Shown: piece by piece, positions 1-58,186 of the stretch
How positions within the stretch are numbered: the stretch's first letter is position 1
How the letters are laid out: each line of letters opens with the position of its first letter
Assembly (NCBI GenBank): GCA_012839895.1
Contig: DUML01000083.1
Coordinates: 1-58,186 of the forward strand
Reading direction: 5' to 3'
Origin: Peptococcaceae bacterium
GTDB taxonomy: Bacteria; Bacillota; Desulfitobacteriia; Desulfitobacteriales; Syntrophobotulaceae
Length of the DNA stretch: 58,186 bases
Program-made: the position numbers and the translations under genes
The notes under the pieces: model-generated
Told to the model about the DNA's origin: nothing
Seen by the model: only the letters and a program-made list of their open reading frames with translations
The model's database searches: none

Positions 1-1
1 A

Positions 2-160
2 GTTGCTGGTTATGAACCTGGAGCACAGACTCCGGATTCTTATACTTTATTTTATAAAAGGCTATTTCAGACTGATCAGACTAGCTTAATTGATAAAGAT
101 CAAATCTGTTCAGCAATCCCTAAGTATATTTTGTCCTTGCTTGATAGCTATGGCTTCTGA
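2..160 (+). CDS. 3' end of an unrecognised protein (partial)
   Basis: Frame 2 is open from the window edge to a TGA at 158-160 and gives about 52 residues ending LLDSYGF. The composition (mixed charged and aromatic, no membrane segment) looks like the tail of a soluble protein, but I recognise no family. Its stop overlaps the likely ATG of the next gene at 150, which suggests a translationally coupled operon entering from the left. The start and most of the gene lie outside the window, so no function is proposed. Confidence 0.45.
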   Translation, partial: VAGYEPGAQTPDSYTLFYKRLFQTDQTSLIDKDQICSAIPKYILSLLDSYGF

Positions 161-776
161 AAAATTGGAAGGAAAATTGGAAGTTAAAACAATTGTGCTC
201 ATCCTTTTGGCCGTTTTTATTTATATTTCGCCTCTCCTTACTTACGCCACTATCGATCCTAAGATTTCTGACCAGAATTTCCGCAGGCTGGACCGGATTG
301 TGGAAGAAAGCGTCTATTCGCAAGGGAGCGCTTTTTTCGAGTATATGCCGGTTAAAGCTAAAACAGATATCCCCTATCTGGCCAAGCGGGAAAACAATGC
401 ACTGATAATTAGAGGAGAAGGAGAAATAACCAATGAGGTTAAAAATGGGACTAAGCTTTCATTTCGGGTTCGAACTACTACGGCTGCTTTAATAGAGCTT
501 CCATACCTTTATTATTTAGGCTGGGAAGCTGTCCTGGAATCTGAACAGGGACAAGGACAAGGAAAATATAAGCTTAAGGTTTTGGAATCTGCCAAAGGGT
601 TTGCCGCTTTGGAACTTCCCGCCGGAGCGGCAGGTACGGTTTCTGTCAGGTTCAAGGGAACTGCGCTTACCAGGCTGGCTTATTTGGTGTCGCTTTTTTC
701 GATGGTAGTATTCTTACTTGCCCTGATGAAAAACCGGCAGCGGAATAAGAGATATAAGAGGAGTTATAAGAGGTAA
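150..776 (+). CDS. YfhO-like membrane protein, C-terminal-type domain only
   Basis: About 208 residues: a hydrophobic segment near residues 13-34, an extracytoplasmic region, and a second membrane segment near the C-terminus before a basic tail rich in Arg and Lys. The motifs EYMP, then LPYLYYLGWEA, then LPAGAAGTVSVRFKGT before the last helix resemble the C-terminal periplasmic module of long YfhO-type multi-span membrane proteins implicated in cell-envelope glycosylation. Those proteins are usually much longer, so this is either a stand-alone derivative or a truncated gene. ATG 150 overlaps the previous gene by 11 bases; a TTG at 90 is also in frame and no clear ribosome site decides between them. 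It ends 8 bases from the convergent ggt stop. Confidence 0.55.
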   Translation: MASEKLEGKLEVKTIVLILLAVFIYISPLLTYATIDPKISDQNFRRLDRIVEESVYSQGSAFFEYMPVKAKTDIPYLAKRENNALIIRGEGEITNEVKNGTKLSFRVRTTTAALIELPYLYYLGWEAVLESEQGQGQGKYKLKVLESAKGFAALELPAGAAGTVSVRFKGTALTRLAYLVSLFSMVVFLLALMKNRQRNKRYKRSYKR

Positions 777-784
777 AAGCGAGG

Positions 785-2398
785 CTACCAAGCAGCCACC
801 GTCCCATCCGCTCGGGGCTCTGAGCCTCCCATGAGCACTCCGTCGGGAGAACGCCAGATGATCTGGCCGCGGCCAAATAGGGAGGTGTCTAAGGAGACTT
901 TGATTTCGTGGCCTTTGGCTGCTAAGCCATGGGCAAGGTGGGCGGGGAAATTTTGTTCAATTTTAATGTTCTTGCCTTTGACCCACATCCAGCGGGGAGC
1001 ATCCAAAGCTGCTTGAGGGTTCAAACCAAAGTCGATTGTATTCATTATTACCTGGACATGGCCTTGAGGCTGCATGAAAGCTCCCATCACCCCAAAGGGG
1101 CCTACTGCTTGGTTATCCTTGGTGAGGAAGCCGGGAATAATAGTGTGATAAGGCCGCTTGCCCGGAAGGAGGAAATTAGGGTGAGCGGGATCAAGGGAGA
1201 AATTATTGCCCCGGTTATGGAGGCTTATGCCGGTATCCGCTACCACGAGTCCTGAACCAAAACCGGTATAATTGCTTTGAATCATGGACACCATGTTGCC
1301 GTCACTGTCGGCAGTAGCCAAATAGACTGTCCCGCCTTTAGGAGGAGTACCGGGAAGGGGCTCCAGCGCCCGGTCTATAATTAGCCGGCGCCGTTCCTCG
1401 GCATAAGCATCGGAAAGCAAGTCTTTAACCTCTACCCGCATGGCGGAAGGTTCGGCAATGTAATGCAGTCCGTCGGCGAAGGCTAATTTCATGGATTCAA
1501 TTTGTTTGTGATAAGTGTCCAGGCTATCCTTTGCCGGAAAGTCAAAGCCTTTCAGGATATTTAAGGCCAGAAGGGCAACCAGGCCGTGGCCGTTGGGCGG
1601 GATCTCCCAGACATCATAGCCCCGGTAGTTGATACTGATAGGCTGAACCCATTCTGGTTTATATTGCTCTAAGTCTTCTTTTCTAAGGTAACCGTTAAAT
1701 TGGCGGGAAAAGGAATCTATTTTTTCAGCCAGGTTTCCCCGGTAGAAGGAAGAAGCTTTGCTTTCGGCTATTTCCTGTAAGGTATTGGCCATAGCCGGAG
1801 AGCTCCAAATTTCGCCGCTCAACGGGGCTCTCCCCCCGGGAGCGAAAGTGTCAAACCAGTGCTTATACTGTTCTCCTTTAAGGGTTTGACTGTAATGCTC
1901 ATAGGCTTTTTGCCAAGCCAGGCTGACTACGGGAGAAACCGGGAAGCCTTGCTCGGCGTAAGTTATGGCGGGCCTTAAGACCGTTGTTAAAGGAAGGCGG
2001 CCAAAGCGCTCGGACAAAGCCGCCCAGGCAGCGGGCGCTCCCGGGACGGTTACCGCTTCCCAACCTTGAAGAGGAACTTCTTTATATCCTTTTTGCAGGA
2101 GATCTTCACCGGAGAGTTTCTTTGGTGCCGGGCCGCTGGCATTTAAACCGTAAAGGCGGCTATTGGCCTCGGACCAGACTAGAGCAAAGGCGTCACCCCC
2201 TATCCCGTTGGAAGTAGGCTCTACTACCGTTAGGCAGGCGGCAGTGGCTATGGCGGCATCGATGGCATTACCGCCTTTTTTTAAAATTTCCATACCGGCC
2301 TGGGCGGCTAAGGGTTGAGAGGTGGCTACCATGCCATTTTTGGCATATACAGTCGGCCGGCGTGAGGGGTAAGGATGGTAATAAGGGTCATTGTTCAT
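785..2398 (-). CDS. ggt: Gamma-glutamyltransferase family protein (YwrD-like)
   Basis: A 537-residue Ntn-hydrolase of the gamma-glutamyltransferase family, which cleaves gamma-glutamyl bonds of glutathione-like compounds and transfers the glutamyl group. Signatures are GGNAIDAA near residue 42, NGIGGDAFALVW near residue 64, and GGTVYLATADSDGNMVS near residue 355, where the Thr after GG is the expected self-cleavage site and nucleophile. GGSEPRADGT closes the chain. No signal peptide is seen, so the enzyme is probably cytoplasmic like YwrD-type members. It begins at an ATG opposite the CarD gene and is transcribed alone; its stop faces the YfhO-like gene. The substrate is not predictable from sequence. 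Confidence 0.9.
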   Translation of the reverse strand: MNNDPYYHPYPSRRPTVYAKNGMVATSQPLAAQAGMEILKKGGNAIDAAIATAACLTVVEPTSNGIGGDAFALVWSEANSRLYGLNASGPAPKKLSGEDLLQKGYKEVPLQGWEAVTVPGAPAAWAALSERFGRLPLTTVLRPAITYAEQGFPVSPVVSLAWQKAYEHYSQTLKGEQYKHWFDTFAPGGRAPLSGEIWSSPAMANTLQEIAESKASSFYRGNLAEKIDSFSRQFNGYLRKEDLEQYKPEWVQPISINYRGYDVWEIPPNGHGLVALLALNILKGFDFPAKDSLDTYHKQIESMKLAFADGLHYIAEPSAMRVEVKDLLSDAYAEERRRLIIDRALEPLPGTPPKGGTVYLATADSDGNMVSMIQSNYTGFGSGLVVADTGISLHNRGNNFSLDPAHPNFLLPGKRPYHTIIPGFLTKDNQAVGPFGVMGAFMQPQGHVQVIMNTIDFGLNPQAALDAPRWMWVKGKNIKIEQNFPAHLAHGLAAKGHEIKVSLDTSLFGRGQIIWRSPDGVLMGGSEPRADGTVAAW

Positions 2399-2903
2399 GG
2401 TTCTTTTTAATCCTCCTCTGATTTAAAGCAACAATGTTTATTGAAATTTAAATAATGTATACTTATGTATATTTATTTACTAGTATTAATTCTTGCAAAA
2501 AAATTTTGTTTGCTGAAATTTATAAAATTAATGTTTATCATCCCTGATAGTGGTAGTAATATTATAAAGTAGATTACCTGTTGTTGCTTACCTTTGTGTG
2601 TTTTTTTATTTTTATCGGCAATATTGCCAATATCCCGCTCGTTACGGGTTTAATGGCTTCCTTTGTTAACAGCGGCCGTTAAGCAGATGAACTGCTCATA
2701 AAAGCCGTTCCTGCTTTATTTTTAAATCCTTGTCCAGTATATTATAGTTTTTTACTATTTTATATAGTATTTTGGCCTATTTTAGCGCTGTTTTAATTGC
2801 TCCAATTATTGACACGTCTTCTTTTGGTATGGTAAAATATAAAATTTTGTAAATTGTTAAATCTATGTTATAATAGATATACATACTAAAGGGGGCGGGC
2901 ATA
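2399..2903. other. 505-base AT-rich divergent intergenic region
   Basis: This separates ggt (leftward) from the CarD gene (rightward). I see no coding frame with a ribosome site. The right end holds two candidate sigma-A promoters for the CarD gene (2809-2838 and 2847-2874). The rest is AT-rich without a convincing hairpin or riboswitch. Confidence 0.5.
2809..2838 (+). promoter_or_regulatory. Candidate sigma-A promoter for the CarD gene
   Basis: TTGACA at 2809-2814 and TAAAAT at 2833-2838 with an 18-base spacer, about 65 bases before the GTG start. A second, weaker candidate (TTGTAA 2847-2852, 16-base spacer, TATAAT 2869-2874) lies closer to the gene; either or both may be used. Confidence 0.55.
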
Positions 2904-3410
2904 GTGTTTCAAGTTGGCGATATGATTTTTTATCCCATGCATGGAGCGGGTTTGATTGAAGCTATTGAGGAAAAAGAGATATTAGGGGAGCGCAAACTCT
3001 ACTATATTTTTAATATACCTTCGAAAAATGTGCAAATTATGGTTCCTGTTGATAAGGCTTCTGAGTATGGAATGCGCCGGGCAGTTTCACCGGAAACCTT
3101 GGATGAAATACTTGCAGGTTTTTATTCCGGCAATACGGATCCGGATATCTATGATAACCAAAGGTATTGTATAAGCGTAAATAAAACGAAAATAAAAAGT
3201 GGAGATATATATCAAATTACGGAAATAATCCGTGACTTGGTGCGTAAAAGCAAGAAAAATAAATTATGCATCGAAGACCGCAATATGCTTGATAGCGCCC
3301 GCCAAATCCTAATCAGCGAAGTTGCCCAAGTCAAAGGAATCGACGAGGAAGAGGCAGGAAATCTTTTGGATGAAGTAATTGAGCGGGAGGAAAAGATCGC
3401 CGGTCTTTAA
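2904..3410 (+). CDS. CarD/CdnL-family transcription regulator
   Basis: A 168-residue protein with the N-terminal CarD/RID (TRCF-like) beta domain: FQVGDMIFYPMHGAGLIEAIEEKE, then a YYIFNIPSKN strand and MVPVDKA, followed by an alpha-helical C-terminal half. CarD/CdnL proteins bind the RNA polymerase beta subunit and stabilise open complexes at many promoters. GTG 2904 is preceded by a purine-rich GGGGGCGGG site at suitable spacing. The gene is monocistronic: promoters lie upstream and a terminator hairpin follows. The length fits the family. Family placement is firm; the regulated genes cannot be inferred. Confidence 0.85.
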   Translation: MFQVGDMIFYPMHGAGLIEAIEEKEILGERKLYYIFNIPSKNVQIMVPVDKASEYGMRRAVSPETLDEILAGFYSGNTDPDIYDNQRYCISVNKTKIKSGDIYQITEIIRDLVRKSKKNKLCIEDRNMLDSARQILISEVAQVKGIDEEEAGNLLDEVIEREEKIAGL

Positions 3411-3452
3411 AATCTATTTTTAGCTTTTCCTGACAGGCTGTTATCGTAAAAG

Positions 3453-3484
3453 ACCTTCCTGGGCTATATCCGGGAAGGTTTTTT
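3453..3484 (+). terminator. Rho-independent terminator after the CarD gene
   Basis: ACCTTCC and GGAAGGT arms around a short loop, followed by TTTTTT, about 45 bases after the CarD stop codon. Confidence 0.8.
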
Positions 3485-3601
3485 GGTTTCTTTGATGAGG
3501 AATAATTAATTCTTTACTTGCGAACACTTTTTACAAACAAAGCGGGTTTGTTATGCGGAGCAAATCTTCTGATTGAAAAAAATGATGGGAGGCTTTTTAG
3601 G

Positions 3602-4816
3602 ATGAGTGAGTATATTAATAACCGGGAATACAGGCAAAAGGCTTTAAAAGAGTTAATAATGGAGCTGCATAAAGGGAAAAAGCCGGAAGAAGTAAAAGCT
3701 AAGTTCCAAGAACTTTTCGAAGGAGTGGCTGCTTCGGAGATCGCGGAAATGGAACAAAACTTAATCATGGAAGGCATGCCGGTTGAAGAAGTTCAGCGGC
3801 TTTGCGATGTACACGCCGCATTCTTTAAGGGTTCCATCGAAGATATCCATAAACCGTCTCCCCTAACCGAGATTCCTGGACATCCGCTGAATACATTTAA
3901 AATTGAAAATGAGGCTTTAGAAAAATATATTGAGGGCACGGTTAAAAAGAATATTGAAAGGTTCAAGCAGGACAATAGTACCGCCAATAAGAATGCCCTC
4001 TTGCATGACTTTAATACCTTATGGGATGTGGACAAACATTACTCCCGCAAAGAAAATCTCTTATTCCCTTACCTGGAAAAGTATGGTATAACTGCCCCGC
4101 CTAAAGTAATGTGGGGAGTGGATGATGAGATCAGGGCAGCGATTAAAGAAGTAAGAAGCCTACTGAACACTCAGGCTCCTCCCAAGGAAACTGTTCAAAA
4201 AGCTGAAGAAGCCGTTACCAAAATCCTGGATATGATTTTTAAAGAGACAAATATTTTATTTCCTATGGCGCAGGATACTTTGAGCGAAGACGAGTGGCTG
4301 GAAATTGAGAAGGAAAGCGATGATATCGGCTATTGCCTGGTAGGACCGAAGAAAAAGTGGAGTCCGGTCAGAGTGGATGTCCGGGCTAAAGAAGAACAGC
4401 AGAATCCGAAAGGATATTTAAAACTCGATACAGGTATTCTTTCTTCCCAAGAAATTAACGAAATTTTAAAAACTTTGCCAATCGACATAACCTTTGTTGA
4501 TAAGGATGACATCGTTAAATACTTTTCCCAGGGCAAAGAAAGAATTTTTGCCCGGACGAAAGCAGTTATCGGCAGGAATGTGCAGAATTGTCATCCCCCC
4601 GGCAGTGTGACTGTTGTTAAGAAAATGCTCGAAGATTTTAAAGCCGGTAATAAGGACAGCGAGGAATTTTGGTTGAGACTGGGCGAAGTCTATGTCTATA
4701 TCCGTTATTTTGCCGTTCGGGATGAGAATGGCAACTATCTTGGAACTTTGGAAGTTACCCAGAATATCCAACCCATTCAGGAAATCAAAGGAGAAAAGAG
4801 GCTTTTGTCCGATTAA
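3602..4816 (+). CDS. DUF438 protein with hemerythrin-like and PAS domains
   Basis: About 404 residues from ATG 3602, which has GGAGG ten bases upstream; the frame extends further 5' but has no better start. The N-terminal ~95 residues match DUF438 (EYRQKALKELIMELHKGK onward). A hemerythrin-type HHE four-helix region with conserved His and Glu follows (HDFNTLWDVDKHYSRKEN, ETNILFPMA). The C-terminal ~110 residues form a PAS domain (LPIDITFVDKDDIVKYFS, IGRNVQNCHPPGS, VRDENGNYLGTLEVTQ). Such proteins are thought to sense oxygen, NO or redox state through a di-iron centre and are common in anaerobes. The DUF1858 gene just downstream is its usual partner. Confidence 0.85.
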   Translation: MSEYINNREYRQKALKELIMELHKGKKPEEVKAKFQELFEGVAASEIAEMEQNLIMEGMPVEEVQRLCDVHAAFFKGSIEDIHKPSPLTEIPGHPLNTFKIENEALEKYIEGTVKKNIERFKQDNSTANKNALLHDFNTLWDVDKHYSRKENLLFPYLEKYGITAPPKVMWGVDDEIRAAIKEVRSLLNTQAPPKETVQKAEEAVTKILDMIFKETNILFPMAQDTLSEDEWLEIEKESDDIGYCLVGPKKKWSPVRVDVRAKEEQQNPKGYLKLDTGILSSQEINEILKTLPIDITFVDKDDIVKYFSQGKERIFARTKAVIGRNVQNCHPPGSVTVVKKMLEDFKAGNKDSEEFWLRLGEVYVYIRYFAVRDENGNYLGTLEVTQNIQPIQEIKGEKRLLSD

Positions 4817-4933
4817 AATATTTCGGCCCGCAAAAGGGCCGTTCTAAATTGAAGTTTCAAACTGGAATATGCTGTTGTATTTGAAAGCAGCATTTGAACA
4901 GGCTTCAGAAAATATAAGCGGGAGAGTGCTAAC

Positions 4934-5167
4934 GTGAGCAGAGTGATAGACTTTTCTAAGACTGTTTATGAGCTCAGCAGAGAAAATCCTGAAGTAATTG
5001 AAATAATGAAAGATATCGGTTTTGAAAGCATTGTCAATCCGGGAATGCTCAATACCGTCGGTAGGATTATGACTATCCCCAAAGGAGCTGCACTGAAAGG
5101 TATCAGTGTGGAAAGGATTAAAGAAGCTTTCCAGCAAAAAGGTTACCTGGTGGTTGAATATCATTAA
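4934..5167 (+). CDS. DUF1858 domain protein
   Basis: A 77-residue protein that is almost entirely one DUF1858 domain: an N-terminal VIDFSKTVYELSRENPEVIEIM helix and an IGFESIVNPGMLNTVGRIMT core. This small helical domain occurs alone or joined to DUF438/hemerythrin proteins and hybrid-cluster-type redox proteins. GTG 4934 follows a GGGAGAG site. It lies 117 bases after the DUF438/PAS gene in the same direction, a recurrent pairing that suggests a joint redox- or NO-related role; the biochemical function is unknown. Confidence 0.8.
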   Translation: MSRVIDFSKTVYELSRENPEVIEIMKDIGFESIVNPGMLNTVGRIMTIPKGAALKGISVERIKEAFQQKGYLVVEYH

Positions 5168-5187
5168 TCAATAATCAATAGTCAGTA

Positions 5188-5513
5188 TTAATGCTTTTCT
5201 TTTTCCTCCCTTTCATTTCGGACCTGACTGTGGAAGATTGTTTCGTTGCTTAATTCCTTAGGGCGGGATTTAACTTGAGAAATTACTTCTTTTACTCCCC
5301 TGGCTTTGGCTGCTGCTTCTTTGGCAGCCTTTATTTCTTCCTTGTCGTCGGAATTACCTACCAAAAAGACCTTGCCATGGATACTTTTGGCTCCAGCTGG
5401 ACTTCCCCCTCATTGACATCAACGTTTATGTCGTAGAGTTTATGAAGCTCCTGGTCTTTGGCAATAGCCTTTTCTACTCGCTCTTTTAATTGCTTATCTT
5501 TGGGATTGGACAT
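5188..5513 (-). pseudogene. BON-domain protein gene broken by a frameshift
   Basis: On the minus strand an ATG at 5513 with a good AAGGAG site opens MSNPKDKQLKERVEKAIAKD and runs to INVDVNEGEVQLE, then hits a stop. One base out of frame the same strand continues SIHGKVFLVGNSDDKEEIKAAK to a TAA at 5188. Together the pieces give one BON domain (a small lipid- or polysaccharide-binding fold) of about 108 residues, with the break near 5390-5405. The total of 326 bases is one short of a whole number of codons, so a single lost base explains it. It may be a true pseudogene or a sequencing error. Confidence 0.75.
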
Positions 5514-5596
5514 TTTGATTGCTCCTTTTTGAAAATACTTGTCTTTATTATTATCCCCGCTGAGATAAATACTATTATGCTCTGGTACCTCAAAAA

Positions 5597-5627
5597 AACC
5601 CCCTTCATATTATAAGCAGAGGGGGTT
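5597..5627 (+). promoter_or_regulatory. Inverted repeat covering the ymaF ribosome-binding site
   Basis: AACCCCC at 5597-5603 and GGGGGTT at 5621-5627 are perfect complements around a 17-base loop. The right arm is the only Shine-Dalgarno sequence for the ATG at 5631, so the hairpin in mRNA would mask it. Read on the other strand the same repeat ends in a run of T and would look like a terminator. Confidence 0.6.
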
Positions 5628-5630
5628 AGT

Positions 5631-5951
5631 ATGATGGACAATAAGAGGAAAAGGAGTCCGCTGGATCACAATCATGGCAGTTCTACCCATACTTCTTGTG
5701 ACTATAATCACGCTCATCAATGTCTGGATGTTTCCGGGCCGGCAATACCCGCGGGGGAAAGCCATGTTCATTACTCCGAGAATTGGGTTGTATATGAGCA
5801 CGGCCATGCTCATTATTACCAGGCAACTTCCGGCCCTGCCATTCCGACGGCTAATGGTTGGCATGTTCATTACTGGGACTTCTATACCACAGTAAATAAT
5901 GGTCACTGCCACCATGTCCAGGGATTGGATATGCCTGCACCCGGCATTTAG
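5631..5951 (+). CDS. ymaF: YmaF-family histidine-rich protein
   Basis: A 106-residue soluble protein with very many His and aromatic residues, built from three imperfect repeats of the type GPAIPxGxxHVHYxxxxxxxxxGHxHxY (near residues 35-62, 67-93 and beyond). This pattern defines the YmaF family, named from a Bacillus gene of unknown function. The clustered His residues suggest metal binding, which is inference. The start is an ATG-ATG pair directly after a GGGGGTT ribosome site that lies in the arm of a hairpin. The gene stands alone and is followed by a terminator. It is similar in length to other members. Confidence 0.85.
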   Translation: MMDNKRKRSPLDHNHGSSTHTSCDYNHAHQCLDVSGPAIPAGESHVHYSENWVVYEHGHAHYYQATSGPAIPTANGWHVHYWDFYTTVNNGHCHHVQGLDMPAPGI

Positions 5952-5991
5952 CATTGTTTTTAACATAGGTAAAAAGGGGCAGGAAATTTTA

Positions 5992-6027
5992 CCTTGAGTT
6001 GGCGCTTTTGCCGACCTCAGGGTTTTT
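5992..6027 (+). terminator. Rho-independent terminator after ymaF
   Basis: CCTTGAG at 5992-5998 pairs with CTCAGGG at 6016-6022 (one G-U pair), with an inner GGC/GCC step, followed by TTTTT. Confidence 0.7.
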
Positions 6028-6258
6028 GTTTTATAAAATTTTTAGCTAAGCAATATATCGATAATATTAGGTAAGCATCTTGCCAAAATACATATTTTTG
6101 GTAAAATCGATTTCAGCACTTCGAGGGAAATTATTCTTAAGCCGGATTATTAAATTTTAGAACTCGCTTCATATTAATATTAGCCGTATTGGCATATTAG
6201 TTCTGAAGAAAAGTTATTATCATCTAAATTATCCGGAAAATAAGCGGAAAGGGACAGC

Positions 6259-7188
6259 ATGAAAAAATATCAAACCTACCAGGTTGAGCAAGAACATCAG
6301 AGCTTAACGGTGGAGCAATATCTGAAAACAGTTCTGCACTATTCAGGCAGAAAAATACAAAAACTTACCAGGTTAAAGGGAATCTTTTTAAATCAGCGCC
6401 CGGTCTTCCTTCAGAAGAAATTAAAGGCTGGGGATATTTTAAATGTTCTTGTGTTGGAAGACAGAACCTATGGCGTTACCCCGCAGGAGGGTACCGTAGA
6501 CATTTTATGGGAAGATTCCAAGGTTATTGTTTTAAACAAGCCCTCCGGTATCTTGGTTCATCCTGCCGGTCAAACCCCCCGGGGAACCTTGGCCAATTAT
6601 TTGGCTTACTATTTTCAGGAGAAAGGAGAACTCCTGACCATTCGTCCTCTCCATCGTTTGGACAGGGATACTTCCGGTTGTGTTGTTTTCGCCAAAGATG
6701 CTCAGACTCAAACCCTACTGGAGCAACAAATGCACGACGGAAGATTTAAACGGACTTATTTAGGCGTGGTCCAAGGCAAGCTTGATCCACCGGAAGGAAT
6801 AATTGACCTTCCTATTGGGAAGCACAAGACCAAACCTAATCGTCGGGCTGTCCAGGAGGAGGGTGTAAAAGCGGTAACTTATTATAGGACTCTAAAAGTT
6901 TTTGAGCAGGGTTTAGCCGGGCAAGGGGAAGCTTTGGAGCTTTCCTTGCTGGAACTAAAATTGGAGAGTGGCAGGACACACCAAATTCGGGTGCATCTCG
7001 CCCATCTTGGCCACCCGCTGCTCGGGGATAGAATGTATGGCCAACGATCCTCTTTGATTGCACGCCAAGCATTGCATGCCGGAGCGGTGACTTTTGAACA
7101 TCCCCAAAAGGGAATAGAGATTAATGTTCAAGCTCCTTTACCTAATGATATGAAGAAATTATTTTGTCCCGAGGACTTGGAATTTTAG
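6259..7188 (+). CDS. RluA-family 23S rRNA pseudouridine synthase
   Basis: A 309-residue enzyme with an N-terminal S4-like RNA-binding segment (residues ~15-75) and an RluA catalytic domain. The catalytic motif HRLDRDTSGCVVFAK near residue 132 contains the nucleophilic Asp. LRLESGRTHQIRVH-like and GHPLLGDRMYG motifs follow near residues 235-260. It would isomerise uridines to pseudouridine in 23S rRNA; whether it acts as RluD or another member cannot be decided. ATG 6259 has an AAAGGGA site. The Rrf2-type regulator begins 37 bases after it, so the two may be cotranscribed. Confidence 0.88.
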   Translation: MKKYQTYQVEQEHQSLTVEQYLKTVLHYSGRKIQKLTRLKGIFLNQRPVFLQKKLKAGDILNVLVLEDRTYGVTPQEGTVDILWEDSKVIVLNKPSGILVHPAGQTPRGTLANYLAYYFQEKGELLTIRPLHRLDRDTSGCVVFAKDAQTQTLLEQQMHDGRFKRTYLGVVQGKLDPPEGIIDLPIGKHKTKPNRRAVQEEGVKAVTYYRTLKVFEQGLAGQGEALELSLLELKLESGRTHQIRVHLAHLGHPLLGDRMYGQRSSLIARQALHAGAVTFEHPQKGIEINVQAPLPNDMKKLFCPEDLEF

Positions 7189-7225
7189 CAAATGCGAGAA
7201 GGGTATACAGAAAGAAGGGAAAGCC

Positions 7226-7675
7226 TTGAAATTATCGACAAAAGGCAGGTATGGGGTTAGAGCGATTTTAGACATTGCTCTTAATCAGCATACAGGGCCG
7301 GTTACCATTCACAGTATAGCCGAGAGGCAGGGGATATCGGAACGTTACCTGGAACAACTTTTGCTTACCCTGAAAAAGAATAATCTGATCAAGAGTATAC
7401 GGGGGTTCCAGGGAGGTTATGTGCTTAATGACGAACCCCAGGCTATAAGGGTTGGCGATGTAGTGAGAGCCTTGGAGGGCTCTCTGGCTCCTGTGGATTG
7501 TGTTGATAAGAATTCGCACCAAACCTGTGACCGCCAGGCATTTTGTGCAACGAAAATGGTTTGGGAGGACCTGGCAAATGCCATAAATAAAGTTTTGGAC
7601 TCTTATACAATAGAAGATCTGGTTTTAGAAACTAAAAGGCTCCAGGAAAACTCTTACGATAATTATTGCATTTAA
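7226..7675 (+). CDS. Rrf2-family regulator (CymR/IscR-like) with three cysteines
   Basis: A 149-residue winged-helix protein. MKLSTKGRYGVRAILDIA and ISERYLEQLLLTLKKNNLIKS carry the DNA-binding helices; IRGFQGGYVL and RVGDVVRALEG are the typical Rrf2 wing and linker. Like Bacillus CymR it ends VLDSYTIEDL and lies next to cysK. Unlike that protein it has three Cys in C-x9-C-x6-C spacing near residues 93-110, the region where IscR holds an iron-sulfur cluster. It could therefore sense cysteine status, Fe-S status or both. The start is TTG 7226 after a GAAGGG site. A perfect palindrome before cysK is a plausible target. Confidence 0.85.
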   Translation: MKLSTKGRYGVRAILDIALNQHTGPVTIHSIAERQGISERYLEQLLLTLKKNNLIKSIRGFQGGYVLNDEPQAIRVGDVVRALEGSLAPVDCVDKNSHQTCDRQAFCATKMVWEDLANAINKVLDSYTIEDLVLETKRLQENSYDNYCI

Positions 7676-7832
7676 AATTACTGCCTGCTCTTCCTTTCCA
7701 GGGAACGGTTTTCTTTCTCAAGGCCTGAGTTGTCTTAACACAAGAAAAGTTCAAGTTAATGCATGCTTAAGCTGGATAGATGTACCTCTTAAACTGGGAA
7801 GATGTACCTTAATAAAAAAAGAATATGGCTTC

Positions 7833-7861
7833 TTGACAAATGAATAAGAATAAAATAATCT
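7833..7861 (+). promoter_or_regulatory. Candidate cysK promoter
   Basis: A perfect TTGACA at 7833-7838, a 17-base spacer and a weak TAATCT at 7856-7861, about 57 bases before the cysK start. A poor -10 element with a good -35 would suit a regulated promoter. Confidence 0.45.
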
Positions 7862-7879
7862 TAGAACATAGTCTACAAA

Positions 7880-7898
7880 ATCTATAGGGATTATAGAT
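7880..7898. promoter_or_regulatory. Palindromic operator candidate upstream of cysK
   Basis: ATCTATA and TATAGAT are perfect complements around GGGAT. The site sits just downstream of the likely transcription start and before the AAGGAGGA ribosome site, a usual place for a repressor. The neighbouring Rrf2/CymR-like protein is the obvious candidate to bind it. Confidence 0.5.
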
Positions 7899-7917
7899 AT
7901 TTAAGGAGGAACTAAAA

Positions 7918-8847
7918 TTGGGAAAAATTTATGAGAATTTAACCGAGTTAATCGGCGGTACCCCTTTAGTTAAATTAACTAAAATAACGCAAGGCTTAAA
8001 AGCAGAAGTTGTAGCCAAAGTCGAGTACTTTAATCCCGGTGGAAGTATTAAAGACCGGATTAGTTTCAACATGATTAAGGACGCTGAGGAAAAAGGGTTA
8101 ATCAACAAGGATACGGTTATTATTGAGCCTACCAGCGGCAATACCGGCATAGGGTTGGCTTTCGTTGCTGCAGCCCGGGGGTACAGACTAATTTTGACTA
8201 TGCCGGAAACTATGAGCATGGAAAGGCGCAACCTTCTAAAAGCTTACGGGGCGGAATTAGTGTTAACTCCCGGGAGTGAGGGAATGACGGGAGCTATTAA
8301 GAAGGCTTTGGAAATCGCCAAAGAAATCCCGAATTCTTTTATTCCCCAACAGTTTGAAAACCCAGCCAATCCGGAAATCCACCGCAAAACCACCGCTGAA
8401 GAGATTTGGGCGGATACCGACGGTAAAATTGACATCCTGGTTGGCGGAGTTGGCACGGGAGGTACGATTACCGGGGTTGGCGAAGTGATTAAAGCTCGTA
8501 AGCCGGAATTAAAAGTTGTTGCTGTTGAGCCGAGCGATTCTCCGGTTATTTCCGGTGGTAAGCCAGGTCCACATAAGATTCAGGGAATAGGAGCAGGCTT
8601 TATCCCTAAGGTCCTGAATACTGCAATACTAGACGAAGTTTTCCCAGTTACTAATGAGCAAGCCCTAGAGACAGGACGCAGGCTGGCCAGGGAAGAAGGA
8701 ATGCTCGTAGGCATTTCCTCCGGTGCCGCTGCCTTTGCCGCGCTGGAAGTAGCCAAACGGCCGGAAAATGCAGGCAAACTTATTGTTGTGATCCTTCCCG
8801 ACACCGGGGAAAGATATTTAAGTACCGCTTTATTTCAGGAAAACTAA
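7918..8847 (+). CDS. cysK: Cysteine synthase (O-acetylserine sulfhydrylase)
   Basis: A 309-residue PLP enzyme that makes cysteine from O-acetylserine and sulfide. The PLP lysine is in [15 protein letters not shown] near residue 44; the phosphate or substrate loop is [13 protein letters not shown] near residue 65; [15 protein letters not shown] is the cofactor-phosphate loop near residue 178; the chain ends with [14 protein letters not shown], as in CysK. The start is TTG 7918 with an excellent AAGGAGGA site. It follows the CymR/IscR-like regulator. In Bacillus and Staphylococcus CysK itself binds CymR as corepressor, so the pairing may reflect the same control circuit. Length is normal. Confidence 0.93.
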
Positions 8848-9105
8848 CCAATCTGATAGTATTTAATAAAAGCGGATACTTTAGCAGGATGATTAAGCAG
8901 CTGGCGGCCGGAAACTATATAACAATAATATTTGAAGAAAGAACAAAATGTTTAAGAATAATAAATGACTTAAATACGTAATTTTAATTATTGAAAAATA
9001 CAGAATATTATTACTTTTATCTATTTGGGAAATTATTGTTATGGTTAAAAAAATATCTGGTAGAATTAAGGAGGGAACAACTATTCAAAATTGGAGGTAA
9101 ACGTT

Positions 9106-9324
9106 ATGACCATGCAAAAAAAGGTTCTAACAGTGGAAGGGATGTCCTGTAATCATTGCGCAACACGTATTCAAAACTCAATTGGTTCTATCCATGGTGT
9201 TGCGAAGGTAGACGTGGACTTAAAAGGGAAAACGGTTAGTCTTGAGTATGAAAACGAAGAGGTTACTTTGGAGGAGATTATTGAAGCAATTGATGACCAG
9301 GGTTACGAGGTTAAGAAAGACTGA
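9106..9324 (+). CDS. Heavy-metal-associated domain protein (CopZ-like chaperone)
   Basis: A 72-residue single HMA domain with the metal-binding motif GMSCNHC near residues 12-18 and the beta-alpha-beta-beta-alpha-beta pattern ending GYEVKKD. Such proteins carry Cu(I) to P-type ATPases or regulators. No copper ATPase is visible nearby, so the partner is unknown. The start is ATG 9106, seven bases after GGAGGT; an in-frame TTG at 9091 lies inside the untranslated leader and is unlikely. It lies 38 bases before tcdA and may share its transcript. Confidence 0.85.
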   Translation: MTMQKKVLTVEGMSCNHCATRIQNSIGSIHGVAKVDVDLKGKTVSLEYENEEVTLEEIIEAIDDQGYEVKKD

Positions 9325-9362
9325 TTGGCAGGGAAATATCAATTTGAGAAGGATGAGGACAA

Positions 9363-10118
9363 GTGCAGCATAAGTTTTCGCGGACAGAGCTGTTGATCGG
9401 TTCAGAAGGATTGGCTAGACTTAACAAAAGCAAAGTGTTTATTTTTGGCCTTGGCGGTGTCGGGTCTTTTACGGCTGAAGCTTTAGCCCGAGCAGGTATT
9501 GGCAGCTTTAAGCTGATTGACTTTGACGAGATTTGCCTTACTAATATTAACCGTCAGCTTCATGCTCTGCACTCCACGATTGGGAAGCCCAAAGTGGAAG
9601 TAATGAAAGCTAGGCTCCTTGATATAAATCCTCAAGCTCAAATTGAAATTTATAAATCCTTTTATTCGGAGGAGAATACTGATTATTTTTTTGCTGGTGA
9701 GAAGCCGGATTATGTAGTTGATGCCATTGATACAGTTAAAAGTAAAGTCAGCTTGGCCAAAGAATGCTACCGGAGAGGAATTCCTTTCATTTCTTGTATG
9801 GGAGCGGGAAACCGTTTAAATGCTTTAAGTTTTAGGGTTGCGGATATATCCAAGACCAGCGGTTGTCCTTTAGCCAAAGCGGTTAGAAAACTTCTTAAGC
9901 AAGAAGGTATTACTCAAGGATTTAAGGTGGTTTATTCTCCTGAGCCTCCTCTTAAACCTTTGAAGCAATATCCAGACTGTGCTACAAATTGTGTTTGTCC
10001 AAGCGGGGATGCTCACTGTTCTAAAAAACGTCAGATACCCGGCAGTATTTCCTTTGTTCCCTCTGTCGCCGGTTTGCTGATGGCCGGAGAAGTAGTGAGA
10101 GATCTTTTAAACTTATAA
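9363..10118 (+). CDS. tcdA: tRNA threonylcarbamoyladenosine dehydratase (TcdA-like)
   Basis: A 251-residue E1-like ThiF/HesA-family enzyme. VFIFGLGGVGSFTAEALARAG near residue 25 is the ATP-binding loop, DFDEICLTNINRQLHAL near residue 50 is the adenylation motif, and CMGAGNR near residue 140 together with a Cys-rich DCATNCVCPSGDAHC near residue 205 fit the TcdA/CsdL group. TcdA cyclises threonylcarbamoyl-adenosine at tRNA position 37 using ATP. The start is GTG 9363. It directly follows the HMA protein. Alternative ThiF-family roles are less likely because no ThiS- or MoaD-like partner is nearby. Confidence 0.85.
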   Translation: MQHKFSRTELLIGSEGLARLNKSKVFIFGLGGVGSFTAEALARAGIGSFKLIDFDEICLTNINRQLHALHSTIGKPKVEVMKARLLDINPQAQIEIYKSFYSEENTDYFFAGEKPDYVVDAIDTVKSKVSLAKECYRRGIPFISCMGAGNRLNALSFRVADISKTSGCPLAKAVRKLLKQEGITQGFKVVYSPEPPLKPLKQYPDCATNCVCPSGDAHCSKKRQIPGSISFVPSVAGLLMAGEVVRDLLNL

Positions 10119-10200
10119 GACAGGTAGAGTTTGAAGCATAAGCTATTACAAGTAATTATTTATTATTTTTTAATGTTTAAATTTACTTTTATAATTAATA

Positions 10201-10234
10201 TTTAGTTGTATAATAAAATTTAGTTGTATAATAA
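10201..10234 (+). repeat. Tandem direct repeat after tcdA
   Basis: The 16-base sequence TTTAGTTGTATAATAA occurs twice (10201-10216 and 10219-10234) with an 18-base period. Its right copy runs into the left arm of the adjacent hairpin. Confidence 0.7.
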
Positions 10235-10265
10235 GATGTGGATTGCTAAGATGCCACATCTTATT
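10230..10265. repeat. 12-bp perfect hairpin between tcdA and the MFS gene
   Basis: AATAAGATGTGG at 10230-10241 pairs perfectly with CCACATCTTATT at 10254-10265 around a 12-base loop. It probably ends the tcdA transcript, although no clear T-run follows it, so it could instead be a processing or regulatory hairpin. Confidence 0.6.
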
Positions 10266-10375
10266 TACTTCAGAATCAACTAAATATTTTACCCTTATTC
10301 GAATTGTTTTGTAATTGTAATTTTCAGCTTTAAAGCTTATAACAAATTAGTAAGTAAAGGACAAGGAGAAGCAAT

Positions 10376-11587
10376 ATGGTCAAAGCAATTTTAGCCAAAG
10401 TTAAAGGCATGGAACGGGACTATTTATTATTTATTTTTGTCGGGATCTTTTTGGGTATTGGGCAAAGTGTTGACGGGGCAACAATAAACAACTTCCTTAA
10501 AGACAGGTTTGATTTTTTAATTATGCAGAGGACTCTGCTGGAAATTCCCAGAGAGATGCCCGGGCTTCTGGTTTTTATATTTACGGCTTTTTTATTTGCC
10601 TTGGGGGATATCAGGATTGGAGTCGTAGCTAATCTAGCAGCAGCAAGCGGCATGTTTTTGCTGGGGATAATCCCTTACAACTTTTTTCTAATGTTATTAG
10701 TTGTCTTTATTTACAGCACAGGTCAACATCTCTTTATGCCTTTGTTTAACACAATTGGGATGTCTTTTGCTAAAGGGGGACAGTACGGCCGAAAGCTTGG
10801 CCAAATCAGTGCGGCCAATACTGCTTCCTTGGTGATAAGCAGCGCTCTGCTCTGGCTCTTATTCCGCTATTTTCACATCAGCTACACAGTTTCTTTTACC
10901 ATAGGCGCCTTAGCTTTTTTAGCTGCGGCTATCCTTTTGATGAAAATGAATCCCGGACGTACTGAGCCTATGAAGAACCGCTTTGTTTTCCGGAAAGAAT
11001 ATAAGCTTTATTATTGGTTGTGTATAGTTTACGGGGCGAGGAAACAAATCTTTTTGACTTTTGCTCCTTGGGTTCTTGTTGATGTTTTTGCCCAAAAAGT
11101 CACTACCCTTACCATGTTATTTTTTATAATCTCTACGCTGGGAATTTTTGTGAAACCTTTAATCGGTTTATTAATCGACCGGTTGGGGGAAAAAGTAATT
11201 CTCGCCGGAGAGTCGGCTATTTTGATTCTGGTTTGCTTGCTTTACGCTTATGCCGCGGATTTGTTCGGCAGTTGGGCTGTAGTGATTGTTTGTGCTTGCT
11301 ACGTTTTGGATCAGACTCTCAATGCCGTTGGTATGGCCAGGGCTACTTATGTCAAGAAAATAGCGGTCAAAGCCGAGGATGTCTCGCCGACCCTTTCTCT
11401 GGGTTTAAGCATAGACCATGTTATTTCCATGTTCCTTCCGGTAGTTGGGGGCTTGGTTTGGTATTCGGCCGGAGCCGGCGGCTATAAATATGTCTTTTTA
11501 GGGGGAGCGCTTGTGGCCCTTATTAATTTTATTTCCTGCTTATTTATACGAGTTAAACCTTTACAGGCTGAAGGACAGCAGGCATAA
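10376..11587 (+). CDS. Major facilitator superfamily transporter
   Basis: A 403-residue integral membrane protein with about 12 predicted spans in two halves joined by a basic loop near residues 190-205 (MNPGRTEPMKNRF). The N-terminal half has IFLGIGQSVDGATINNFLKDR, and the loop LIDRLGEKV near residue 265 corresponds to the conserved G-x-x-x-D-R-x-G-R-R-type MFS signature. The substrate cannot be inferred. ATG 10376 has AAGGAGA upstream. It stands alone; the GIY-YIG gene begins 80 bases later in the same direction. Confidence 0.8.
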   Translation: MVKAILAKVKGMERDYLLFIFVGIFLGIGQSVDGATINNFLKDRFDFLIMQRTLLEIPREMPGLLVFIFTAFLFALGDIRIGVVANLAAASGMFLLGIIPYNFFLMLLVVFIYSTGQHLFMPLFNTIGMSFAKGGQYGRKLGQISAANTASLVISSALLWLLFRYFHISYTVSFTIGALAFLAAAILLMKMNPGRTEPMKNRFVFRKEYKLYYWLCIVYGARKQIFLTFAPWVLVDVFAQKVTTLTMLFFIISTLGIFVKPLIGLLIDRLGEKVILAGESAILILVCLLYAYAADLFGSWAVVIVCACYVLDQTLNAVGMARATYVKKIAVKAEDVSPTLSLGLSIDHVISMFLPVVGGLVWYSAGAGGYKYVFLGGALVALINFISCLFIRVKPLQAEGQQA

Positions 11588-11667
11588 TACTGTGACGGTT
11601 ATGTACGGGCATATTAGAAAGATTAAGATAAGGTTAAGAGAACTAAAGGAAGCCAAAGGAAGTCAAT

Positions 11668-11955
11668 ATGTATTATGTTTATATCGTAGAATGTAAGGAT
11701 GGCACTTTTTATACCGGCTGGACAATTGATCTAAGGCGGAGGCTTGAGCAGCATAACCGGGGCAAAGGTGCTAAATATACTCGGAGCAGATATCCTGTTG
11801 TTTTAAAGTATTATGAAATTTTCAGTACTAAACAGGAAGCTTGCCGGAGAGAGTACCAGATTAAACAGCTCCCCAGGAATAATAAATTAAGTTTAATTCA
11901 AGACGGATTAAAAAGTAGTGCCCTGGATATCCCTTTAGGAGATATCTCTAAATGA
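11668..11955 (+). CDS. GIY-YIG domain protein (UPF0213/YhbQ-like)
   Basis: A 95-residue single-domain GIY-YIG endonuclease fold: YYVYIVECKDGTFYTGWT is the GIY-YIG strand pair, DLRRRLEQHNRGKGAKYTR carries the catalytic Arg region, and YYEIFSTKQEACRREYQIK holds the conserved Glu near the C-terminus. Stand-alone members are thought to act on damaged or branched DNA, but most are uncharacterised. ATG 11668 is preceded by AAAGGAAG. Length and motif order match the family. Confidence 0.85.
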   Translation: MYYVYIVECKDGTFYTGWTIDLRRRLEQHNRGKGAKYTRSRYPVVLKYYEIFSTKQEACRREYQIKQLPRNNKLSLIQDGLKSSALDIPLGDISK

Positions 11956-12008
11956 GTAATTTCTAAGCTAAGCGAGGATTTCTTTGTTTTTCCAGCATGA
12001 AAAAGTTC

Positions 12009-12055
12009 CCTCCCACAGATAATAAATATGTATTCATAAATATTAACTGTGGAGG
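12009..12055 (+). promoter_or_regulatory. Hairpin masking the ribosome site of the DUF1540 gene
   Basis: CCTCCCACAG at 12009-12018 pairs with CTGTGGAGG at 12047-12055 with one bulged C; an inner AT-rich segment can extend the stem. The right arm contains the GGAGG Shine-Dalgarno sequence for the ATG at 12066, so the mRNA would be self-masked. Confidence 0.55.
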
Positions 12056-12065
12056 TATACAGCTG

Positions 12066-12236
12066 ATGAAAGTAAAAAAAATGCAAAGCCCCAACACGGG
12101 CATTAAATGCGTAGTCAATACCTGCTATTACTACATGGACGGTGATCATTGCACAGCTGAAAGAATTGAAGTACAGCCCAGAAATGCATCTAACTCTGAA
12201 CAAACTGACTGTGCTACCTTCATCAAGAATCAATAG
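12066..12236 (+). CDS. DUF1540 small cysteine protein
   Basis: A 56-residue protein with the DUF1540 pattern: IKCVVNTCYYYMDGDHCTAERIEV followed by a final CATFIKN, four Cys in all, probably binding a metal such as zinc. The family is common in spore-formers and of unknown function. ATG 12066 has GGAGGT nine bases upstream and is preferred over the longer in-frame opening. The ribosome site lies inside a hairpin, and a strong terminator follows 20 bases after the stop, so this is a single-gene transcript. Confidence 0.8.
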   Translation: MKVKKMQSPNTGIKCVVNTCYYYMDGDHCTAERIEVQPRNASNSEQTDCATFIKNQ

Positions 12237-12255
12237 TAAATATTTTAGAATGAGA

Positions 12256-12296
12256 CCGTTGTACCGGAACAGTTGTTGTGGGTACAACGGTTTTTT
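12256..12296 (+). terminator. Strong rho-independent terminator
   Basis: CCGTTGTACC at 12256-12265 and GGTACAACGG at 12281-12290 form a perfect 10-bp stem followed by TTTTTT. Confidence 0.92.
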
Positions 12297-12414
12297 AATA
12301 TCGGTAAGATCATTATAACGAAGCTATTGGTTTGGACAAGTTACGTTGGTTAGAAAGACCTCATATATTGATATTGGTGATATTGGTAATATGTGGTAAC
12401 TAGGAGGGATTGAG

Positions 12415-12507
12415 ATGTTCTGGGGTTTTCCTTTCTTCTGGGGAGCACCTTTCTTCGGCGGCTTTTACGGTTTTGGCTTCAGAAGATTTAGAAGATGGTG
12501 GTGGTAA
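12415..12507 (+). CDS. Small Phe/Gly/Trp-rich peptide, 30 residues
   Basis: ATG 12415 follows an AGGAGGG site and opens a 30-residue peptide that begins MFWGFPFFWGAPFFGGFYGF and ends in basic residues and three Trp before TAA. The extreme aromatic and glycine content resembles the YjcZ-type small proteins that accumulate in sporulating Firmicutes, and a similar but longer peptide is encoded at 22305-22490. It is too short for family assignment. The ideal ribosome site is the main evidence that it is real. Confidence 0.6.
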   Translation: MFWGFPFFWGAPFFGGFYGFGFRRFRRWWW

Positions 12508-12568
12508 ATTAATTTATTGATTAAGGAAGTAATTCTTTTAAACAGTCCTAATCATCTTTAAAATTAAT

Positions 12569-12605
12569 AAACCTTAGTTTAGGATCCTACCCCCTGAACT
12601 AGGTT
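12569..12605. terminator. Bidirectional hairpin between convergent genes
   Basis: AACCTTAGTTTAGG and CCTGAACTAGGTT pair with one bulge and one G-U pair, between the small peptide gene and the convergent yueI. The stem is imperfect, so terminator function is tentative. Confidence 0.4.
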
Positions 12606-12623
12606 ATTAATTTACTCATGTTT

Positions 12624-13031
12624 TCAATCAGTGACAAAAATATTTTCTTTATCAACTGCTCTATCGCTCACGATAATAAGACCAATATTCCCTTCTAAAT
12701 TGGGGTCATGGACAACTGTATAACTTTTTCCTTTTTGAGCCGCTAGCTTTTGGTATTTCCCCCGGTATTTATAGGCAATATCCCCGTTGATGAGCATTTT
12801 GGCTGCTCTCCGGTCATTAAGTGTTTCTTCAATTTCGGGGTAAATTTTATTATTCATTACTTGGGCTTTAGTCAGGGCAATAAGAATCCGTTCCCTGAAC
12901 TCGCCCAAGTGATGATTTTTTTCTTCGGCCTTAAGTTCCGGAGGGCCATGAATCCCGACAGCTATTGTCCTTTCTAATTCTGTTTTGTTGGCAAATTCTT
13001 TTATGGCATCTTTTTGAAGGTCTTTATCCAT
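12624..13031 (-). CDS. yueI: YueI-family protein (DUF1694)
   Basis: A 135-residue soluble protein matching the YueI family: GIHGPPELKAEEKNHHLGEFRERILIALTK near residues 26-55, then YRGKYQKLAAQKGKSYTVVHDP and IGLIIVSDRAVDKENIFV at the C-terminus. Structures of family members show an eL30/RNA-binding-like fold, but the function is not established. ATG 13031 has GGAG in the purine-rich GCTAGAAG-type leader. It points left and converges on the small peptide gene. Confidence 0.8.
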   Translation of the reverse strand: MDKDLQKDAIKEFANKTELERTIAVGIHGPPELKAEEKNHHLGEFRERILIALTKAQVMNNKIYPEIEETLNDRRAAKMLINGDIAYKYRGKYQKLAAQKGKSYTVVHDPNLEGNIGLIIVSDRAVDKENIFVTD

Positions 13032-13168
13032 TGCTTCTAGCTCCTTGAGTTATTAAGCAAGACTGTAAAGCTTGTCTTTGCCTTTAGTATATCAAATTAT
13101 TTAAGAAATTAGTTTAAATAAAGGTCATTTTATATTTATATATTTGGTTATTTCATATTTGCCCGGAT

Positions 13169-13525
13169 TTACTTATATTTCCAGCCGATTCTATGTATAA
13201 TTACTATCCCGGTAATAAAGATCGCCAAATTCAATATTAGGCTCCAAGGAATAAATAGAGCCAAAATGATCGCCGGGACAAGGTAGATAACGGATAGAAT
13301 TTGAAATAGCTGCTTGTAATATGTAAAAAGGGTTTCTCTATAAATTAATAAACCGGCAGTTGCAAACAGCCAGGAGACCAGGCAAGAGGTTATTAAAACA
13401 AAGGTCATCCTGAGGGAAGTCTGATTATCGCCGGTTTTTCCTAGTTTCAATTGTAAAAATATTAACAGTAAGCCTATTCCCAGGGGAATAAAAGGGAAAA
13501 TTCTTCCCAGAAGCTTTTGAGCCAT
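13169..13525 (-). CDS. Small four-span membrane protein, unknown
   Basis: 118 residues with hydrophobic segments near residues 9-25, 40-63, 72-93 and 95-112, consistent with four membrane helices, and little else. I recognise no family. ATG 13525 has an excellent AAGGAGGAAAC ribosome site, which supports it as a real gene. It lies between yueI and the DUF1360-like gene on the same strand; these may form a loose leftward group, but the spacing exceeds 100 bases on each side. Confidence 0.6.
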   Translation of the reverse strand: MAQKLLGRIFPFIPLGIGLLLIFLQLKLGKTGDNQTSLRMTFVLITSCLVSWLFATAGLLIYRETLFTYYKQLFQILSVIYLVPAIILALFIPWSLILNLAIFITGIVIIHRIGWKYK

Positions 13526-13649
13526 AAGGTTTCCTCCTTCAAGATGGTAAGCAGGTGGCCCTTAAGGATTTTTTGCCCTAAAGTTGAAAGAGGCCTACTG
13601 TAATATATAATTTTTCATGTTCAGATATGAAAAAGGTGGCTCGTACTTT

Positions 13650-13964
13650 TTATTGCAAAGGCATTCCCGAATCCCGTTCATATTTCTGGATGAGAGGGTG
13701 TAGGATTACGGCGGCTGCCAAGCCGAGGTAAGCAGAGACAAAACCAAAACTAAGCCAAGTTAGGAGACTTTGCCAAGTAAATGTTACAGGGTGGTAAAAG
13801 AAAAAAACACCTAAGCCACACCAGAAACCTTGACAAAAGGGGCAGTTAAAAAGCTTGCGAAAAAAATAGCCTTTTTTTTGCAGATATTCTCTAATCCCTT
13901 TGAACAATATAAAATCAAAGAGAAAAAAACGAAGGCTTAAAGAGAGAAGCAATTCAAAAAACAT
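13650..13964 (-). CDS. DUF1360-like membrane protein
   Basis: About 104 residues from ATG 13964, preceded by AAGGTGAT; a longer in-frame opening upstream lacks a ribosome site. It has an N-terminal hydrophobic helix, a basic loop, then LFNCPFCQGFWCGLGVFF, the C-x2-C-x-G-x-W pattern of DUF1360 proteins, and two further hydrophobic segments. Bacillus relatives are linked to the spore coat or sporulation, but the role is not established. The CxxC pair suggests metal binding or disulfide formation. Confidence 0.65.
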   Translation of the reverse strand: MFFELLLSLSLRFFLFDFILFKGIREYLQKKGYFFRKLFNCPFCQGFWCGLGVFFFYHPVTFTWQSLLTWLSFGFVSAYLGLAAAVILHPLIQKYERDSGMPLQ

Positions 13965-14083
13965 ATTAATCACCTTGTTTTTAAGTGACCATTTTCCTGG
14001 ACTCAATAACCATAATATTCCAAGGTGAGAATTACTGTGCATAAGCTCTGCTTCTCTCTGATTAGAATTATTTATTCGTTAGA

Positions 14084-15913
14084 TTATTTGCCCGCTAAAG
14101 ACTTGCGTTTTTCATATTTGACCCGGTCATGCTTGTTTAAATATTTTTTACGGAGACGGATGTTCTGGGGAGTTATTTCCACATATTCGTCATCATTAAT
14201 ATACTCCAAGGCTTCTTCCAAACTGAGGAGCCTGGCCGGCTCCAGCTTCAGGCTTTCATCGGCTCCACTGGCACGCATGTTGGTTAATTGCTTTTTCCGC
14301 GTGACATTGACATCAATATCTTGTTCGCGAGAGCTTTCGCCTACGATCATTCCTTCATAAACTTTGGTTCCGGGTTCAATAAACATCCTACCGCGGTCCT
14401 GGAACTGGTAGAGAGCATAACTGGTAGCTTCTCCCGGTTCGGAGGCTATCAGGACACCTCTGCTGCGCCCTTGAATCTCTCCTTTGTAAGCCTGGTAAGA
14501 GTGAAAGACGTGGGACATAATTCCCTCTCCTCGGGTTTCAGTCAGAAAATCCCCTCGAAAGCCTATTAAACCCCGAGCTGGGATCAGGAACTCCAGGCGG
14601 GTGATTCCGCCGGGCAAATTCTGCATATTAAGCATTTCTGCTTTGCGGGATCCTAACATTTCAATTACAGTTCCAGTACAGGAGTCCGGTATGTCACAGG
14701 TCAGGTGTTCATAAGGCTCACATTTTACGCCGTTAATGGTTTTTAAAATTACTTCCGGTTTAGAAACTTGCAATTCAAATCCTTCTCGGCGCATATTCTC
14801 AATTAAAATCGAGAGATGAAGCTCACCCCGGCCCGAGACTTGAAAGCAATCGGTATTGTCTGTTTCCTCCACCCGCAGGCTGACATTGGTTTCTATCTCT
14901 TTAAATAACCTTTCCCGCAGTTTACGGGAAGTTACGTGTTTTCCTTCAGTACCGGCCAGCGGGCTGGTATTAACCATAAACATCATAGTGAGAGTTGGCT
15001 CATCAATGGCTATGGTTGGCAGTGGTTCGGGATTTAGAGGACAGGCTACCGTTTCACCAATGTTTATATTGGGGATACCGCTTATAGCCACAATATCGCC
15101 GGCGGTAGCATTTGTTATGTCTACGCGGTTAAGGCCTTGGAAAGTAAAGACCTTGCCAACTTTGACTTTTTCTATGGTTTGATCGCGTTTAATTACGGCC
15201 ACTGGAGTGTTGGCGGTAATTTGGCCTCTAAAAATCCGGCCAATGGCAATTTTGCCCAGGTAATCGTTATAATCAAGGGTTGTTACCAGCATTTGAAGAG
15301 GTTTGTCCGGGTCCGACTCCGGGGCAGGTATTTCCTTGAGGATGGTTGTAAATAAAGGGGTCAAATCTTCGGCCATATCCCCGGGGTCAAAACCGGCTGT
15401 TCCTAGGCGAGCAGAGGTATAAATAATAGGAAAATCAAGCTGTTCTTCATTGGCACCCAATTGCAAGAATAATTCCAGTACTTCATCAGCGACTTCATAA
15501 GGTCGGGCATCGGGTCGGTCTATTTTATTAATGACAACAATGGGCTTTAAGTTAAGTTCCAGCGCTTTACGCAGTACAAATTTAGTCTGGGGCATTGGAC
15601 CTTCAAAAGCGTCAACTACTAAAAGGACTCCGTCAACCATTTTAAGGACCCTTTCTACTTCTCCGCCAAAATCAGCGTGTCCAGGGGTATCAACAATATT
15701 TATTTTAGTGCCCTGCCAATTAACCGCAGTATTTTTGGCTAAGATAGTAATACCCCGTTCTCTTTCCAGGTCATTGCTGTCCATTACCCTTTCTTCAACT
15801 TGCTGATTAGCTCTGAATACACCGCTTTGCTTAAGCATAACATCTACCAGGCTGGTTTTTCCGTGATCCACATGGGCAATTATGGCTATATTTCTCAGAT
15901 TTTCGGCACGCAT
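14084..15913 (-). CDS. typA: Ribosome-associated GTPase TypA/BipA
   Basis: A 609-residue translational GTPase. [15 protein letters not shown] is G1, the switch-region segment RGITILAKN follows, [15 protein letters not shown] is G3, [10 protein letters not shown] is G4 and SARLGTAG is G5. Domain 2, the EF-G-like domains III and V, and the BipA-specific C-terminal domain ([17 protein letters not shown]) follow, so the protein is full length. BipA binds 70S ribosomes and aids ribosome assembly and stress or cold adaptation. ATG 15913 has GGAG eleven bases upstream. The gene is single and leftward, with a 385-base divergent intergenic region behind it. Confidence 0.95.
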
Positions 15914-16298
15914 TTTCTACTTTTCTCCTATCCTGTTTAGAATCGGTTTATTAGCCAATCTAAAGATTTGAGGCACAATTTATATATTATAGTAATTTTC
16001 AAGAAAATAGCAATTATTTTAATTAAAGATTATTTCACTAATTTCCTTTAAAGTAGAATTCCCGGATTAACAGCTACTTATCAGAAGGCTTTTTAAGAAT
16101 AATTGCAAAATATGTAGATATTTCTCAGCATTTACTATTCAAAAAGGAATTGAGAAATTTATTGCCAAATTGTAAATTTTCTTTAATGAATCTTTTCCTT
16201 GCTTAGTACTACGCCCCTGGCTATAATTTTTTTAGGGATTTAAGCTTAGGCTCCATTTTGGAGCTGGAACATAGATTTGAATTTCCTCGGAGGGACTA
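15914..16298. other. 385-base AT-rich divergent intergenic region
   Basis: This separates typA (leftward) from the CHAP gene (rightward). I see a small GGCTCC/GGAGCT hairpin near 16250-16263, just before the CHAP gene's CTCGGAGG ribosome site, and no coding frame or recognised RNA. Confidence 0.4.
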
Positions 16299-17003
16299 AT
16301 GAGAAGATATGAAAGGTACAGCGGGAGGACTTACCGGCGAAGGAAGAAGGATAGTTCTCTGGCTATTGCTTTTGTATTAATAATCTCGGCCTTAGTAATT
16401 GTTACGGTTCATAGGGCAGTTTTCCAAGAAAAGAATTACGAAGCATTTCCCAGTTATGGTTCGCAGAATGCTGTTTACGCTCCGACTAAAGAAAAGGCAG
16501 AAGCCGCTCGTCAAAGTGAGTATCCGGCCGGAACGCCGATCGATGAATATAAAGGGGTTGTTGTTTATTCCAATGGGACTAATTATATGTCCAGCCACGG
16601 CCTGAATTTTAGTCAAGATGGCTATTATTACGGTTATAAATGGCAGTGTGTTGAATTCGTCAAGCGTTTTTATTATTTGAAATTTGGGCATGAAATGCCT
16701 GACGGGGCAGGTAACGCCAAATATTTCTTTAACCCTATGCTGGAACAAGGCGCTTTTAATGAACAAAGAGGGTTGTACCAATACCATAATGGGGGAGACG
16801 TAAAACCACAGGAGGATGACCTCTTGGTCTTTACGGACGGGGCTTACGGCCATGTGGCCATCATCAGTGAAGTGGGCAAGGATTGGATTGAAGTAATTCA
16901 ACAAAATTCGGAAATAACCAGGGAAAGGTATAAAATGGAAGAAAAGGACGGCAAATATTATATCAGCGGTGAAAAAAAACCGGCCGGTTGGTTGAGAATA
17001 TAA
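16299..17003 (+). CDS. Membrane-anchored CHAP-domain amidase
   Basis: 234 residues. A basic N-terminus precedes one membrane helix (residues ~23-42); the rest lies outside the membrane. The CHAP domain spans residues ~95-230: KWQCVEFVKRFYYLKFG holds the catalytic Cys, GHVAIISEV the His, and EVIQQNSE the third polar residue. CHAP domains are NlpC/P60-like cysteine amidases or peptidases that cut peptidoglycan or, in glutathionylspermidine amidase, amide links. The single CHAP domain after a helix suggests cell-wall work. ATG 16299 follows CTCGGAGGG. The UppS-like gene follows 99 bases later. Confidence 0.8.
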   Translation: MRRYERYSGRTYRRRKKDSSLAIAFVLIISALVIVTVHRAVFQEKNYEAFPSYGSQNAVYAPTKEKAEAARQSEYPAGTPIDEYKGVVVYSNGTNYMSSHGLNFSQDGYYYGYKWQCVEFVKRFYYLKFGHEMPDGAGNAKYFFNPMLEQGAFNEQRGLYQYHNGGDVKPQEDDLLVFTDGAYGHVAIISEVGKDWIEVIQQNSEITRERYKMEEKDGKYYISGEKKPAGWLRI

Positions 17004-17102
17004 TTTCGGCAATGAAATTTTTTCCAATAACATTTAGTAATAATATTTGGCAGTAATATTTGGCAATAATATAAGCACTCTCAATATTTCAAGGAGGTTC
17101 TA

Positions 17103-17744
17103 ATGAGGATTCCTAATCACATTGGTGTGATACCCGACGGTAACCGGCGCTGGGCGGAAGCAAACGGGTTGGCCAAGGAAGAAGGTTATAAAAGGGGTTT
17201 AGCACCGGGATTAAGAGTGCTGGAACTTTGCCAAGAGGTTGGGGTTAAAGAACTTACTTATTATGGCTTTACTGTCGATAATACCAAAAGGCCTGCAGAG
17301 CAAAAGAAAGCTTTTGTGCAAGCCTGTATTGATGCTATAGAACTGATTGCCAACTATGATGTCTCCTTAAGGGTGATAGGGAATACTGAATCAAAAGTTT
17401 TTCCGAAAGCTTTGCTTCCCTATACCCGCCGCACGAAAATCGGCAAGGGCGGAATTAAAGTTAATTTTTTGGTCAATTATGGCTGGGAGTGGGACCTTGG
17501 CAATCTTCTGGTAAGCCGGCAGAAAGGATCCAAAATTATTAAGCACCTTAAAAGCAATGATGTTTCCCGAGTGGACCTTTTAATTCGCTGGGGAGGAAGA
17601 AGAAGGTTAAGCGGTTTTTTGCCCGCTCAATGTGTCTATACTGATTTTTATGTAATTGATGATTATTGGCCTGATTTTAAAGATGAACACTTTTATCAGG
17701 CCTTGGAGTGGTATGCTAACCAGGATATTACCCTGGGCGGTTAA
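17103..17744 (+). CDS. Divergent cis-prenyltransferase (UppS-family paralogue)
   Basis: 213 residues, shorter than the usual ~245. IPNHIGVIPDGNRRWAEANG keeps the catalytic Asp of the UppS motif HIAIIMDGNGRWA, and LTYYGFTVDNTKRP and LNYG-type (VNYGW) motifs align. The isopentenyl-diphosphate-binding motif, normally RTSGE-x-RLSNF, reads IRWGGRRRLSGF here, so the conserved Glu and Ser are changed. The fold is clear, but chain length, substrate or even activity may differ from undecaprenyl diphosphate synthase. ATG 17103 follows AAGGAGG. It sits between a CHAP wall enzyme and convergent speD and ends in a shared terminator. Confidence 0.75.
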   Translation: MRIPNHIGVIPDGNRRWAEANGLAKEEGYKRGLAPGLRVLELCQEVGVKELTYYGFTVDNTKRPAEQKKAFVQACIDAIELIANYDVSLRVIGNTESKVFPKALLPYTRRTKIGKGGIKVNFLVNYGWEWDLGNLLVSRQKGSKIIKHLKSNDVSRVDLLIRWGGRRRLSGFLPAQCVYTDFYVIDDYWPDFKDEHFYQALEWYANQDITLGG

Positions 17745-17760
17745 CGAAAAATAGCATAAA

Positions 17761-17804
17761 AAAAATAATTAGCACTGCAAGAGGTTTGAGTGCTAATTAT
17801 TTTT
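17761..17804. terminator. Bidirectional terminator between the UppS-like gene and speD
   Basis: A perfect 16-bp inverted repeat: AAAAATAATTAGCACT at 17761-17776 and its complement at 17789-17804, with A-run and T-run flanks on both strands. Confidence 0.92.
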
Positions 17805-17823
17805 GGAAAACTAAATGTAGGAA

Positions 17824-18639
17824 TTAAAAGATATTCCGTCCGGAGAAGATTTCTAACATTTCATGCTTAATTCTTTGTTTAATTCTGCGGCGCTTGCTGG
17901 GGGTTAGCTCTTCTTTGTCTGTGCCAAAAAGGTAATGATCCAGGTCAAATTCTTTTAAAAGCATTTTGGTGTGAAAGATATTGTCCTGGTAGACATTAAC
18001 GTCAATCATTTGATACTTATTTCTGGTCTCCTCAGAGATAAAGTTTTGAATGGAATTAATTTTATGGTCAATAAAATACTTGCGGCCGTTAATATCCCGG
18101 GTAAAACCCCGAACCCGGTAGTCAATAATCGCGATATCCGGTTCAAAACTGGAAATAAGATAATTAAGAGCTTTCAGCGGGGAAATTTTGCCACAGGTGG
18201 AAACATCAATATCGGCCCGAAAAGTGCTGATACCTTTGTCAGGATGATTCTCAGGATAGGTATGAACAGTGATATGGCTTTTATCCAGATGGCCTACGAT
18301 CGCTTCCGGAGTCGGACCTGGCGATTCGTTTTCTTGGATTTCAACTTTAGGTTCGCCGACAACCTGGTTCTCAGCCACCAGCATGGTAACACTGGCTCCC
18401 TGTGGCTCATAATCCTGATTAGCGACATTTAAGATATTGGCTTCGATTATTTCGGCTACATCAGTTAAAATTTTGACTAAGCGATCAGCATTATACTCTT
18501 CATCAATATATTCAATATATTTTTTATGTTGTTCCTGGCTTAAGGCATAACAAATATCATAGAAATTGAAGCTCAGGGTTTTGGTAAGGTTGTTAAAACC
18601 GTAGAGCTTAAGTTTTTTATTGATTGGCTTTATTTCCAT
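17824..18639 (-). CDS. speD: S-adenosylmethionine decarboxylase proenzyme, long (E. coli) type
   Basis: A 271-residue proenzyme that self-cleaves to form a pyruvoyl cofactor and makes decarboxylated AdoMet for spermidine synthesis. The cleavage site motif [14 protein letters not shown] lies near residue 115, with the Ser that becomes pyruvoyl. [35 protein letters not shown] and [16 protein letters not shown] match the long enterobacterial type closely rather than the short Bacillus SpeH type. ATG 18639 is preceded by AGGAAAT. No spermidine synthase gene is adjacent, so the pathway partner is elsewhere. Confidence 0.93.
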
Positions 18640-18906
18640 TTCCTACACCTGTTATTTATGTTATTTAACTATTTATTATTTATTTTATTACGGTCTTCAA
18701 TTATTGTCTAACACAACAAAAAATTATATACTGCCAGTTTAATTCTTTCAAGATATAAAATGTTAAGAGACATCCAGGTGTTTTGCCCTTGGATGCCCAG
18801 TTAACAATAAGCTATACTTAATGTAAGAATTATAAGCTATAATTATTAATGTAAGAAATAATTAGTTTAATAAAATCTAACTTAGATCTTATTTTTGAGG
18901 GGAAAA

Positions 18907-19671
18907 ATGAAAATAGGTTTTTTTGACTCCGGAGTTGGCGGCATAACGGTGCTTTCTGAAGCTTTGCGTCAACTGCCGCAAGAAGATTATTTATACTTTG
19001 CCGATACGGACCATGTCCCTTATGGTCTGAAAACCAAGGAAGAAGTAAGGAAGCTTGTTTTGGAAGCAGTGGAATTTATGTGGCGGGAAGGAATTAAAGC
19101 ATTGGTGGTAGCTTGCAATACCGCCACCAGCATTGCTATTAATGATCTCCGCCGGAAATACAGTATTCCTATCCTGGGGATGGAGCCTGCCGTCAAGCCC
19201 GCTGTAGAAAATAACGGTTCTAAAAGAGTTTTAGTTACAGCCACTCCTTTAACCCTTCAAGAAGAAAAGTATCAAAATTTGGTCTCCAAGCTGGATCATG
19301 CTCATATTGTGGATGGCGTGGCTTTGCCTGAACTTGTGGAATATGCAGAGAGGTTTATTTTTGCTGAAGAAGTTATTGTCCCTTATCTTAGGCAAAAGCT
19401 GGCCAAATTGGACCTGGCGCAGTATGGAACCGTAGTCTTGGGCTGTACACATTTTTCTTACTTTAAGAATAGTTTTCAGCAGGTCTTTCCTTTAGCCAAA
19501 ATTATCGACGGCAGTCTCGGTACAGTCAACCATTTGAAGAATACTCTCCTTGCCCAGAAATTGATTTCCGACCAGGGCAAGGGTGAGGTTGTGTTTTACA
19601 CTTCGGGAAGAAAAGAAGGGGATGATTCAAGGTATTATCGTTATTTGGAATTACTGAAACAAGGATCATAA
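18907..19671 (+). CDS. murI: Glutamate racemase
   Basis: A 254-residue cofactor-independent racemase supplying D-glutamate for peptidoglycan. IGFFDSGVGGITVLSEAL is the N-terminal signature with the catalytic Asp/Ser; VVACNTATS near residue 70 holds the first catalytic Cys, and VVLGCTHFSY near residue 180 the second. ATG 18907 lies just after GAGGGG; an in-frame TTG at 18895 would place the start inside the ribosome site and is rejected. It is a single gene with a hairpin downstream. Confidence 0.93.
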   Translation: MKIGFFDSGVGGITVLSEALRQLPQEDYLYFADTDHVPYGLKTKEEVRKLVLEAVEFMWREGIKALVVACNTATSIAINDLRRKYSIPILGMEPAVKPAVENNGSKRVLVTATPLTLQEEKYQNLVSKLDHAHIVDGVALPELVEYAERFIFAEEVIVPYLRQKLAKLDLAQYGTVVLGCTHFSYFKNSFQQVFPLAKIIDGSLGTVNHLKNTLLAQKLISDQGKGEVVFYTSGRKEGDDSRYYRYLELLKQGS

Positions 19672-19692
19672 GAGTCCATAAATATATTCGTT

Positions 19693-19736
19693 GGGGCAGT
19701 TGCAAAACAAAATTTGCTAAGCAATTGCCCCTTTGA
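19693..19736 (+). terminator. Hairpin terminator after murI
   Basis: GGGGCAGTTGC at 19693-19703 pairs with GCAATTGCCCC at 19721-19731 with one G-U pair; a short CTTTG follows. The T-run is weak. Confidence 0.6.
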
Positions 19737-19752
19737 ATATTCAATAATATTT

Positions 19753-19940
19753 AGTATATTTTTGCATTACCCGCTCACCACGCGCCGAAGCTGTTCACTT
19801 GCTGCTACAGCGACTGCACCTAAACCTCCGGGTATTCTACATGATGTGAACCACGGTGCAGTTTACGCTGCAGCAGCTGCACTCACGACGCTTCTCTGCT
19901 TGAACGGTTCGCTAAGTAATGCAAAAAATATACTTTTTTT
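19753..19940. repeat. ~190-base long-hairpin element in convergent intergenic space
   Basis: AGTATATTTTTGCATTAC at 19753-19770 is nearly the complement of GTAATGCAAAAAATATACT at 19916-19934. Inside, GCTGCTACAGCG and ACTGCACC in the left half (19801-19820) pair with GGTGCAGT and CGCTGCAGCAGC in the right half (19855-19880). The whole element can thus fold as one long imperfect hairpin, ending in TTTTTTT on the plus strand. It is GC-richer than its flanks and lies between murI and the convergent permease gene. I recognise no known RNA; a MITE-like repeat or structured RNA is possible. Confidence 0.6.
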
Positions 19941-20009
19941 AGAGAAAGAACATTGCACAGATCTGCTAAATGGTTTAATGTGTTAAGTTGTTTTAGTGTG
20001 CAGCAGCCC

Positions 20010-20034
20010 GGCGTAAAAATGCGCCTCTTTTATT
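20010..20034 (+). terminator. Hairpin with long T-run
   Basis: GGCG at 20010-20013 and CGCC at 20022-20025 around an A-rich loop, followed by TCTTTTATTTTTTTT. It would stop rightward transcription before it enters the convergent permease gene. Confidence 0.55.
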
Positions 20035-21433
20035 TTTTTTCGGAGTAAATTACATGTTCCATAATGAGTACGGTCAATACGCCGATGACAAAGCCGTTAC
20101 CTAAGATTGGCCTTAGCCACAAGGGGAAGCTTAAGACGGCACCTTCCGGCAAATAAGAGATGATGACACTCAACATCAGGGGCAAACCTAACACCAGGCC
20201 GTTTTCCAATTTGAAATCGGTCATGGAGTTAAAGGCTAAAAGCAACCCGGCGGCAAATTGGGAGCAAAGAGTATAAATAAAGGCTCCGCCAATGACTACC
20301 GAAGGGATAGTTCCTATTAGGTTAATAGCCGGGGGGATAAAGGCCAGTGCCATTAAGCCAATTCCGGCCGGAAGAAGCGTAAAACGGGAGGCAACACCTG
20401 TGGAAGCTATTACTCCGGGGCTTAAGGAATAATTGACCGGGCCGATAACACCAAGAAACCCGGAAAGCATGTTGAGAATTCCGGTTAAAGTAATTCCTCT
20501 GGAAGTGCGTTTAGGCATTTCTTCAGTTTTTAACATTTGACCGATGGATTGGATTGAGCCCAAATCGTTAATGGCCAAGGCAAGATAACAGATTAAAAAG
20601 GCGATTAACGTCCCGGCATCAAGGCTTATGGTAGTATTGAAATCTTGGAAAAAGCCGGAGAAAAACCTTGAGCTAGTCTGGTTTAAATGGAAAGTATGGG
20701 GAAAGAGCAGGAAATAAATAAGGCTGGCAACTAACATTCCCCAGATGATTAGAGTTGATTTCCATATTCCCCGGAAAAGTTTATTGGCAAGAAACATACT
20801 GAAGACAAAGGTTAGGCCAAAAATAAGCTGGGAAAGGGCGCTGACTTGAGGGTCATTTGGGAGAAGCAAATCAATAATTTTGGGAGTCAACGTGAAAGCG
20901 ATAAGCATCAGAATTGTTACAATTACCCGTGGGGTGAATAACCTTTTTAAATAGGCAAACAAGCCGCTGGCGCTAAGAACAGCAAGGATCAACCCGCCAA
21001 GAAAAATTGATGAATAGACCGTGCTAAGGTTATCGCTCAGGCTGGCAGTGATCCCAACTACCAAGACGGCTGCCGGGCCGATTATAAGCGGGAGTTTATG
21101 TCCCCACAAAATCTGAAGCAGAATGGATAAGCCGATAACAAAAAAGACTTTTTGAAGATAAATAATTTGTTGCGCGGGATTCGTAAACTGAAGAGTGGCT
21201 ACCACCTTGCCGACTATTATGATCATCGGCATAGCAATTACCAGCCATTGAAAACCGAAAAGCAGCATTTTAGGCCAAGCCGGCTTATCTTCCAGGCCAT
21301 ATTTTACGTCTAGATTCTGCAAAAACTCACGTCCTTTATCTCTAAAATATCCGTACAGCAGACATTTACTGCAAATAGCGATAAAAATAAGAGAAGCGCC
21401 TTTAAGTATAGCACCGGCTGGGGCTACATTCAA
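20030..21433 (-). CDS. NCS2-family nucleobase (xanthine/uracil-type) permease
   Basis: Up to 467 residues with about 14 hydrophobic segments. LALAINDLGSIQSIGQ and GPVNYSLSPGVIASTGVASRF correspond to the conserved NCS2 substrate and half-helix motifs (family: proton- or sodium-coupled uptake of xanthine, uric acid or uracil). The substrate is not predictable. The family core begins at KYGLEDKPAWPKMLLFGFQWL near residue 44. The preceding ~40 residues are unusual and the ATG at 21433 has only a weak ribosome site, so a TTG start at codon 38 is a reasonable alternative. The gene is single, with no purine riboswitch in its short leader. Confidence 0.82.
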   Translation of the reverse strand: MNVAPAGAILKGASLIFIAICSKCLLYGYFRDKGREFLQNLDVKYGLEDKPAWPKMLLFGFQWLVIAMPMIIIVGKVVATLQFTNPAQQIIYLQKVFFVIGLSILLQILWGHKLPLIIGPAAVLVVGITASLSDNLSTVYSSIFLGGLILAVLSASGLFAYLKRLFTPRVIVTILMLIAFTLTPKIIDLLLPNDPQVSALSQLIFGLTFVFSMFLANKLFRGIWKSTLIIWGMLVASLIYFLLFPHTFHLNQTSSRFFSGFFQDFNTTISLDAGTLIAFLICYLALAINDLGSIQSIGQMLKTEEMPKRTSRGITLTGILNMLSGFLGVIGPVNYSLSPGVIASTGVASRFTLLPAGIGLMALAFIPPAINLIGTIPSVVIGGAFIYTLCSQFAAGLLLAFNSMTDFKLENGLVLGLPLMLSVIISYLPEGAVLSFPLWLRPILGNGFVIGVLTVLIMEHVIYSEKK

Positions 21434-21593
21434 ATAATCTCTAAAGGATAAAATTAATACTAGGAATCCTCAGAAATTCCCTGTAAAATAGAAATGACAG
21501 AAAATTAATTAATTATAGAAAATTCTATAATGACGGAATATTATGAATATTGGAAGAAGGCTTTAATTAATAGCCTTTTGGGGAGGGTTTTTC

Positions 21594-22238
21594 TTGAGTG
21601 ATGGTTGGGCTGAGGTTACCCTGTTTCAGAAATTGCTAAGGGAGGAGTTGGCTAAAAAAAGACCCAGCTATCCTCAGGAAATTGACAAACCTTGGCTTTC
21701 CAGGCTATTAGATATTTATCAGCTTTTGGATGCTTGGGTGGAAGTGGAAACCCATCTGAAAGGAATTAAGAACAAGATCGCTTGCTTTAAGGGCTGCGGA
21801 TCTTGCTGCCGGTTGCTACCTGTTCCCATTAATCATTTGGAATACTTAGGCCTCAGTTGGTATGTAACTGAAATGCTAGTTTGCGAGGATCGCTACGCAG
21901 TAAAATCCCGTCTTCAGAACCTGAGCGAAGATTCCCCTTGCCCTTTTTTAATTGACAATGCCTGCCTGGTTTATCCTTTAAGGCCTCTGGCCTGCAGGCA
22001 GTTTTTTATTTTGAACAATCCCTGTCTGGAAGGACAAAATCCATGGTTTAAACGGCGGGAGGATATATATTGCGCTTTAAATCAAGAAATTTCCTGGTTA
22101 ATTGCTACCCGCTACTTTCCGGTCTATGGTTTAAAAGGTGAAGCAGAGCAAAGGAAAGCTTTTAATGAAGGCTTTTTAACTGCTCAGGATAAGCCTTTAA
22201 CAGCTTACCGCTGGTCAGCGGTAAGTGAGAAAATTTAA
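21594..22238 (+). CDS. YkgJ-family cysteine-cluster protein
   Basis: 214 residues. The Cys cluster is CFKGCGSCCRLLPVPI near residues 63-78, followed by CPFLIDNACLVYPLRPLACRQF near residues 117-138 and a later NNPC. This is the UPF0153/YkgJ pattern, thought to bind a zinc ion or Fe-S cluster; the function is unknown. The start is TTG 21594 after a strong GGGGAGGG site. The next gene on the strand is the small Gly/Trp-rich protein. Confidence 0.8.
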   Translation: MSDGWAEVTLFQKLLREELAKKRPSYPQEIDKPWLSRLLDIYQLLDAWVEVETHLKGIKNKIACFKGCGSCCRLLPVPINHLEYLGLSWYVTEMLVCEDRYAVKSRLQNLSEDSPCPFLIDNACLVYPLRPLACRQFFILNNPCLEGQNPWFKRREDIYCALNQEISWLIATRYFPVYGLKGEAEQRKAFNEGFLTAQDKPLTAYRWSAVSEKI

Positions 22239-22304
22239 ACTTTTGCCCCTTTCATACATAGAATGTTTTAGGAAAATAATACCAATAAGGAAGGGGGCGT
22301 TTCA

Positions 22305-22490
22305 ATGGTGCTTTTCGGAGGTAGCGGGGGCTACTATGGCGGCTTCGGCGGCAGCGGTTTCGGCTGGGGCTGGAGCGGTTGGTGGTGGATAGTCATTATT
22401 TTTATTGTCTTTATCATCTTAATCCCATTTTGGTGGGGCGGCTGGGGCTTTGGACCCGGAGCGGGCTTTAACCCCGGCTGGGGATTCTAA
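22305..22490 (+). CDS. Small Gly/Trp-rich one-span membrane protein
   Basis: 61 residues: a Gly- and aromatic-rich head (GGSGGYYGGFGGSGFGWGW), one hydrophobic helix (IVIIFIVFIILIPF) and a Gly/Trp tail. The layout resembles YjcZ/sporulation-type small membrane proteins of Firmicutes, though the sequence is too simple for firm assignment. ATG 22305 follows GGAAGGGGG and a terminator lies 17 bases after the stop, so it forms its own unit. Compare the 30-residue peptide at 12415. Confidence 0.7.
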   Translation: MVLFGGSGGYYGGFGGSGFGWGWSGWWWIVIIFIVFIILIPFWWGGWGFGPGAGFNPGWGF

Positions 22491-22506
22491 GATCTTTTAA
22501 GATATC

Positions 22507-22544
22507 AGACCTCTTTTCTAAGTTTTTGAAGAGAGGTCTTATTA
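22507..22544 (+). terminator. Terminator after the Gly/Trp-rich gene
   Basis: AGACCTCTTTTC at 22507-22518 pairs with GAAGAGAGGTCT at 22528-22539 with one G-U pair, then TATT. Confidence 0.75.
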
Positions 22545-22551
22545 ATGAAAA

Positions 22552-22586
22552 TAAGCACTTAATATTCCGTAGGAATTAAGTGCTTA
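22552..22586 (-). terminator. Terminator of the 43-residue minus-strand gene
   Basis: TAAGCACTTAAT at 22552-22563 and ATTAAGTGCTTA at 22575-22586 are perfect complements. On the minus strand the stem is followed by TTTTC, 43 bases after the small gene's stop. Confidence 0.75.
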
Positions 22587-22628
22587 AATTAATTTTGGAC
22601 ATTATTTAGTTCCTCCGGTTATTGGTTT

Positions 22629-22760
22629 TTATCTGGCAGCATATTTGGCGATGGCAAGTTTTGTAGCTCTGGCTTTATGCATCAGGCATTTGAGTGTTAT
22701 TTGAGTTTGTTGCTCACTTTGTTTTAAGTTATTTTTGATGTTTTCATGAACGTTGGCCAT
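22629..22760 (-). CDS. Small 43-residue helical protein, unknown
   Basis: ATG 22760 on the minus strand follows a perfect AAGGAGGG ribosome site and encodes MANVHENIKNNLKQSEQQTQ and on to a TAA at 22629. The peptide is hydrophilic, predicted helical, with one Cys and a basic C-terminus. I recognise no family. A perfect terminator hairpin directly downstream completes a minimal single-gene unit, which is good evidence that it is expressed. Confidence 0.65.
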   Translation of the reverse strand: MANVHENIKNNLKQSEQQTQITLKCLMHKARATKLAIAKYAAR

Positions 22761-23080
22761 ATTTATTCCCTCCTTTTTTGAAGATTATTTAACTGCAATC
22801 ACATTATACTATAAAAATTAAAAAAACCTTGAAGATAGTTTATTCTAAATTTATGTTTATTACTAAATGTTTTAATTAAATTAAATTTTCTAACAATTCG
22901 TACAATAAAAAATTTTAACGTTTTAAAGCAGTTAAAAGTTATTTTTGAAATAATAAATCAAATTTTTAAATATTTATTATTATAATTTTTAAGAAACCAA
23001 TAGATTTTGAATTTTTCGTTATTTTGAATTAGGCTTAAATCCATATAACCTTTTCTTAGGCAAAAAATTTGCATAGAGTA

Positions 23081-23108
23081 TTGACTTGCCGGTTAAATCA
23101 AGTATAGT
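23081..23108 (+). promoter_or_regulatory. feoA promoter
   Basis: TTGACT at 23081-23086, a 16-base spacer and TATAGT at 23103-23108; the Fur box begins 12 bases further on, around the expected transcription start. Confidence 0.65.
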
Positions 23109-23120
23109 AGTATATGAAGG

Positions 23121-23135
23121 TGATAATCATTATCA
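23121..23135. promoter_or_regulatory. Fur box upstream of feoA
   Basis: TGATAATCATTATCA is a perfect 7-1-7 Fur-type palindrome directly downstream of the promoter and ending 20 bases before the start codon. Iron-dependent repression is the known role of such sites. Confidence 0.88.
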
Positions 23136-23155
23136 ATTACGGAGGATAACATAAC

Positions 23156-23416
23156 ATGGATACTGCCAATAATAAATCCGGTAATAAATATTTAAGTTTA
23201 GATAAAGTACCTATGAATGCCAACGGCCGGATCGTTAACATAAATATGGACCATTTAATGCGCAAAAAATTAACTGATATGGGCTTAGTTCGGGGAACTG
23301 AATTCACAGTAAAAGGGCAGGCGCCGTTGGGGGATCCTATTAAAATCAACTTGAGAGGGTATGATCTGGCCATTAGAAAAAATGATGCTAAACAAATATT
23401 GGTAGAACAGATCTAG
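23156..23416 (+). CDS. feoA: Ferrous iron transport protein A
   Basis: An 86-residue SH3-like FeoA protein: SLDKVPMNANGRIVNINMDH, KKLTDMGLVRGTEFTVKGQAPLGDP and LRGYDLAIRKNDAKQILV follow the family pattern throughout. FeoA is a cytoplasmic partner of FeoB in Fe(II) uptake. The first ~12 residues (MDTANNKSGNK) are an extra tail. ATG 23156 has GGAGG upstream. It is the first gene of feoA-feoB and sits behind a promoter and Fur box. Confidence 0.92.
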   Translation: MDTANNKSGNKYLSLDKVPMNANGRIVNINMDHLMRKKLTDMGLVRGTEFTVKGQAPLGDPIKINLRGYDLAIRKNDAKQILVEQI

Positions 23417-23454
23417 AGGAATAAGGCAAGAAGCCGAATAATTTTTTGTCTACT

Positions 23455-23481
23455 AAATGATAATAGTTATCATTATCATTT
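23455..23481. promoter_or_regulatory. Second Fur-type palindrome between feoA and feoB
   Basis: AAATGATAA and TTATCATTT are perfect complements around TAGTTATCA, giving overlapping TGATAAT/ATTATCA-type half sites, 16 bases before the feoB start. It suggests separate iron control of feoB. Confidence 0.75.
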
Positions 23482-23497
23482 AGGAAGGAGGAAAAGG

Positions 23498-25528
23498 ATG
23501 AACAGAGAATTTACAATTGCCCTGGTGGGCAATCCAAACTGCGGGAAAACCAGCCTTTTTAATATAATGACAGGTTCCCGGCAGCATGTTGGCAACTGGC
23601 CGGGGGTAACGGTAGAAAGAAAAGAAGGTATTGCCAAATATAACGGGAGAAATATTAAAGTCATTGACCTTCCGGGTACCTACAGTTTTTCGGCCTCTTC
23701 CGAAGATGAACTCATCGCTGTCCGGTACATTCTCCAGGATAAACCCGATGTGGTGGTTAATGTCATTGATTCCGGCAATATCGAGCGCAACCTTTATCTT
23801 GCTTTACAGCTTTTGGAGATGAATTCCCAAGTAGTGCTTGTTTTGAACATGTTTGATGAAGCGGAGAAAAAACATATTAAGATTGACCAGGCGAAACTCG
23901 CCAAACTTTTAGGGGCGCCCGTTGTGGCCACAATCGCTACCAGGAACTACGGTATTCAAGAACTGTTAGCGACAGCCCTAAAGCAGGAAAAACAGCACAG
24001 AGAGCCTTTAAAATTGGACTACGGCACTCCTGCCAACCAAGTTATTGCCGAGATAGCTAAAGAGTTGGAGGAAACCGGGCTGGCTACGGCTCAAGATTCC
24101 CGTCTTCTGGCGGTTAAATTGCTGGAAAATGACCAGTTTGCCAGGGACTATGTCCAATTGGAAAAATTCCCTGCTTTGCAGGAAACAGTGAAGAGAGCCA
24201 GTCAGAAAATCAGAACTGAAGCGGGGTTTGATCCCGAAATCTATCTGGCGGATAAAAGATATGAATTCATCAGTATGCTTGTAAGGGAATGTGTGCAAAG
24301 AGAAGCAACTCAATCCCAGGATTTAACCGAGCGATTAGATAAGGTCCTGACCCATAAATGGCTGGGTATCCCTTTGTTTTTTATAATTATGTTCCTTATC
24401 TACCAGATTACTATGGGTTTCGGCAATGATTTTTTAGGCAGTTATGTGGAAAACGCTTTTGCTCTTTTAGGAGAATATATCTCCGGATTGATGGCTAATT
24501 CTCCGGAACTTTTAAGGTCTTTTGTTATAGATGCCGTTATTGGCGGGGTAGGCTCGGTATTGGTTTTTGTGCCTTTAATGTTTACCATGTACTTTTTAAT
24601 TTCTTTTTTGGAAGACAGCGGTTATATGGCCAGAGCGGCTTATTTGATGGACCGGCTGATGAGCGCTGTCGGCCTGCATGGCAAAACCGCCGTGGCGATG
24701 ATTGTCGGCAGCGGCTGTAATGTAGCCGGCATTATGTCCACCAGAACCCTAGACAGCAAAAAAGATCGGATGATTGGAATTTTGATTAGCCCATTTATTT
24801 CCTGTAGTGCCAGGTTGCCTGTTTATGCCTTGTTTGCCGGAGTCTTTTTCGGAGGTAAAAAAGTAGGTATTTTCCCTGCGTCCGGGTTGGTTATCTTTTC
24901 TCTTTATTTGCTGGGAATTATCATAGCGGTAACTGCCGGCAAACTTTTAAGCAAAACCGTGTTTAAACAAGAGAAGTCTTACTTTATTATGGAATTGCCT
25001 CCCTACAGGATACCTACCTTAAAAAGCCTTTTGATTCATATGTGGGAGAAAACAGAATCCTTTGTAAAAAAAGCCGGAACCATAATCTTTGGCATTGTAG
25101 CTTTAATTTGGGCTCTGTCTATATTCCCGGTAGGAGTAACCCCGGGTAGTGTCGAAAGTATCCTTGGTAAATTAGGGACGATCTTAGCGCCGATTTTCAG
25201 TCCGGCCGGGTTTGGAACATGGGAGTCTGCTGTGGCTTTAATTGTCGGGGTTGGAGCTAAGGAAGCTATAGTCGCCACTTTCGGGATGGTTTACGGAACA
25301 GGGGAAGAGATGCTATCCAATGTTTTGGGGCAGTATTTTACTCCCTTGTCGGCTTATGCTTTTATGGTTATGACTTTACTTTATTCACCTTGCGCAGCCA
25401 CTATCGGTATAATTAAGAAAGAGACCAATTCTCTTAAGTGGGCGTTCTTTTCTGTGGCCTATTCGCTGGTTATAGGTTGGGGAATGGCAGTCCTTGTCTA
25501 CCAACTGGGAACTTTCCTTGGTTTATAA
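23498..25528 (+). CDS. feoB: Ferrous iron transporter B
   Basis: A 676-residue Fe(II) permease with an N-terminal G-protein domain: GNPNCGKTSLFN (G1, residues ~10-21), PGVTVERKEG, DLPGTYSF (G3), NMFDEA (G4). A helical spacer and about eight membrane helices follow, with two Gate regions (VGSGCNVAGIMSTRT and VGVGAKEAIVATFG) carrying the conserved Cys or Gly-rich transport motifs. ATG 23498 follows GGAAGGAGG. It lies 81 bases after feoA with a second Fur palindrome between. Full length for Firmicute FeoB. Confidence 0.95.
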   Translation: MNREFTIALVGNPNCGKTSLFNIMTGSRQHVGNWPGVTVERKEGIAKYNGRNIKVIDLPGTYSFSASSEDELIAVRYILQDKPDVVVNVIDSGNIERNLYLALQLLEMNSQVVLVLNMFDEAEKKHIKIDQAKLAKLLGAPVVATIATRNYGIQELLATALKQEKQHREPLKLDYGTPANQVIAEIAKELEETGLATAQDSRLLAVKLLENDQFARDYVQLEKFPALQETVKRASQKIRTEAGFDPEIYLADKRYEFISMLVRECVQREATQSQDLTERLDKVLTHKWLGIPLFFIIMFLIYQITMGFGNDFLGSYVENAFALLGEYISGLMANSPELLRSFVIDAVIGGVGSVLVFVPLMFTMYFLISFLEDSGYMARAAYLMDRLMSAVGLHGKTAVAMIVGSGCNVAGIMSTRTLDSKKDRMIGILISPFISCSARLPVYALFAGVFFGGKKVGIFPASGLVIFSLYLLGIIIAVTAGKLLSKTVFKQEKSYFIMELPPYRIPTLKSLLIHMWEKTESFVKKAGTIIFGIVALIWALSIFPVGVTPGSVESILGKLGTILAPIFSPAGFGTWESAVALIVGVGAKEAIVATFGMVYGTGEEMLSNVLGQYFTPLSAYAFMVMTLLYSPCAATIGIIKKETNSLKWAFFSVAYSLVIGWGMAVLVYQLGTFLGL

Positions 25529-25639
25529 TAACTTGGTTTACAATAAAAAGTATTTGCTTAAAAGGTATTTGAAAGGTACTTGCTTACGCTGGGGACACTT
25601 GCTTGCTGGCACCTAGATTAGCTCGAAGGGGGTAAAAAA

Positions 25640-25936
25640 ATGCTGATTAGAATTTTGCAGGAAATAGCTTCCAACCAAACTCATTCCCATAATTCTTTAG
25701 CCAAAACCTTAAACCTTGAACCGGAGACAGTTAAACATATGTTTCAAAACCTGCAGAGGATGGGTTATATCATAGCCGATGACCCGGCTTGCGGGGATGA
25801 CAGGTGTGATGAGTGCGGGGTTTGCTGTACCAAAAAGAAAAAAGACCAGAAAGAGATCAAACAAGAGATGAGATCAGGCCCGACCAGATGGAAGCTTACG
25901 GAAAAAGGGAAAGAAGCAATTTTTCAAAAGCCTTAA
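25640..25936 (+). CDS. FeoC-like winged-helix protein with cysteine cluster
   Basis: 98 residues. The N-terminal ~55 form a winged helix (HSHNSLAKTLNLEPETVKHM, LQRMGYI); a Cys cluster CGDDRCDECGVCC follows near residues 54-66, then a Lys/Glu-rich linker and a WKLTEKGKEAI ending. FeoC proteins are small winged-helix Fe-S regulators or partners of FeoB, and the place directly after feoB supports that role. The Cys spacing differs from the enteric type and the protein is slightly longer, so no symbol is given. ATG 25640 follows GAAGGGGG. Confidence 0.75.
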   Translation: MLIRILQEIASNQTHSHNSLAKTLNLEPETVKHMFQNLQRMGYIIADDPACGDDRCDECGVCCTKKKKDQKEIKQEMRSGPTRWKLTEKGKEAIFQKP

Positions 25937-26032
25937 CGGGCTTCTTTTATTTGGAGTGGAGGATTATTCCAAAATGTCTAGAATTTATCTTTTGCAAAAG
26001 ACTAAATTAAATAAAAGGAATGGGGGAGGAAA

Positions 26033-26671
26033 ATGGCAAAAAAACTAATGGCAATCCTATTGGTCTGCCTTTTGGGCGCTTTCTTAATTAGCGGGTGTGG
26101 CGGAAACCAGCCTGCTGCTCCGGCGCCGCAAGCGCCTGATGCGGAGAAAGGCCAAGAAGCTGGGGATAGCGAACCGGTTGACAGCAAACCTGCCGGAGGG
26201 GAAACCGCGGCTCCTACTATGGATGAAGCAGGAGTACTGGAGCTGGTGCAAGAGGCCATCAAACATAAATACTATGTCCAAGCCGGCGGCAACATTGAAG
26301 GGAAATTGGAGACCTTTGAACACGAAGAAATGGAATACCGCTATTTAGGCCCGGACCTTGAGACCAAAGATAAGCTTCTGGCCTATCTGGAAGAAACATT
26401 TACCCCTGAGACAGCCGAACAATTCATTACAGAAATGATGTTTATTGAAAAAGACGGCAGGATGGCTCAGCCAAATGCGGACGGCGGCAGCATCCTGCAA
26501 TGGGATAAGGCGGAAGTCTCTTTAATTCAAGAAGCCGGCAATTCCAAGGAATTTGCTTTTAAAGTCCCCTATGGAGACGAAGCAAATCTCCAGTATGAGA
26601 CTATTCCCATGCAGGTAACCTATGTGGACGGAAAAGGCTGGCGGGTTGCCACTTCGCCGTCAGTGCTGTAG
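26033..26671 (+). CDS. Lipoprotein, IseA/YoeB-like
   Basis: 212 residues. A signal peptide with lipobox LISGC at residues ~18-22 marks it as a lipoprotein; a Pro/Ala/Glu-rich linker leads to a domain from residue ~68 with MEYRYLGPDLETKDKLLAYL, FTPETAEQFI, GRMAQPNADGGSILQWDKA and YVDGKGWRV. That pattern resembles IseA (YoeB), an inhibitor of cell-wall DL-endopeptidases in Bacillus, but the match is from memory and moderate. ATG 26033 has GGGGGAGG upstream. A long hairpin separates it from the sigma factor operon. Confidence 0.6.
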   Translation: MAKKLMAILLVCLLGAFLISGCGGNQPAAPAPQAPDAEKGQEAGDSEPVDSKPAGGETAAPTMDEAGVLELVQEAIKHKYYVQAGGNIEGKLETFEHEEMEYRYLGPDLETKDKLLAYLEETFTPETAEQFITEMMFIEKDGRMAQPNADGGSILQWDKAEVSLIQEAGNSKEFAFKVPYGDEANLQYETIPMQVTYVDGKGWRVATSPSVL

Positions 26672-26687
26672 TTCATATAATGCTGTA

Positions 26688-26732
26688 GTGGCCCCCAATA
26701 GTTAGACCTAAAATCTAACGATTGGGGGTCAC
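26688..26732. terminator. Long hairpin between the lipoprotein gene and the sigma operon
   Basis: The 19-base arm 26688-26706 pairs with 26714-26732 (GTGGCCCCCAAT against ATTGGGGGTCAC plus GTTAGA/TCTAAC) with two mismatches and a 7-base loop. Very stable, but without a T-run, so it may be a terminator or a leader structure. Confidence 0.6.
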
Positions 26733-26811
26733 CTTATTCCAAAAAAACTTTTCAAAAATGCAACCTTTTTTATTTTTAGTTAGTCTAAAGGATAGGGAAG
26801 GGGGGAGACTT

Positions 26812-27351
26812 TTGGAAGACCTGGGCTGGCAAAAAGTAGTGGAGTGGATGGAAAAGTACGGGAACAGGATAATCAGGGTAGTATACCTCTTAGTCAACGA
26901 TTATCATTTAGCTGAAGAAATCACCCAGGAAGTTTTTATCCAAGCTTATAATAGCCTGGAGTCTTTCCGCGGCGAGTCGTCTCCCTATACCTGGCTTTAC
27001 CGCATTGCCCTTAACTTAAGCAAAAATTATTTAAAGAGAAAAGAAAGGATTAGCTTTCTGCCTTTTAAGGAAGAGGCTGGAGAAGAAGATATCTTAACCG
27101 AACCGGTTGAAGAACAAGTAATAAAACTAGTGGCCGGTCACCGGGTCAGGGAATGTGTTGGCCAATTGCCCCTAGCATACCGGGAAGTTATTATTCTTTA
27201 TTACTATGACGGTTTAAAGATTGCGGAGATCGCCGGGGTGCTGGAGCAGCCGGTGGGAACGGTTAAAAGCAAACTTTCCAGGGGGAGAGAACTGCTGGAG
27301 AAAATTTTCCGGAAGGAGGGTCTGGGAGATGAAGAGGGAAGAGGAGTTTAA
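26812..27351 (+). CDS. ECF-type RNA polymerase sigma factor
   Basis: A 179-residue ECF sigma factor with region 2 (NRIIRVVYLLVNDYHLAEEI, TQEVFIQAYNSLESFRG) and region 4 (LPLAYREVIILYYYDGLKIA, EIAGVLEQPVGTVKSKLSRG). The start chosen is TTG 26812, five bases after GGGGGGAG; the frame extends upstream into the preceding hairpin, which cannot be coding in practice. The gene overlaps the putative anti-sigma gene by 23 bases, the classic arrangement in which the membrane protein holds its sigma factor. Target promoters are unknown; autoregulation is likely. Confidence 0.88.
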   Translation: MEDLGWQKVVEWMEKYGNRIIRVVYLLVNDYHLAEEITQEVFIQAYNSLESFRGESSPYTWLYRIALNLSKNYLKRKERISFLPFKEEAGEEDILTEPVEEQVIKLVAGHRVRECVGQLPLAYREVIILYYYDGLKIAEIAGVLEQPVGTVKSKLSRGRELLEKIFRKEGLGDEEGRGV

Positions 27352-27853
27352 AAATTGGCTTCAAAGAAGTTTGCAGGAAGAAACCAAGGATATTTATTTC
27401 ACGGCTCAAGCTAAAGAAGAAGTCAGGCTAAGAATTTTAGAGCGGCAAAAACAAAGCGGAAAGAATACTATTCGCTGTTCGCCCGCGGAAGAGAAAAGTG
27501 CTGAGCTGCTGCAAGAGGACGGTTACAGCTTTGCTAGCAGAGGCTCTATCCTTAGAGGGACTAAGCAAATGGGAACACCGCAGACCCGCAGAAGGCAGCC
27601 TAAGAACGGCGGGCTGCTGGGCTGGTGGCAACAGGAATTCACTCTGTCTTTGAAAGCCGTAGCCATTTATCTGGTCATTTTAATTCTTTTTGGCGCTTTT
27701 TACACCAGAACCTTCTTTTATGTTTCTCCCCGGCAGATCGCTAAGTTTGAACAAAGAGAGCAGATTATCCTTCATGACGAAAGGGTGCCTTTTGGTGCCA
27801 GGCAGCATCTGGTGGCCTCCCTGGATAGGGTGAAAGGTGTTGATAGACCATGA
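27329..27853 (+). CDS. Putative membrane anti-sigma factor
   Basis: 174 residues: a charged N-terminal ~110 residues (KREEEFKNWLQRSLQEETKD, EVRLRILERQ), one membrane helix near residues 109-130 (AVAIYLVILILFGAF) and a ~45-residue outer tail. The layout (cytoplasmic sigma-binding part, single helix, short outer part) and the 23-base overlap with the ECF sigma gene indicate an anti-sigma factor. I see no HxxxCxxC zinc motif of ZAS proteins. ATG 27329 has GGAAGGAGGG upstream. Its stop overlaps the start of the TPR gene (ATGA). Confidence 0.65.
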   Translation: MKREEEFKNWLQRSLQEETKDIYFTAQAKEEVRLRILERQKQSGKNTIRCSPAEEKSAELLQEDGYSFASRGSILRGTKQMGTPQTRRRQPKNGGLLGWWQQEFTLSLKAVAIYLVILILFGAFYTRTFFYVSPRQIAKFEQREQIILHDERVPFGARQHLVASLDRVKGVDRP

Positions 27854-30135
27854 GCGCTTTTAATTCCAAGGGCTTAACAATCCGCAAAGGTACTTTCCTG
27901 TTGGCAGTCCTCCTGGTTTTAGTACTGGTCTTAGGCGCCGGGTATTTGTTTACGCCTAAGCTTCTGGCCAAAAGTATTGAAAAACAGGAACAGGTCGGTA
28001 ATAAGAATAGTTCTCTGGTTTTAAAGGAAAGGCTTATCAGGTTCTTTCCTGCTTCGGAGGAAGCCCGCCGGCAGGTTTTTGCCCTGGCCGACATCTTCCT
28101 GCAGCAGGAAAACCGGGTGCTGATTGGCCCCAATTTTACCAGCGGGGGAGCAGGTACGGAACTGCCGCTTACTGCCGGGGAAGTAATCGGCTATCTGGGA
28201 CTGGTGGCTGAAGCTCAAAAAGAAGCGATATGGAAGTACAACTGTTATGAAAAGCTGGCGGAGCTTTATAAAGCACAGGGAGATTATGCCCTGGCGGAAG
28301 AAACTTTCCGCTTGGCTTTAGAGGGCTTTAGCCAGGGGCAAAACGATTTCAGGGCGGCGGAAATTAACGGCAAGCTTGCCGCTCTTTATCTGGAAACGGG
28401 CCAGGGAGAAAAGGCTTTGGCAATAATAGAAGAAAGCCTGCGGAAATACCCGGAACAATTACGGGGTCAGTTCCTTTGTCAGCAGGGTGATGTTTATTTC
28501 CAACTGGAGGATTATACCAAAGCCGAGGAAAGCTACAGGGAGGCATTAGCCCAAGCGGAAAAAGACTGGGAAAGTTACAGGCATGTTAAGTCCCGGCTTG
28601 AACAGCTTGCCGGTTTTAATCCTTTAGAACAGAAAGGGCAGGGTAAGGTTAAAGGAGAAATTTTTAAAGGTTCTGAACCTTTGCCTAATGTTCTGGTTTA
28701 TTTAATCAGTGAGCGGGAATATGACGGCAGGATGAACCATTTGGAGGGCGTAGCCGCACAACCTGCCATAAAAACTGAACAGAACGGCAGTTTTGAATTT
28801 GAGGGAGTTGCCCCCGGCAGGTATTTTCTTGTCTTGGGTGTTTTACCGGAGGATTTGGAGGGACTGGGAAGGTTTAAAGGTTTGGAAGTATTTACGGTAG
28901 AAGCGGGGAAAACCAGGGAATTAAAATATGTCTTGGAGCCCAGGGTACTCATTTCTGAACCGGTTGGCCGGCAGAGTTGGCGGCAGGGAGAGGAGTTGGA
29001 AATAAAATGGGAAGAAGTGCCCCAGGCTTCTTCCTACAACCTGTATCTTACCTTAGAACTGGGTAACGGCTATGGCACAAGGGTTTACCGGGAAAACCTC
29101 AGGGGTAACTCTTATCTCTTTAACCCCCAGGGCCTAAACTTAAGAGAGATGACCTTTACAACCTGGGATGAGAACGGTCTCAACCCGGCGGCAATCCTGG
29201 GCTGTTTTTATCCGGGAGCCAAAATCTATTTCCTGGTGGAAGCCCTGGACAGTAACGGTAAGCCGATTTCCGACAGCGAGGGTTATGTCCTGCAGCACGA
29301 TGCCAATTACCCTTCCGTCAAGGTTGAGGAGAGTGCTGTTAGCCCCCTTTCGCCGGAAGATAAACTGGTGCTTGCCAAAAAGTATGATGAAGCTTTAACG
29401 GCCTATGAGAGTAGGCTTGCGTCTAACCCTTCTGACCTTGAAGCTTTACTGTCCCTGGCCAGAATCTATAGGTATTACGATTTGATCCAAGGCAGACCCG
29501 GCACAATCACAAGCATGGAATATGTTTCCCAATGGAGCAAAGCTCTGGAATATTACCGGCAATTACTCGAGCTTACCAGAGAAAGGTTTATTGTGGAAGA
29601 AGCCGCTTCCACTGCAGTACAGGCCGGTGATGAGCGCTTAGCCCTGGAACTGTTCGAAGAAATTGCCGGGGAGTTGGCGGAGAACAGTTTCTGGTATCAT
29701 GTCATGGGAGAATTATATTTTAAGACAGGCCAGCCAAGCAAAGCCCTGCCTTATTATCTAAAGTTTTTGGAAGGGCAAAAAGAATTCCGGGACTTGGGCC
29801 CGGTTATGGTCATGCTCTATCAAGAGGATTTTAAGGGAGCTTTAAAGCTCTTGCAAGAAAAAGGCTATTCTGAGAGTCGCCGCTATACTGCCGAAGGCCA
29901 GGCTGTACCGCCGGCGGATGTTAAGGTTTTGCTTGAAAACCTTCAGAGCTACAGCGCAGGCACCGCCAGCAAACTAAGTGAGGAAGAGTTTAAAAAATAC
30001 TTGCTGGAAATCATTAATATTGACGGCCAGAACCGCTATGAGCAAGTTAAAGCCTGGCAGGCTAAGGTCAGGGCTATTGGGGATAACGATGTCCTGGTCA
30101 GGGTCTTACTGGAGTTAGCCCAAGACAGGCTGTAG
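27850..30135 (+). CDS. Membrane-anchored TPR protein with a carboxypeptidase-regulatory-like domain
   Basis: 761 residues, third gene of the sigma operon, sharing an ATGA overlap with the anti-sigma gene. One membrane helix lies at residues ~16-33. TPR repeats fill ~125-245 (AELYKAQGDYALAEETFRLA, GDVYFQLEDYTKAEESYREA). Residues ~265-360 form a beta-sandwich carboxypeptidase-regulatory-like domain (GEIFKGSEPLPNVLVYL, GSFEFEGVAPGRYFLVL). A second beta domain follows (~365-470), and further TPR-like helices run ~510-700. It is probably exposed outside the membrane as a scaffold or sensor for the sigma system. I recognise no named family. Confidence 0.65.
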   Translation: MSAFNSKGLTIRKGTFLLAVLLVLVLVLGAGYLFTPKLLAKSIEKQEQVGNKNSSLVLKERLIRFFPASEEARRQVFALADIFLQQENRVLIGPNFTSGGAGTELPLTAGEVIGYLGLVAEAQKEAIWKYNCYEKLAELYKAQGDYALAEETFRLALEGFSQGQNDFRAAEINGKLAALYLETGQGEKALAIIEESLRKYPEQLRGQFLCQQGDVYFQLEDYTKAEESYREALAQAEKDWESYRHVKSRLEQLAGFNPLEQKGQGKVKGEIFKGSEPLPNVLVYLISEREYDGRMNHLEGVAAQPAIKTEQNGSFEFEGVAPGRYFLVLGVLPEDLEGLGRFKGLEVFTVEAGKTRELKYVLEPRVLISEPVGRQSWRQGEELEIKWEEVPQASSYNLYLTLELGNGYGTRVYRENLRGNSYLFNPQGLNLREMTFTTWDENGLNPAAILGCFYPGAKIYFLVEALDSNGKPISDSEGYVLQHDANYPSVKVEESAVSPLSPEDKLVLAKKYDEALTAYESRLASNPSDLEALLSLARIYRYYDLIQGRPGTITSMEYVSQWSKALEYYRQLLELTRERFIVEEAASTAVQAGDERLALELFEEIAGELAENSFWYHVMGELYFKTGQPSKALPYYLKFLEGQKEFRDLGPVMVMLYQEDFKGALKLLQEKGYSESRRYTAEGQAVPPADVKVLLENLQSYSAGTASKLSEEEFKKYLLEIINIDGQNRYEQVKAWQAKVRAIGDNDVLVRVLLELAQDRL

Positions 30136-30201
30136 CATGAATATTGCATTAATACAAGCTATAGCATGAATATTAATCACATGAGTATAATTCTTGAGGT
30201 T

Positions 30202-30969
30202 TTAAACCTCATTGGGCGGCAGTTCATTTTGTTGGAACATTTCTTCTATGTCCAATATTTCCATCCCGGGAGGGAGCTCAAAAGTATCTTCGGCTACTGT
30301 GCCGGGTCCAACTTGAATATTTTTATATTCGATAACTCCCTGCACGTCCGGGCCGCCTTCCACCTTGACAACTATACCGTATTGGGTGCTGAGCCACATT
30401 TTATAGCTGCCTTCGGGACTGATTACGGTAACTGCCTTGCATTCCATTCCATTGACCGTTTCAGTTCCCGCCGGGCGAAAGTCGGCTTTCTCCAGCTCAT
30501 GCAAATAATCCAAAGGGGTAATATGATCCTGCCCTTGATATTCTGTGATTTTCATTTTGGTTGCCACAGGGTCGCCGGGCAAATAAGTAAGGAGTTCCCC
30601 TTGGTCGAAATCCAGGATAGAGATCATACGCTGGCCATTGAAGACAGAATCAATTTTCATTTTCTTTTCCTTCAGGAAAACTTTACTCTCGGCCGATAGC
30701 CCGGCGCCGATCATAACCAGATCATAAGACATTTCCTTAATCTCCTGGCCTTTAGCTATTAAGCCGGAGATTATTTCCTGTTCTGTAGGAGTATTAGTTT
30801 TTTCGGGCTGAGGGTCGTTCCCGGCGGCAGGCGGAGAGTCCGCGGGAGAGCTGTTCTCGGGTGGATTAGGTGTTATCTCTGTTTTTTTGCCTACACATCC
30901 GCTCAGAACCAGGGTTCCGATTAAAATCATAATGATTAGCAGGAAACATTTGTTGCTAGTTTTTTTCAT
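30202..30969 (-). CDS. LolA-like lipoprotein
   Basis: About 255 residues. A signal peptide with lipobox LVLSGC near residues 19-24 is followed by a Pro/Glu/Asn linker and a beta-rich domain of LolA/LppX-like type: AESKVFLKEKKMKIDSVFNG, QRMISILDFDQGELLTYLPG, GMECKAVTVISPEGSYKMWLS and VVKVEGG. Such domains bind lipids or act as envelope sensors in Firmicutes. The start at 30969 has GGGA at proper spacing and puts the basic residues directly before the signal helix; an ATG four codons upstream overlaps the ribosome site. It converges on the TPR gene and may belong to the same envelope theme. Confidence 0.65.
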   Translation of the reverse strand: MKKTSNKCFLLIIMILIGTLVLSGCVGKKTEITPNPPENSSPADSPPAAGNDPQPEKTNTPTEQEIISGLIAKGQEIKEMSYDLVMIGAGLSAESKVFLKEKKMKIDSVFNGQRMISILDFDQGELLTYLPGDPVATKMKITEYQGQDHITPLDYLHELEKADFRPAGTETVNGMECKAVTVISPEGSYKMWLSTQYGIVVKVEGGPDVQGVIEYKNIQVGPGTVAEDTFELPPGMEILDIEEMFQQNELPPNEV

Positions 30970-30981
30970 CACAATTCCCAT

Positions 30982-31396
30982 TTCCTCTCTTTTTGTTTTT
31001 GATGTTTTCTAGATTTAATTGGTTTTTGCTTAAGTATTTAATTTCGATATTTAATTTATTTTAATTTATTTTCTACTTAAGTTTTGGTTTTCATATTAGT
31101 TTTGTCTCTTTCATTATAACCCAGAACAAAACTAAAAAAGTACAGTTTTTTAGTGCTTGCTTTAAACCAAAAATGTAAAACGGAATTCCCTCCAGAAACT
31201 GAGCTCATCTTGCTTAAAAGCATTTTTGGAAAAGAATTTTTGCTAAAGCATTTGGACTAAGGCATTGGTTGCTGAAGCATTTTATTATGTAGGTTGCCGG
31301 AGTATTTTGGCTAAATATTAGCTTTTTTATTATGGCGTGATATAATATTATTCGTGCAAAATTTTTGAACTAAAAACATACGGGAGGATTGATAAT
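30982..31396. other. 415-base AT-rich divergent region before htpG
   Basis: This contains three spaced near-repeats of a GCTAAAGCATTTGG-like unit between about 31230 and 31285, and a candidate -10 TATAAT at 31341-31346 before htpG without a clear -35. No CIRCE element or coding frame was seen. Confidence 0.45.
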
Positions 31397-33280
31397 ATGA
31401 CTAATAACCAAGTCGAAACAAGGGAGTTTCAGACTGAGATCAGACAATTATTAGATATTGTTATTAATTCTCTCTATACCGAAAGGGATATATTTTTAAG
31501 GGAACTGATTTCCAATGCGGCCGATGCTACGGAAAAGTTGCGTTATCTTAAATTAACCAATAACCAGATCCAGGATCCTGATTTACCCCTGGAGATCTAT
31601 ATTGACACGGATGAAAAGGCTCAGACTTTGACCATCAGTGATAACGGCATTGGGATGACCAAGGAGGAATTAATCACCAATCTGGGTACTATTGCTCACT
31701 CCGGTTCAAAAGAATTTATCAGGCGTCTGGCTGAAGCGAGAAAACAAGCTGAAGACGGCGAGAGCGCGCCTGATTTAAGCCTTATTGGGCAGTTTGGAGT
31801 AGGTTTTTATTCTGCTTTCATGGTTGCTAAGAAAGTAACTATTTATACCCGGTCCTATCAACCTGGGGCCGAAAGCTGGATTTGGACTTCTGATGGGAGC
31901 GGCAGCTATTCCTTGGCCAAGGGTGAAAAAGAAACCCGCGGCACCAAAATTGTCTTAAGCCTCAAAGATGATGCCACTAATTATTGTCAAGCAGAGAATA
32001 TTAAAAGGATTATAAAGCAGTATTCCAGTTTTGTCCCCTATCCGATAAAAGTGAACGGGGAAAAAGCCAATACAGTGGAAGCTATTTGGACGAAAAACAC
32101 CTCGGAAATCACGGAGCAGGAGTATACCGAATTCTATAAATATATAGCCAATGCATTTGATGAACCTTTTTATAAGTTGCACTTTTCCTCGGACGCACCG
32201 CTCTCCATTAAAGCCCTCCTCTTTGTACCGGGGGATAATTATGAACGCTTTGGTTTCAGCCGCATGGAGAGAGGGGTTAATCTCTTCTGTAAAAAAGTCT
32301 TAATCCAGGAGAAATCAGAAGCAATAGTTCCCGAGTGGCTAAGGTTTGTCCGCGGGGTAATTGACAGCGAAGAATTGCCGTTAAATATTTCCAGGGAAAC
32401 CCTGCAGGATAATGCTTTAGTAGCTAAACTGAACCGGGTGGTAACCGGCCGTTTCCTGAAGTTCCTGGAGGAACAGGCTAAAGACGACCCTGAGAAGTAC
32501 CGGCAGTTTTGGGATAAATTTGGGATCTTTATAAAAGAGGGCGCTGCTACTGATTCAACCCATAAGGATGCTTTAGTCAAGCTCTTGCGTTTTGAGTCCA
32601 ATCTGACCGGAAAAGGAGAGCTCATCTCCTTGCAAGGTTATGTAGACAGGATGAAAGAAGGGCAAAAAGCCATTTACTATGTCAGCGGTTCAACCCGGGA
32701 AACCATTGAATCAGGGCCTTATCTGGAAATCTTCAAAGATAAGGGAATTGAAGTCCTCTATACCTACGAACCAATTGATGCCTATATCCTTGATTCTTTG
32801 CACGAGTTCCAAGGCAAAAAAATAGTTGCCGCTGAACAGGACAGTGAGGACCTGCCCGAAGCCAACTTGCCGGAACAAACCGCTTCTCAGGAAGAGATTC
32901 CGGCCGAAGAACTAAAAGCTTTAACAGAATGGTTTAAGGAAACTTTAGGGTCAAAAGTTACGGAAGTCCGCGCTTCCAAGAGGCTGGTGGACAGTCCGGC
33001 AGTAGTCCTTAGCTCTTTTGGAACCCACAGCATGCAGAGGGTGATGCAGCTGATGAATAAAGACTTTAACAATGTGCCGGCGGAAATCCTGGAAATTAAT
33101 AGTCGTCACCCGATAATTAAGGGCATTAATCAACTGCGCCTGGCTAATGATCCTTTTGCAGCCGAGGCAGCTGAGCAACTGCTGGAGAACGCCCAGATTG
33201 CAGCCGGTTTGATTGTCGATCCCCGGAATATGGTTAACCGGCTTTATACCATTTTAGAAAGAGCGGTCAGTACCAAGTAA
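31397..33280 (+). CDS. htpG: Hsp90-family molecular chaperone HtpG
   Basis: A 627-residue chaperone. The GHKL ATPase domain includes ELISNAADATEKLRY, DNGIGMTKEELI, GTIAHSGSKEF and IGQFGVGFYSAFMVA; the middle domain has FSRMERGVNLFCKKVLI, RGVIDSEELPLNISRETLQ; the C-terminal dimerisation domain ends the chain. All expected motifs are present and the length is typical. ATG 31397 follows GGGAGG. It is a cytoplasmic ATP-driven chaperone of stress physiology. It is transcribed alone. No HrcA or CtsR operator is visible upstream. Confidence 0.95.
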   Translation: MTNNQVETREFQTEIRQLLDIVINSLYTERDIFLRELISNAADATEKLRYLKLTNNQIQDPDLPLEIYIDTDEKAQTLTISDNGIGMTKEELITNLGTIAHSGSKEFIRRLAEARKQAEDGESAPDLSLIGQFGVGFYSAFMVAKKVTIYTRSYQPGAESWIWTSDGSGSYSLAKGEKETRGTKIVLSLKDDATNYCQAENIKRIIKQYSSFVPYPIKVNGEKANTVEAIWTKNTSEITEQEYTEFYKYIANAFDEPFYKLHFSSDAPLSIKALLFVPGDNYERFGFSRMERGVNLFCKKVLIQEKSEAIVPEWLRFVRGVIDSEELPLNISRETLQDNALVAKLNRVVTGRFLKFLEEQAKDDPEKYRQFWDKFGIFIKEGAATDSTHKDALVKLLRFESNLTGKGELISLQGYVDRMKEGQKAIYYVSGSTRETIESGPYLEIFKDKGIEVLYTYEPIDAYILDSLHEFQGKKIVAAEQDSEDLPEANLPEQTASQEEIPAEELKALTEWFKETLGSKVTEVRASKRLVDSPAVVLSSFGTHSMQRVMQLMNKDFNNVPAEILEINSRHPIIKGINQLRLANDPFAAEAAEQLLENAQIAAGLIVDPRNMVNRLYTILERAVSTK

Positions 33281-33362
33281 ACCACTTTGCTCTGGTCGTC
33301 AATCCTAGGGGCAAGTCTTTGCGTTTGCTTCACCTTAAATTAATATTTTATTTGATAATGAG

Positions 33363-34079
33363 GTGATAATTATAGCCATATCAATCTATGGACTGCTGGC
33401 TGGAATCGTTACTGGATTAGGCGCATTAATAGCTATTGCCATTGGGGAGATTACCAACCGTGTTCTTTCGGTCTCCCTGGGATTTGCCTCGGGAATAATG
33501 ATCGGGATTTCTACTTTAAGCCTTATTCCCTCAAGTTTGGAAATAAGCAATCCCTATATATGCGCAGCAGGCTTTATTGCCGGTGCCCTGTTTTTATTCT
33601 TAATTGACATTACCATGCCTCATATTCATAAAGTTGAGACCGATTGCGACAATTTTGCCAAGATGGGCTATTTTATCGCTTTAGGTATTGCTTTGCACAA
33701 TTTACCGGAAGGTATTGCCATTGGGGCTACTAACGAAATATCCCACGAAATGGGGGTTATCACGGCAGTTACTATCGGTTTGCATAATATTGCCGAGGGA
33801 CTTTGTGTGGCTATGCCCCTTTGCTTGGGCAATGTTCGCAAACGCAGGGTAGTGTCCATAACTACTTTCACAGGCCTATCTACTCTCTTAGGTACCTGGC
33901 TGGGGATGTTCTTTGGGCTGATATCTCCTTTATACATTGCTTTTTTCTTGGCCTTTGCGGCCGGCGCTATGATCTATATCAGCAGTGATGAGCTTATTCC
34001 CAAGAGCCACAGTACTCACAGCGAATTTGCCAATATCGGGATTTTAGGAGGTTTTGCCTTTGCCCTCCTCTTGTCCTGA
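33363..34079 (+). CDS. ZIP-family metal transporter
   Basis: A 238-residue membrane protein with eight hydrophobic segments. ALHNLPEGIAIGATNEIS (helix 4) and GLHNIAEGLCVAMPLC (helix 5) hold the ZIP metal-site residues H-N-x-P-E-G and H-N-x-x-E-G. The loop HIHKVETDCDNFAKMG before helix 4 is His/Asp-rich. ZIP proteins import zinc, iron or manganese. The start is GTG 33363 with only a weak ribosome site; no better start exists upstream. Its 3' end overlaps the convergent histidine kinase gene by 36 bases. Confidence 0.85.
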   Translation: MIIIAISIYGLLAGIVTGLGALIAIAIGEITNRVLSVSLGFASGIMIGISTLSLIPSSLEISNPYICAAGFIAGALFLFLIDITMPHIHKVETDCDNFAKMGYFIALGIALHNLPEGIAIGATNEISHEMGVITAVTIGLHNIAEGLCVAMPLCLGNVRKRRVVSITTFTGLSTLLGTWLGMFFGLISPLYIAFFLAFAAGAMIYISSDELIPKSHSTHSEFANIGILGGFAFALLLS

Positions 34080-35678
34080 TTTAGCTAAGGGGAAGGTTAA
34101 GCGGAATGTTGTTCCTTTCCCTAAAGTGCTTTCTACTTCAATTTTACCGCCCCGGACTTTTACCAACTCGGAAACAATAGCCAGCCCTAAGCCGGAACCC
34201 TGGCCTTGGGCATGAGTGCGGGAGCGATCCCCCTGGAAGAATCTTTCAAAGATATGGGGCAGGTCTTCAGGCGGGATGCCTTGGCCGTTATCTTTGACCA
34301 TCAGTGAATAGCTTCTTTCGTTTGCAAATGTGTTAAGCTCAATTATCCCTCCGGCTTTGGTATGCTGGAAAGCATTGCTTAAGAGGTTATAAAGGATTTG
34401 CTTAAGCTCGTCGGTTTTGAGAGGGAAGAACCTTTCCTCGTCAGTAACAGTGGAAAGGGTAGAAAAGTCGGAAATATCTCCTAAGTCCTGATTATTAATT
34501 TTAAGGACTTTATTTTTAAGCATAGGGGAAATCAAGGGAAGTAGCTCAGGCAGAACCTCCTGCAGGCTGGAAAGATAGGAAGTGGATTGTTCCTGGCTGA
34601 GACCTTCTTGGGAGATGCGGGTCAGGGTTAGAAGTTGTTCAGTTAACCTGATTAAGCGTTCAGTCTCAATCAACATAGTTTTATGGGCGGAATCCAGGGT
34701 TTCTTTGTCTGTGGTACCTGTTCTTTGCAGGATTTCTAAAAAGCCGCGAATGGAAGTCAGCGGAGTACGCAGCTCATGGGAAGCATCGGCAATAAATTGC
34801 GACATTCGCTCTTTGGCCTTTTTTTCGGTGTTTAAGGCATTCTCCATTTGCTCCAACATATGGTTAAGAGCTTCACGAAGTTGTTCAATTTCGGAAGCTG
34901 TTTTCATATTGGGCAAGCGTAAGTTGTATTGGCCCCCGGCAATTTTCCGGGCAGTAGAGGAAATGTTCAGCAGGGGTTCCAGGGGTTTTTGCAGGGCAAG
35001 GGCGGTAAGGAGAGTGCTTAAAAGGACAATAAGCAAGGCATTAAAAACATAGCCTTGCAGATTGCGGGCTAAAATGGAGTCTTCTTCTTTCAAAGGTTCT
35101 CCTACCAAAGCATAGCCTAAAATAGGCATATCGGATGCTATTTGGATAGAATTGCTTTCGTGCCTTAGGATGGAAGAAGGGTTTTCTATATATTGCTCGA
35201 TGACGGAAGGAACCTTGGCGGCCAGGACAGGCTTGACCACCAGCATATATTTGCCTTCCTTGGCATTGCCAATGACAAAAGGCTGGGAAGATTGAGCTTT
35301 TTCAAAGAGATCAAATTCCAAATCCTTTTGCATGAAGGGTGGCAAGATGCTGTCCAGTCTGCCGTAACTTTGAACCATAAACCTAAGGTTATTGTCAATG
35401 GTATAAAAAGCTACAAAATTTCCAGGCCGGAGTTCAGCAAACCGACCCGGAGGGAGGTCACTGTTCACCAGCCAGTTAATCATGCTGTCCCGGATTGAGT
35501 TATAGTCGGAAAGCAAATTTTGTTCGACGCTTTGATAAAGGGAATTCTTCAGGGAATGATACTGCATTACCCCAATAGTGGAGAAGAAAATTATATGGCA
35601 AACCCAAAAACGCAGCAGGAGTTGACCTACTAAAGATTTTCGCCAGGTATTAAAGTCAAATCTGATTTTGCTTCTCAT
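34044..35678 (-). CDS. Sensor histidine kinase
   Basis: A 544-residue membrane kinase. Two helices (residues ~20-40 and ~203-222) bracket an extracytoplasmic sensor of ~160 residues. HAMP follows (PLLNISSTARKIAGGQYNLR), then HisKA with the phospho-accepting His in FIADASHELRTPLTSIRGFL and HATPase_c motifs KQILYNLLSNAFQHT (N box), VKDNGQGIPPEDL (G1) and GSGLGLAIVSELV (G2). It lies 28 bases after the response regulator on the same strand and is its partner. The stimulus cannot be read from the sensor domain. The coding end overlaps the ZIP gene tail to tail. Confidence 0.92.
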   Translation of the reverse strand: MRSKIRFDFNTWRKSLVGQLLLRFWVCHIIFFSTIGVMQYHSLKNSLYQSVEQNLLSDYNSIRDSMINWLVNSDLPPGRFAELRPGNFVAFYTIDNNLRFMVQSYGRLDSILPPFMQKDLEFDLFEKAQSSQPFVIGNAKEGKYMLVVKPVLAAKVPSVIEQYIENPSSILRHESNSIQIASDMPILGYALVGEPLKEEDSILARNLQGYVFNALLIVLLSTLLTALALQKPLEPLLNISSTARKIAGGQYNLRLPNMKTASEIEQLREALNHMLEQMENALNTEKKAKERMSQFIADASHELRTPLTSIRGFLEILQRTGTTDKETLDSAHKTMLIETERLIRLTEQLLTLTRISQEGLSQEQSTSYLSSLQEVLPELLPLISPMLKNKVLKINNQDLGDISDFSTLSTVTDEERFFPLKTDELKQILYNLLSNAFQHTKAGGIIELNTFANERSYSLMVKDNGQGIPPEDLPHIFERFFQGDRSRTHAQGQGSGLGLAIVSELVKVRGGKIEVESTLGKGTTFRLTFPLAKSGQEEGKGKTS

Positions 35679-35706
35679 ACTTCTCCAGCCTGCTTTTCTG
35701 TTGAGA

Positions 35707-36399
35707 TTATTCAGTCTGTAAGCGGTAGCCGAGTCCCCGGACGGTTTTAATCAGTTCGTGGGCGGAGTCGCCCAGTTTTTCCCGCAGGTAACGGATATAT
35801 ACTTCGACGATATTGTCTTCGCCTTCAAAATCATAACCCCAGACATGAAGAAGAATATTCTCTTTGCTAAGAGTTTTATTGGCATTCCAAAACATATAAG
35901 ACAGGAGTTTATATTCCGTTGGGGAAAGTTGCAAGACCTGCCCGTCAAGGGAGATTGTTTTCTGAAATTCATTAATCGTAAAACGCCCCAGGGTCTTTTG
36001 CCCTGTTAAATCGGGGAAGCGATTGCGTAATTGTACTTCGATGCGGGCCAGCAGTTCTTCAAAGTGAAAAGGTTTGACCAAATAGTCATTGGCGCCCATT
36101 CTTAAGCCTTTGACAATGTCCTGGGACGAATCTTTGGCTGTAAGCATAATAATGGAAGCGCTTGAGATTTTCGGGATGGCTTCACATACTTCATAACCGT
36201 CTAAGACCGGCATCATAATATCCAAGATGATAACATGGGGTTCAAATTCGGGGATAACTCGCAGGGCTTCTTCGCCGTTTTTCGCAGTTAAAACGTCATA
36301 GCCTTCGTGTTTCAAACCTAAGCTGAGCATCTGCCGAATGGAGGCATCATCATCCACAACCAGTATTTTAAATTTATTCAGGGCTTCATTGTTAGCCAA
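35707..36399 (-). CDS. OmpR/PhoB-family response regulator
   Basis: 230 residues: a receiver domain with acidic pocket ILVVDDDAS, phospho-Asp in VIILDIMMPVLDGYEV, Thr in IIMLTAKDS and Lys in YLVKPFHFEEL; then a C-terminal winged helix (LSPTEYKLLSYMFWNANKTL, VEVYIRYLREKLGD, IKTVRGLGYRL). It is the first gene of a two-gene operon with the kinase. ATG 36399 is preceded by GGAGGAATTACC. A perfect 17-bp hairpin and near-repeats lie in the divergent region upstream and could be its target; that is inference. Confidence 0.93.
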   Translation of the reverse strand: MANNEALNKFKILVVDDDASIRQMLSLGLKHEGYDVLTAKNGEEALRVIPEFEPHVIILDIMMPVLDGYEVCEAIPKISSASIIMLTAKDSSQDIVKGLRMGANDYLVKPFHFEELLARIEVQLRNRFPDLTGQKTLGRFTINEFQKTISLDGQVLQLSPTEYKLLSYMFWNANKTLSKENILLHVWGYDFEGEDNIVEVYIRYLREKLGDSAHELIKTVRGLGYRLQTE

Positions 36400-36591
36400 G
36401 GTAATTCCTCCATTAAGTCTAAACTAAGAGAATAAAGCTAAGATAATATAGTAACAAATTAAGCTGAAAAAAAGCTGAGGGAATTTTATTGCCTAAATTT
36501 AATTCTAAGTTTAATTATAATTGTTTTTCCTCTTTTCCTTAAGGTTTATTTTTAAAAATATTTTCAATATACTTAAATAAGAGCTAAAAAC

Positions 36592-36632
36592 AATAATTAA
36601 ATAAAGAGCTAAGTACTCTTTATTTAATTATT
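36592..36632. repeat. Perfect 17-bp hairpin between the response regulator and thiamine-binding genes
   Basis: AATAATTAAATAAAGAG at 36592-36608 is the exact complement of 36616-36632, with a 7-base loop. The left arm is part of a TTAAATAAAGAGCTAA unit that nearly repeats TTAAATAAGAGCTAA about 25 bases upstream. It lies 36 bases before the rightward gene. Confidence 0.75.
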
Positions 36633-36667
36633 AAATTTTAAAAAATACTTAGAAAGGATGAGTTTAA

Positions 36668-36976
36668 ATGGCAATTGTAGCAGTTAATATGGTACCTCTC
36701 GGAGTGGGGACAAGTGTCAGCAAGTATGTGGCTGCAGCGGAAAAAGTTATTGTCGATCGTCCCAATATTAAACGCCAGGCGGGCCCAATGTTTACTACCC
36801 TGGAAGGTGATTTGGACGAAATAATGCAAGCGATCCGCGAGATGCAGGAAGCGGTGTTTGCTGCCGGCGCCGCCAGGGTCCTAACGACTATTAAGATCGA
36901 TGACCGGCGGGATAAAGAGTCTACCATGGAAAGCAAGATGAATTCCTTAAACGCTAAGCTGAAATGCGACAACTAA
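36668..36976 (+). CDS. MTH1187/UPF0045-family thiamine-binding protein
   Basis: A 102-residue ferredoxin-like fold protein: AIVAVNMVPLGVGTSVSKYV, NIKRQAGPMFTTLEGDLDEIM and ARVLTTIKIDDRRDKESTM are characteristic of the UPF0045/YqgV family, whose members bind thiamine or pyrimidine precursors in archaea and bacteria. ATG 36668 has AAAGGATG upstream. No TPP riboswitch precedes it. It is followed 137 bases later by metH; a shared transcript is possible but not shown. Confidence 0.85.
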   Translation: MAIVAVNMVPLGVGTSVSKYVAAAEKVIVDRPNIKRQAGPMFTTLEGDLDEIMQAIREMQEAVFAAGAARVLTTIKIDDRRDKESTMESKMNSLNAKLKCDN

Positions 36977-37113
36977 TAGCCCATTATAGAGCAAACGTAA
37001 GTAAGATTCTTAGAACCCCTGCTGTATTTAAGCCTTGTTAAGCATGCTGGAAAGAATGGATTTTTTTGATATAATAAAACAATTAAAAATACATAAGGCA
37101 GTGATGGAAGAAA

Positions 37114-40100
37114 GTGAAGGCTACGGAGAAGTTATTAAGAGAATTATTAGCCCGGAAGATTTTGATTCTTGACGGGGCTATGGGCACAATGCTCCAGCAG
37201 CAGGGGTTAACACCTCAAGATTTTGGCGGGCCGGAACTGGAAGGGTGCAATGAGATTTTAAACCTTACCCGTCCGGACATTATCCTGAGCATACATGAAT
37301 CCTATTTGGCTGCCGGTGCGGATATTATTGAGACCAATTCTTTTGGTGCTACCAGAGTAGTCCTGGGAGAGTACAATTTGCAGGACAGGGATATAGAGCT
37401 TAATAGGCTTGCCGCTTGCCTGGCTAAAGAGGCTGCCGCTAAATGGTCCAGTGAAGATAAACCAAGGTTTGTTGCCGGTTCCATGGGCCCAACTACGAAG
37501 ATGTTGGCCTTAACGGGCGGAATAACCTTTGCGGAGCTGGAGGAGGCTTATTACAGGCAGGCTCTTGGCCTGCTGGAGGGCGGGGTTGATCTCCTGCTGG
37601 TGGAGACCTGCCAGGATACCTTAAATGTCAAGGCGGCAGGGGTTGGCATTAAGCGGGCTTTTGCTGAGATAGGCGGAGAAGTGCCCTTAATAATATCCTG
37701 CACAATTGAAGAGCCGGGAACCATGCTTGCCGGGCAAAACATTGAAGCTTTCTATATCTCCATTGAACACCTGAAGCCCCTGGCAGTGGGTTTAAATTGC
37801 GGCTTAGGCCCGGAACTTTTAAGCGACCATCTCCGCACATTAGCGGCCATTTCTACTTGTGCAGTGAGTTGTTACCCCAATGCCGGTTTACCGGACGAAG
37901 AAGGAAGCTACCGGGAGACACCGGAGGAATTTGCCAGCAAAATGCTGAAGTTTGCCCAAAACGGTTGGCTGAATATTGCCGGGGGGTGCTGCGGCACCAC
38001 AAGCGAGCATATTAAAGCCTTAGCGACCGTTTTGGCGGAATATGAGCCCAGAAAGTACAGGGCTTTAACAAGAAGCTCTGTCTCGGGGCTGGAAGCCCTC
38101 TGGCCGGAAGAAGACAACCGGCCCATTTTAGTGGGAGAGAGAACTAATGCCATTGGCTCCCGCAAATTCCGGGAACTGATTGCTGCCGGCCAATGGGAAG
38201 AGGCTTCGGAAATAGCCAGGGCGCAAGTAAAAAACGGCGCCCAGGTAGTGGATATCTGTGTAGCTAATCCTGACCGAGATGAGCTTCAGGATATGCTTAA
38301 TTTTTTGCCCCATGTGGTCAATAAAATTAAAGTTCCCATCATGTTGGATTCTACCGACCCCGAGGTTTTGGAGGCGGCCTTAAGGCTTATTCAGGGCAAG
38401 GCCATTATCAATTCTATTAATTTGGAGAATGGGCTGGAGCGTTTTGAGGCAGTTGTCCCTCTGGTTAAGAAGTATGGCGCGGCAGTAGTAGTCGGGGTAA
38501 TTGACGAACAGGGTATGGCTTTAACCAGAGAGCGCAAACTGGCCATAGCCGAGCGTTCATATGACCTGCTTGTGAATGAATACGGCCTTCAGGCTTCAGA
38601 TATAATTTTTGATCCCCTGACTTTCCCGGTGGGGACAGGGGATACCAAATACCTGGGGTCAGCGGTGGAAACTATTGAAGGTTTAAGGCTTATAAAGAGC
38701 AAATTCCCGGAGTGCAAAACTCTCCTGGGGATTAGCAATGTCTCCTTCGGCTTGCCGCCGGCAGGGAGGGAAGTGCTTAACTCCGTTTTTGTTTATTTAA
38801 ACACCCTGGCCGGGCTGGATTATGCCATTGTCAATACAGAGAAACTGAAGCGTTACGCCACTATCCCCCCGGAAGAACGAAAATTGGCCGAAGATTTGCT
38901 CCTGCAAACCGGCGAGCAAACTCTGCAAGCTTTTACGGATTATTATCGTGGTAAAAAGGTTGAAGAGAAAAAGCAGATTCCTTCCCTTCCTCTGGAAGAA
39001 CGGTTAGCGAACGCTATTATCGAAGGTACTAAAGACGGCCTGGAAAAAAACTTGCAAGAAGCCCTGGCAAAATATGAGCCGCTGGAGATTATCAACGGGC
39101 CTTTAATGAAAGGCATGGAGGAAGTAGGCAATCTTTTTAACCACAATAAGCTGATTGTGGCTGAAGTCTTGCAAAGCGCCGAGGTGATGAAAGCGGCTGT
39201 CAATTGGCTGAAGCCTTACCTGCACCAGACAGAGGCGGCCGTCAAGGGCAAAGTCCTGCTGGCTACCGTCAAAGGGGATGTTCACGATATAGGCAAGAAC
39301 CTGGTGGAAATTATTTTAAGCAATAACGGCTACCAGGTTATCGACTTGGGCGTTAAAGTCAGTTCCGAGCAGATTATTCAGGCCTGCCGGCGGGAAAAAC
39401 CTGATTCTATTGGTTTGTCCGGACTCCTGGTAAAATCCGTCCAGCAGATGCTTCTTACCGCCCAGGATTTGCGGGAAGCCGGTATTTCCCTTCCTCTTAT
39501 GTTGGGTGGCGCGGCTTTGAGCCGTAAATTCACGGAGGAAAAAATCGCCCCGGAATACGACGGACAGGTTTTCTATGCCCGGGATGCCATGGACAGCCTG
39601 AGTATTTTGAAAAAAGCCTTAAGCAAGGGCCAAGACGAAAAAGAACAGGATGAAAAAGAAACGGCTAAGGATATACCGGCTGAAGTTAAAATAGAAGATA
39701 AAGAAGAGATAATAAAAGATGTAGAAGAAAGTATCAAAGTAGGTACAAAAAAAGAAATCAAACGGCATATTAGAGAAGATATTAAACAAGATAGATTTGA
39801 AAATATAAAAGAAGATATTAAAGAAGGTATAAAAGAAGATATCAAAGAAAATGTAAAAGAAAATATAAAAGAAAATATAAAAGAGGATATAAAAGATTTA
39901 ACTCTAGAAAAAGGGACAACGAAGGCTCTAAGGGAGAGGCAAACTCCAAGAATAAGAGAAGAGCAAATTGGAGAACCCTCTATATTCACCAGGCAGCTGT
40001 TGCTTGCTTATCCCCTTGGCGAAATTATCCCCTTTTTAAATAGAGATAGGCTTCTACGCCGTTATCTGGGAGTAGTTCAAGTGCCAGAGACGGCTAAAAA

Positions 40101-40776
40101 GGTAATGCCTTTTAAGGACAAGGCCTTCGAATTCGGGAAACTGCTGGATGATTTCCTGAGTGATGTGCAGGAAAAGAAACTTCTGCAAGCCAACGGAGTG
40201 TTTGCTTTCTTCCCGGTTTATTCCGAGGGCGACAGTATTTATATCTTAAATCCTCAAGATGGGCAGACTGTTCTGGAGAAGTTCACTTTCCCCCGGCAGA
40301 AGGGCAAAGAAGGTCTTTGCCTGGCTGACTTTATCCGCCCGCAAAATGATGGGGCACCTGATTATCTGGGGATGATGGCTTTAACTACCGGCCTGGGAAT
40401 TAGTCGGCAAGCCGAAGAATTAAAGATCAAAGGGGAGTATTTGAAATCCCATCTTTTGCTGAGCCTGGCCTTGAACCTGGCGGAAGCTTTCGCCCAAGTA
40501 ATACAGGCTAAGATGTATAGGGTTTGGGAGCATGAATTAATGCAGGAATCTGAAAAAAATAAGAAAGAGAAAAAAGACGGCCTGAAAATCCATGGGATAC
40601 GAGTCTCTCCAGGTTACCCGGTCTGCCCGGATCTGGAAGACCAGCGCAAAATCTTTTGGCTGCTTAAGCCGGAGGAAATAGGGTTGACCTTAACCGAGAG
40701 CCTGATGATGGAGCCGGAAGCTTCCGTTACCGCCTTGGTTTTCTGTCAGCCCCAAGCAAAGATTTTCCCTATATAA
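37114..40776 (+). CDS. metH: Cobalamin-dependent methionine synthase
   Basis: A 1220-residue multidomain enzyme that methylates homocysteine with methyltetrahydrofolate through cobalamin. The homocysteine domain spans ~1-310 with LDGAMGTMLQQ, a zinc Cys in GLNCGLGP and the pair in GGCCGTTSEHI. The pterin domain spans ~335-600 (ERTNAIGSRKF). The B12 cap and B12 domains span ~625-835 with VKGDVHDIGKNLVEI, whose His ligates cobalt. A Lys/Glu linker of ~120 residues follows, then an AdoMet activation domain (~960-1220) with RVSPGYPVCPDLEDQ. GTG 37114 is the best start. The linker contains eight 4-residue repeats. All modules for catalysis and reactivation appear present. Confidence 0.92.
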   Translation: MKATEKLLRELLARKILILDGAMGTMLQQQGLTPQDFGGPELEGCNEILNLTRPDIILSIHESYLAAGADIIETNSFGATRVVLGEYNLQDRDIELNRLAACLAKEAAAKWSSEDKPRFVAGSMGPTTKMLALTGGITFAELEEAYYRQALGLLEGGVDLLLVETCQDTLNVKAAGVGIKRAFAEIGGEVPLIISCTIEEPGTMLAGQNIEAFYISIEHLKPLAVGLNCGLGPELLSDHLRTLAAISTCAVSCYPNAGLPDEEGSYRETPEEFASKMLKFAQNGWLNIAGGCCGTTSEHIKALATVLAEYEPRKYRALTRSSVSGLEALWPEEDNRPILVGERTNAIGSRKFRELIAAGQWEEASEIARAQVKNGAQVVDICVANPDRDELQDMLNFLPHVVNKIKVPIMLDSTDPEVLEAALRLIQGKAIINSINLENGLERFEAVVPLVKKYGAAVVVGVIDEQGMALTRERKLAIAERSYDLLVNEYGLQASDIIFDPLTFPVGTGDTKYLGSAVETIEGLRLIKSKFPECKTLLGISNVSFGLPPAGREVLNSVFVYLNTLAGLDYAIVNTEKLKRYATIPPEERKLAEDLLLQTGEQTLQAFTDYYRGKKVEEKKQIPSLPLEERLANAIIEGTKDGLEKNLQEALAKYEPLEIINGPLMKGMEEVGNLFNHNKLIVAEVLQSAEVMKAAVNWLKPYLHQTEAAVKGKVLLATVKGDVHDIGKNLVEIILSNNGYQVIDLGVKVSSEQIIQACRREKPDSIGLSGLLVKSVQQMLLTAQDLREAGISLPLMLGGAALSRKFTEEKIAPEYDGQVFYARDAMDSLSILKKALSKGQDEKEQDEKETAKDIPAEVKIEDKEEIIKDVEESIKVGTKKEIKRHIREDIKQDRFENIKEDIKEGIKEDIKENVKENIKENIKEDIKDLTLEKGTTKALRERQTPRIREEQIGEPSIFTRQLLLAYPLGEIIPFLNRDRLLRRYLGVVQVPETAKKVMPFKDKAFEFGKLLDDFLSDVQEKKLLQANGVFAFFPVYSEGDSIYILNPQDGQTVLEKFTFPRQKGKEGLCLADFIRPQNDGAPDYLGMMALTTGLGISRQAEELKIKGEYLKSHLLLSLALNLAEAFAQVIQAKMYRVWEHELMQESEKNKKEKKDGLKIHGIRVSPGYPVCPDLEDQRKIFWLLKPEEIGLTLTESLMMEPEASVTALVFCQPQAKIFPI
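39799..39894 (+). repeat. 12-bp tandem repeat (8 copies) inside metH
   Basis: Eight consecutive units of GAAAATATAAAA type encode E-[NDG]-[IV]-K repeats at about residues 896-927 of MetH, in the linker between the B12 and activation domains. The preceding ~60 residues are similar low-complexity Lys/Glu/Ile sequence. Confidence 0.92.
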
Positions 40777-40889
40777 AGACTTTTCATATACCTAGGTAAG
40801 TTGAACAAGATATATCATGTGACTGTATAAATGGAACTGAACGGTAACTTAATAGGAATTAATTTAAAAAGAATCGAGACGTAGATAGC

Positions 40890-41824
40890 ATGAATAAGCA
40901 TAACTTACTCCCCCGTGAGTCTAAGACCTTGCTAACGAACAAATATGCGGTAATCTGTATTGCAATTTTTTGCTCTGTCCTTTGGGGCAGCGCTTTTCCG
41001 GTTCTGAAGGTAACCTATCAGGAATTGGCTTTAACTCCGGATGACTATGGAGCGAGAATTATCCTGGCTGCTTTTAGATTTATGCTGGCCGGGTTTGTCC
41101 TTTTAATTGGGGTCCGCTTTGGGCTGCATAAGCCTCTGAAATTGGAACGCAGCTTATGGCCGCCGGTAATTAGCTTAGGTATACTTCAGATCTTCTTGCA
41201 GTATTTTTTCTTTTATAATGGCTTGGCTCAAACTACCGGCATGAAAGGTGCAGTACTGCAATCCTCTAATATCTTCTTTGTTGTGGTTCTGGCTCATTTT
41301 ATTTATAAAAACGACCGTTTGAATTGGCGGAAAATATTCGGCTTAGTAGCCGGTTTTGCCGGAATTATTGTTGTTAATTGGGGACAAGAAGTAAGCTGGC
41401 ATTTCTCTTTAACGGGAGAAGGCTTTTTAATCCTGGCGGGTTTAACTACTGCTGTGGGAACCATCCTGGCCAAAAGGCTTACCCAGGATATTAATGCTTT
41501 TTTGCTTACGGGCTGGCAAATGGTCAGCGGCTCCCTTTTGCTTTTTGCGGTGGGTTTTTTGGACAGGGGCTCCTTTTTACTCCCCTGGCTCTATGGCTTT
41601 TAGTTTACTCGGTTTTTTTGTCGGCAACTGCCTTTTCCTTATGGTATGCTATCCTCAAATATAACAAAGCAGGGGAGATTGCCGTCTACAGGTTCATGAT
41701 TCCGGTCTCCGGCGCTTTGCTCTCTTCTTTCTTTATTGCCGGGGAAAATTTGAGCATAACGGTTATTCTGGCTTTATTGCTTGTTACAGCCGGAATTATG
41801 GTAGTCAGTTACCATAAATCATAA
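40890..41824 (+). pseudogene. EamA/DMT-family transporter gene split by a frameshift
   Basis: The first frame (40890-41603, 237 residues) gives about eight helices of an EamA-type drug/metabolite transporter (WGSAFPVLKVTYQELA, ILQIFLQYFFFYNGLAQTTG) and ends in YGF-stop. Two bases out of frame the sequence continues from about 41591 with WLLVYSVFLSATAFSLWYAI to SYHKS and a stop at 41824, which are the last two helices. Joined, they give a normal ~310-residue transporter. The break lies near 41588-41600. It is a pseudogene or a sequencing error; the 5' part could still make a truncated protein. Confidence 0.82.
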
Positions 41825-41903
41825 ATTAATTAGTATTTGTAAGTCATAAACTGGTAAATTGATTTAAATAAACGAGGGTAATAATGCTTACTTATTACCG
41901 GAT

Positions 41904-41938
41904 AAAAAGACCCCGAGAAATTATCCCGGGATCTTTTT
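41904..41938. terminator. Bidirectional terminator
   Basis: AAAAAGA-CCCG at 41904-41915 pairs with CGGG-A-TCTTTTT at 41927-41938 around one mismatch, serving the EamA remnant and the convergent gene at 41970. Confidence 0.7.
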
Positions 41939-41969
41939 GTTTTATTTTTAAAGATTTTCTTTAAGCCAA

Positions 41970-42638
41970 TTACTCTAAATCGTAAATCGAGTGCAGCCTT
42001 CTTCGTCCAAACAAGCTGGGATTGTGGTTATAATCGAATGGGTTTACGCTGGCCGGACTGCTGTTGTTAAAGGCAGTGCCGTTGTTCATGTTAGGCAGGG
42101 GGGCTTGGAAATTACCATCAGAGCCGGTCTGGGCGGGGATTTGTGGGTTTCCGCCCATGGGGACAGGTTGATTATTTATTACAGGGAATGGTCTGTTGGG
42201 GGGTGTAACGTCTGCAGGATTAGCCCTGCGCGAGAAAAGACCACTTTTTTTAGCTTTTCTGGCTTGAAATATTTTGGCAAGCCCGAAGGATTTTCTTTTC
42301 CGTTTTACTTGGGTATTGCTCTGGTTTGCCTCAGGGTTTTGCGCTTGTGCTGAAGCATCATTTGAGGAACCAGAAGCGTTTTGGTTACTGTTAGGAAGGT
42401 TTATATTAGCTTTTGAGAGTGCCTTTTGCAGCAGTGGATATCCTACCTTATTGAGAAAGATTGTACCTGTTTTACGGGCAAGAGGGATGCCTATTTTCCT
42501 GGCAAGGGGAAGACCTATCTTTTTGGCAAGGGGGATAGTAATTTTTTCGGTAATAATAGGCTCCAGCCGAGGGCCGAGTTCCTTCATGACCAGAGGGGCT
42601 ACTTTTTGCAAAAGATAGGAGGTTTGATTTGCGCTCAT
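41970..42638 (-). CDS. Hypothetical protein with internal PLARKIG repeats
   Basis: 222 residues. Residues ~30-62 hold three similar units, IPLAKKIGLPLARKIGIPLA and on to ARKTG, likely one amphipathic helix. The middle (~78-115) is Asn/Ser/Gln-rich, followed by a basic patch VKRKRKSFGLAKIFQARKAK and a Pro/Asn/Gly-rich tail ending RRRLHSIYDLE. The composition suggests a structural or surface-associated protein, perhaps of spores; no family is recognised. ATG 42638 has a perfect AAGGAGG site, so it is very likely expressed. Confidence 0.6.
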   Translation of the reverse strand: MSANQTSYLLQKVAPLVMKELGPRLEPIITEKITIPLAKKIGLPLARKIGIPLARKTGTIFLNKVGYPLLQKALSKANINLPNSNQNASGSSNDASAQAQNPEANQSNTQVKRKRKSFGLAKIFQARKAKKSGLFSRRANPADVTPPNRPFPVINNQPVPMGGNPQIPAQTGSDGNFQAPLPNMNNGTAFNNSSPASVNPFDYNHNPSLFGRRRLHSIYDLE

Positions 42639-42765
42639 TTTGTTACCTCCTTATGGATATTATGGTAATTAATTACAATAAACAATATGCGAGCTAAGGC
42701 TAATTGGTGAGTTACAGACAGGCAAAAAGTAGCAAAGGGCAGAGGGCGGCGGTTAATTGTCATCC

Positions 42766-45336
42766 CTAAAAGGCCCGGCGGTAAATTCCTTCCAATTCAC
42801 TAATAAGCAGCATCCGGGGGTTGGTCGTGGTGGTCTGGTCTTGGTAGGCGGCTTGAGCCAGCTTTTTAACTTTGGCTTCAAATTCTTCTTTCTTTACGCC
42901 CGTTTCGGAGATAGTGAGAGGCATATTCAGTTTTTTCCAGAGTTCAATAATCGCTGCGATTAGCTTATCGACAGCTTCCGCGGTAGTTTTGAAACGTAAT
43001 CCTATGGCATCGGCAATCTCGGCATATTTTTTGGGCGCAACATAATATTTGTATTTGGGGAAGATGGTTATTTTCTCCGGGACTTCACTGTTATACCTGA
43101 TTACATGGGGGAGCAGGATGGCGTTGGCTCGGCCGTGAGGAATATTAAATTCCCCGCCCAGTTTATGGGCCAGGGCATGGTTTATTCCCAAAAAGGCGTT
43201 GGTAAAGGCCATGCCGGCTATACAGGAAGCATTATGCATTTTCTCTCTGGCTTCCCGGTCTTGGCCGCTCATATAAGCCCGGGGCAAATATTCAAATACC
43301 AGTTGAATGGCTTTGATTGCCAGGGCGTCGGTATAGTCTGAGGCCATGATGGAGACATAGGCTTCAATGGCATGGGTAAGGACATCTGCTCCGGTGTCGG
43401 CAGTGACGCTGGGAGGAATGGTCAGGGTGAATTCCGGGTCGATTATGGCTACGTCGGGTGTGAGTTCATAATCGGCTATGGGGTATTTAATGTTTTTCTC
43501 TTTATCGGTTATGACAGCAAAGGAAGTAACTTCAGAACCGGTTCCCGAAGTGGTGGGGATGGCTACAAACTTGGCTTTAGGGTTACTCCGCGGGATTTTG
43601 TAAACACGCTTGCGGATGTCCATAAATTTATAAGTTAAAGCTTCAAAGTCCAGATCCGGGTGTTCATAGAACATCCACATAGCTTTGGCAGCATCGATTG
43701 CCGAGCCTCCCCCTAAGGCGATGATGACATCAGGCTTAAAGCTTTGGATGATTGCGAGGCCTTTTTTCACAGTATCTAAGGACGGATCGGGCTCAACTTC
43801 GGCGAAGATTTCGCTATGCACATAGTCGGGCCTTTTGCGCAGGTAATAAAGAACTTTATCTACATAACCGCTTTTAAGCATTACCGGGTCGGTAATAATT
43901 ACTGCCCGGCTGATATCCGGCATTTTCTCCAAGTATTTTGTGGAGCCGTATTCAAAATAAATCCGATCAGGAATTTTAAACCACTGCATGTTCACAGTCC
44001 TTCTGGCCATCCTTTTTTTATTGATCAGGTTAACTGCCGTGATATTGGCAGTTGTGGAATTACTGCCGAATGAACCGCAACCTAAAGTGAGGGAAGGTAT
44101 ATTGGTGTTGTAGAGGTCGCCGATTGCCCCGTGGGTTGAAGGGGAATTGATGATAAGCCTTCCTGTCTTGATGGCTTTGGCAAAATAATCGATTATTTCT
44201 TCATTCTGAGAATGAATTACTGCGGAATGGCCCAGGCCGCCGTAGCGGACTATTTTATCGGCTAACTCGATCCCCTTTTTATAATCCTCTACCCGGTAAA
44301 AGGCTAAGATTGGGCTTAATTTTTCCCCGGAAAGGGGATATTTGGGACCTACACCTTTCAGCTCCGCTATAAGGATTTTTGTTTCCGGGTCTACCTCCAG
44401 GCCGGCCATTTTAGCGATAGTATAAGCACTTTTGCCGACTATGGAAGGGTTTAAGGTACCATTTTCCGGGTTGAAAACTACTTTTTCCAGCCGGCTGATT
44501 TCAGAGGAGCTTAAAAAGTAACACTTCATTTCTTCCATATAGCTTTTCACGGTATTGGCTACAGCCTGGTCAACAATAACTGCTTGTTCGGAAGCGCAGA
44601 TTAAGCCGTTGTCAAAAGTTTTGGAAATAATGATATCCGTGACCGCCGTTTTCAGATCCGCTGATTTTTCAATATAACAGGGGACATTGCCCGGGCCTAC
44701 TCCCAAGGCGGGCTTGCCGGAAGAATAAGCGGCTTTAACCATGGCCGAGCCTCCGGTGGCCAAGATCAGGGAGATGCCTTGGTGGTGCATCAAAGCATGG
44801 GTTTTTTCAATAGAGGGTTCTTCTATCCATTGAATACAGTAAGGGGGCGCTCCGGCTTCAACGGCTGCATCCCGGACAATTCGGGCCGCTTCGGAGCTGC
44901 TGCGCTGGGCATGGGGATGGAAGGCAAAAATAATGGGGTTGCGGGTTTTGGTAGCAATGATGGCTTTAAACATAGTGGTGGACGTGGGGTTGGTAGAAGG
45001 GGTGATTCCGGCGATAATGCCTACCGGTTCGGCTATCTCGGCATAGTTTTCATATTCATTTTCTTCCACTACCCCGACTGTTTTCTCGTACTTAATACTG
45101 TGGTAGATGTATTCTGTGGCAAAGATGTTTTTAGTTACTTTGTCTTCCACAATTCCCATCCCTGTTTCTTCCACAGCCAGTTGGGCCAGATAAAGCTGGT
45201 TTTCCAAACCGGCCAAAGCCATAGCCCGCACAATGCTGTCAATTTGCTCCTGGGTCATTTGCATATATTGCTCCAGGGCTTCTTGGGCTCTTTCGATAAG
45301 AATATCAATTGAGGCAATTTTTTTGGTAATTTCCAT
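42766..45336 (-). CDS. adhE: Bifunctional acetaldehyde-CoA/alcohol dehydrogenase
   Basis: An 856-residue fusion enzyme reducing acetyl-CoA to ethanol in two NADH-dependent steps. The N-terminal aldehyde dehydrogenase (~1-430) has GIIAGITPSTNPTSTTMFKA and the catalytic Cys in NGLICASEQAVIV. The C-terminal iron alcohol dehydrogenase (~450-856) has GGGSAIDAAKAMW for NAD and iron ligands in TADTGADVLTHAIEAYVS and GINHALAHKLGGEFNIPHGR. Length and order are canonical. The start at 45336 follows GGGAGGTTGCC. It is single and leftward with a promoter candidate ~100 bases upstream. It indicates fermentative or anaerobic redox balancing. Confidence 0.96.
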   Translation of the reverse strand: MEITKKIASIDILIERAQEALEQYMQMTQEQIDSIVRAMALAGLENQLYLAQLAVEETGMGIVEDKVTKNIFATEYIYHSIKYEKTVGVVEENEYENYAEIAEPVGIIAGITPSTNPTSTTMFKAIIATKTRNPIIFAFHPHAQRSSSEAARIVRDAAVEAGAPPYCIQWIEEPSIEKTHALMHHQGISLILATGGSAMVKAAYSSGKPALGVGPGNVPCYIEKSADLKTAVTDIIISKTFDNGLICASEQAVIVDQAVANTVKSYMEEMKCYFLSSSEISRLEKVVFNPENGTLNPSIVGKSAYTIAKMAGLEVDPETKILIAELKGVGPKYPLSGEKLSPILAFYRVEDYKKGIELADKIVRYGGLGHSAVIHSQNEEIIDYFAKAIKTGRLIINSPSTHGAIGDLYNTNIPSLTLGCGSFGSNSTTANITAVNLINKKRMARRTVNMQWFKIPDRIYFEYGSTKYLEKMPDISRAVIITDPVMLKSGYVDKVLYYLRKRPDYVHSEIFAEVEPDPSLDTVKKGLAIIQSFKPDVIIALGGGSAIDAAKAMWMFYEHPDLDFEALTYKFMDIRKRVYKIPRSNPKAKFVAIPTTSGTGSEVTSFAVITDKEKNIKYPIADYELTPDVAIIDPEFTLTIPPSVTADTGADVLTHAIEAYVSIMASDYTDALAIKAIQLVFEYLPRAYMSGQDREAREKMHNASCIAGMAFTNAFLGINHALAHKLGGEFNIPHGRANAILLPHVIRYNSEVPEKITIFPKYKYYVAPKKYAEIADAIGLRFKTTAEAVDKLIAAIIELWKKLNMPLTISETGVKKEEFEAKVKKLAQAAYQDQTTTTNPRMLLISELEGIYRRAF

Positions 45337-45434
45337 GGCAACCTCCCAAATATTAATTTTTTTTATGATTCCTAACCCTATAATTTAATATTTAGTTCTG
45401 CCATATTTAGTATGCTTAGTATCCTTTAAGTCAA

Positions 45435-45463
45435 TTTAAACAATTATTAATGTTTAATGTCAA
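45435..45463 (-). promoter_or_regulatory. Candidate adhE promoter
   Basis: On the minus strand, TTGACA (45463-45458), a 17-base spacer and TTTAAA (45440-45435), about 100 bases before the adhE start. No confident Rex site was found. Confidence 0.45.
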
Positions 45464-45558
45464 GAGATAATGATTTAAAAGAAATAATAATTTAAAACCA
45501 ATGACTACAAGGGGAGGTATTAATCTCAGTAGTATTCTTGGGAACAAAGATGCTTTTT

Positions 45559-45584
45559 ATTCCTTATTGGTTTTAATAAGGAAT
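45559..45584. repeat. 10-bp perfect hairpin in the nrdR upstream region
   Basis: ATTCCTTATT at 45559-45568 pairs perfectly with AATAAGGAAT at 45575-45584, loop GGTTTT, followed by GGTTTT. Possibly an attenuator or weak terminator. Confidence 0.5.
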
Positions 45585-45813
45585 GGTTTTGATGAGGCAA
45601 TCGTAGTATTTAATTTGGGCAAAAAGAGGAATCCCTATAGGACAAAAGTAGGAATTTTAAGTAAAAGCAGTGATTCTTAAAATACCAAGAAAAACAGAAG
45701 AAGCTTGTCCTAGAGGGACAAAAGCAATAAAAAAAGCCCTAGACTGTAATTGCTCACTAGATGTTGTATTGTTAGAATGTATGTATACAAGATATGGAAA
45801 GGGAGAGAGGCCA

Positions 45814-46272
45814 GTGCGCTGCCCTTTTTGTCAAAATGAGGATACCAAAGTATTGGACTCCCGCCAAATAGAGGGTGGGACAGCCATCCGGCGCCGGCGG
45901 GAATGTGATGTTTGCGCTAAGCGCTTTACAACTTACGAAAAGTATGAGGAATTCCAGCTAATGGTTGTAAAGAAAGACGGTAGAAGGGAACCCTTCTCCC
46001 GCCAAAAGCTCTTGGCCGGTTTGTCCAAGGCCTGTGAAAAACGGCCGGTCTCTACCGAGCAGTTGGAAACTATAGTAGCAGAAATTGAGCGGCAAATGCG
46101 CGATATTAATGAACGGGAAGTTCCCAGTAAGCTGATTGGTGAGGCCGTAATTAATAAGCTCTTTGAAATCGACGAAATCGCCTATATTCGTTTTGCCTCT
46201 GTTTATCGGCAATTTAAGGATATTCAAAAATTTATGGAGGAATTGGATGAATTGGTTAAACGTCGCCGGTAG
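45814..46272 (+). CDS. nrdR: Transcriptional repressor NrdR
   Basis: A 152-residue regulator of ribonucleotide reductase genes. The zinc ribbon CPFCQNEDTKVLDSR and CDVCAKRFTTYEKYE lies at residues ~3-48; the ATP-cone domain follows (VVKKDGRREPFSRQKLLAGL onward to ~140). NrdR binds ATP/dATP and represses nrd operons. The start is GTG 45814 with GGGAGAGAGG upstream; this gives the normal family N-terminus, so the longer reading frame is rejected. It is directly followed by nrdD, its likely target. Confidence 0.93.
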   Translation: MRCPFCQNEDTKVLDSRQIEGGTAIRRRRECDVCAKRFTTYEKYEEFQLMVVKKDGRREPFSRQKLLAGLSKACEKRPVSTEQLETIVAEIERQMRDINEREVPSKLIGEAVINKLFEIDEIAYIRFASVYRQFKDIQKFMEELDELVKRRR

Positions 46273-46373
46273 TCCTTATCCCCCCTGTTCAAAATGCTGT
46301 GTTTTTAGGACCTGGGTGTTGAAAGTGAGAAAGAAAGTGGAAGAAAAAGTACATAGATGAGGAGGAGAATTTA

Positions 46374-48497
46374 ATGTACGTTATAAAAAGAGATGGCCGC
46401 CGCGAGTTATTTAACCCTGAGAAGATTTATCGAGCCGTAGAAAAAGCTTTTCGTGCCATCCAAACGCCCAATGTTCTCCAGTGGGCCAAAATTGTTACCG
46501 ACAGGGTAGTAAGTGAATTGGAAGCTTGTTACGGAGCCAATGAAGGCATTGAAATAGAAAAAATTCAGGACAAGGTTGAAGATGTCCTGATGATCACCGG
46601 GAATACCAATGTAGCCAGGGCTTATATCCGCTATCGTTTCCAGCATGAGATTATCCGCAATCAAGAAAAGGCTAAAAACAATTATAATAAACTTTTTTCC
46701 CAGTACCTGGGATTAGGGACTTGGGAAATTAAAGAAAACTCCAATATGGGTTTTTCCGTCCAGGGCTTAAACCGGTTTGTCACCAGCAAAGCTACTAATG
46801 CTTTCTGGCAGTCCATCCTGCCGGTGGAAGTGGGCAAAGCCCATGACTCGGGAGCAATCCATAATCACGATATGGGGGATCTTGCTCCTTACTGTGTGGG
46901 CTGGGATCTGAAGGATCTCTTGCTTGTCGGTTTTAGAGGAGCGGAAGGCAAGACTACTTCCAAACCGGCTAAACATTTCCGTTCAGCCCTGGGGCAAATC
47001 GTTAATTTTGTTTACACCTTGCAAGGGGAGGCGGCAGGGGCCCAGGCCCTTTCCAGCTTTGATACCTATCTGGCGCCTTTTGTCCGGGCGGATAAACTTG
47101 ATTACAAACAGGTTAAACAGGGAATCCAGGAGTTTATTTTCAATGTTAATGTACCTACCAGGGTCGGTTTTCAGTCGCCGTTTTTCAATATTACTTTGGA
47201 TGTGCGCGCCGACGAATCGGCCATTAAAGACGAGCCTGCCATAGTCAACGGTAAGTTCCTGGATACGCCTTACCGCGATTACCAGGCTGAGATGGATATG
47301 ATTAATCTGGCCTTCTGTGAGGTAATGCTGGAAGGCGATGCCGACGGCAATATTTTCAGCTTCCCTATCCCCACTTACAATATTACCAAAGGCTTCGAAT
47401 GGAACAGCGAAGTAGCAAACGCTATTTTTAGAATGACAGATAAATATGGCATACCTTACTTTGCCAACTTTATCAATTCCGATATGAACCCTGAAGATGC
47501 CAGGAGTATGTGCTGCCGGCTCCGCTTGGATAACCGGGAACTGCGCAAGCGCGGGGGCGGTTTGTTCGGAGCCAACCCTTTAACCGGAAGCATTGGGGTA
47601 GTAACTTTGAATTTGCCTTTATACGCTTACTTGGCTCAAGGCAATTGGCAGCAGTTCCTGGCTTTAATCGACCACCATATGAATATTGCCCGTTCCGCTC
47701 TTAAGACTAAGCGCAAAGTCCTGGAAAAGCTAACGGATAACGGGTTGTATCCTTATACCAAGTTCTACCTGCGGGATATTAAGAAACGCTTCGGTAAGTA
47801 CTGGACTAACCATTTTTCCACTATCGGTTTGGTTGGCATGAATGAAGCTATTCGCAATTTCACCGCTGACGTCGATGATATTACCACCCGGTTTGGGCAA
47901 AATTTTGCTAAGGAAACCCTAAATTACATGCGCCAAAGGATTCAGGAATTCCAGGAAGAAGACGGTGACCTCTATAACCTGGAAGCCACTCCGGCGGAAG
48001 CCACCAGTTATCGCCTGGCCAAACTGAATAAAGAGCAGTACCCCGATATTATTACCGCCGGGGAAAATGAACCGTATTATACGAACTCAACCCACCTGCC
48101 GGTCGGTTATACCAGTGATCTCTTTAAAGCTGTCGAGCTGCAAAATGATTTACAGATCCTCTATACCGGAGGTACGGTCTTACACGGTTATCTGGCTGAA
48201 AGCCTGGATGACCTGGCAGTGGCAAAAGCCGTAGTCCGCAGAGTGTTTGAAAGTTTTGAACTGCCCTACTTCACCTTAACTCCGACTTTTAGTATCTGTG
48301 AAGACCACAAATATATTAAGGGCGAACATTTTACCTGCCCGGTCTGCGGCAAAGATACCTTGGTCATGACCAGAGTGACCGGTTTTTACAGGCCTATCTC
48401 GGCCATGAACCCCGGCAAGCAGGAAGAGAAAAGAGAAACCCTGAAATTTAAAATAGCCGGAGTGACTCCCAGCCTGTTCGACGGGGTTGCGAAGTAG
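46374..48497 (+). CDS. nrdD: Anaerobic ribonucleoside-triphosphate reductase
   Basis: A 707-residue class III ribonucleotide reductase, a glycyl-radical enzyme making dNTPs without oxygen. An ATP-cone (VIKRDGRRELFNPEKIYRAV) occupies ~1-95; the catalytic barrel follows with IHNHDMGDLAPYCVGWDL and MCCRLRLDNRELRKRGGG (active-site Cys pair region). The C-terminal zinc site has FTCPVCGKDTL and the glycyl-radical loop reads RVTGFYRPISAMNPGK, with the radical Gly near residue 670. ATG 46374 follows GAGGAGG. It lies between nrdR and nrdG. Confidence 0.95.
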   Translation: MYVIKRDGRRELFNPEKIYRAVEKAFRAIQTPNVLQWAKIVTDRVVSELEACYGANEGIEIEKIQDKVEDVLMITGNTNVARAYIRYRFQHEIIRNQEKAKNNYNKLFSQYLGLGTWEIKENSNMGFSVQGLNRFVTSKATNAFWQSILPVEVGKAHDSGAIHNHDMGDLAPYCVGWDLKDLLLVGFRGAEGKTTSKPAKHFRSALGQIVNFVYTLQGEAAGAQALSSFDTYLAPFVRADKLDYKQVKQGIQEFIFNVNVPTRVGFQSPFFNITLDVRADESAIKDEPAIVNGKFLDTPYRDYQAEMDMINLAFCEVMLEGDADGNIFSFPIPTYNITKGFEWNSEVANAIFRMTDKYGIPYFANFINSDMNPEDARSMCCRLRLDNRELRKRGGGLFGANPLTGSIGVVTLNLPLYAYLAQGNWQQFLALIDHHMNIARSALKTKRKVLEKLTDNGLYPYTKFYLRDIKKRFGKYWTNHFSTIGLVGMNEAIRNFTADVDDITTRFGQNFAKETLNYMRQRIQEFQEEDGDLYNLEATPAEATSYRLAKLNKEQYPDIITAGENEPYYTNSTHLPVGYTSDLFKAVELQNDLQILYTGGTVLHGYLAESLDDLAVAKAVVRRVFESFELPYFTLTPTFSICEDHKYIKGEHFTCPVCGKDTLVMTRVTGFYRPISAMNPGKQEEKRETLKFKIAGVTPSLFDGVAK

Positions 48498-48591
48498 GGG
48501 CAGCCCAATTATTGCCGATGTTTGCACAAATTGTGGTTTGATTTTAGAAATGAGAGTCAAACACCCTGAGAAGTTTATACCAAAAGACTAG
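48487..48591 (+). other. Zinc-ribbon-like open fragment after nrdD
   Basis: A frame overlapping the nrdD end reads IIADVCTNCGLILEMRVKHP to a TAG at 48591. The CTNCG knuckle and following hydrophobic strand look like the C-terminus of a zinc-ribbon protein. Only a TTG at 48487 without a ribosome site could start it, so this is probably a decayed remnant. Confidence 0.3.
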
Positions 48592-48609
48592 GGCTATGAT
48601 TTTGATAAC

Positions 48610-48744
48610 TTGTCAAATGTAAAAGGTTTTCATGGCTGATAAATTTGTGAATATATGTGAATATAAAGCAAAAAGTAAATGAGTTTAAACTATTAATCAA
48701 TTGTTGTATTGTCAAATGTAAATAGGTTTACGCGGCTGATAAAT
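48610..48744 (+). repeat. Direct repeat pair upstream of nrdG
   Basis: TTGTCAAATGTAAA-AGGTTT followed by GGCTGATAAAT occurs at 48610-48644 and 48709-48744, 99 bases apart, differing at only a few positions. The second copy ends ~27 bases before nrdG. Confidence 0.75.
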
Positions 48745-48770
48745 ATTCTATTTTGGGGAGTGAAATTGCT

Positions 48771-49442
48771 TTGTTCATGGCGATTGAACCGTTCTCACTG
48801 GTTGACTATCCCGGCCATATTGTAGCGACAGTTTTTTTCGGTGGCTGTAATTTTCGCTGTGGTTACTGCCATAATCCCTCATTGGTGGAAGTAAAGGAGA
48901 AGCCTGGTGCTTCTCCTTTTGATCTTATTGAGCTTTTAAAGTCCAGGAAGGGGTTACTTGATGGTGTCTGTCTAACAGGCGGCGAACCGCTGCTATCTTC
49001 AGATATGCTCCCAACAGCTCAAGCAGTAAAGGAATTGGGCTTTAAAGTCAAACTTGATACTAATGGCAGCAGTCTTGCGAAGCTTCAGGAAGCGGCTCCC
49101 TTCTTGGACTATATTGCTATGGATATCAAAGCAATGCCGGAGAAATATGATATGCTGACAGGCTGCCGGAATAGTTGGGAAAAGTGTCGCCCGACTATAG
49201 CTTGGATTATGGAAAGCGGTATTCCTTATGAATTCAGGACAACAGTCTTGCCTGCTTGGCATACTTTTGAAGATCTGTGGGCTATCCGTAAGATCTTAGG
49301 AGAGGATGCCAACTGGGTACTCCAGCAGTTTCGCCAGCCACCGGAAGGGGTATTGGATGGCAAAATATATGAACCTTATCCGGATTCCTGGCTGAATGAA
49401 ATCGGGCAAAAACTGAATTGTCAGGTTAGGGGGTTGCGTTAG
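48771..49442 (+). CDS. nrdG: Anaerobic ribonucleotide reductase activase (radical SAM)
   Basis: About 223 residues. The radical SAM motif GCNFRCGYCHNPSLVEV near residue 30 binds the 4Fe-4S cluster; LTGGEPLLSSDML and KLDTNGSS are the usual SAM-binding segments. It abstracts the hydrogen that creates the glycyl radical on NrdD. The start is unclear: TTG 48771 (ten bases after GGGGAG) or ATG 48777; the family N-terminus AIEPFSLVDYPG begins just after. It is separated from nrdD by 270 bases containing a direct repeat pair. It is the last gene before the cassette region. Confidence 0.9.
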   Translation: MFMAIEPFSLVDYPGHIVATVFFGGCNFRCGYCHNPSLVEVKEKPGASPFDLIELLKSRKGLLDGVCLTGGEPLLSSDMLPTAQAVKELGFKVKLDTNGSSLAKLQEAAPFLDYIAMDIKAMPEKYDMLTGCRNSWEKCRPTIAWIMESGIPYEFRTTVLPAWHTFEDLWAIRKILGEDANWVLQQFRQPPEGVLDGKIYEPYPDSWLNEIGQKLNCQVRGLR

Positions 49443-49585
49443 TTTTTGAGAATACATACCAATGTTGGCTGTGCTTTGCAATTCCCGATTTTTATCTTAA
49501 GTCATATTATTTTAGAAAAAGACAGAGGAAAAAGGCAAATTATGGAGAACTATTAGGCTAGTATCAATGGTAAGGAGTAGTCAAA

Positions 49586-50680
49586 ATGGCAATTTATTTA
49601 AATTGTCAAAAAGGCAATAAACAGCAATTATTTGTTACTTTTCGCTACAGTGAAGAAAGAGTGAAAACAATTAAGAGTATCAATGGCCGGGCTTGGAATG
49701 CCGAAAAAAGATGCTGGGTTATTCCTTATACTAATGAAGCAATAAATGATTTATTAAAAGCTTTTTCTAAGGAGAGAGTAGTTATTGATCCTTCTATTGG
49801 GATCACAGAATTAAATAAAAATCTGAGCCGCGAATTATCTATGCCTAAGTTGCTCCTGTCTATGGAAGAAGAATTGATTCTTAAAGGGTATAGCCACAAG
49901 ACAAAAAAAGCCTATCTGGGTCATGCCCGGAGGTTTTTAGAAGTAATTGATAAAGAGTATAGCTTAATTACCATCGAAGATATAAGACAGTACATTGTAA
50001 CACTACTTGATTACAAGAAAAAATCACACGCTTATGTCAGCCAGGCTTTAAGTTCTATAAAATTCTTATTCAATAATGTTTTGCGAATAAAGAGCCTGGA
50101 TTTGGATTTGCCTCGGCCGAAAAAAGAGCATAAACTTCCCTCTGTCCTAAGCCAGGGTGAAGTGATCAGGATTTTCGAATCGGTATGTAATATTAAGCAT
50201 AAGGCCATCCTTGTTCTGACTTATTCCGCAGGCCTGAGGGTTAGTGAAGTAGTAAGCCTGACTATAGACGATATTGATCAAGAGCGCAAACTAATCCGGA
50301 TTAAACAAGGTAAAGGGAAAAAGGATCGGTATTCCTTGTTATCTGCTAAAGCCTTACAAGTATTAAAAGAATATGTAGTATCTTATAAGCCGCATAAATG
50401 GTTATTTTCCGGAGATAAACCTGATGAACATATATCGGAACGGTCAGTTCAAACTATTTTTAAGAAGGCGATCCTTAAGGCTCAAATTAAGAAAGACGTA
50501 TCTGTGCATTCTCTAAGGCATTCTTTTGCTACTCATCTCCTGGAAGCGGGTACCGACTTAAGATATATTCAAGAACTGTTGGGGCATAAGAATTCCAAAA
50601 CAACTGAAATATATACGCATGTAAGCAATAAGGACCTAGCAAAAATCCGCAGCCCGCTGGATATAATATGGAATGGATAA
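49586..50680 (+). CDS. Tyrosine recombinase heading the cassette array
   Basis: A 364-residue tyrosine recombinase. Residues ~1-85 are an extra N-terminal module (LFVTFRYSEERVKTIKSING, RCWVIPY); a SAM-like core-binding domain spans ~88-170; the catalytic domain holds Arg218 (SAGLRVSE), Lys243/245 (GKGKKDR), His308 and Arg311 (HSLRH), His334 (LLGHKNS) and Tyr343 (EIYTHVS), all present. It ends IRSPLD, like many IntI proteins, but only 63 residues separate Lys245 from His308, so I see no IntI-specific extra segment. ATG 49586 follows AAGGAG. It reads toward the attC array and is the prime candidate for moving its cassettes. Confidence 0.85.
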   Translation: MAIYLNCQKGNKQQLFVTFRYSEERVKTIKSINGRAWNAEKRCWVIPYTNEAINDLLKAFSKERVVIDPSIGITELNKNLSRELSMPKLLLSMEEELILKGYSHKTKKAYLGHARRFLEVIDKEYSLITIEDIRQYIVTLLDYKKKSHAYVSQALSSIKFLFNNVLRIKSLDLDLPRPKKEHKLPSVLSQGEVIRIFESVCNIKHKAILVLTYSAGLRVSEVVSLTIDDIDQERKLIRIKQGKGKKDRYSLLSAKALQVLKEYVVSYKPHKWLFSGDKPDEHISERSVQTIFKKAILKAQIKKDVSVHSLRHSFATHLLEAGTDLRYIQELLGHKNSKTTEIYTHVSNKDLAKIRSPLDIIWNG

Positions 50681-51086
50681 TACTTTTCTGTAGGAAGCTT
50701 TTTTGCATTTGCAGGGAATTATTGAGGTATTTTTTATTGGACGGTTTACATTTGCGCGTTACCCACGGGGGGATAACATAATAATTTGCTTCGAAATTAG
50801 TTAGCAAAGTTTATTAAAAAGAATTATCACAGCAGGATTAGATAACACAATATTGATTGTTTATATAGGTGGTATTTCCGCAATACTTCGCAAATCCCTC
50901 TTAATATAGATTTAACCCGCAACTTTTTTGCGGTAAAAAGACGTTATACGACATATCGTGCATTGGCCGCGCCTCCATGCGCGGGTTTTCTTGGGTAGGT
51001 TTATTCTTATTTCTTCATATTTGATTATTAGCTTTTTTTACATTATTGTTTGGTGGAAAAACCAAATAACCTAGATGGAGGATTTG
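50681..51086. other. Non-coding region between the recombinase and the first cassette gene
   Basis: 406 bases. It contains the first recombination core GTTATAC at 50943 with a small CCGC/GCGG hairpin before it. After the core comes a CCGCGC/GCGCGG hairpin near 50967-50984 and an AT-rich leader to the first cassette gene. No convincing cassette promoter could be fixed. Confidence 0.5.
50911..50949 (+). other. attI-like site (first core of the cassette array)
   Basis: TTTAAC at 50911-50916, a small CCGC/GCGG hairpin, and GTTATAC at 50943-50949. The core is preceded by AC as at every other core in the array, and the bases after it are the start of cassette 1: 50943-50958 matches the complement of 51418-51433 at 15 of 16 positions. 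Hence 50943/50944 is the first integration point. Whether this is a true attI or a worn attC is open. Confidence 0.6.
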
Positions 51087-51323
51087 ATGGATACTGTTAA
51101 GGGGTTAATTAACTTTCTCAATAAGCTAGAAGAAAAGAGTATTTATTATAGTCTTAATAAGACTAGAGACGAGAGCTTAATGATAGAAGTTAGAGTACCT
51201 GGACAACGATGGGAAATAGAATTTTTGGAAGATGGAACAGTTGATATTGAAAAGTTTATTAGTGATGGGAAAATGTACGATAGTAATGAATTAGATGTTC
51301 TATTTACGGAATTTGCAGATTAA
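51087..51323 (+). CDS. Cassette 1: small acidic protein, unknown
   Basis: 78 residues from ATG 51087, five bases after GGAGG; an ATG four codons upstream overlaps that site. It begins MDTVKGLINFLNKLEEKSIY and has a central VRVPGQRWEIEFLEDGTVDI segment, giving an alpha then beta pattern and a very acidic tail. Short proteins of this general layout are frequent in genomes and cassettes but have no assigned function; I do not name a family. It is the only gene of a ~550-base cassette (50944-51496) and is followed by a GC-rich hairpin and attC-1. Confidence 0.7.
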   Translation: MDTVKGLINFLNKLEEKSIYYSLNKTRDESLMIEVRVPGQRWEIEFLEDGTVDIEKFISDGKMYDSNELDVLFTEFAD

Positions 51324-51379
51324 GAGATTTAGTTTGGATAAGTCACCGAGTGCTCCCCTTTGTGTAGGGCGTTGTTTAA

Positions 51380-51403
51380 GGCAGCGCCGTCCGTGGCGCT
51401 GTC
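51380..51403 (+). terminator. Hairpin with GTCCGT loop in cassette 1
   Basis: CAGCGCC and GGCGCTG pair around the loop GTCCGT, between the cassette 1 stop codon and attC-1. The same loop recurs in cassette 2. No T-run follows, so the terminator label is tentative. Confidence 0.5.
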
Positions 51404-51426
51404 TGAGTTACGGGGCACGATACGTC

Positions 51427-51502
51427 GTATAACAGCGAATTGCCAAAACTTTGCCAATATGAATGCGGTAATGGCGCTGCGGCAATTCGCAGGACGTTAT
51501 CT
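51427..51502 (+). other. attC-1 recombination site
   Basis: GTATAAC at 51427-51433 and GTTATCT at 51496-51502 bound a 76-base site. Inner arms GCGAATTGCC and GGCAATTCGC are a perfect 10-bp match around a loop containing ACTTTGCCAATATGAATG. The end GTATAAC is the complement of GTTATAC, which begins cassette 1. Confidence 0.88.
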
Positions 51503-51583
51503 GAAACCAAACGCACGGCCGCGACATCGTGTCACGGATAATATTGAAAGAGCTTCGAAGTATTGTTTTTGGAGATGATCTTG

Positions 51584-52312
51584 ATGGAACAAAATAGTCT
51601 TAACCAGTACATAAGATATATAGAATTAGATAGAGATAATGTGCCATCCTTTTCAGAATATCCATTTAACTTACCAGCGGTGAAAAATTTAGGTAGATTA
51701 TCGTTTCATCCAAAAGTTACATTCATTGTTGGAGAGAATGGTTCCGGAAAATCGACAATCCTAGAATCAATAGCTGTTGCATTTGGATTTAACGCTGAAG
51801 GGGGAACAAAGAATTTTACTTTCTCTTCAAGAGCTACACATTCAGAGTTAAACCAACACATAAAAATTGTTAAAGGCGCCAAGAAGCCTAGAGACGGTTT
51901 TTTCTTCAGAGCAGAGAGCTTTTATAATTTTGCTACAAACGTTGAGGAACTGAAGTTAAATGACGCTTATGGTGGTAGATCATTACACGAGCAATCACAT
52001 GGAGAATCGTTTTTTGCTGTATTTCAAAATCGGTTTAGCCGTGATAGTATCTATATTTTAGATGAGCCGGAAGCAGCCTTATCACCTTCCAGACAAATGT
52101 CTCTAATTACTAGAATGCATGACTTGATCAAGGAAGGATCTCAGTTTATTATTGCAACACATTCGCCAATAATCATGGCATATCCTGATGCCGTAATATA
52201 TCAAATTAATGAAGGATTCGAACAGGTAAGATATGAAGATACAGAGCATTACCAAATTACACGTTCTTTTATAAATAGTAGACAAAAGATGCTTGATATA
52301 TTGATGGAATGA
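51584..52312 (+). CDS. Cassette 2: COG3910-type AAA ATPase
   Basis: 242 residues from ATG 51584, nine bases after GGAG. An SMC/ABC-like ATPase: VTFIVGENGSGKSTILESIA is the Walker A loop near residue 50, RSLHEQSHGESFFAVF near residue 140 is the signature-type loop, YILDEPEAALSPSRQMSLI is Walker B, and FIIATHSPIIMAYPDA carries the switch His. It matches predicted ATPases of the COG3910 group, stand-alone and of unknown role, sometimes found among mobile or defence genes. It is the sole gene of a ~950-base cassette. Confidence 0.8.
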   Translation: MEQNSLNQYIRYIELDRDNVPSFSEYPFNLPAVKNLGRLSFHPKVTFIVGENGSGKSTILESIAVAFGFNAEGGTKNFTFSSRATHSELNQHIKIVKGAKKPRDGFFFRAESFYNFATNVEELKLNDAYGGRSLHEQSHGESFFAVFQNRFSRDSIYILDEPEAALSPSRQMSLITRMHDLIKEGSQFIIATHSPIIMAYPDAVIYQINEGFEQVRYEDTEHYQITRSFINSRQKMLDILME

Positions 52313-52330
52313 TTTGGAGGGTATTTAAGG

Positions 52331-52350
52331 GTCGGCCGTCCGTGGCCGAC
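52331..52350 (+). terminator. Hairpin with GTCCGT loop in cassette 2
   Basis: GTCGGCC at 52331-52337 and GGCCGAC at 52344-52350 pair perfectly around GTCCGT, 18 bases after the gene. Like its counterpart in cassette 1 it lacks a T-run. Confidence 0.55.
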
Positions 52351-52375
52351 TCGGCTTCGCGGGGCGTTCGGCATC

Positions 52376-52452
52376 AGATAACAGTGAATTCCCAAAATCT
52401 GAGAAAATATGCAGGTAATAACCAGACTTCGGGAATTCACGGGACGTTAGCT
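52376..52452 (+). other. attC-2 recombination site
   Basis: AGATAAC at 52376-52382 and GTTAGCT at 52446-52452; inner arms GTGAATTCCC and GGGAATTCAC match perfectly over 10 bp. TCAGATAAC at its left end is the complement of GTTATCTGA at the start of cassette 2. Confidence 0.88.
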
Positions 52453-52484
52453 GAAATCACGTGTAAGAGAGGAAAGGATAAAAG

Positions 52485-53234
52485 ATGATTGAGTTCTTTT
52501 TAAAGCTGTGGTATTTTTGGCTACTAATTATACTTATGTTCATTTATGGTCTATACAAAGCAAAGATTAAAGGTTTTCTTGGCGAAAAAACTATTGCTGT
52601 TATCCTTACTAGGTTAGATTCTTCAAAGTATAGGGTTATTAATGATTTGATGTTGAATATAGACGGAAGGACATCACAGATAGACCATGTTATTGTTTCA
52701 AATTACGGGATATTTGTTATTGAGACAAAGAATTATAAGGGTTGGATAATTGGCGATGAATATAGTGAGTACTGGACTCAAGTAATATATAAGCGAAAGG
52801 AAAAGTTATATAATCCGATCAGGCAGAATTATGGTCACATCCAGGCTTTGAAGAAGAATCTACAAGAATATCAAGAAATAAACTTTATCCCCATAATAGT
52901 CTTTTCTGTGGATTGTGATTTGAAGGTTAAAACTAATGCAGATGTTATTTATTCAGTAAAGTTACTAAAAACAATAAAAAAATATAATATTGAAACGATC
53001 ACTAATGATCAGAAAGAAGCTATTTTTTCAAGGTTGGTTTCATTAAACATAAAAGAGAAAGAATTAAGAAGTCAGCATATAGACGGAATTAAGAAAATCA
53101 AAACGGATAAAACAAATCAAACTGAATCTGATATCTGCCCTAAATGTGGTGGGCAATTAATCTTAAGAAAAGGAAAGTATGGGGAATTTAAAGGATGCAG
53201 TAATTTTCCTAAATGTAAATATATCTTGAAATAA
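52485..53234 (+). CDS. Cassette 3: membrane-anchored NERD protein with zinc ribbon
   Basis: 249 residues. One N-terminal helix (residues ~5-25); a NERD (nuclease-related) domain at ~33-145 with [35 protein letters not shown] (Asp and E-x-K of the nuclease core) and [10 protein letters not shown]; a basic linker; and a C-terminal topoisomerase-type zinc finger [20 protein letters not shown] with the second Cys pair in CSNFPKC. NERD proteins are predicted nucleases, often near DNA-processing or defence genes. ATG 52485 follows GAGAGGAAAGG. It fills cassette 3, which ends in attC-3 only 10 bases after the stop. Confidence 0.85.
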
Positions 53235-53243
53235 GGTGACTTC

Positions 53244-53317
53244 AGCTAACACGGGAGTCCCGCAACTTTGTCAATATGAATGTAGTATGATGCTGCGGGA
53301 CTCCCTGAACGTTAGTG
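53244..53317 (+). other. attC-3 recombination site, interrupted by the intron
   Basis: AGCTAAC at 53244-53250 and GTTA at 53311-53314, where the group II intron begins (the next bases GTG belong to the intron). Inner arms GGGAGTCCCGC and GCGGGACTCCC match over 11 bp. The left end CTTCAGCTAAC is the complement of the cassette 3 start GTTAGCTGAAATC except for one base. Confidence 0.85.
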
Positions 53318-55042
53318 CGCCAAGCAAAGCTTGGTACTTCTTGCAAGGTGAAAGTCCTTGCTGGGTAAGGTCTAGCCAACCACCCATATCGAGTGTTGCT
53401 CCGAAACTGGCAACAGCAAGGCGAAGCGTACACAGAGAATTATATAGGCCATAAGGAGGACCGTAACTCCTGAAGCATATTCAGCCCCGTAAGTGTGGTA
53501 CCGGAAACGGACAAGAGCAGACGGCGACATGCTTAACGTCATGGAAGCTAACACTGAAGAATCGACGAATGGCAAGATTCCAGAAGGTCTGTCGGGGTCA
53601 GAGAACGTGGCATGTATAAAGAGAAGTATCAGGAACTTGGGAGGCTCCTGTTGCTCCTGCCAGAAAGCAGGTAGGCTAATCCAATCGAAAAAGAGGACAG
53701 CCAATGCACACAGGAATTCGGATTAACCCATAGTACTCTGAGGACGGGAGAGCCGGCTACACGGGGAAGGGGTTAACAGGCATATGCAGCCCGCAAAGGA
53801 AACATTGTCCGGACTGCAGGACTGGAGGAAACAATGCAAACCTCACTGCGGGGAATAGCAACAAAAGCAAAACAAGACAAAAAGCACAGATTCGGAAACC
53901 TCTACGGACTCATTAACCGTCAGGCATTGTATCAAGCATGGGCTGATATCAACAAAAAAGCAGCCGCCGGTGTGGATAAAGAGACGGCCAAAGAATTTAC
54001 CAAAAACCTTGACCACAACCTAAACGAACTGCTGACAACCCTAAAAGAAAAGAAATACAAAGCCAAGTTGGTCAGAAGAGTCCACATACCAAAAGGGGAT
54101 GGCAAAACCAGACCGCTAGGGATCCCGGCAGTCAAAGACAAAGTACTGCAACGAGCGGCAGCTCGGATATTGGAAGCCATCTACGAACAGGACTTTCAAA
54201 AATGCAGCTATGGTTACAGACCGGGAACAGGCCCGCAAAAAGCCGTACAGGAACTCACCAAAGAAATTCAGGGAAAATACAGCTACATTGTAGAAGCTGA
54301 CATCAAAGGTTTTTTTGACAACATCGACCACGGGTGGCTGATGGAAATGCTCAAACAAAGAATCAAAGATACAGCATTTCTGAGACTCATCAACAAATGG
54401 CTCAAAGCAGGGATACTGGAAACAGACGGAAAAGTAATCCATCCCATAACCGGATGTCCGCAAGGTGCAATCATAAGCCCGGTACTGGCCAACATCTATT
54501 TGCACTACACACTGGATATATGGTTCGAGAAAATTGTAAAACCAAGATGCCAGGCAGAAGCTTACCTCTGCCGTTTCGCTGATGATTTTATCTGCGCCTT
54601 CAGGTATAAACGGGACGCTGAACGATTTTACAAAGCGCTGGCCGGACGGCTCAACAAGTTTGGGTTGGAGATGGCTAAGGAAAAAACCAAAATCATCAGT
54701 TTCTCCCGGTTTAGGAAGCATGAAAACACCAGCTTTGAATTCTTGGGATTCGAATACCGGTGGAAAGTATCCCACAAAGGGAAAGACATCATTGCCAGAA
54801 GAACAAGCCGGAACAAACTCAGAAAATCAATAAAAGCATTTACAGCGTGGTGCAAAGAGAACCGGAACAACCGGCTGAGGAAGATCGTAGGCATGTTAAA
54901 TACTAAGCTAAGAGGATACTTTAACTATTATGGCGTAATAGGAAACAGCAAAGGAATCACTGAGTTCTATAATATCGCACTGAAAATCAGGCATTCGTAT
55001 CACCGCCATCCAGCGGACTTTGCACCGCAGCAATCCGCTTAA
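53315..55042 (+). mobile_element. Group II intron inserted in attC-3, 3' end missing
   Basis: It begins GTGCGCC at 53315, a standard group II 5' end, followed by a ~520-base structured region (AAGGTGAAAGTCCTTG near 53345, GGGAGAGCCGGCTACACGGG near 53742) and the reverse transcriptase gene. TAACGT at 53534-53539, 219 bases in and about where EBS1 lies in such introns, is complementary to the 5' exon end ACGTTA (53309-53314). No domain V or VI was found after the reverse transcriptase; intron-like sequence stops near 54986 where the opposite-strand recombinase begins. It is therefore probably immobile now. Confidence 0.85.
53834..55042 (+). CDS. ltrA: Group II intron reverse transcriptase/maturase, C-terminus altered
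   Basis: 402 residues. RT motifs: IPKGDGKTRPLGIPAVKDKV, YGYRPGTGPQKAV, VEADIKGFFDNID (first catalytic Asp), PQGAIISPVLANIYLHYTLD and RFADDFICAF (FADD, residues ~248-251, in place of YADD). The maturase X domain RNKLRKSIKAFTAWCKENRN and LNTKLRGYFNYYGVIGNSKG follows. After ITEFYNIALKI the sequence becomes unrelated (RHSYHRHPADFAPQQSA) because it reads through the end of the opposite-strand recombinase gene; the usual WLNRRSQ-type ending is lost. The endonuclease domain is absent, as in several bacterial classes. Confidence 0.9.
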   Translation: MQTSLRGIATKAKQDKKHRFGNLYGLINRQALYQAWADINKKAAAGVDKETAKEFTKNLDHNLNELLTTLKEKKYKAKLVRRVHIPKGDGKTRPLGIPAVKDKVLQRAAARILEAIYEQDFQKCSYGYRPGTGPQKAVQELTKEIQGKYSYIVEADIKGFFDNIDHGWLMEMLKQRIKDTAFLRLINKWLKAGILETDGKVIHPITGCPQGAIISPVLANIYLHYTLDIWFEKIVKPRCQAEAYLCRFADDFICAFRYKRDAERFYKALAGRLNKFGLEMAKEKTKIISFSRFRKHENTSFEFLGFEYRWKVSHKGKDIIARRTSRNKLRKSIKAFTAWCKENRNNRLRKIVGMLNTKLRGYFNYYGVIGNSKGITEFYNIALKIRHSYHRHPADFAPQQSA

Positions 55043-55847
55043 CCGAAAGATGGAGATAAAGCACCGTCGTAGAAATATCGCTGTGCCCTAAGAGAACTTG
55101 AATCGTGCGCAAATCGGTACCCCTATCCAGTAAATGAGTCGCAAAACTATGGCGCAGAGAATGCACCGTAGCCGGTTTCAAAATTCCGGCCTTAGCCTTG
55201 GCTTCCTGAAAAATTTGCTGGATATGCCTGGCCGAAAGCGGTTTACCTTTGATATATCCGGGGAAAAGAAAATCATCAGGGCGGAAAAGTTTCCAGTATT
55301 CCCGCAAAACCCGGAGATTTTCTTGAGAAAGAATAGAAAAACGGTCTTTGCCTCCTTTCCCTTGAACAACCCTGATCAGCATTTGCTTGGAATCAATATC
55401 CGAGACCCTAAGGTTAAGCGTTTCACTAATACGAAGCCCGGAAGAATAAGTGGTCAGAAGAATCGCCTTATGCTTCAGATAGCCGACTTGATCAATAATC
55501 GCTAGAATCTCCTGTCTGGAAAGAACACAGGGAAACTTCTTTAAGCGTTTGGGGCGTACAATGACATCATCTGACCAATTACACTGAAGAACCTTATTAA
55601 AAAAGAGCTTGAAAGCGTTGCAGGAAATATTGATATTGCTGTAACTGATCCCGGACTTAACGCGGTAATGGAGATATTCTTTGAGCTCATCCGCAGAGAT
55701 CAAAGGAGCCGGTTTAGCATAATGTTTCTCCAAAAGCCTCAAGTGGGTCAGGTAATGCCGCATCGTTTGAGGAGAGAACCCGCGAAGTTCCATTTCCGAT
55801 TTCATTTGCAGAAAATGCTCAGATAGGGTATAACGGTTTTGAGTCAT
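54987..55847 (-). CDS. Second tyrosine recombinase, opposite strand
   Basis: 286 residues: a core-binding domain (~10-90) and a catalytic domain with Arg139 (SSGLRIS), Lys164 (GKGGKDR), His229 and Arg232 (HSLRH), His255 (LLGHSDIS) and Tyr264 (VLYLHLS). It lacks the N-terminal module of the recombinase at 49586 and ends VQSPLD plus a short tail. It resembles stand-alone integrases that travel with IS91-like elements, but no transposase is visible. Its last ~55 bases overlap the reverse transcriptase frame, so it marks the junction that truncated the intron. ATG 55847 lies in one arm of an inverted repeat. Confidence 0.85.
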   Translation of the reverse strand: MTQNRYTLSEHFLQMKSEMELRGFSPQTMRHYLTHLRLLEKHYAKPAPLISADELKEYLHYRVKSGISYSNINISCNAFKLFFNKVLQCNWSDDVIVRPKRLKKFPCVLSRQEILAIIDQVGYLKHKAILLTTYSSGLRISETLNLRVSDIDSKQMLIRVVQGKGGKDRFSILSQENLRVLREYWKLFRPDDFLFPGYIKGKPLSARHIQQIFQEAKAKAGILKPATVHSLRHSFATHLLDRGTDLRTIQVLLGHSDISTTVLYLHLSVKRIAAVQSPLDGGDTNA

Positions 55848-55908
55848 GATTTATCATCCTTTCGAATTAAATAGGGATAGATTCAAAAAGATGATATCAT
55901 GACTCAAA
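55838..55908. repeat. Inverted repeat at the 5' end of the second recombinase gene
   Basis: TTTGAGTCATGAT at 55838-55850 plus ATCATC pairs with GATGAT plus ATCATGACTCAAA at 55890-55908. One arm contains the recombinase start codon region. It could be an operator or a recombination site of this enzyme. Confidence 0.65.
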
Positions 55909-55955
55909 TTACATAAGGGTATCCTGCATTTGATAAGCCACCGCGCAGCGGTTTA

Positions 55956-56030
55956 GTACAACACGGCATTCACGAAACTTGCAAAGATGAATGTGGTTAT
56001 GACGCTTCGTGAATGCTCAGAACGTTAGGC
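55956..56030 (+). other. attC-4 recombination site
   Basis: GTACAAC at 55956-55962 and GTTAGGC at 56024-56030; inner arms GCATTCACGAA and TTCGTGAATGC match perfectly over 11 bp, with a central GATGAATGTGGTTATGACG loop like those of the other sites. Its left end predicts a cassette beginning GTTGTAC, which is not in the window, so the front of cassette 4 is missing. Confidence 0.87.
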
Positions 56031-56106
56031 GACATATCGTTCAAAAGGTGCGGCGTCCTGGCGCGGACGAAAAAAAGCGGGTATTGCTTCGCAGTCGTAG
56101 GGTATA

Positions 56107-56135
56107 TTGAACTAACTTATTTAATAATTTAAATA
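56107..56135 (+). promoter_or_regulatory. Candidate promoter inside cassette 5
   Basis: TTGAAC at 56107-56112, a 17-base spacer and TAAATA at 56130-56135, about 70 bases before the hydrolase gene. It suggests this cassette may carry its own promoter. Confidence 0.4.
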
Positions 56136-56204
56136 TCCGAAGGTCGTCCAAATGAGAATGTTTTTTATTTCATTATAAAGATTAAATAAAATGGAGGACA
56201 ATAA

Positions 56205-56966
56205 ATGCCATATTTTAAATATAACGATAAGTCATGTTACTTCGAAGAACACGGAAAAGGTATGCCTTTGCTTTTTTTACATGGAAATACTGCTTCATCC
56301 AAAATGTTCTCTGATTTGGTAGCGCCATTTGTTGAGGATTATAAAGTTGTTCTTATAGATTTTGTTGGGCATGGTAAATCAGATAGAGTTGAACATTTTT
56401 CAACAGATTTATAGTTTGATGAAGCATTACAAGTAATAGCATTCTTAGAACAAGTACAGTATAAAAAAGTATATTTAATTGGTAGTAGCGGAGGAGCATT
56501 GGTAGCTATCAATGTAGCATTAGAACGTCCTGATTTAGTGTGTAAAGTAATCGCTGATAGCTTTGAAGGCGAAGTACCTCTGCAAGAGTTTGTTCAAAGT
56601 GTAGAAGAAGTACGAGAAACTTCAAAACAAGACAAGTATGTTAGGAGTTTTTATTATTTAATGCATGGTGACGATTGGGAAAGCGTTGTTGATAATGATA
56701 CATTTGCTATTCGAGAACATGCAAAGACAATAGGTAGATTCTTTCATAAGGCATTAAACGAACTGCAGACAGAAATATCATTTACAGGCAGCAAAGAAGA
56801 CGAATTTATCAAATTTGTTGATCCGGATTTTTATTTAAAAACCTTCTCGAAGCTCATTGAAAAAGTGGGTAATGGAAAAATGCACATTTTTGAACAAGGA
56901 GGACATCCTGCGTTACTGTCTAATAAAGATGAATTTGTTAAACTAACAAAAGATTTCTTTAAGTAG
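56205..56966 (+). pseudogene. Cassette 5: alpha/beta hydrolase gene with in-frame amber codon
   Basis: A 253-codon frame interrupted only by TAG at 56412-56414. The fold is clear: PLLFLHGNTASSKMF (oxyanion loop), LIDFVGHGKSDR, the nucleophile elbow IGSSGGALVAINVA with Ser, and a C-terminal EQGGHPALLS with the catalytic His. The stop falls between DL and FDEA, where relatives usually have a Trp, so a TGG-to-TAG change is the simplest cause. ATG 56205 follows ATGGAGG. It begins 180 bases after the attC-4 core and so heads the next cassette; no attC for this cassette is seen before the window ends. Confidence 0.78.
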
Positions 56967-57057
56967 ATTGTACACAACTATTATATTAGTTAGCGTTTTT
57001 CATTTTCACGGAACTTAGAAGATATGTTTTCACTAACCTCGAACATAAGGAGATAAA

Positions 57058-57885
57058 ATGTCAAATATCATTGAGATAAGCGATTTTTCATCGCCCAATT
57101 TGGATGTCTTTGCTCGCTTGACGGAAAAGCAGCTGCGCAATCGAATGGAGCCGGAGAAGGGCATCTTTATTGCTGAGAGTACCAAGGTCATTAGACTTGC
57201 CCTCGACGCTGGATGTGAGCCTATTTCACTTTTGATGGAGCGCAAATACATTAAAGGGCAGGCACGCGATATCATCGCCCGTTGCGGAGATATCCCCGTC
57301 TATACTGCCGATAGTAACTTGTTAGCAGAGCTGACCGGCTTTCGGCTGACCCGTGGTGTGTTGTGTGCCATGCGGCGTCCTCATTTGCCCAGCGTTGAGG
57401 AGGTGTGTGCCGGCGCAAGTCGAGTGGCTGTGCTTGAAGATATTGCGGATTCCACCAACGTCGGTGCCATTTTCCGCTCAGCTGCGGCACTAGGCATTAA
57501 TGCAGTGCTGCTTACTCCTTCATGCTGTGATCCATTGTGTCGACGTGCGGTGAGAGTGAGCATGGGAACTATCTTTCAAGTGCCATGGACCCGTATTGGT
57601 AGCGAGCCTTCACAGTGGCCGCAGCCTGGTATGGAGAGTCTGCGCAAGTTGGGCTTTAAAACCGTTGCTATGGCTTTAAGCGATACCGCTGTCAGCATAG
57701 ACGATCCGCAGCTCATGGCCGAGGAAAAGCTTGCTATCATACTGGGTACAGAAGGTGATGGACTGGCACCAAACACCGTTGCTCAATGTGATTACACCGC
57801 TCGTATCCCCATGTCCAATAACGTGGACTCGCTGAATGTTGCTGCAGCAAGCGCAGTGGCTTTCTGGCAACTCAGAGCCCGGTAA
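57058..57885 (+). CDS. SpoU/TrmH-family RNA methyltransferase
   Basis: A 275-residue SPOUT enzyme that methylates ribose 2'-OH in rRNA or tRNA with AdoMet. The substrate-binding N-terminal domain is ~1-105 (EKGIFIAESTKVIRLALDAG). Three knot motifs follow: EDIADSTNVGAIFRSAAALG (motif 1, conserved N and R), LAIILGTEGDGLAPNT (motif 2) and IPMSNNVDSLNVAAASAVAF (motif 3). ATG 57058 follows AAGGAGAT. Base composition is visibly more GC-rich than the cassette genes before it, indicating a different origin. It may be a second gene after cassette 5 or the resumption of another region. Confidence 0.88.
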   Translation: MSNIIEISDFSSPNLDVFARLTEKQLRNRMEPEKGIFIAESTKVIRLALDAGCEPISLLMERKYIKGQARDIIARCGDIPVYTADSNLLAELTGFRLTRGVLCAMRRPHLPSVEEVCAGASRVAVLEDIADSTNVGAIFRSAAALGINAVLLTPSCCDPLCRRAVRVSMGTIFQVPWTRIGSEPSQWPQPGMESLRKLGFKTVAMALSDTAVSIDDPQLMAEEKLAIILGTEGDGLAPNTVAQCDYTARIPMSNNVDSLNVAAASAVAFWQLRAR

Positions 57886-58127
57886 ACTTTTATAATCTTA
57901 AAGTGCATCGTAAAATTCCTAAGTATGAACTAGTTGATAGGAGTTGACTGGGGGTACAACTGTATAGGCAGCTTCGTAATGTTGATATGTGGTTACAGGA
58001 GAATAAAGTAACTAATTTAGTTTGCAAGTGAAAAGCTCAATGGGATAATAGTAAAGCCCGGAGAAACCTTTTCTTTTTGGCGTTTGGTTGAGAGAGGCCA
58101 ACTAAAGTAAAAGGTTATTTTGAGGGA
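57886..58127. other. Non-coding tail
   Basis: About 240 bases without a supported gene. It contains an inverted repeat AACCTTTT (58065-58072) / AAAAGGTT (58109-58116) with an inner TTGG/CCAA step. No attC site is seen here. Confidence 0.4.
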
Positions 58128-58186
58128 ATGGTTTTGAATAATGGTTCATTTAAATTAGGAAATGAAAATGTTGAAGGAATGAACAT
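58128..58186 (+). CDS. Possible start of a gene cut by the window edge
   Basis: ATG 58128, or a TTG two codons later with better spacing from GAGGG, opens a frame (MVLNNGSFKLGNENVEGMN) that runs off the window. About 19 codons are too few to recognise a family; this is recorded only as a possible partial gene. Confidence 0.3.
   Translation, partial: MVLNNGSFKLGNENVEGMN

Follow-up and report, generated by a model that had tools for sequence, protein, structure and literature searches.

A candidate chromosomal integron with an insert-less, HARP-type integrase in a Peptococcaceae bacterium

Does a tyrosine recombinase without the segment that is specific to integron integrases (IntI) serve the attC array that lies beside it? 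The question is raised by the window analyzed here, a stretch of 58,186 nt (contig DUML01000083.1, positions 1 to 58,186) from the genome of a Peptococcaceae bacterium (GCA_012839895.1). The sequence-only reading of this locus had left two possibilities, a distinct recombinase class that acts on attC or an orphan attC cluster beside an unrelated recombinase. According to PMC7790495, the I2 insert is necessary for cassette capture (citing Messier and Roy 2001) and is unique to IntI, with no known forms that would bridge Xer-like enzymes and IntI. In addition, PMC9024848 describes only a single complete integron and scattered CALIN (orphan attC clusters) in Firmicutes. From the sequence comparisons presented below, we consider it very probable that the window holds a chromosomal integron of an insert-less class, in which a HARP-type tyrosine recombinase would capture and rearrange circular cassettes. 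The features are listed in table 1.

Table 1. Positions of the recombinase genes, the attI-like site, the cassettes, the attC sites, and the intron in the window
Feature	Position	Strand	Basis or remark
N-terminal HARP-like module of integrase	49586-49840	+	Residues 1-85; Pfam HARP, AlphaFold model, conserved W/F
Insert-less integrase gene	49586-50680	+	364 aa; core-binding and catalytic domain at residues 89-360
attI-like region	50878-50933	+	Pair of palindromes ahead of the first core, as in many relatives
attI core GTTATAC, start of cassette 1	50943-50949	+	Complement of attC1 R''
Cassette 1	50943-51496	+	82-aa ORF 51075-51323; complementary ends
attC1	51427-51502	+	attC model R1, E 3.6e-14; fold analysis
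Cassette 2	51496-52446	+	AAA ATPase ORF 51563-52312; complementary ends
attC2	52376-52452	+	Bottom-strand fold z -4.6; R1, E 2.6e-15
Cassette 3	52446-53313	+	NERD nuclease-like and zinc ribbon ORF 52485-53234; complementary ends
attC3	53244-53317	+	Fold z -5.2; R' core interrupted by group II intron
Group II intron	53312-55042	cassette strand	RF02005, 117 bits; RT 53834-55042
Second insert-less recombinase	54987-55847	-	286 aa, 43% identity; overlaps intron RT
attC4	55956-56030	+	Last recognizable site; attC detector

A domain search found Phage_integrase and SAM-like core-binding domains in the product of the integrase gene. All catalytic residues are in place (R218, K246, H308, R311, H334, and Y343), as had been read from the sequence, and this set is kept in 89 of 90 relatives. 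The C-terminus, KIRSPLDIIWNG, also agrees with the IntI-like RSPLD ending described earlier. Measured over the alignment, the distance from Lys246 to His308 is 62 residues, close to the earlier count of about 63 from Lys245. This spacing is 61-66 in 90 relatives with the N-terminal module, 58-66 in 26 relatives without it, and 62-74 in four Xer proteins, whereas it is exactly 103 in 31 of 31 canonical IntI. Furthermore, the best PDB sequence match of the window enzyme was Vibrio cholerae VchIntI 2a3v (phmmer, 4e-40), and this alignment splits (query 266/281 vs. chain 183/240); therefore, the IntI-specific segment is missing from the window enzyme. With the NCBIfam model integrase_gron (TIGR02249), the score was 213.7 bits, below the cut-off of 265, and profile positions 178-234 were unmatched. 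The suspected absence of the IntI-specific segment is thus borne out by the spacing, the split alignment, and the unmatched profile positions, and the IntI additional domain near patch III and the I2 helix was not found in the enzyme. The top model was NCBIfam NF040815 (219.3 bits, narrowly short of its cut-off of 220), and the scores for XerD (189.7 vs. cut-off 329.6 bits) and XerC (189.6 vs. 335.15) lay under both cut-offs. In a Foldseek search with the whole AlphaFold model, integron integrase chains (2a3v) were the best PDB matches, with XerA behind.

The extra N-terminal module of about 85 residues, which had also been noticed from the sequence, was confirmed and is HARP-like. Pfam HARP (PF07443) was the top match in five of five family members (E 0.0003-0.014), with scores of 15.4-20.6 bits that were under the Pfam gathering cut-off of 25 bits in all five. 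In the AlphaFold model (pLDDT 83.9), residues 1-85 are arranged as b-b-a-b-b-a-b, and they carry the motif F/Y-x3-I-x2-IK-x-I-x-GR-x-W-x4-K-x-W-x-IP. Among 31 diverse family sequences, W37 is invariant, and W44 and F60 are near-invariant. HARP domains are present in SMARCAL1, a eukaryotic annealing helicase, and by analogy a role of the module at junctions or hairpins is plausible.

The phylogenetic tree was built with the insert and N-terminal columns removed and with four Xer sequences. The insert-less enzymes and IntI formed one group against Xer (100/100). IntI formed its own clade (100/99), and the window enzyme was outside it. Hence none of the checks proposed earlier, namely the profile search, the alignment with IntI and Xer, and the tree, placed the enzyme in canonical IntI. 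In a quick tree, canonical IntI was nested inside the insert-less family (SH-aLRT 93-97), and the nearest sequences were two Undinarchaeales enzymes; in the bootstrap tree, the insert-less enzymes formed one clade in 22% of bootstraps. Since the nesting lacks bootstrap backing, descent of IntI from within the insert-less family is not claimed. The contig from the Undinarchaeales MAG (L131) has two tandem insert-less integrases at 8490-11071 and ends 34 nt past the second match.

Downstream of the integrase gene, four attC sites were found, all on the plus strand like the gene itself, and the co-orientation of recombinase and cassettes reported earlier therefore holds. The shuffled whole 58-kb window would give 0.6 attC-like matches, compared with the four found. 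The cores at 50943 and 51496 proved to be real as well: three cassettes are uninterrupted, and the two ends of each are complementary to one another over roughly 15-19 nt, for instance GTTATACGACATATCGTGC at 50943 with GCACGATACGTCGTATAAC at 51415. The window thus contains two hallmarks of integrons, attC sites in the form of imperfect palindromic hairpins with R''/R' cores, and cassettes with complementary 5' and 3' cores. The attC detector found no site beyond attC4 in the window. Past attC4, at 56205-56966, there is a cassette-like unit with an alpha/beta-hydrolase-like reading frame that is split in two. Because of this broken frame and the lack of further attC sites, the end of the array looks decayed. 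Canonical intI genes had been said to point usually away from the cassettes; this is right for class 1, but the reverse orientation is not unique to this locus, and reverse-orientation IntI has been noted in Spirochaetota (PMC9668308).

The attI-like region consists of an imperfect inverted repeat, CCGCAATACTTCGC (50878-50891), and a palindrome, CCGCAACTTTTTTGCGG (50917-50933). Over a 13-nt window, the attI core agrees with the complement of attC1 R'' at 12 of 13 positions, which was reached by 0 of 50 shuffled cores. Paired palindromes about 45 bp apart (CCGCAAC..GCGG, then CGACA..TGTCG or CGAAC..GTTCG) are found in many relatives, and in many of them a core of the type GTTANNYRAAA comes after the palindromes. 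The first core lies at a median of 113 nt past the stop among relatives and at 262 nt in the window. Of 85 loci, 49 had the core motif in the 350 nt that follow the gene. The opposite strand gave 5 and shuffled sequence 9.5, and in the upstream flank the motif was seen in 4 of 67 loci. It is rare after canonical intI genes (4/31), as expected, because the canonical attI sits on the other side of the gene. In the closest relative (L030, 64%), the contig ends exactly at ...AAGACGTTA, as assemblies do at repeats. Judged from comparison of genomes, namely from the conserved palindromes and core and from the cassette copies at this site in a complete genome (see below), an attI adjoins the integrase gene in the manner of integrons, and new cassettes would enter there. 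Some attI palindromes downstream of the integrase gene have the form CGAAC-N3-4-GTTCG (L089, L106, L087, and L114). These resemble the LexA/DinR box of Gram-positive bacteria, and the likeness may reflect SOS control or convergence. Matches to sigma-70 promoters were at chance level only.

The same arrangement recurs across genomes. Across 23 loci of the order, 52 attC-like sites were downstream on the same strand and 4 downstream on the opposite strand, and none was upstream on either strand; the corresponding numbers for 94 loci of other taxa were 45, 8, 2, and 1. This first detector needs an uninterrupted stem and therefore overlooks sites with long loops as well as the canonical attC of class 1. 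A stem-independent test was added for this reason, in which the sequence beyond the first core past the gene was examined for an R'' complementary to that core. Of 46 loci, 31 reached at least 11 complementary positions out of 13 (control mean, 8.7), and the passing loci include Paenibacillus, Nitrospirota, Nitrospinota, Altarchaeum, Micrarchaeota, and Bacteroidota. The family as a whole spans Bacillota, Bacteroidota, Nitrospirota, and some archaea, in a sample that covers taxa unevenly and in which many loci come from draft contigs broken off at the array. An attC covariance model matched 57 of the 74 genomes of the order. The median number of attC per genome was 13.5 with a recombinase match vs. 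3 without (P = 3.8e-5), where the matched set includes a few genomes that have only a shorter IS91-type relative. In a few relatives, no attC was detectable downstream, and several array-side recombinases are broken (those of L038 and L065 are frameshifted); both observations weigh against our main reading. A full-length relative is present in Chryseobacterium (L213, 11968-13011; complete plasmid NZ_CP041688.1); behind it come small genes, most of them in one orientation with it, and at least one attC-like site. In a phage collection, no full-length close relative was found among the matches listed.

These distributions bear on the orphan-cluster explanation, in which a canonical IntI, since lost or encoded elsewhere, put the cassettes in place and the recombinase is an unrelated neighbor. 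The IntegronFinder scheme would class a cluster without a recognized IntI as a CALIN, and few CALIN and one complete integron have been found in Firmicutes (PMC9024848). A complete genome of the order (G002) has about 20 attC sites, with neither an insert-less nor a canonical integrase detected, and could be a true CALIN or contain an undetected integrase pseudogene. This genome also speaks against our main reading, as attC can persist, or be otherwise supplied, in genomes without a detected recombinase, and so does the published view that cassette capture requires the insert (PMC7790495). However, the profile search found canonical IntI in 0 of the 74 genomes of the order. This absence is meaningful because the same profile search found IntI in 84 of 296 Pseudomonadota-side genomes and in 4 of 21 genomes that hold insert-less enzymes. 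Moreover, the order of gene, attI, and array is common to many phyla, and exact cassette copies are found at attI in a genome without IntI. We thus regard an orphan cluster as very unlikely. On the sequence evidence, the recombinase is not a chance neighbor of the array, since the gene, the attI-like site, and co-oriented attC recur together.

The genome with the cassette copies (G006) is complete and has an array with 14 detected attC. Each of its two attI-proximal cassettes is an exact copy of one further along the array, over 664 nt in one case and 673 nt in the other; the cores of the inner cassettes lie at 10409-11065 and 8243-8906 (L032 reverse-complement coordinates). The identity begins and ends at ACGTTA cores on both sides. 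Such copies are expected if whole cassettes move and insert at attI. In addition, when consecutive sites are paired, R' and R'' complement each other perfectly in 37 of 56 cases, and the maximum in 2000 within-array shuffles was 27. Most simply, recombination at the cores would bring cassettes in at attI, although this genome has no canonical integrase.

What the recombinase would recognize can be judged from the attC sites. In 53 sites of the order, 10 of the 14 predicted stem pairs have two-sided compensatory changes, and almost none is broken. Such changes point to recognition of structure, that is, of a folded strand, although the arms can also be homogenized in other ways. In class 1 attC sites, single-base bulges are read by the I2 helix of IntI. 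Such bulges were seen in 1 of 53 attC stems in the order and in 5 of 26 first sites in other phyla, a comparison with only two canonical attC sites on the canonical side. The near absence in the order would suit an enzyme that has no I2, but with the mixed picture in other phyla the lack of extrahelical bases was dropped as a class-wide feature of attC. A Xer-type double-strand recombinase, which would recombine the attI and attC cores as duplex inverted sites and not as folded single strands, is in keeping with the near absence of I2-read bulges in the order, with the missing I2 insert, and with scores close to those for the XerA, XerC, and XerD models. However, the stem sequence varies with pairing kept, and duplex recognition would not need pairing; the bottom strand of attC1 folds slightly better than the top; and the tree sets the family apart from Xer. 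On balance, recombination of duplex sites seems rather unlikely.

The array in the window is interrupted by a group II intron, which begins directly after the attC3 hairpin, within the R' core. The core downstream of the intron no longer complements attC4, as expected because the cassette is interrupted. No Rfam match to the 3' domains D5-D6 of the intron was found. It could be argued that the second recombinase, of IS91 type, is the actor on the array, given that it is also an insert-less relative and that it occurs near attC in L039 and L063. Against this, its clade accompanies an IS91-type transposase (Y2_Tnp and Zn_Tnp_IS91; for instance, L063 2610-3797) and has no attI-like element downstream, and in the window the transposase is absent and the gene faces the wrong way. 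We therefore consider action of this enzyme on the array highly improbable. A single element made up of the second recombinase and the group II intron was also considered, and it was rejected because no intron RT lies close to the near relatives of this recombinase.

Taken together, the first of the two earlier possibilities, a distinct recombinase class that acts on attC, is favored over the orphan cluster, because the gene, the attI-like site, and the co-oriented array recur across the order and across phyla, the number of attC tracks the recombinase in an order without canonical IntI, and the G006 copies lie at attI. That the enzyme itself cuts these sites is what we infer. We read the family as a second, insert-less integrase class, presumably catalytically active. 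In the proposed mechanism, the enzyme would bind attI just 3' of its own gene, at the two palindromic boxes and the GTTANNYRAAA-type core, and would bind the folded, probably single-stranded attC hairpin of a cassette. Strand exchange would take place at G^TT, so that each new cassette would take the first position of the array and point the same way as the integrase gene. The HARP-like module may bind the attI boxes or the hairpin, and the insert-less enzyme would be the catalyst of cassette movement.

More tentatively, and leaning slightly against rather than for it, we suggest that the HARP-type insert-less integrases could be a separate, phylum-spanning class and possibly the older form, from which IntI would have come about through loss of the HARP-like module and acquisition of I2. 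In this scenario, the HARP-like module would take over hairpin handling, so that capture would need no I2. If this is true, part of the Bacillota CALIN, and also the tet(X) genes linked to "xerD", would belong to the insert-less class.

Since the arrangement is found in many bacterial phyla and in some archaea, an entire branch of integrons has apparently gone unnoticed. A widespread insert-less family on attI-attC platforms makes the view that I2 is necessary testable and supplies candidate intermediates. In addition, the class is a suggested source of the cassette arrays of Bacillota and Bacteroidota, two phyla for which integrons are described as very rare (PMC9024848). For surveillance, the insert-less recombinase could also provide a marker that should escape searches based on IntI, and the capture of tet(X)-type genes by insert-less platforms is raised as a possibility.

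This possibility comes from genes annotated as "xerD" beside tet(X), catB, and aadS in Bacteroidota and Acinetobacter (PMC7473080 and PMC11194056), which are not called integron integrases in these papers. In Acinetobacter towneri pGX7 (L214, 12052-12645; NZ_CP071772.1), the 5'-truncated recombinase lies directly upstream of tet(X3) and is co-oriented with it, and it is 52.6% identical to the window enzyme over residues 149-361. tet(X) may once have been the first-position cassette of an insert-less platform. At tet(X3), the detector found no attC and the core/R'' match looked weak by eye, and tet(X3) is thus at most a putative cassette.

Among known systems, canonical IntI (TIGR02249; VchIntI 2a3v, IntI1, and IntI2) is closest. 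Both share the recombinase branch, the SPLD-type C-terminus, attI, attC, and cassettes, and G^TT cores, and canonical IntI gives the best structural and PDB sequence matches. However, the window enzyme has no IntI additional domain and has an N-terminal HARP-like module, its gene points toward the cassettes, and its attI lies at the 3' end of the gene with paired palindromes. In the passages of PMC8138268 on "Integron-like" simple tyrosine recombinases, the insertion is called essential for integron function, and insert-less members are not tied to attI or attC arrays. The public relatives carry the name of the best model, NF040815 (site-specific tyrosine recombinase/integron integrase), but this generic name merges XerA-like proteins and is silent on any array. 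CALIN is the call that integron-finding software would be expected to make for the window array, yet a related recombinase and an attI-like site adjoin it, so that it does not have the absence of a nearby integrase that defines a CALIN. No description of insert-less integrases of the HARP type that have an attI and attC arrays of their own was found in the literature searched, which left most subscription papers and all preprints outside. We file the locus as a variant of the integron, which probably works like one, with an integrase that fails the test by which IntI is defined.
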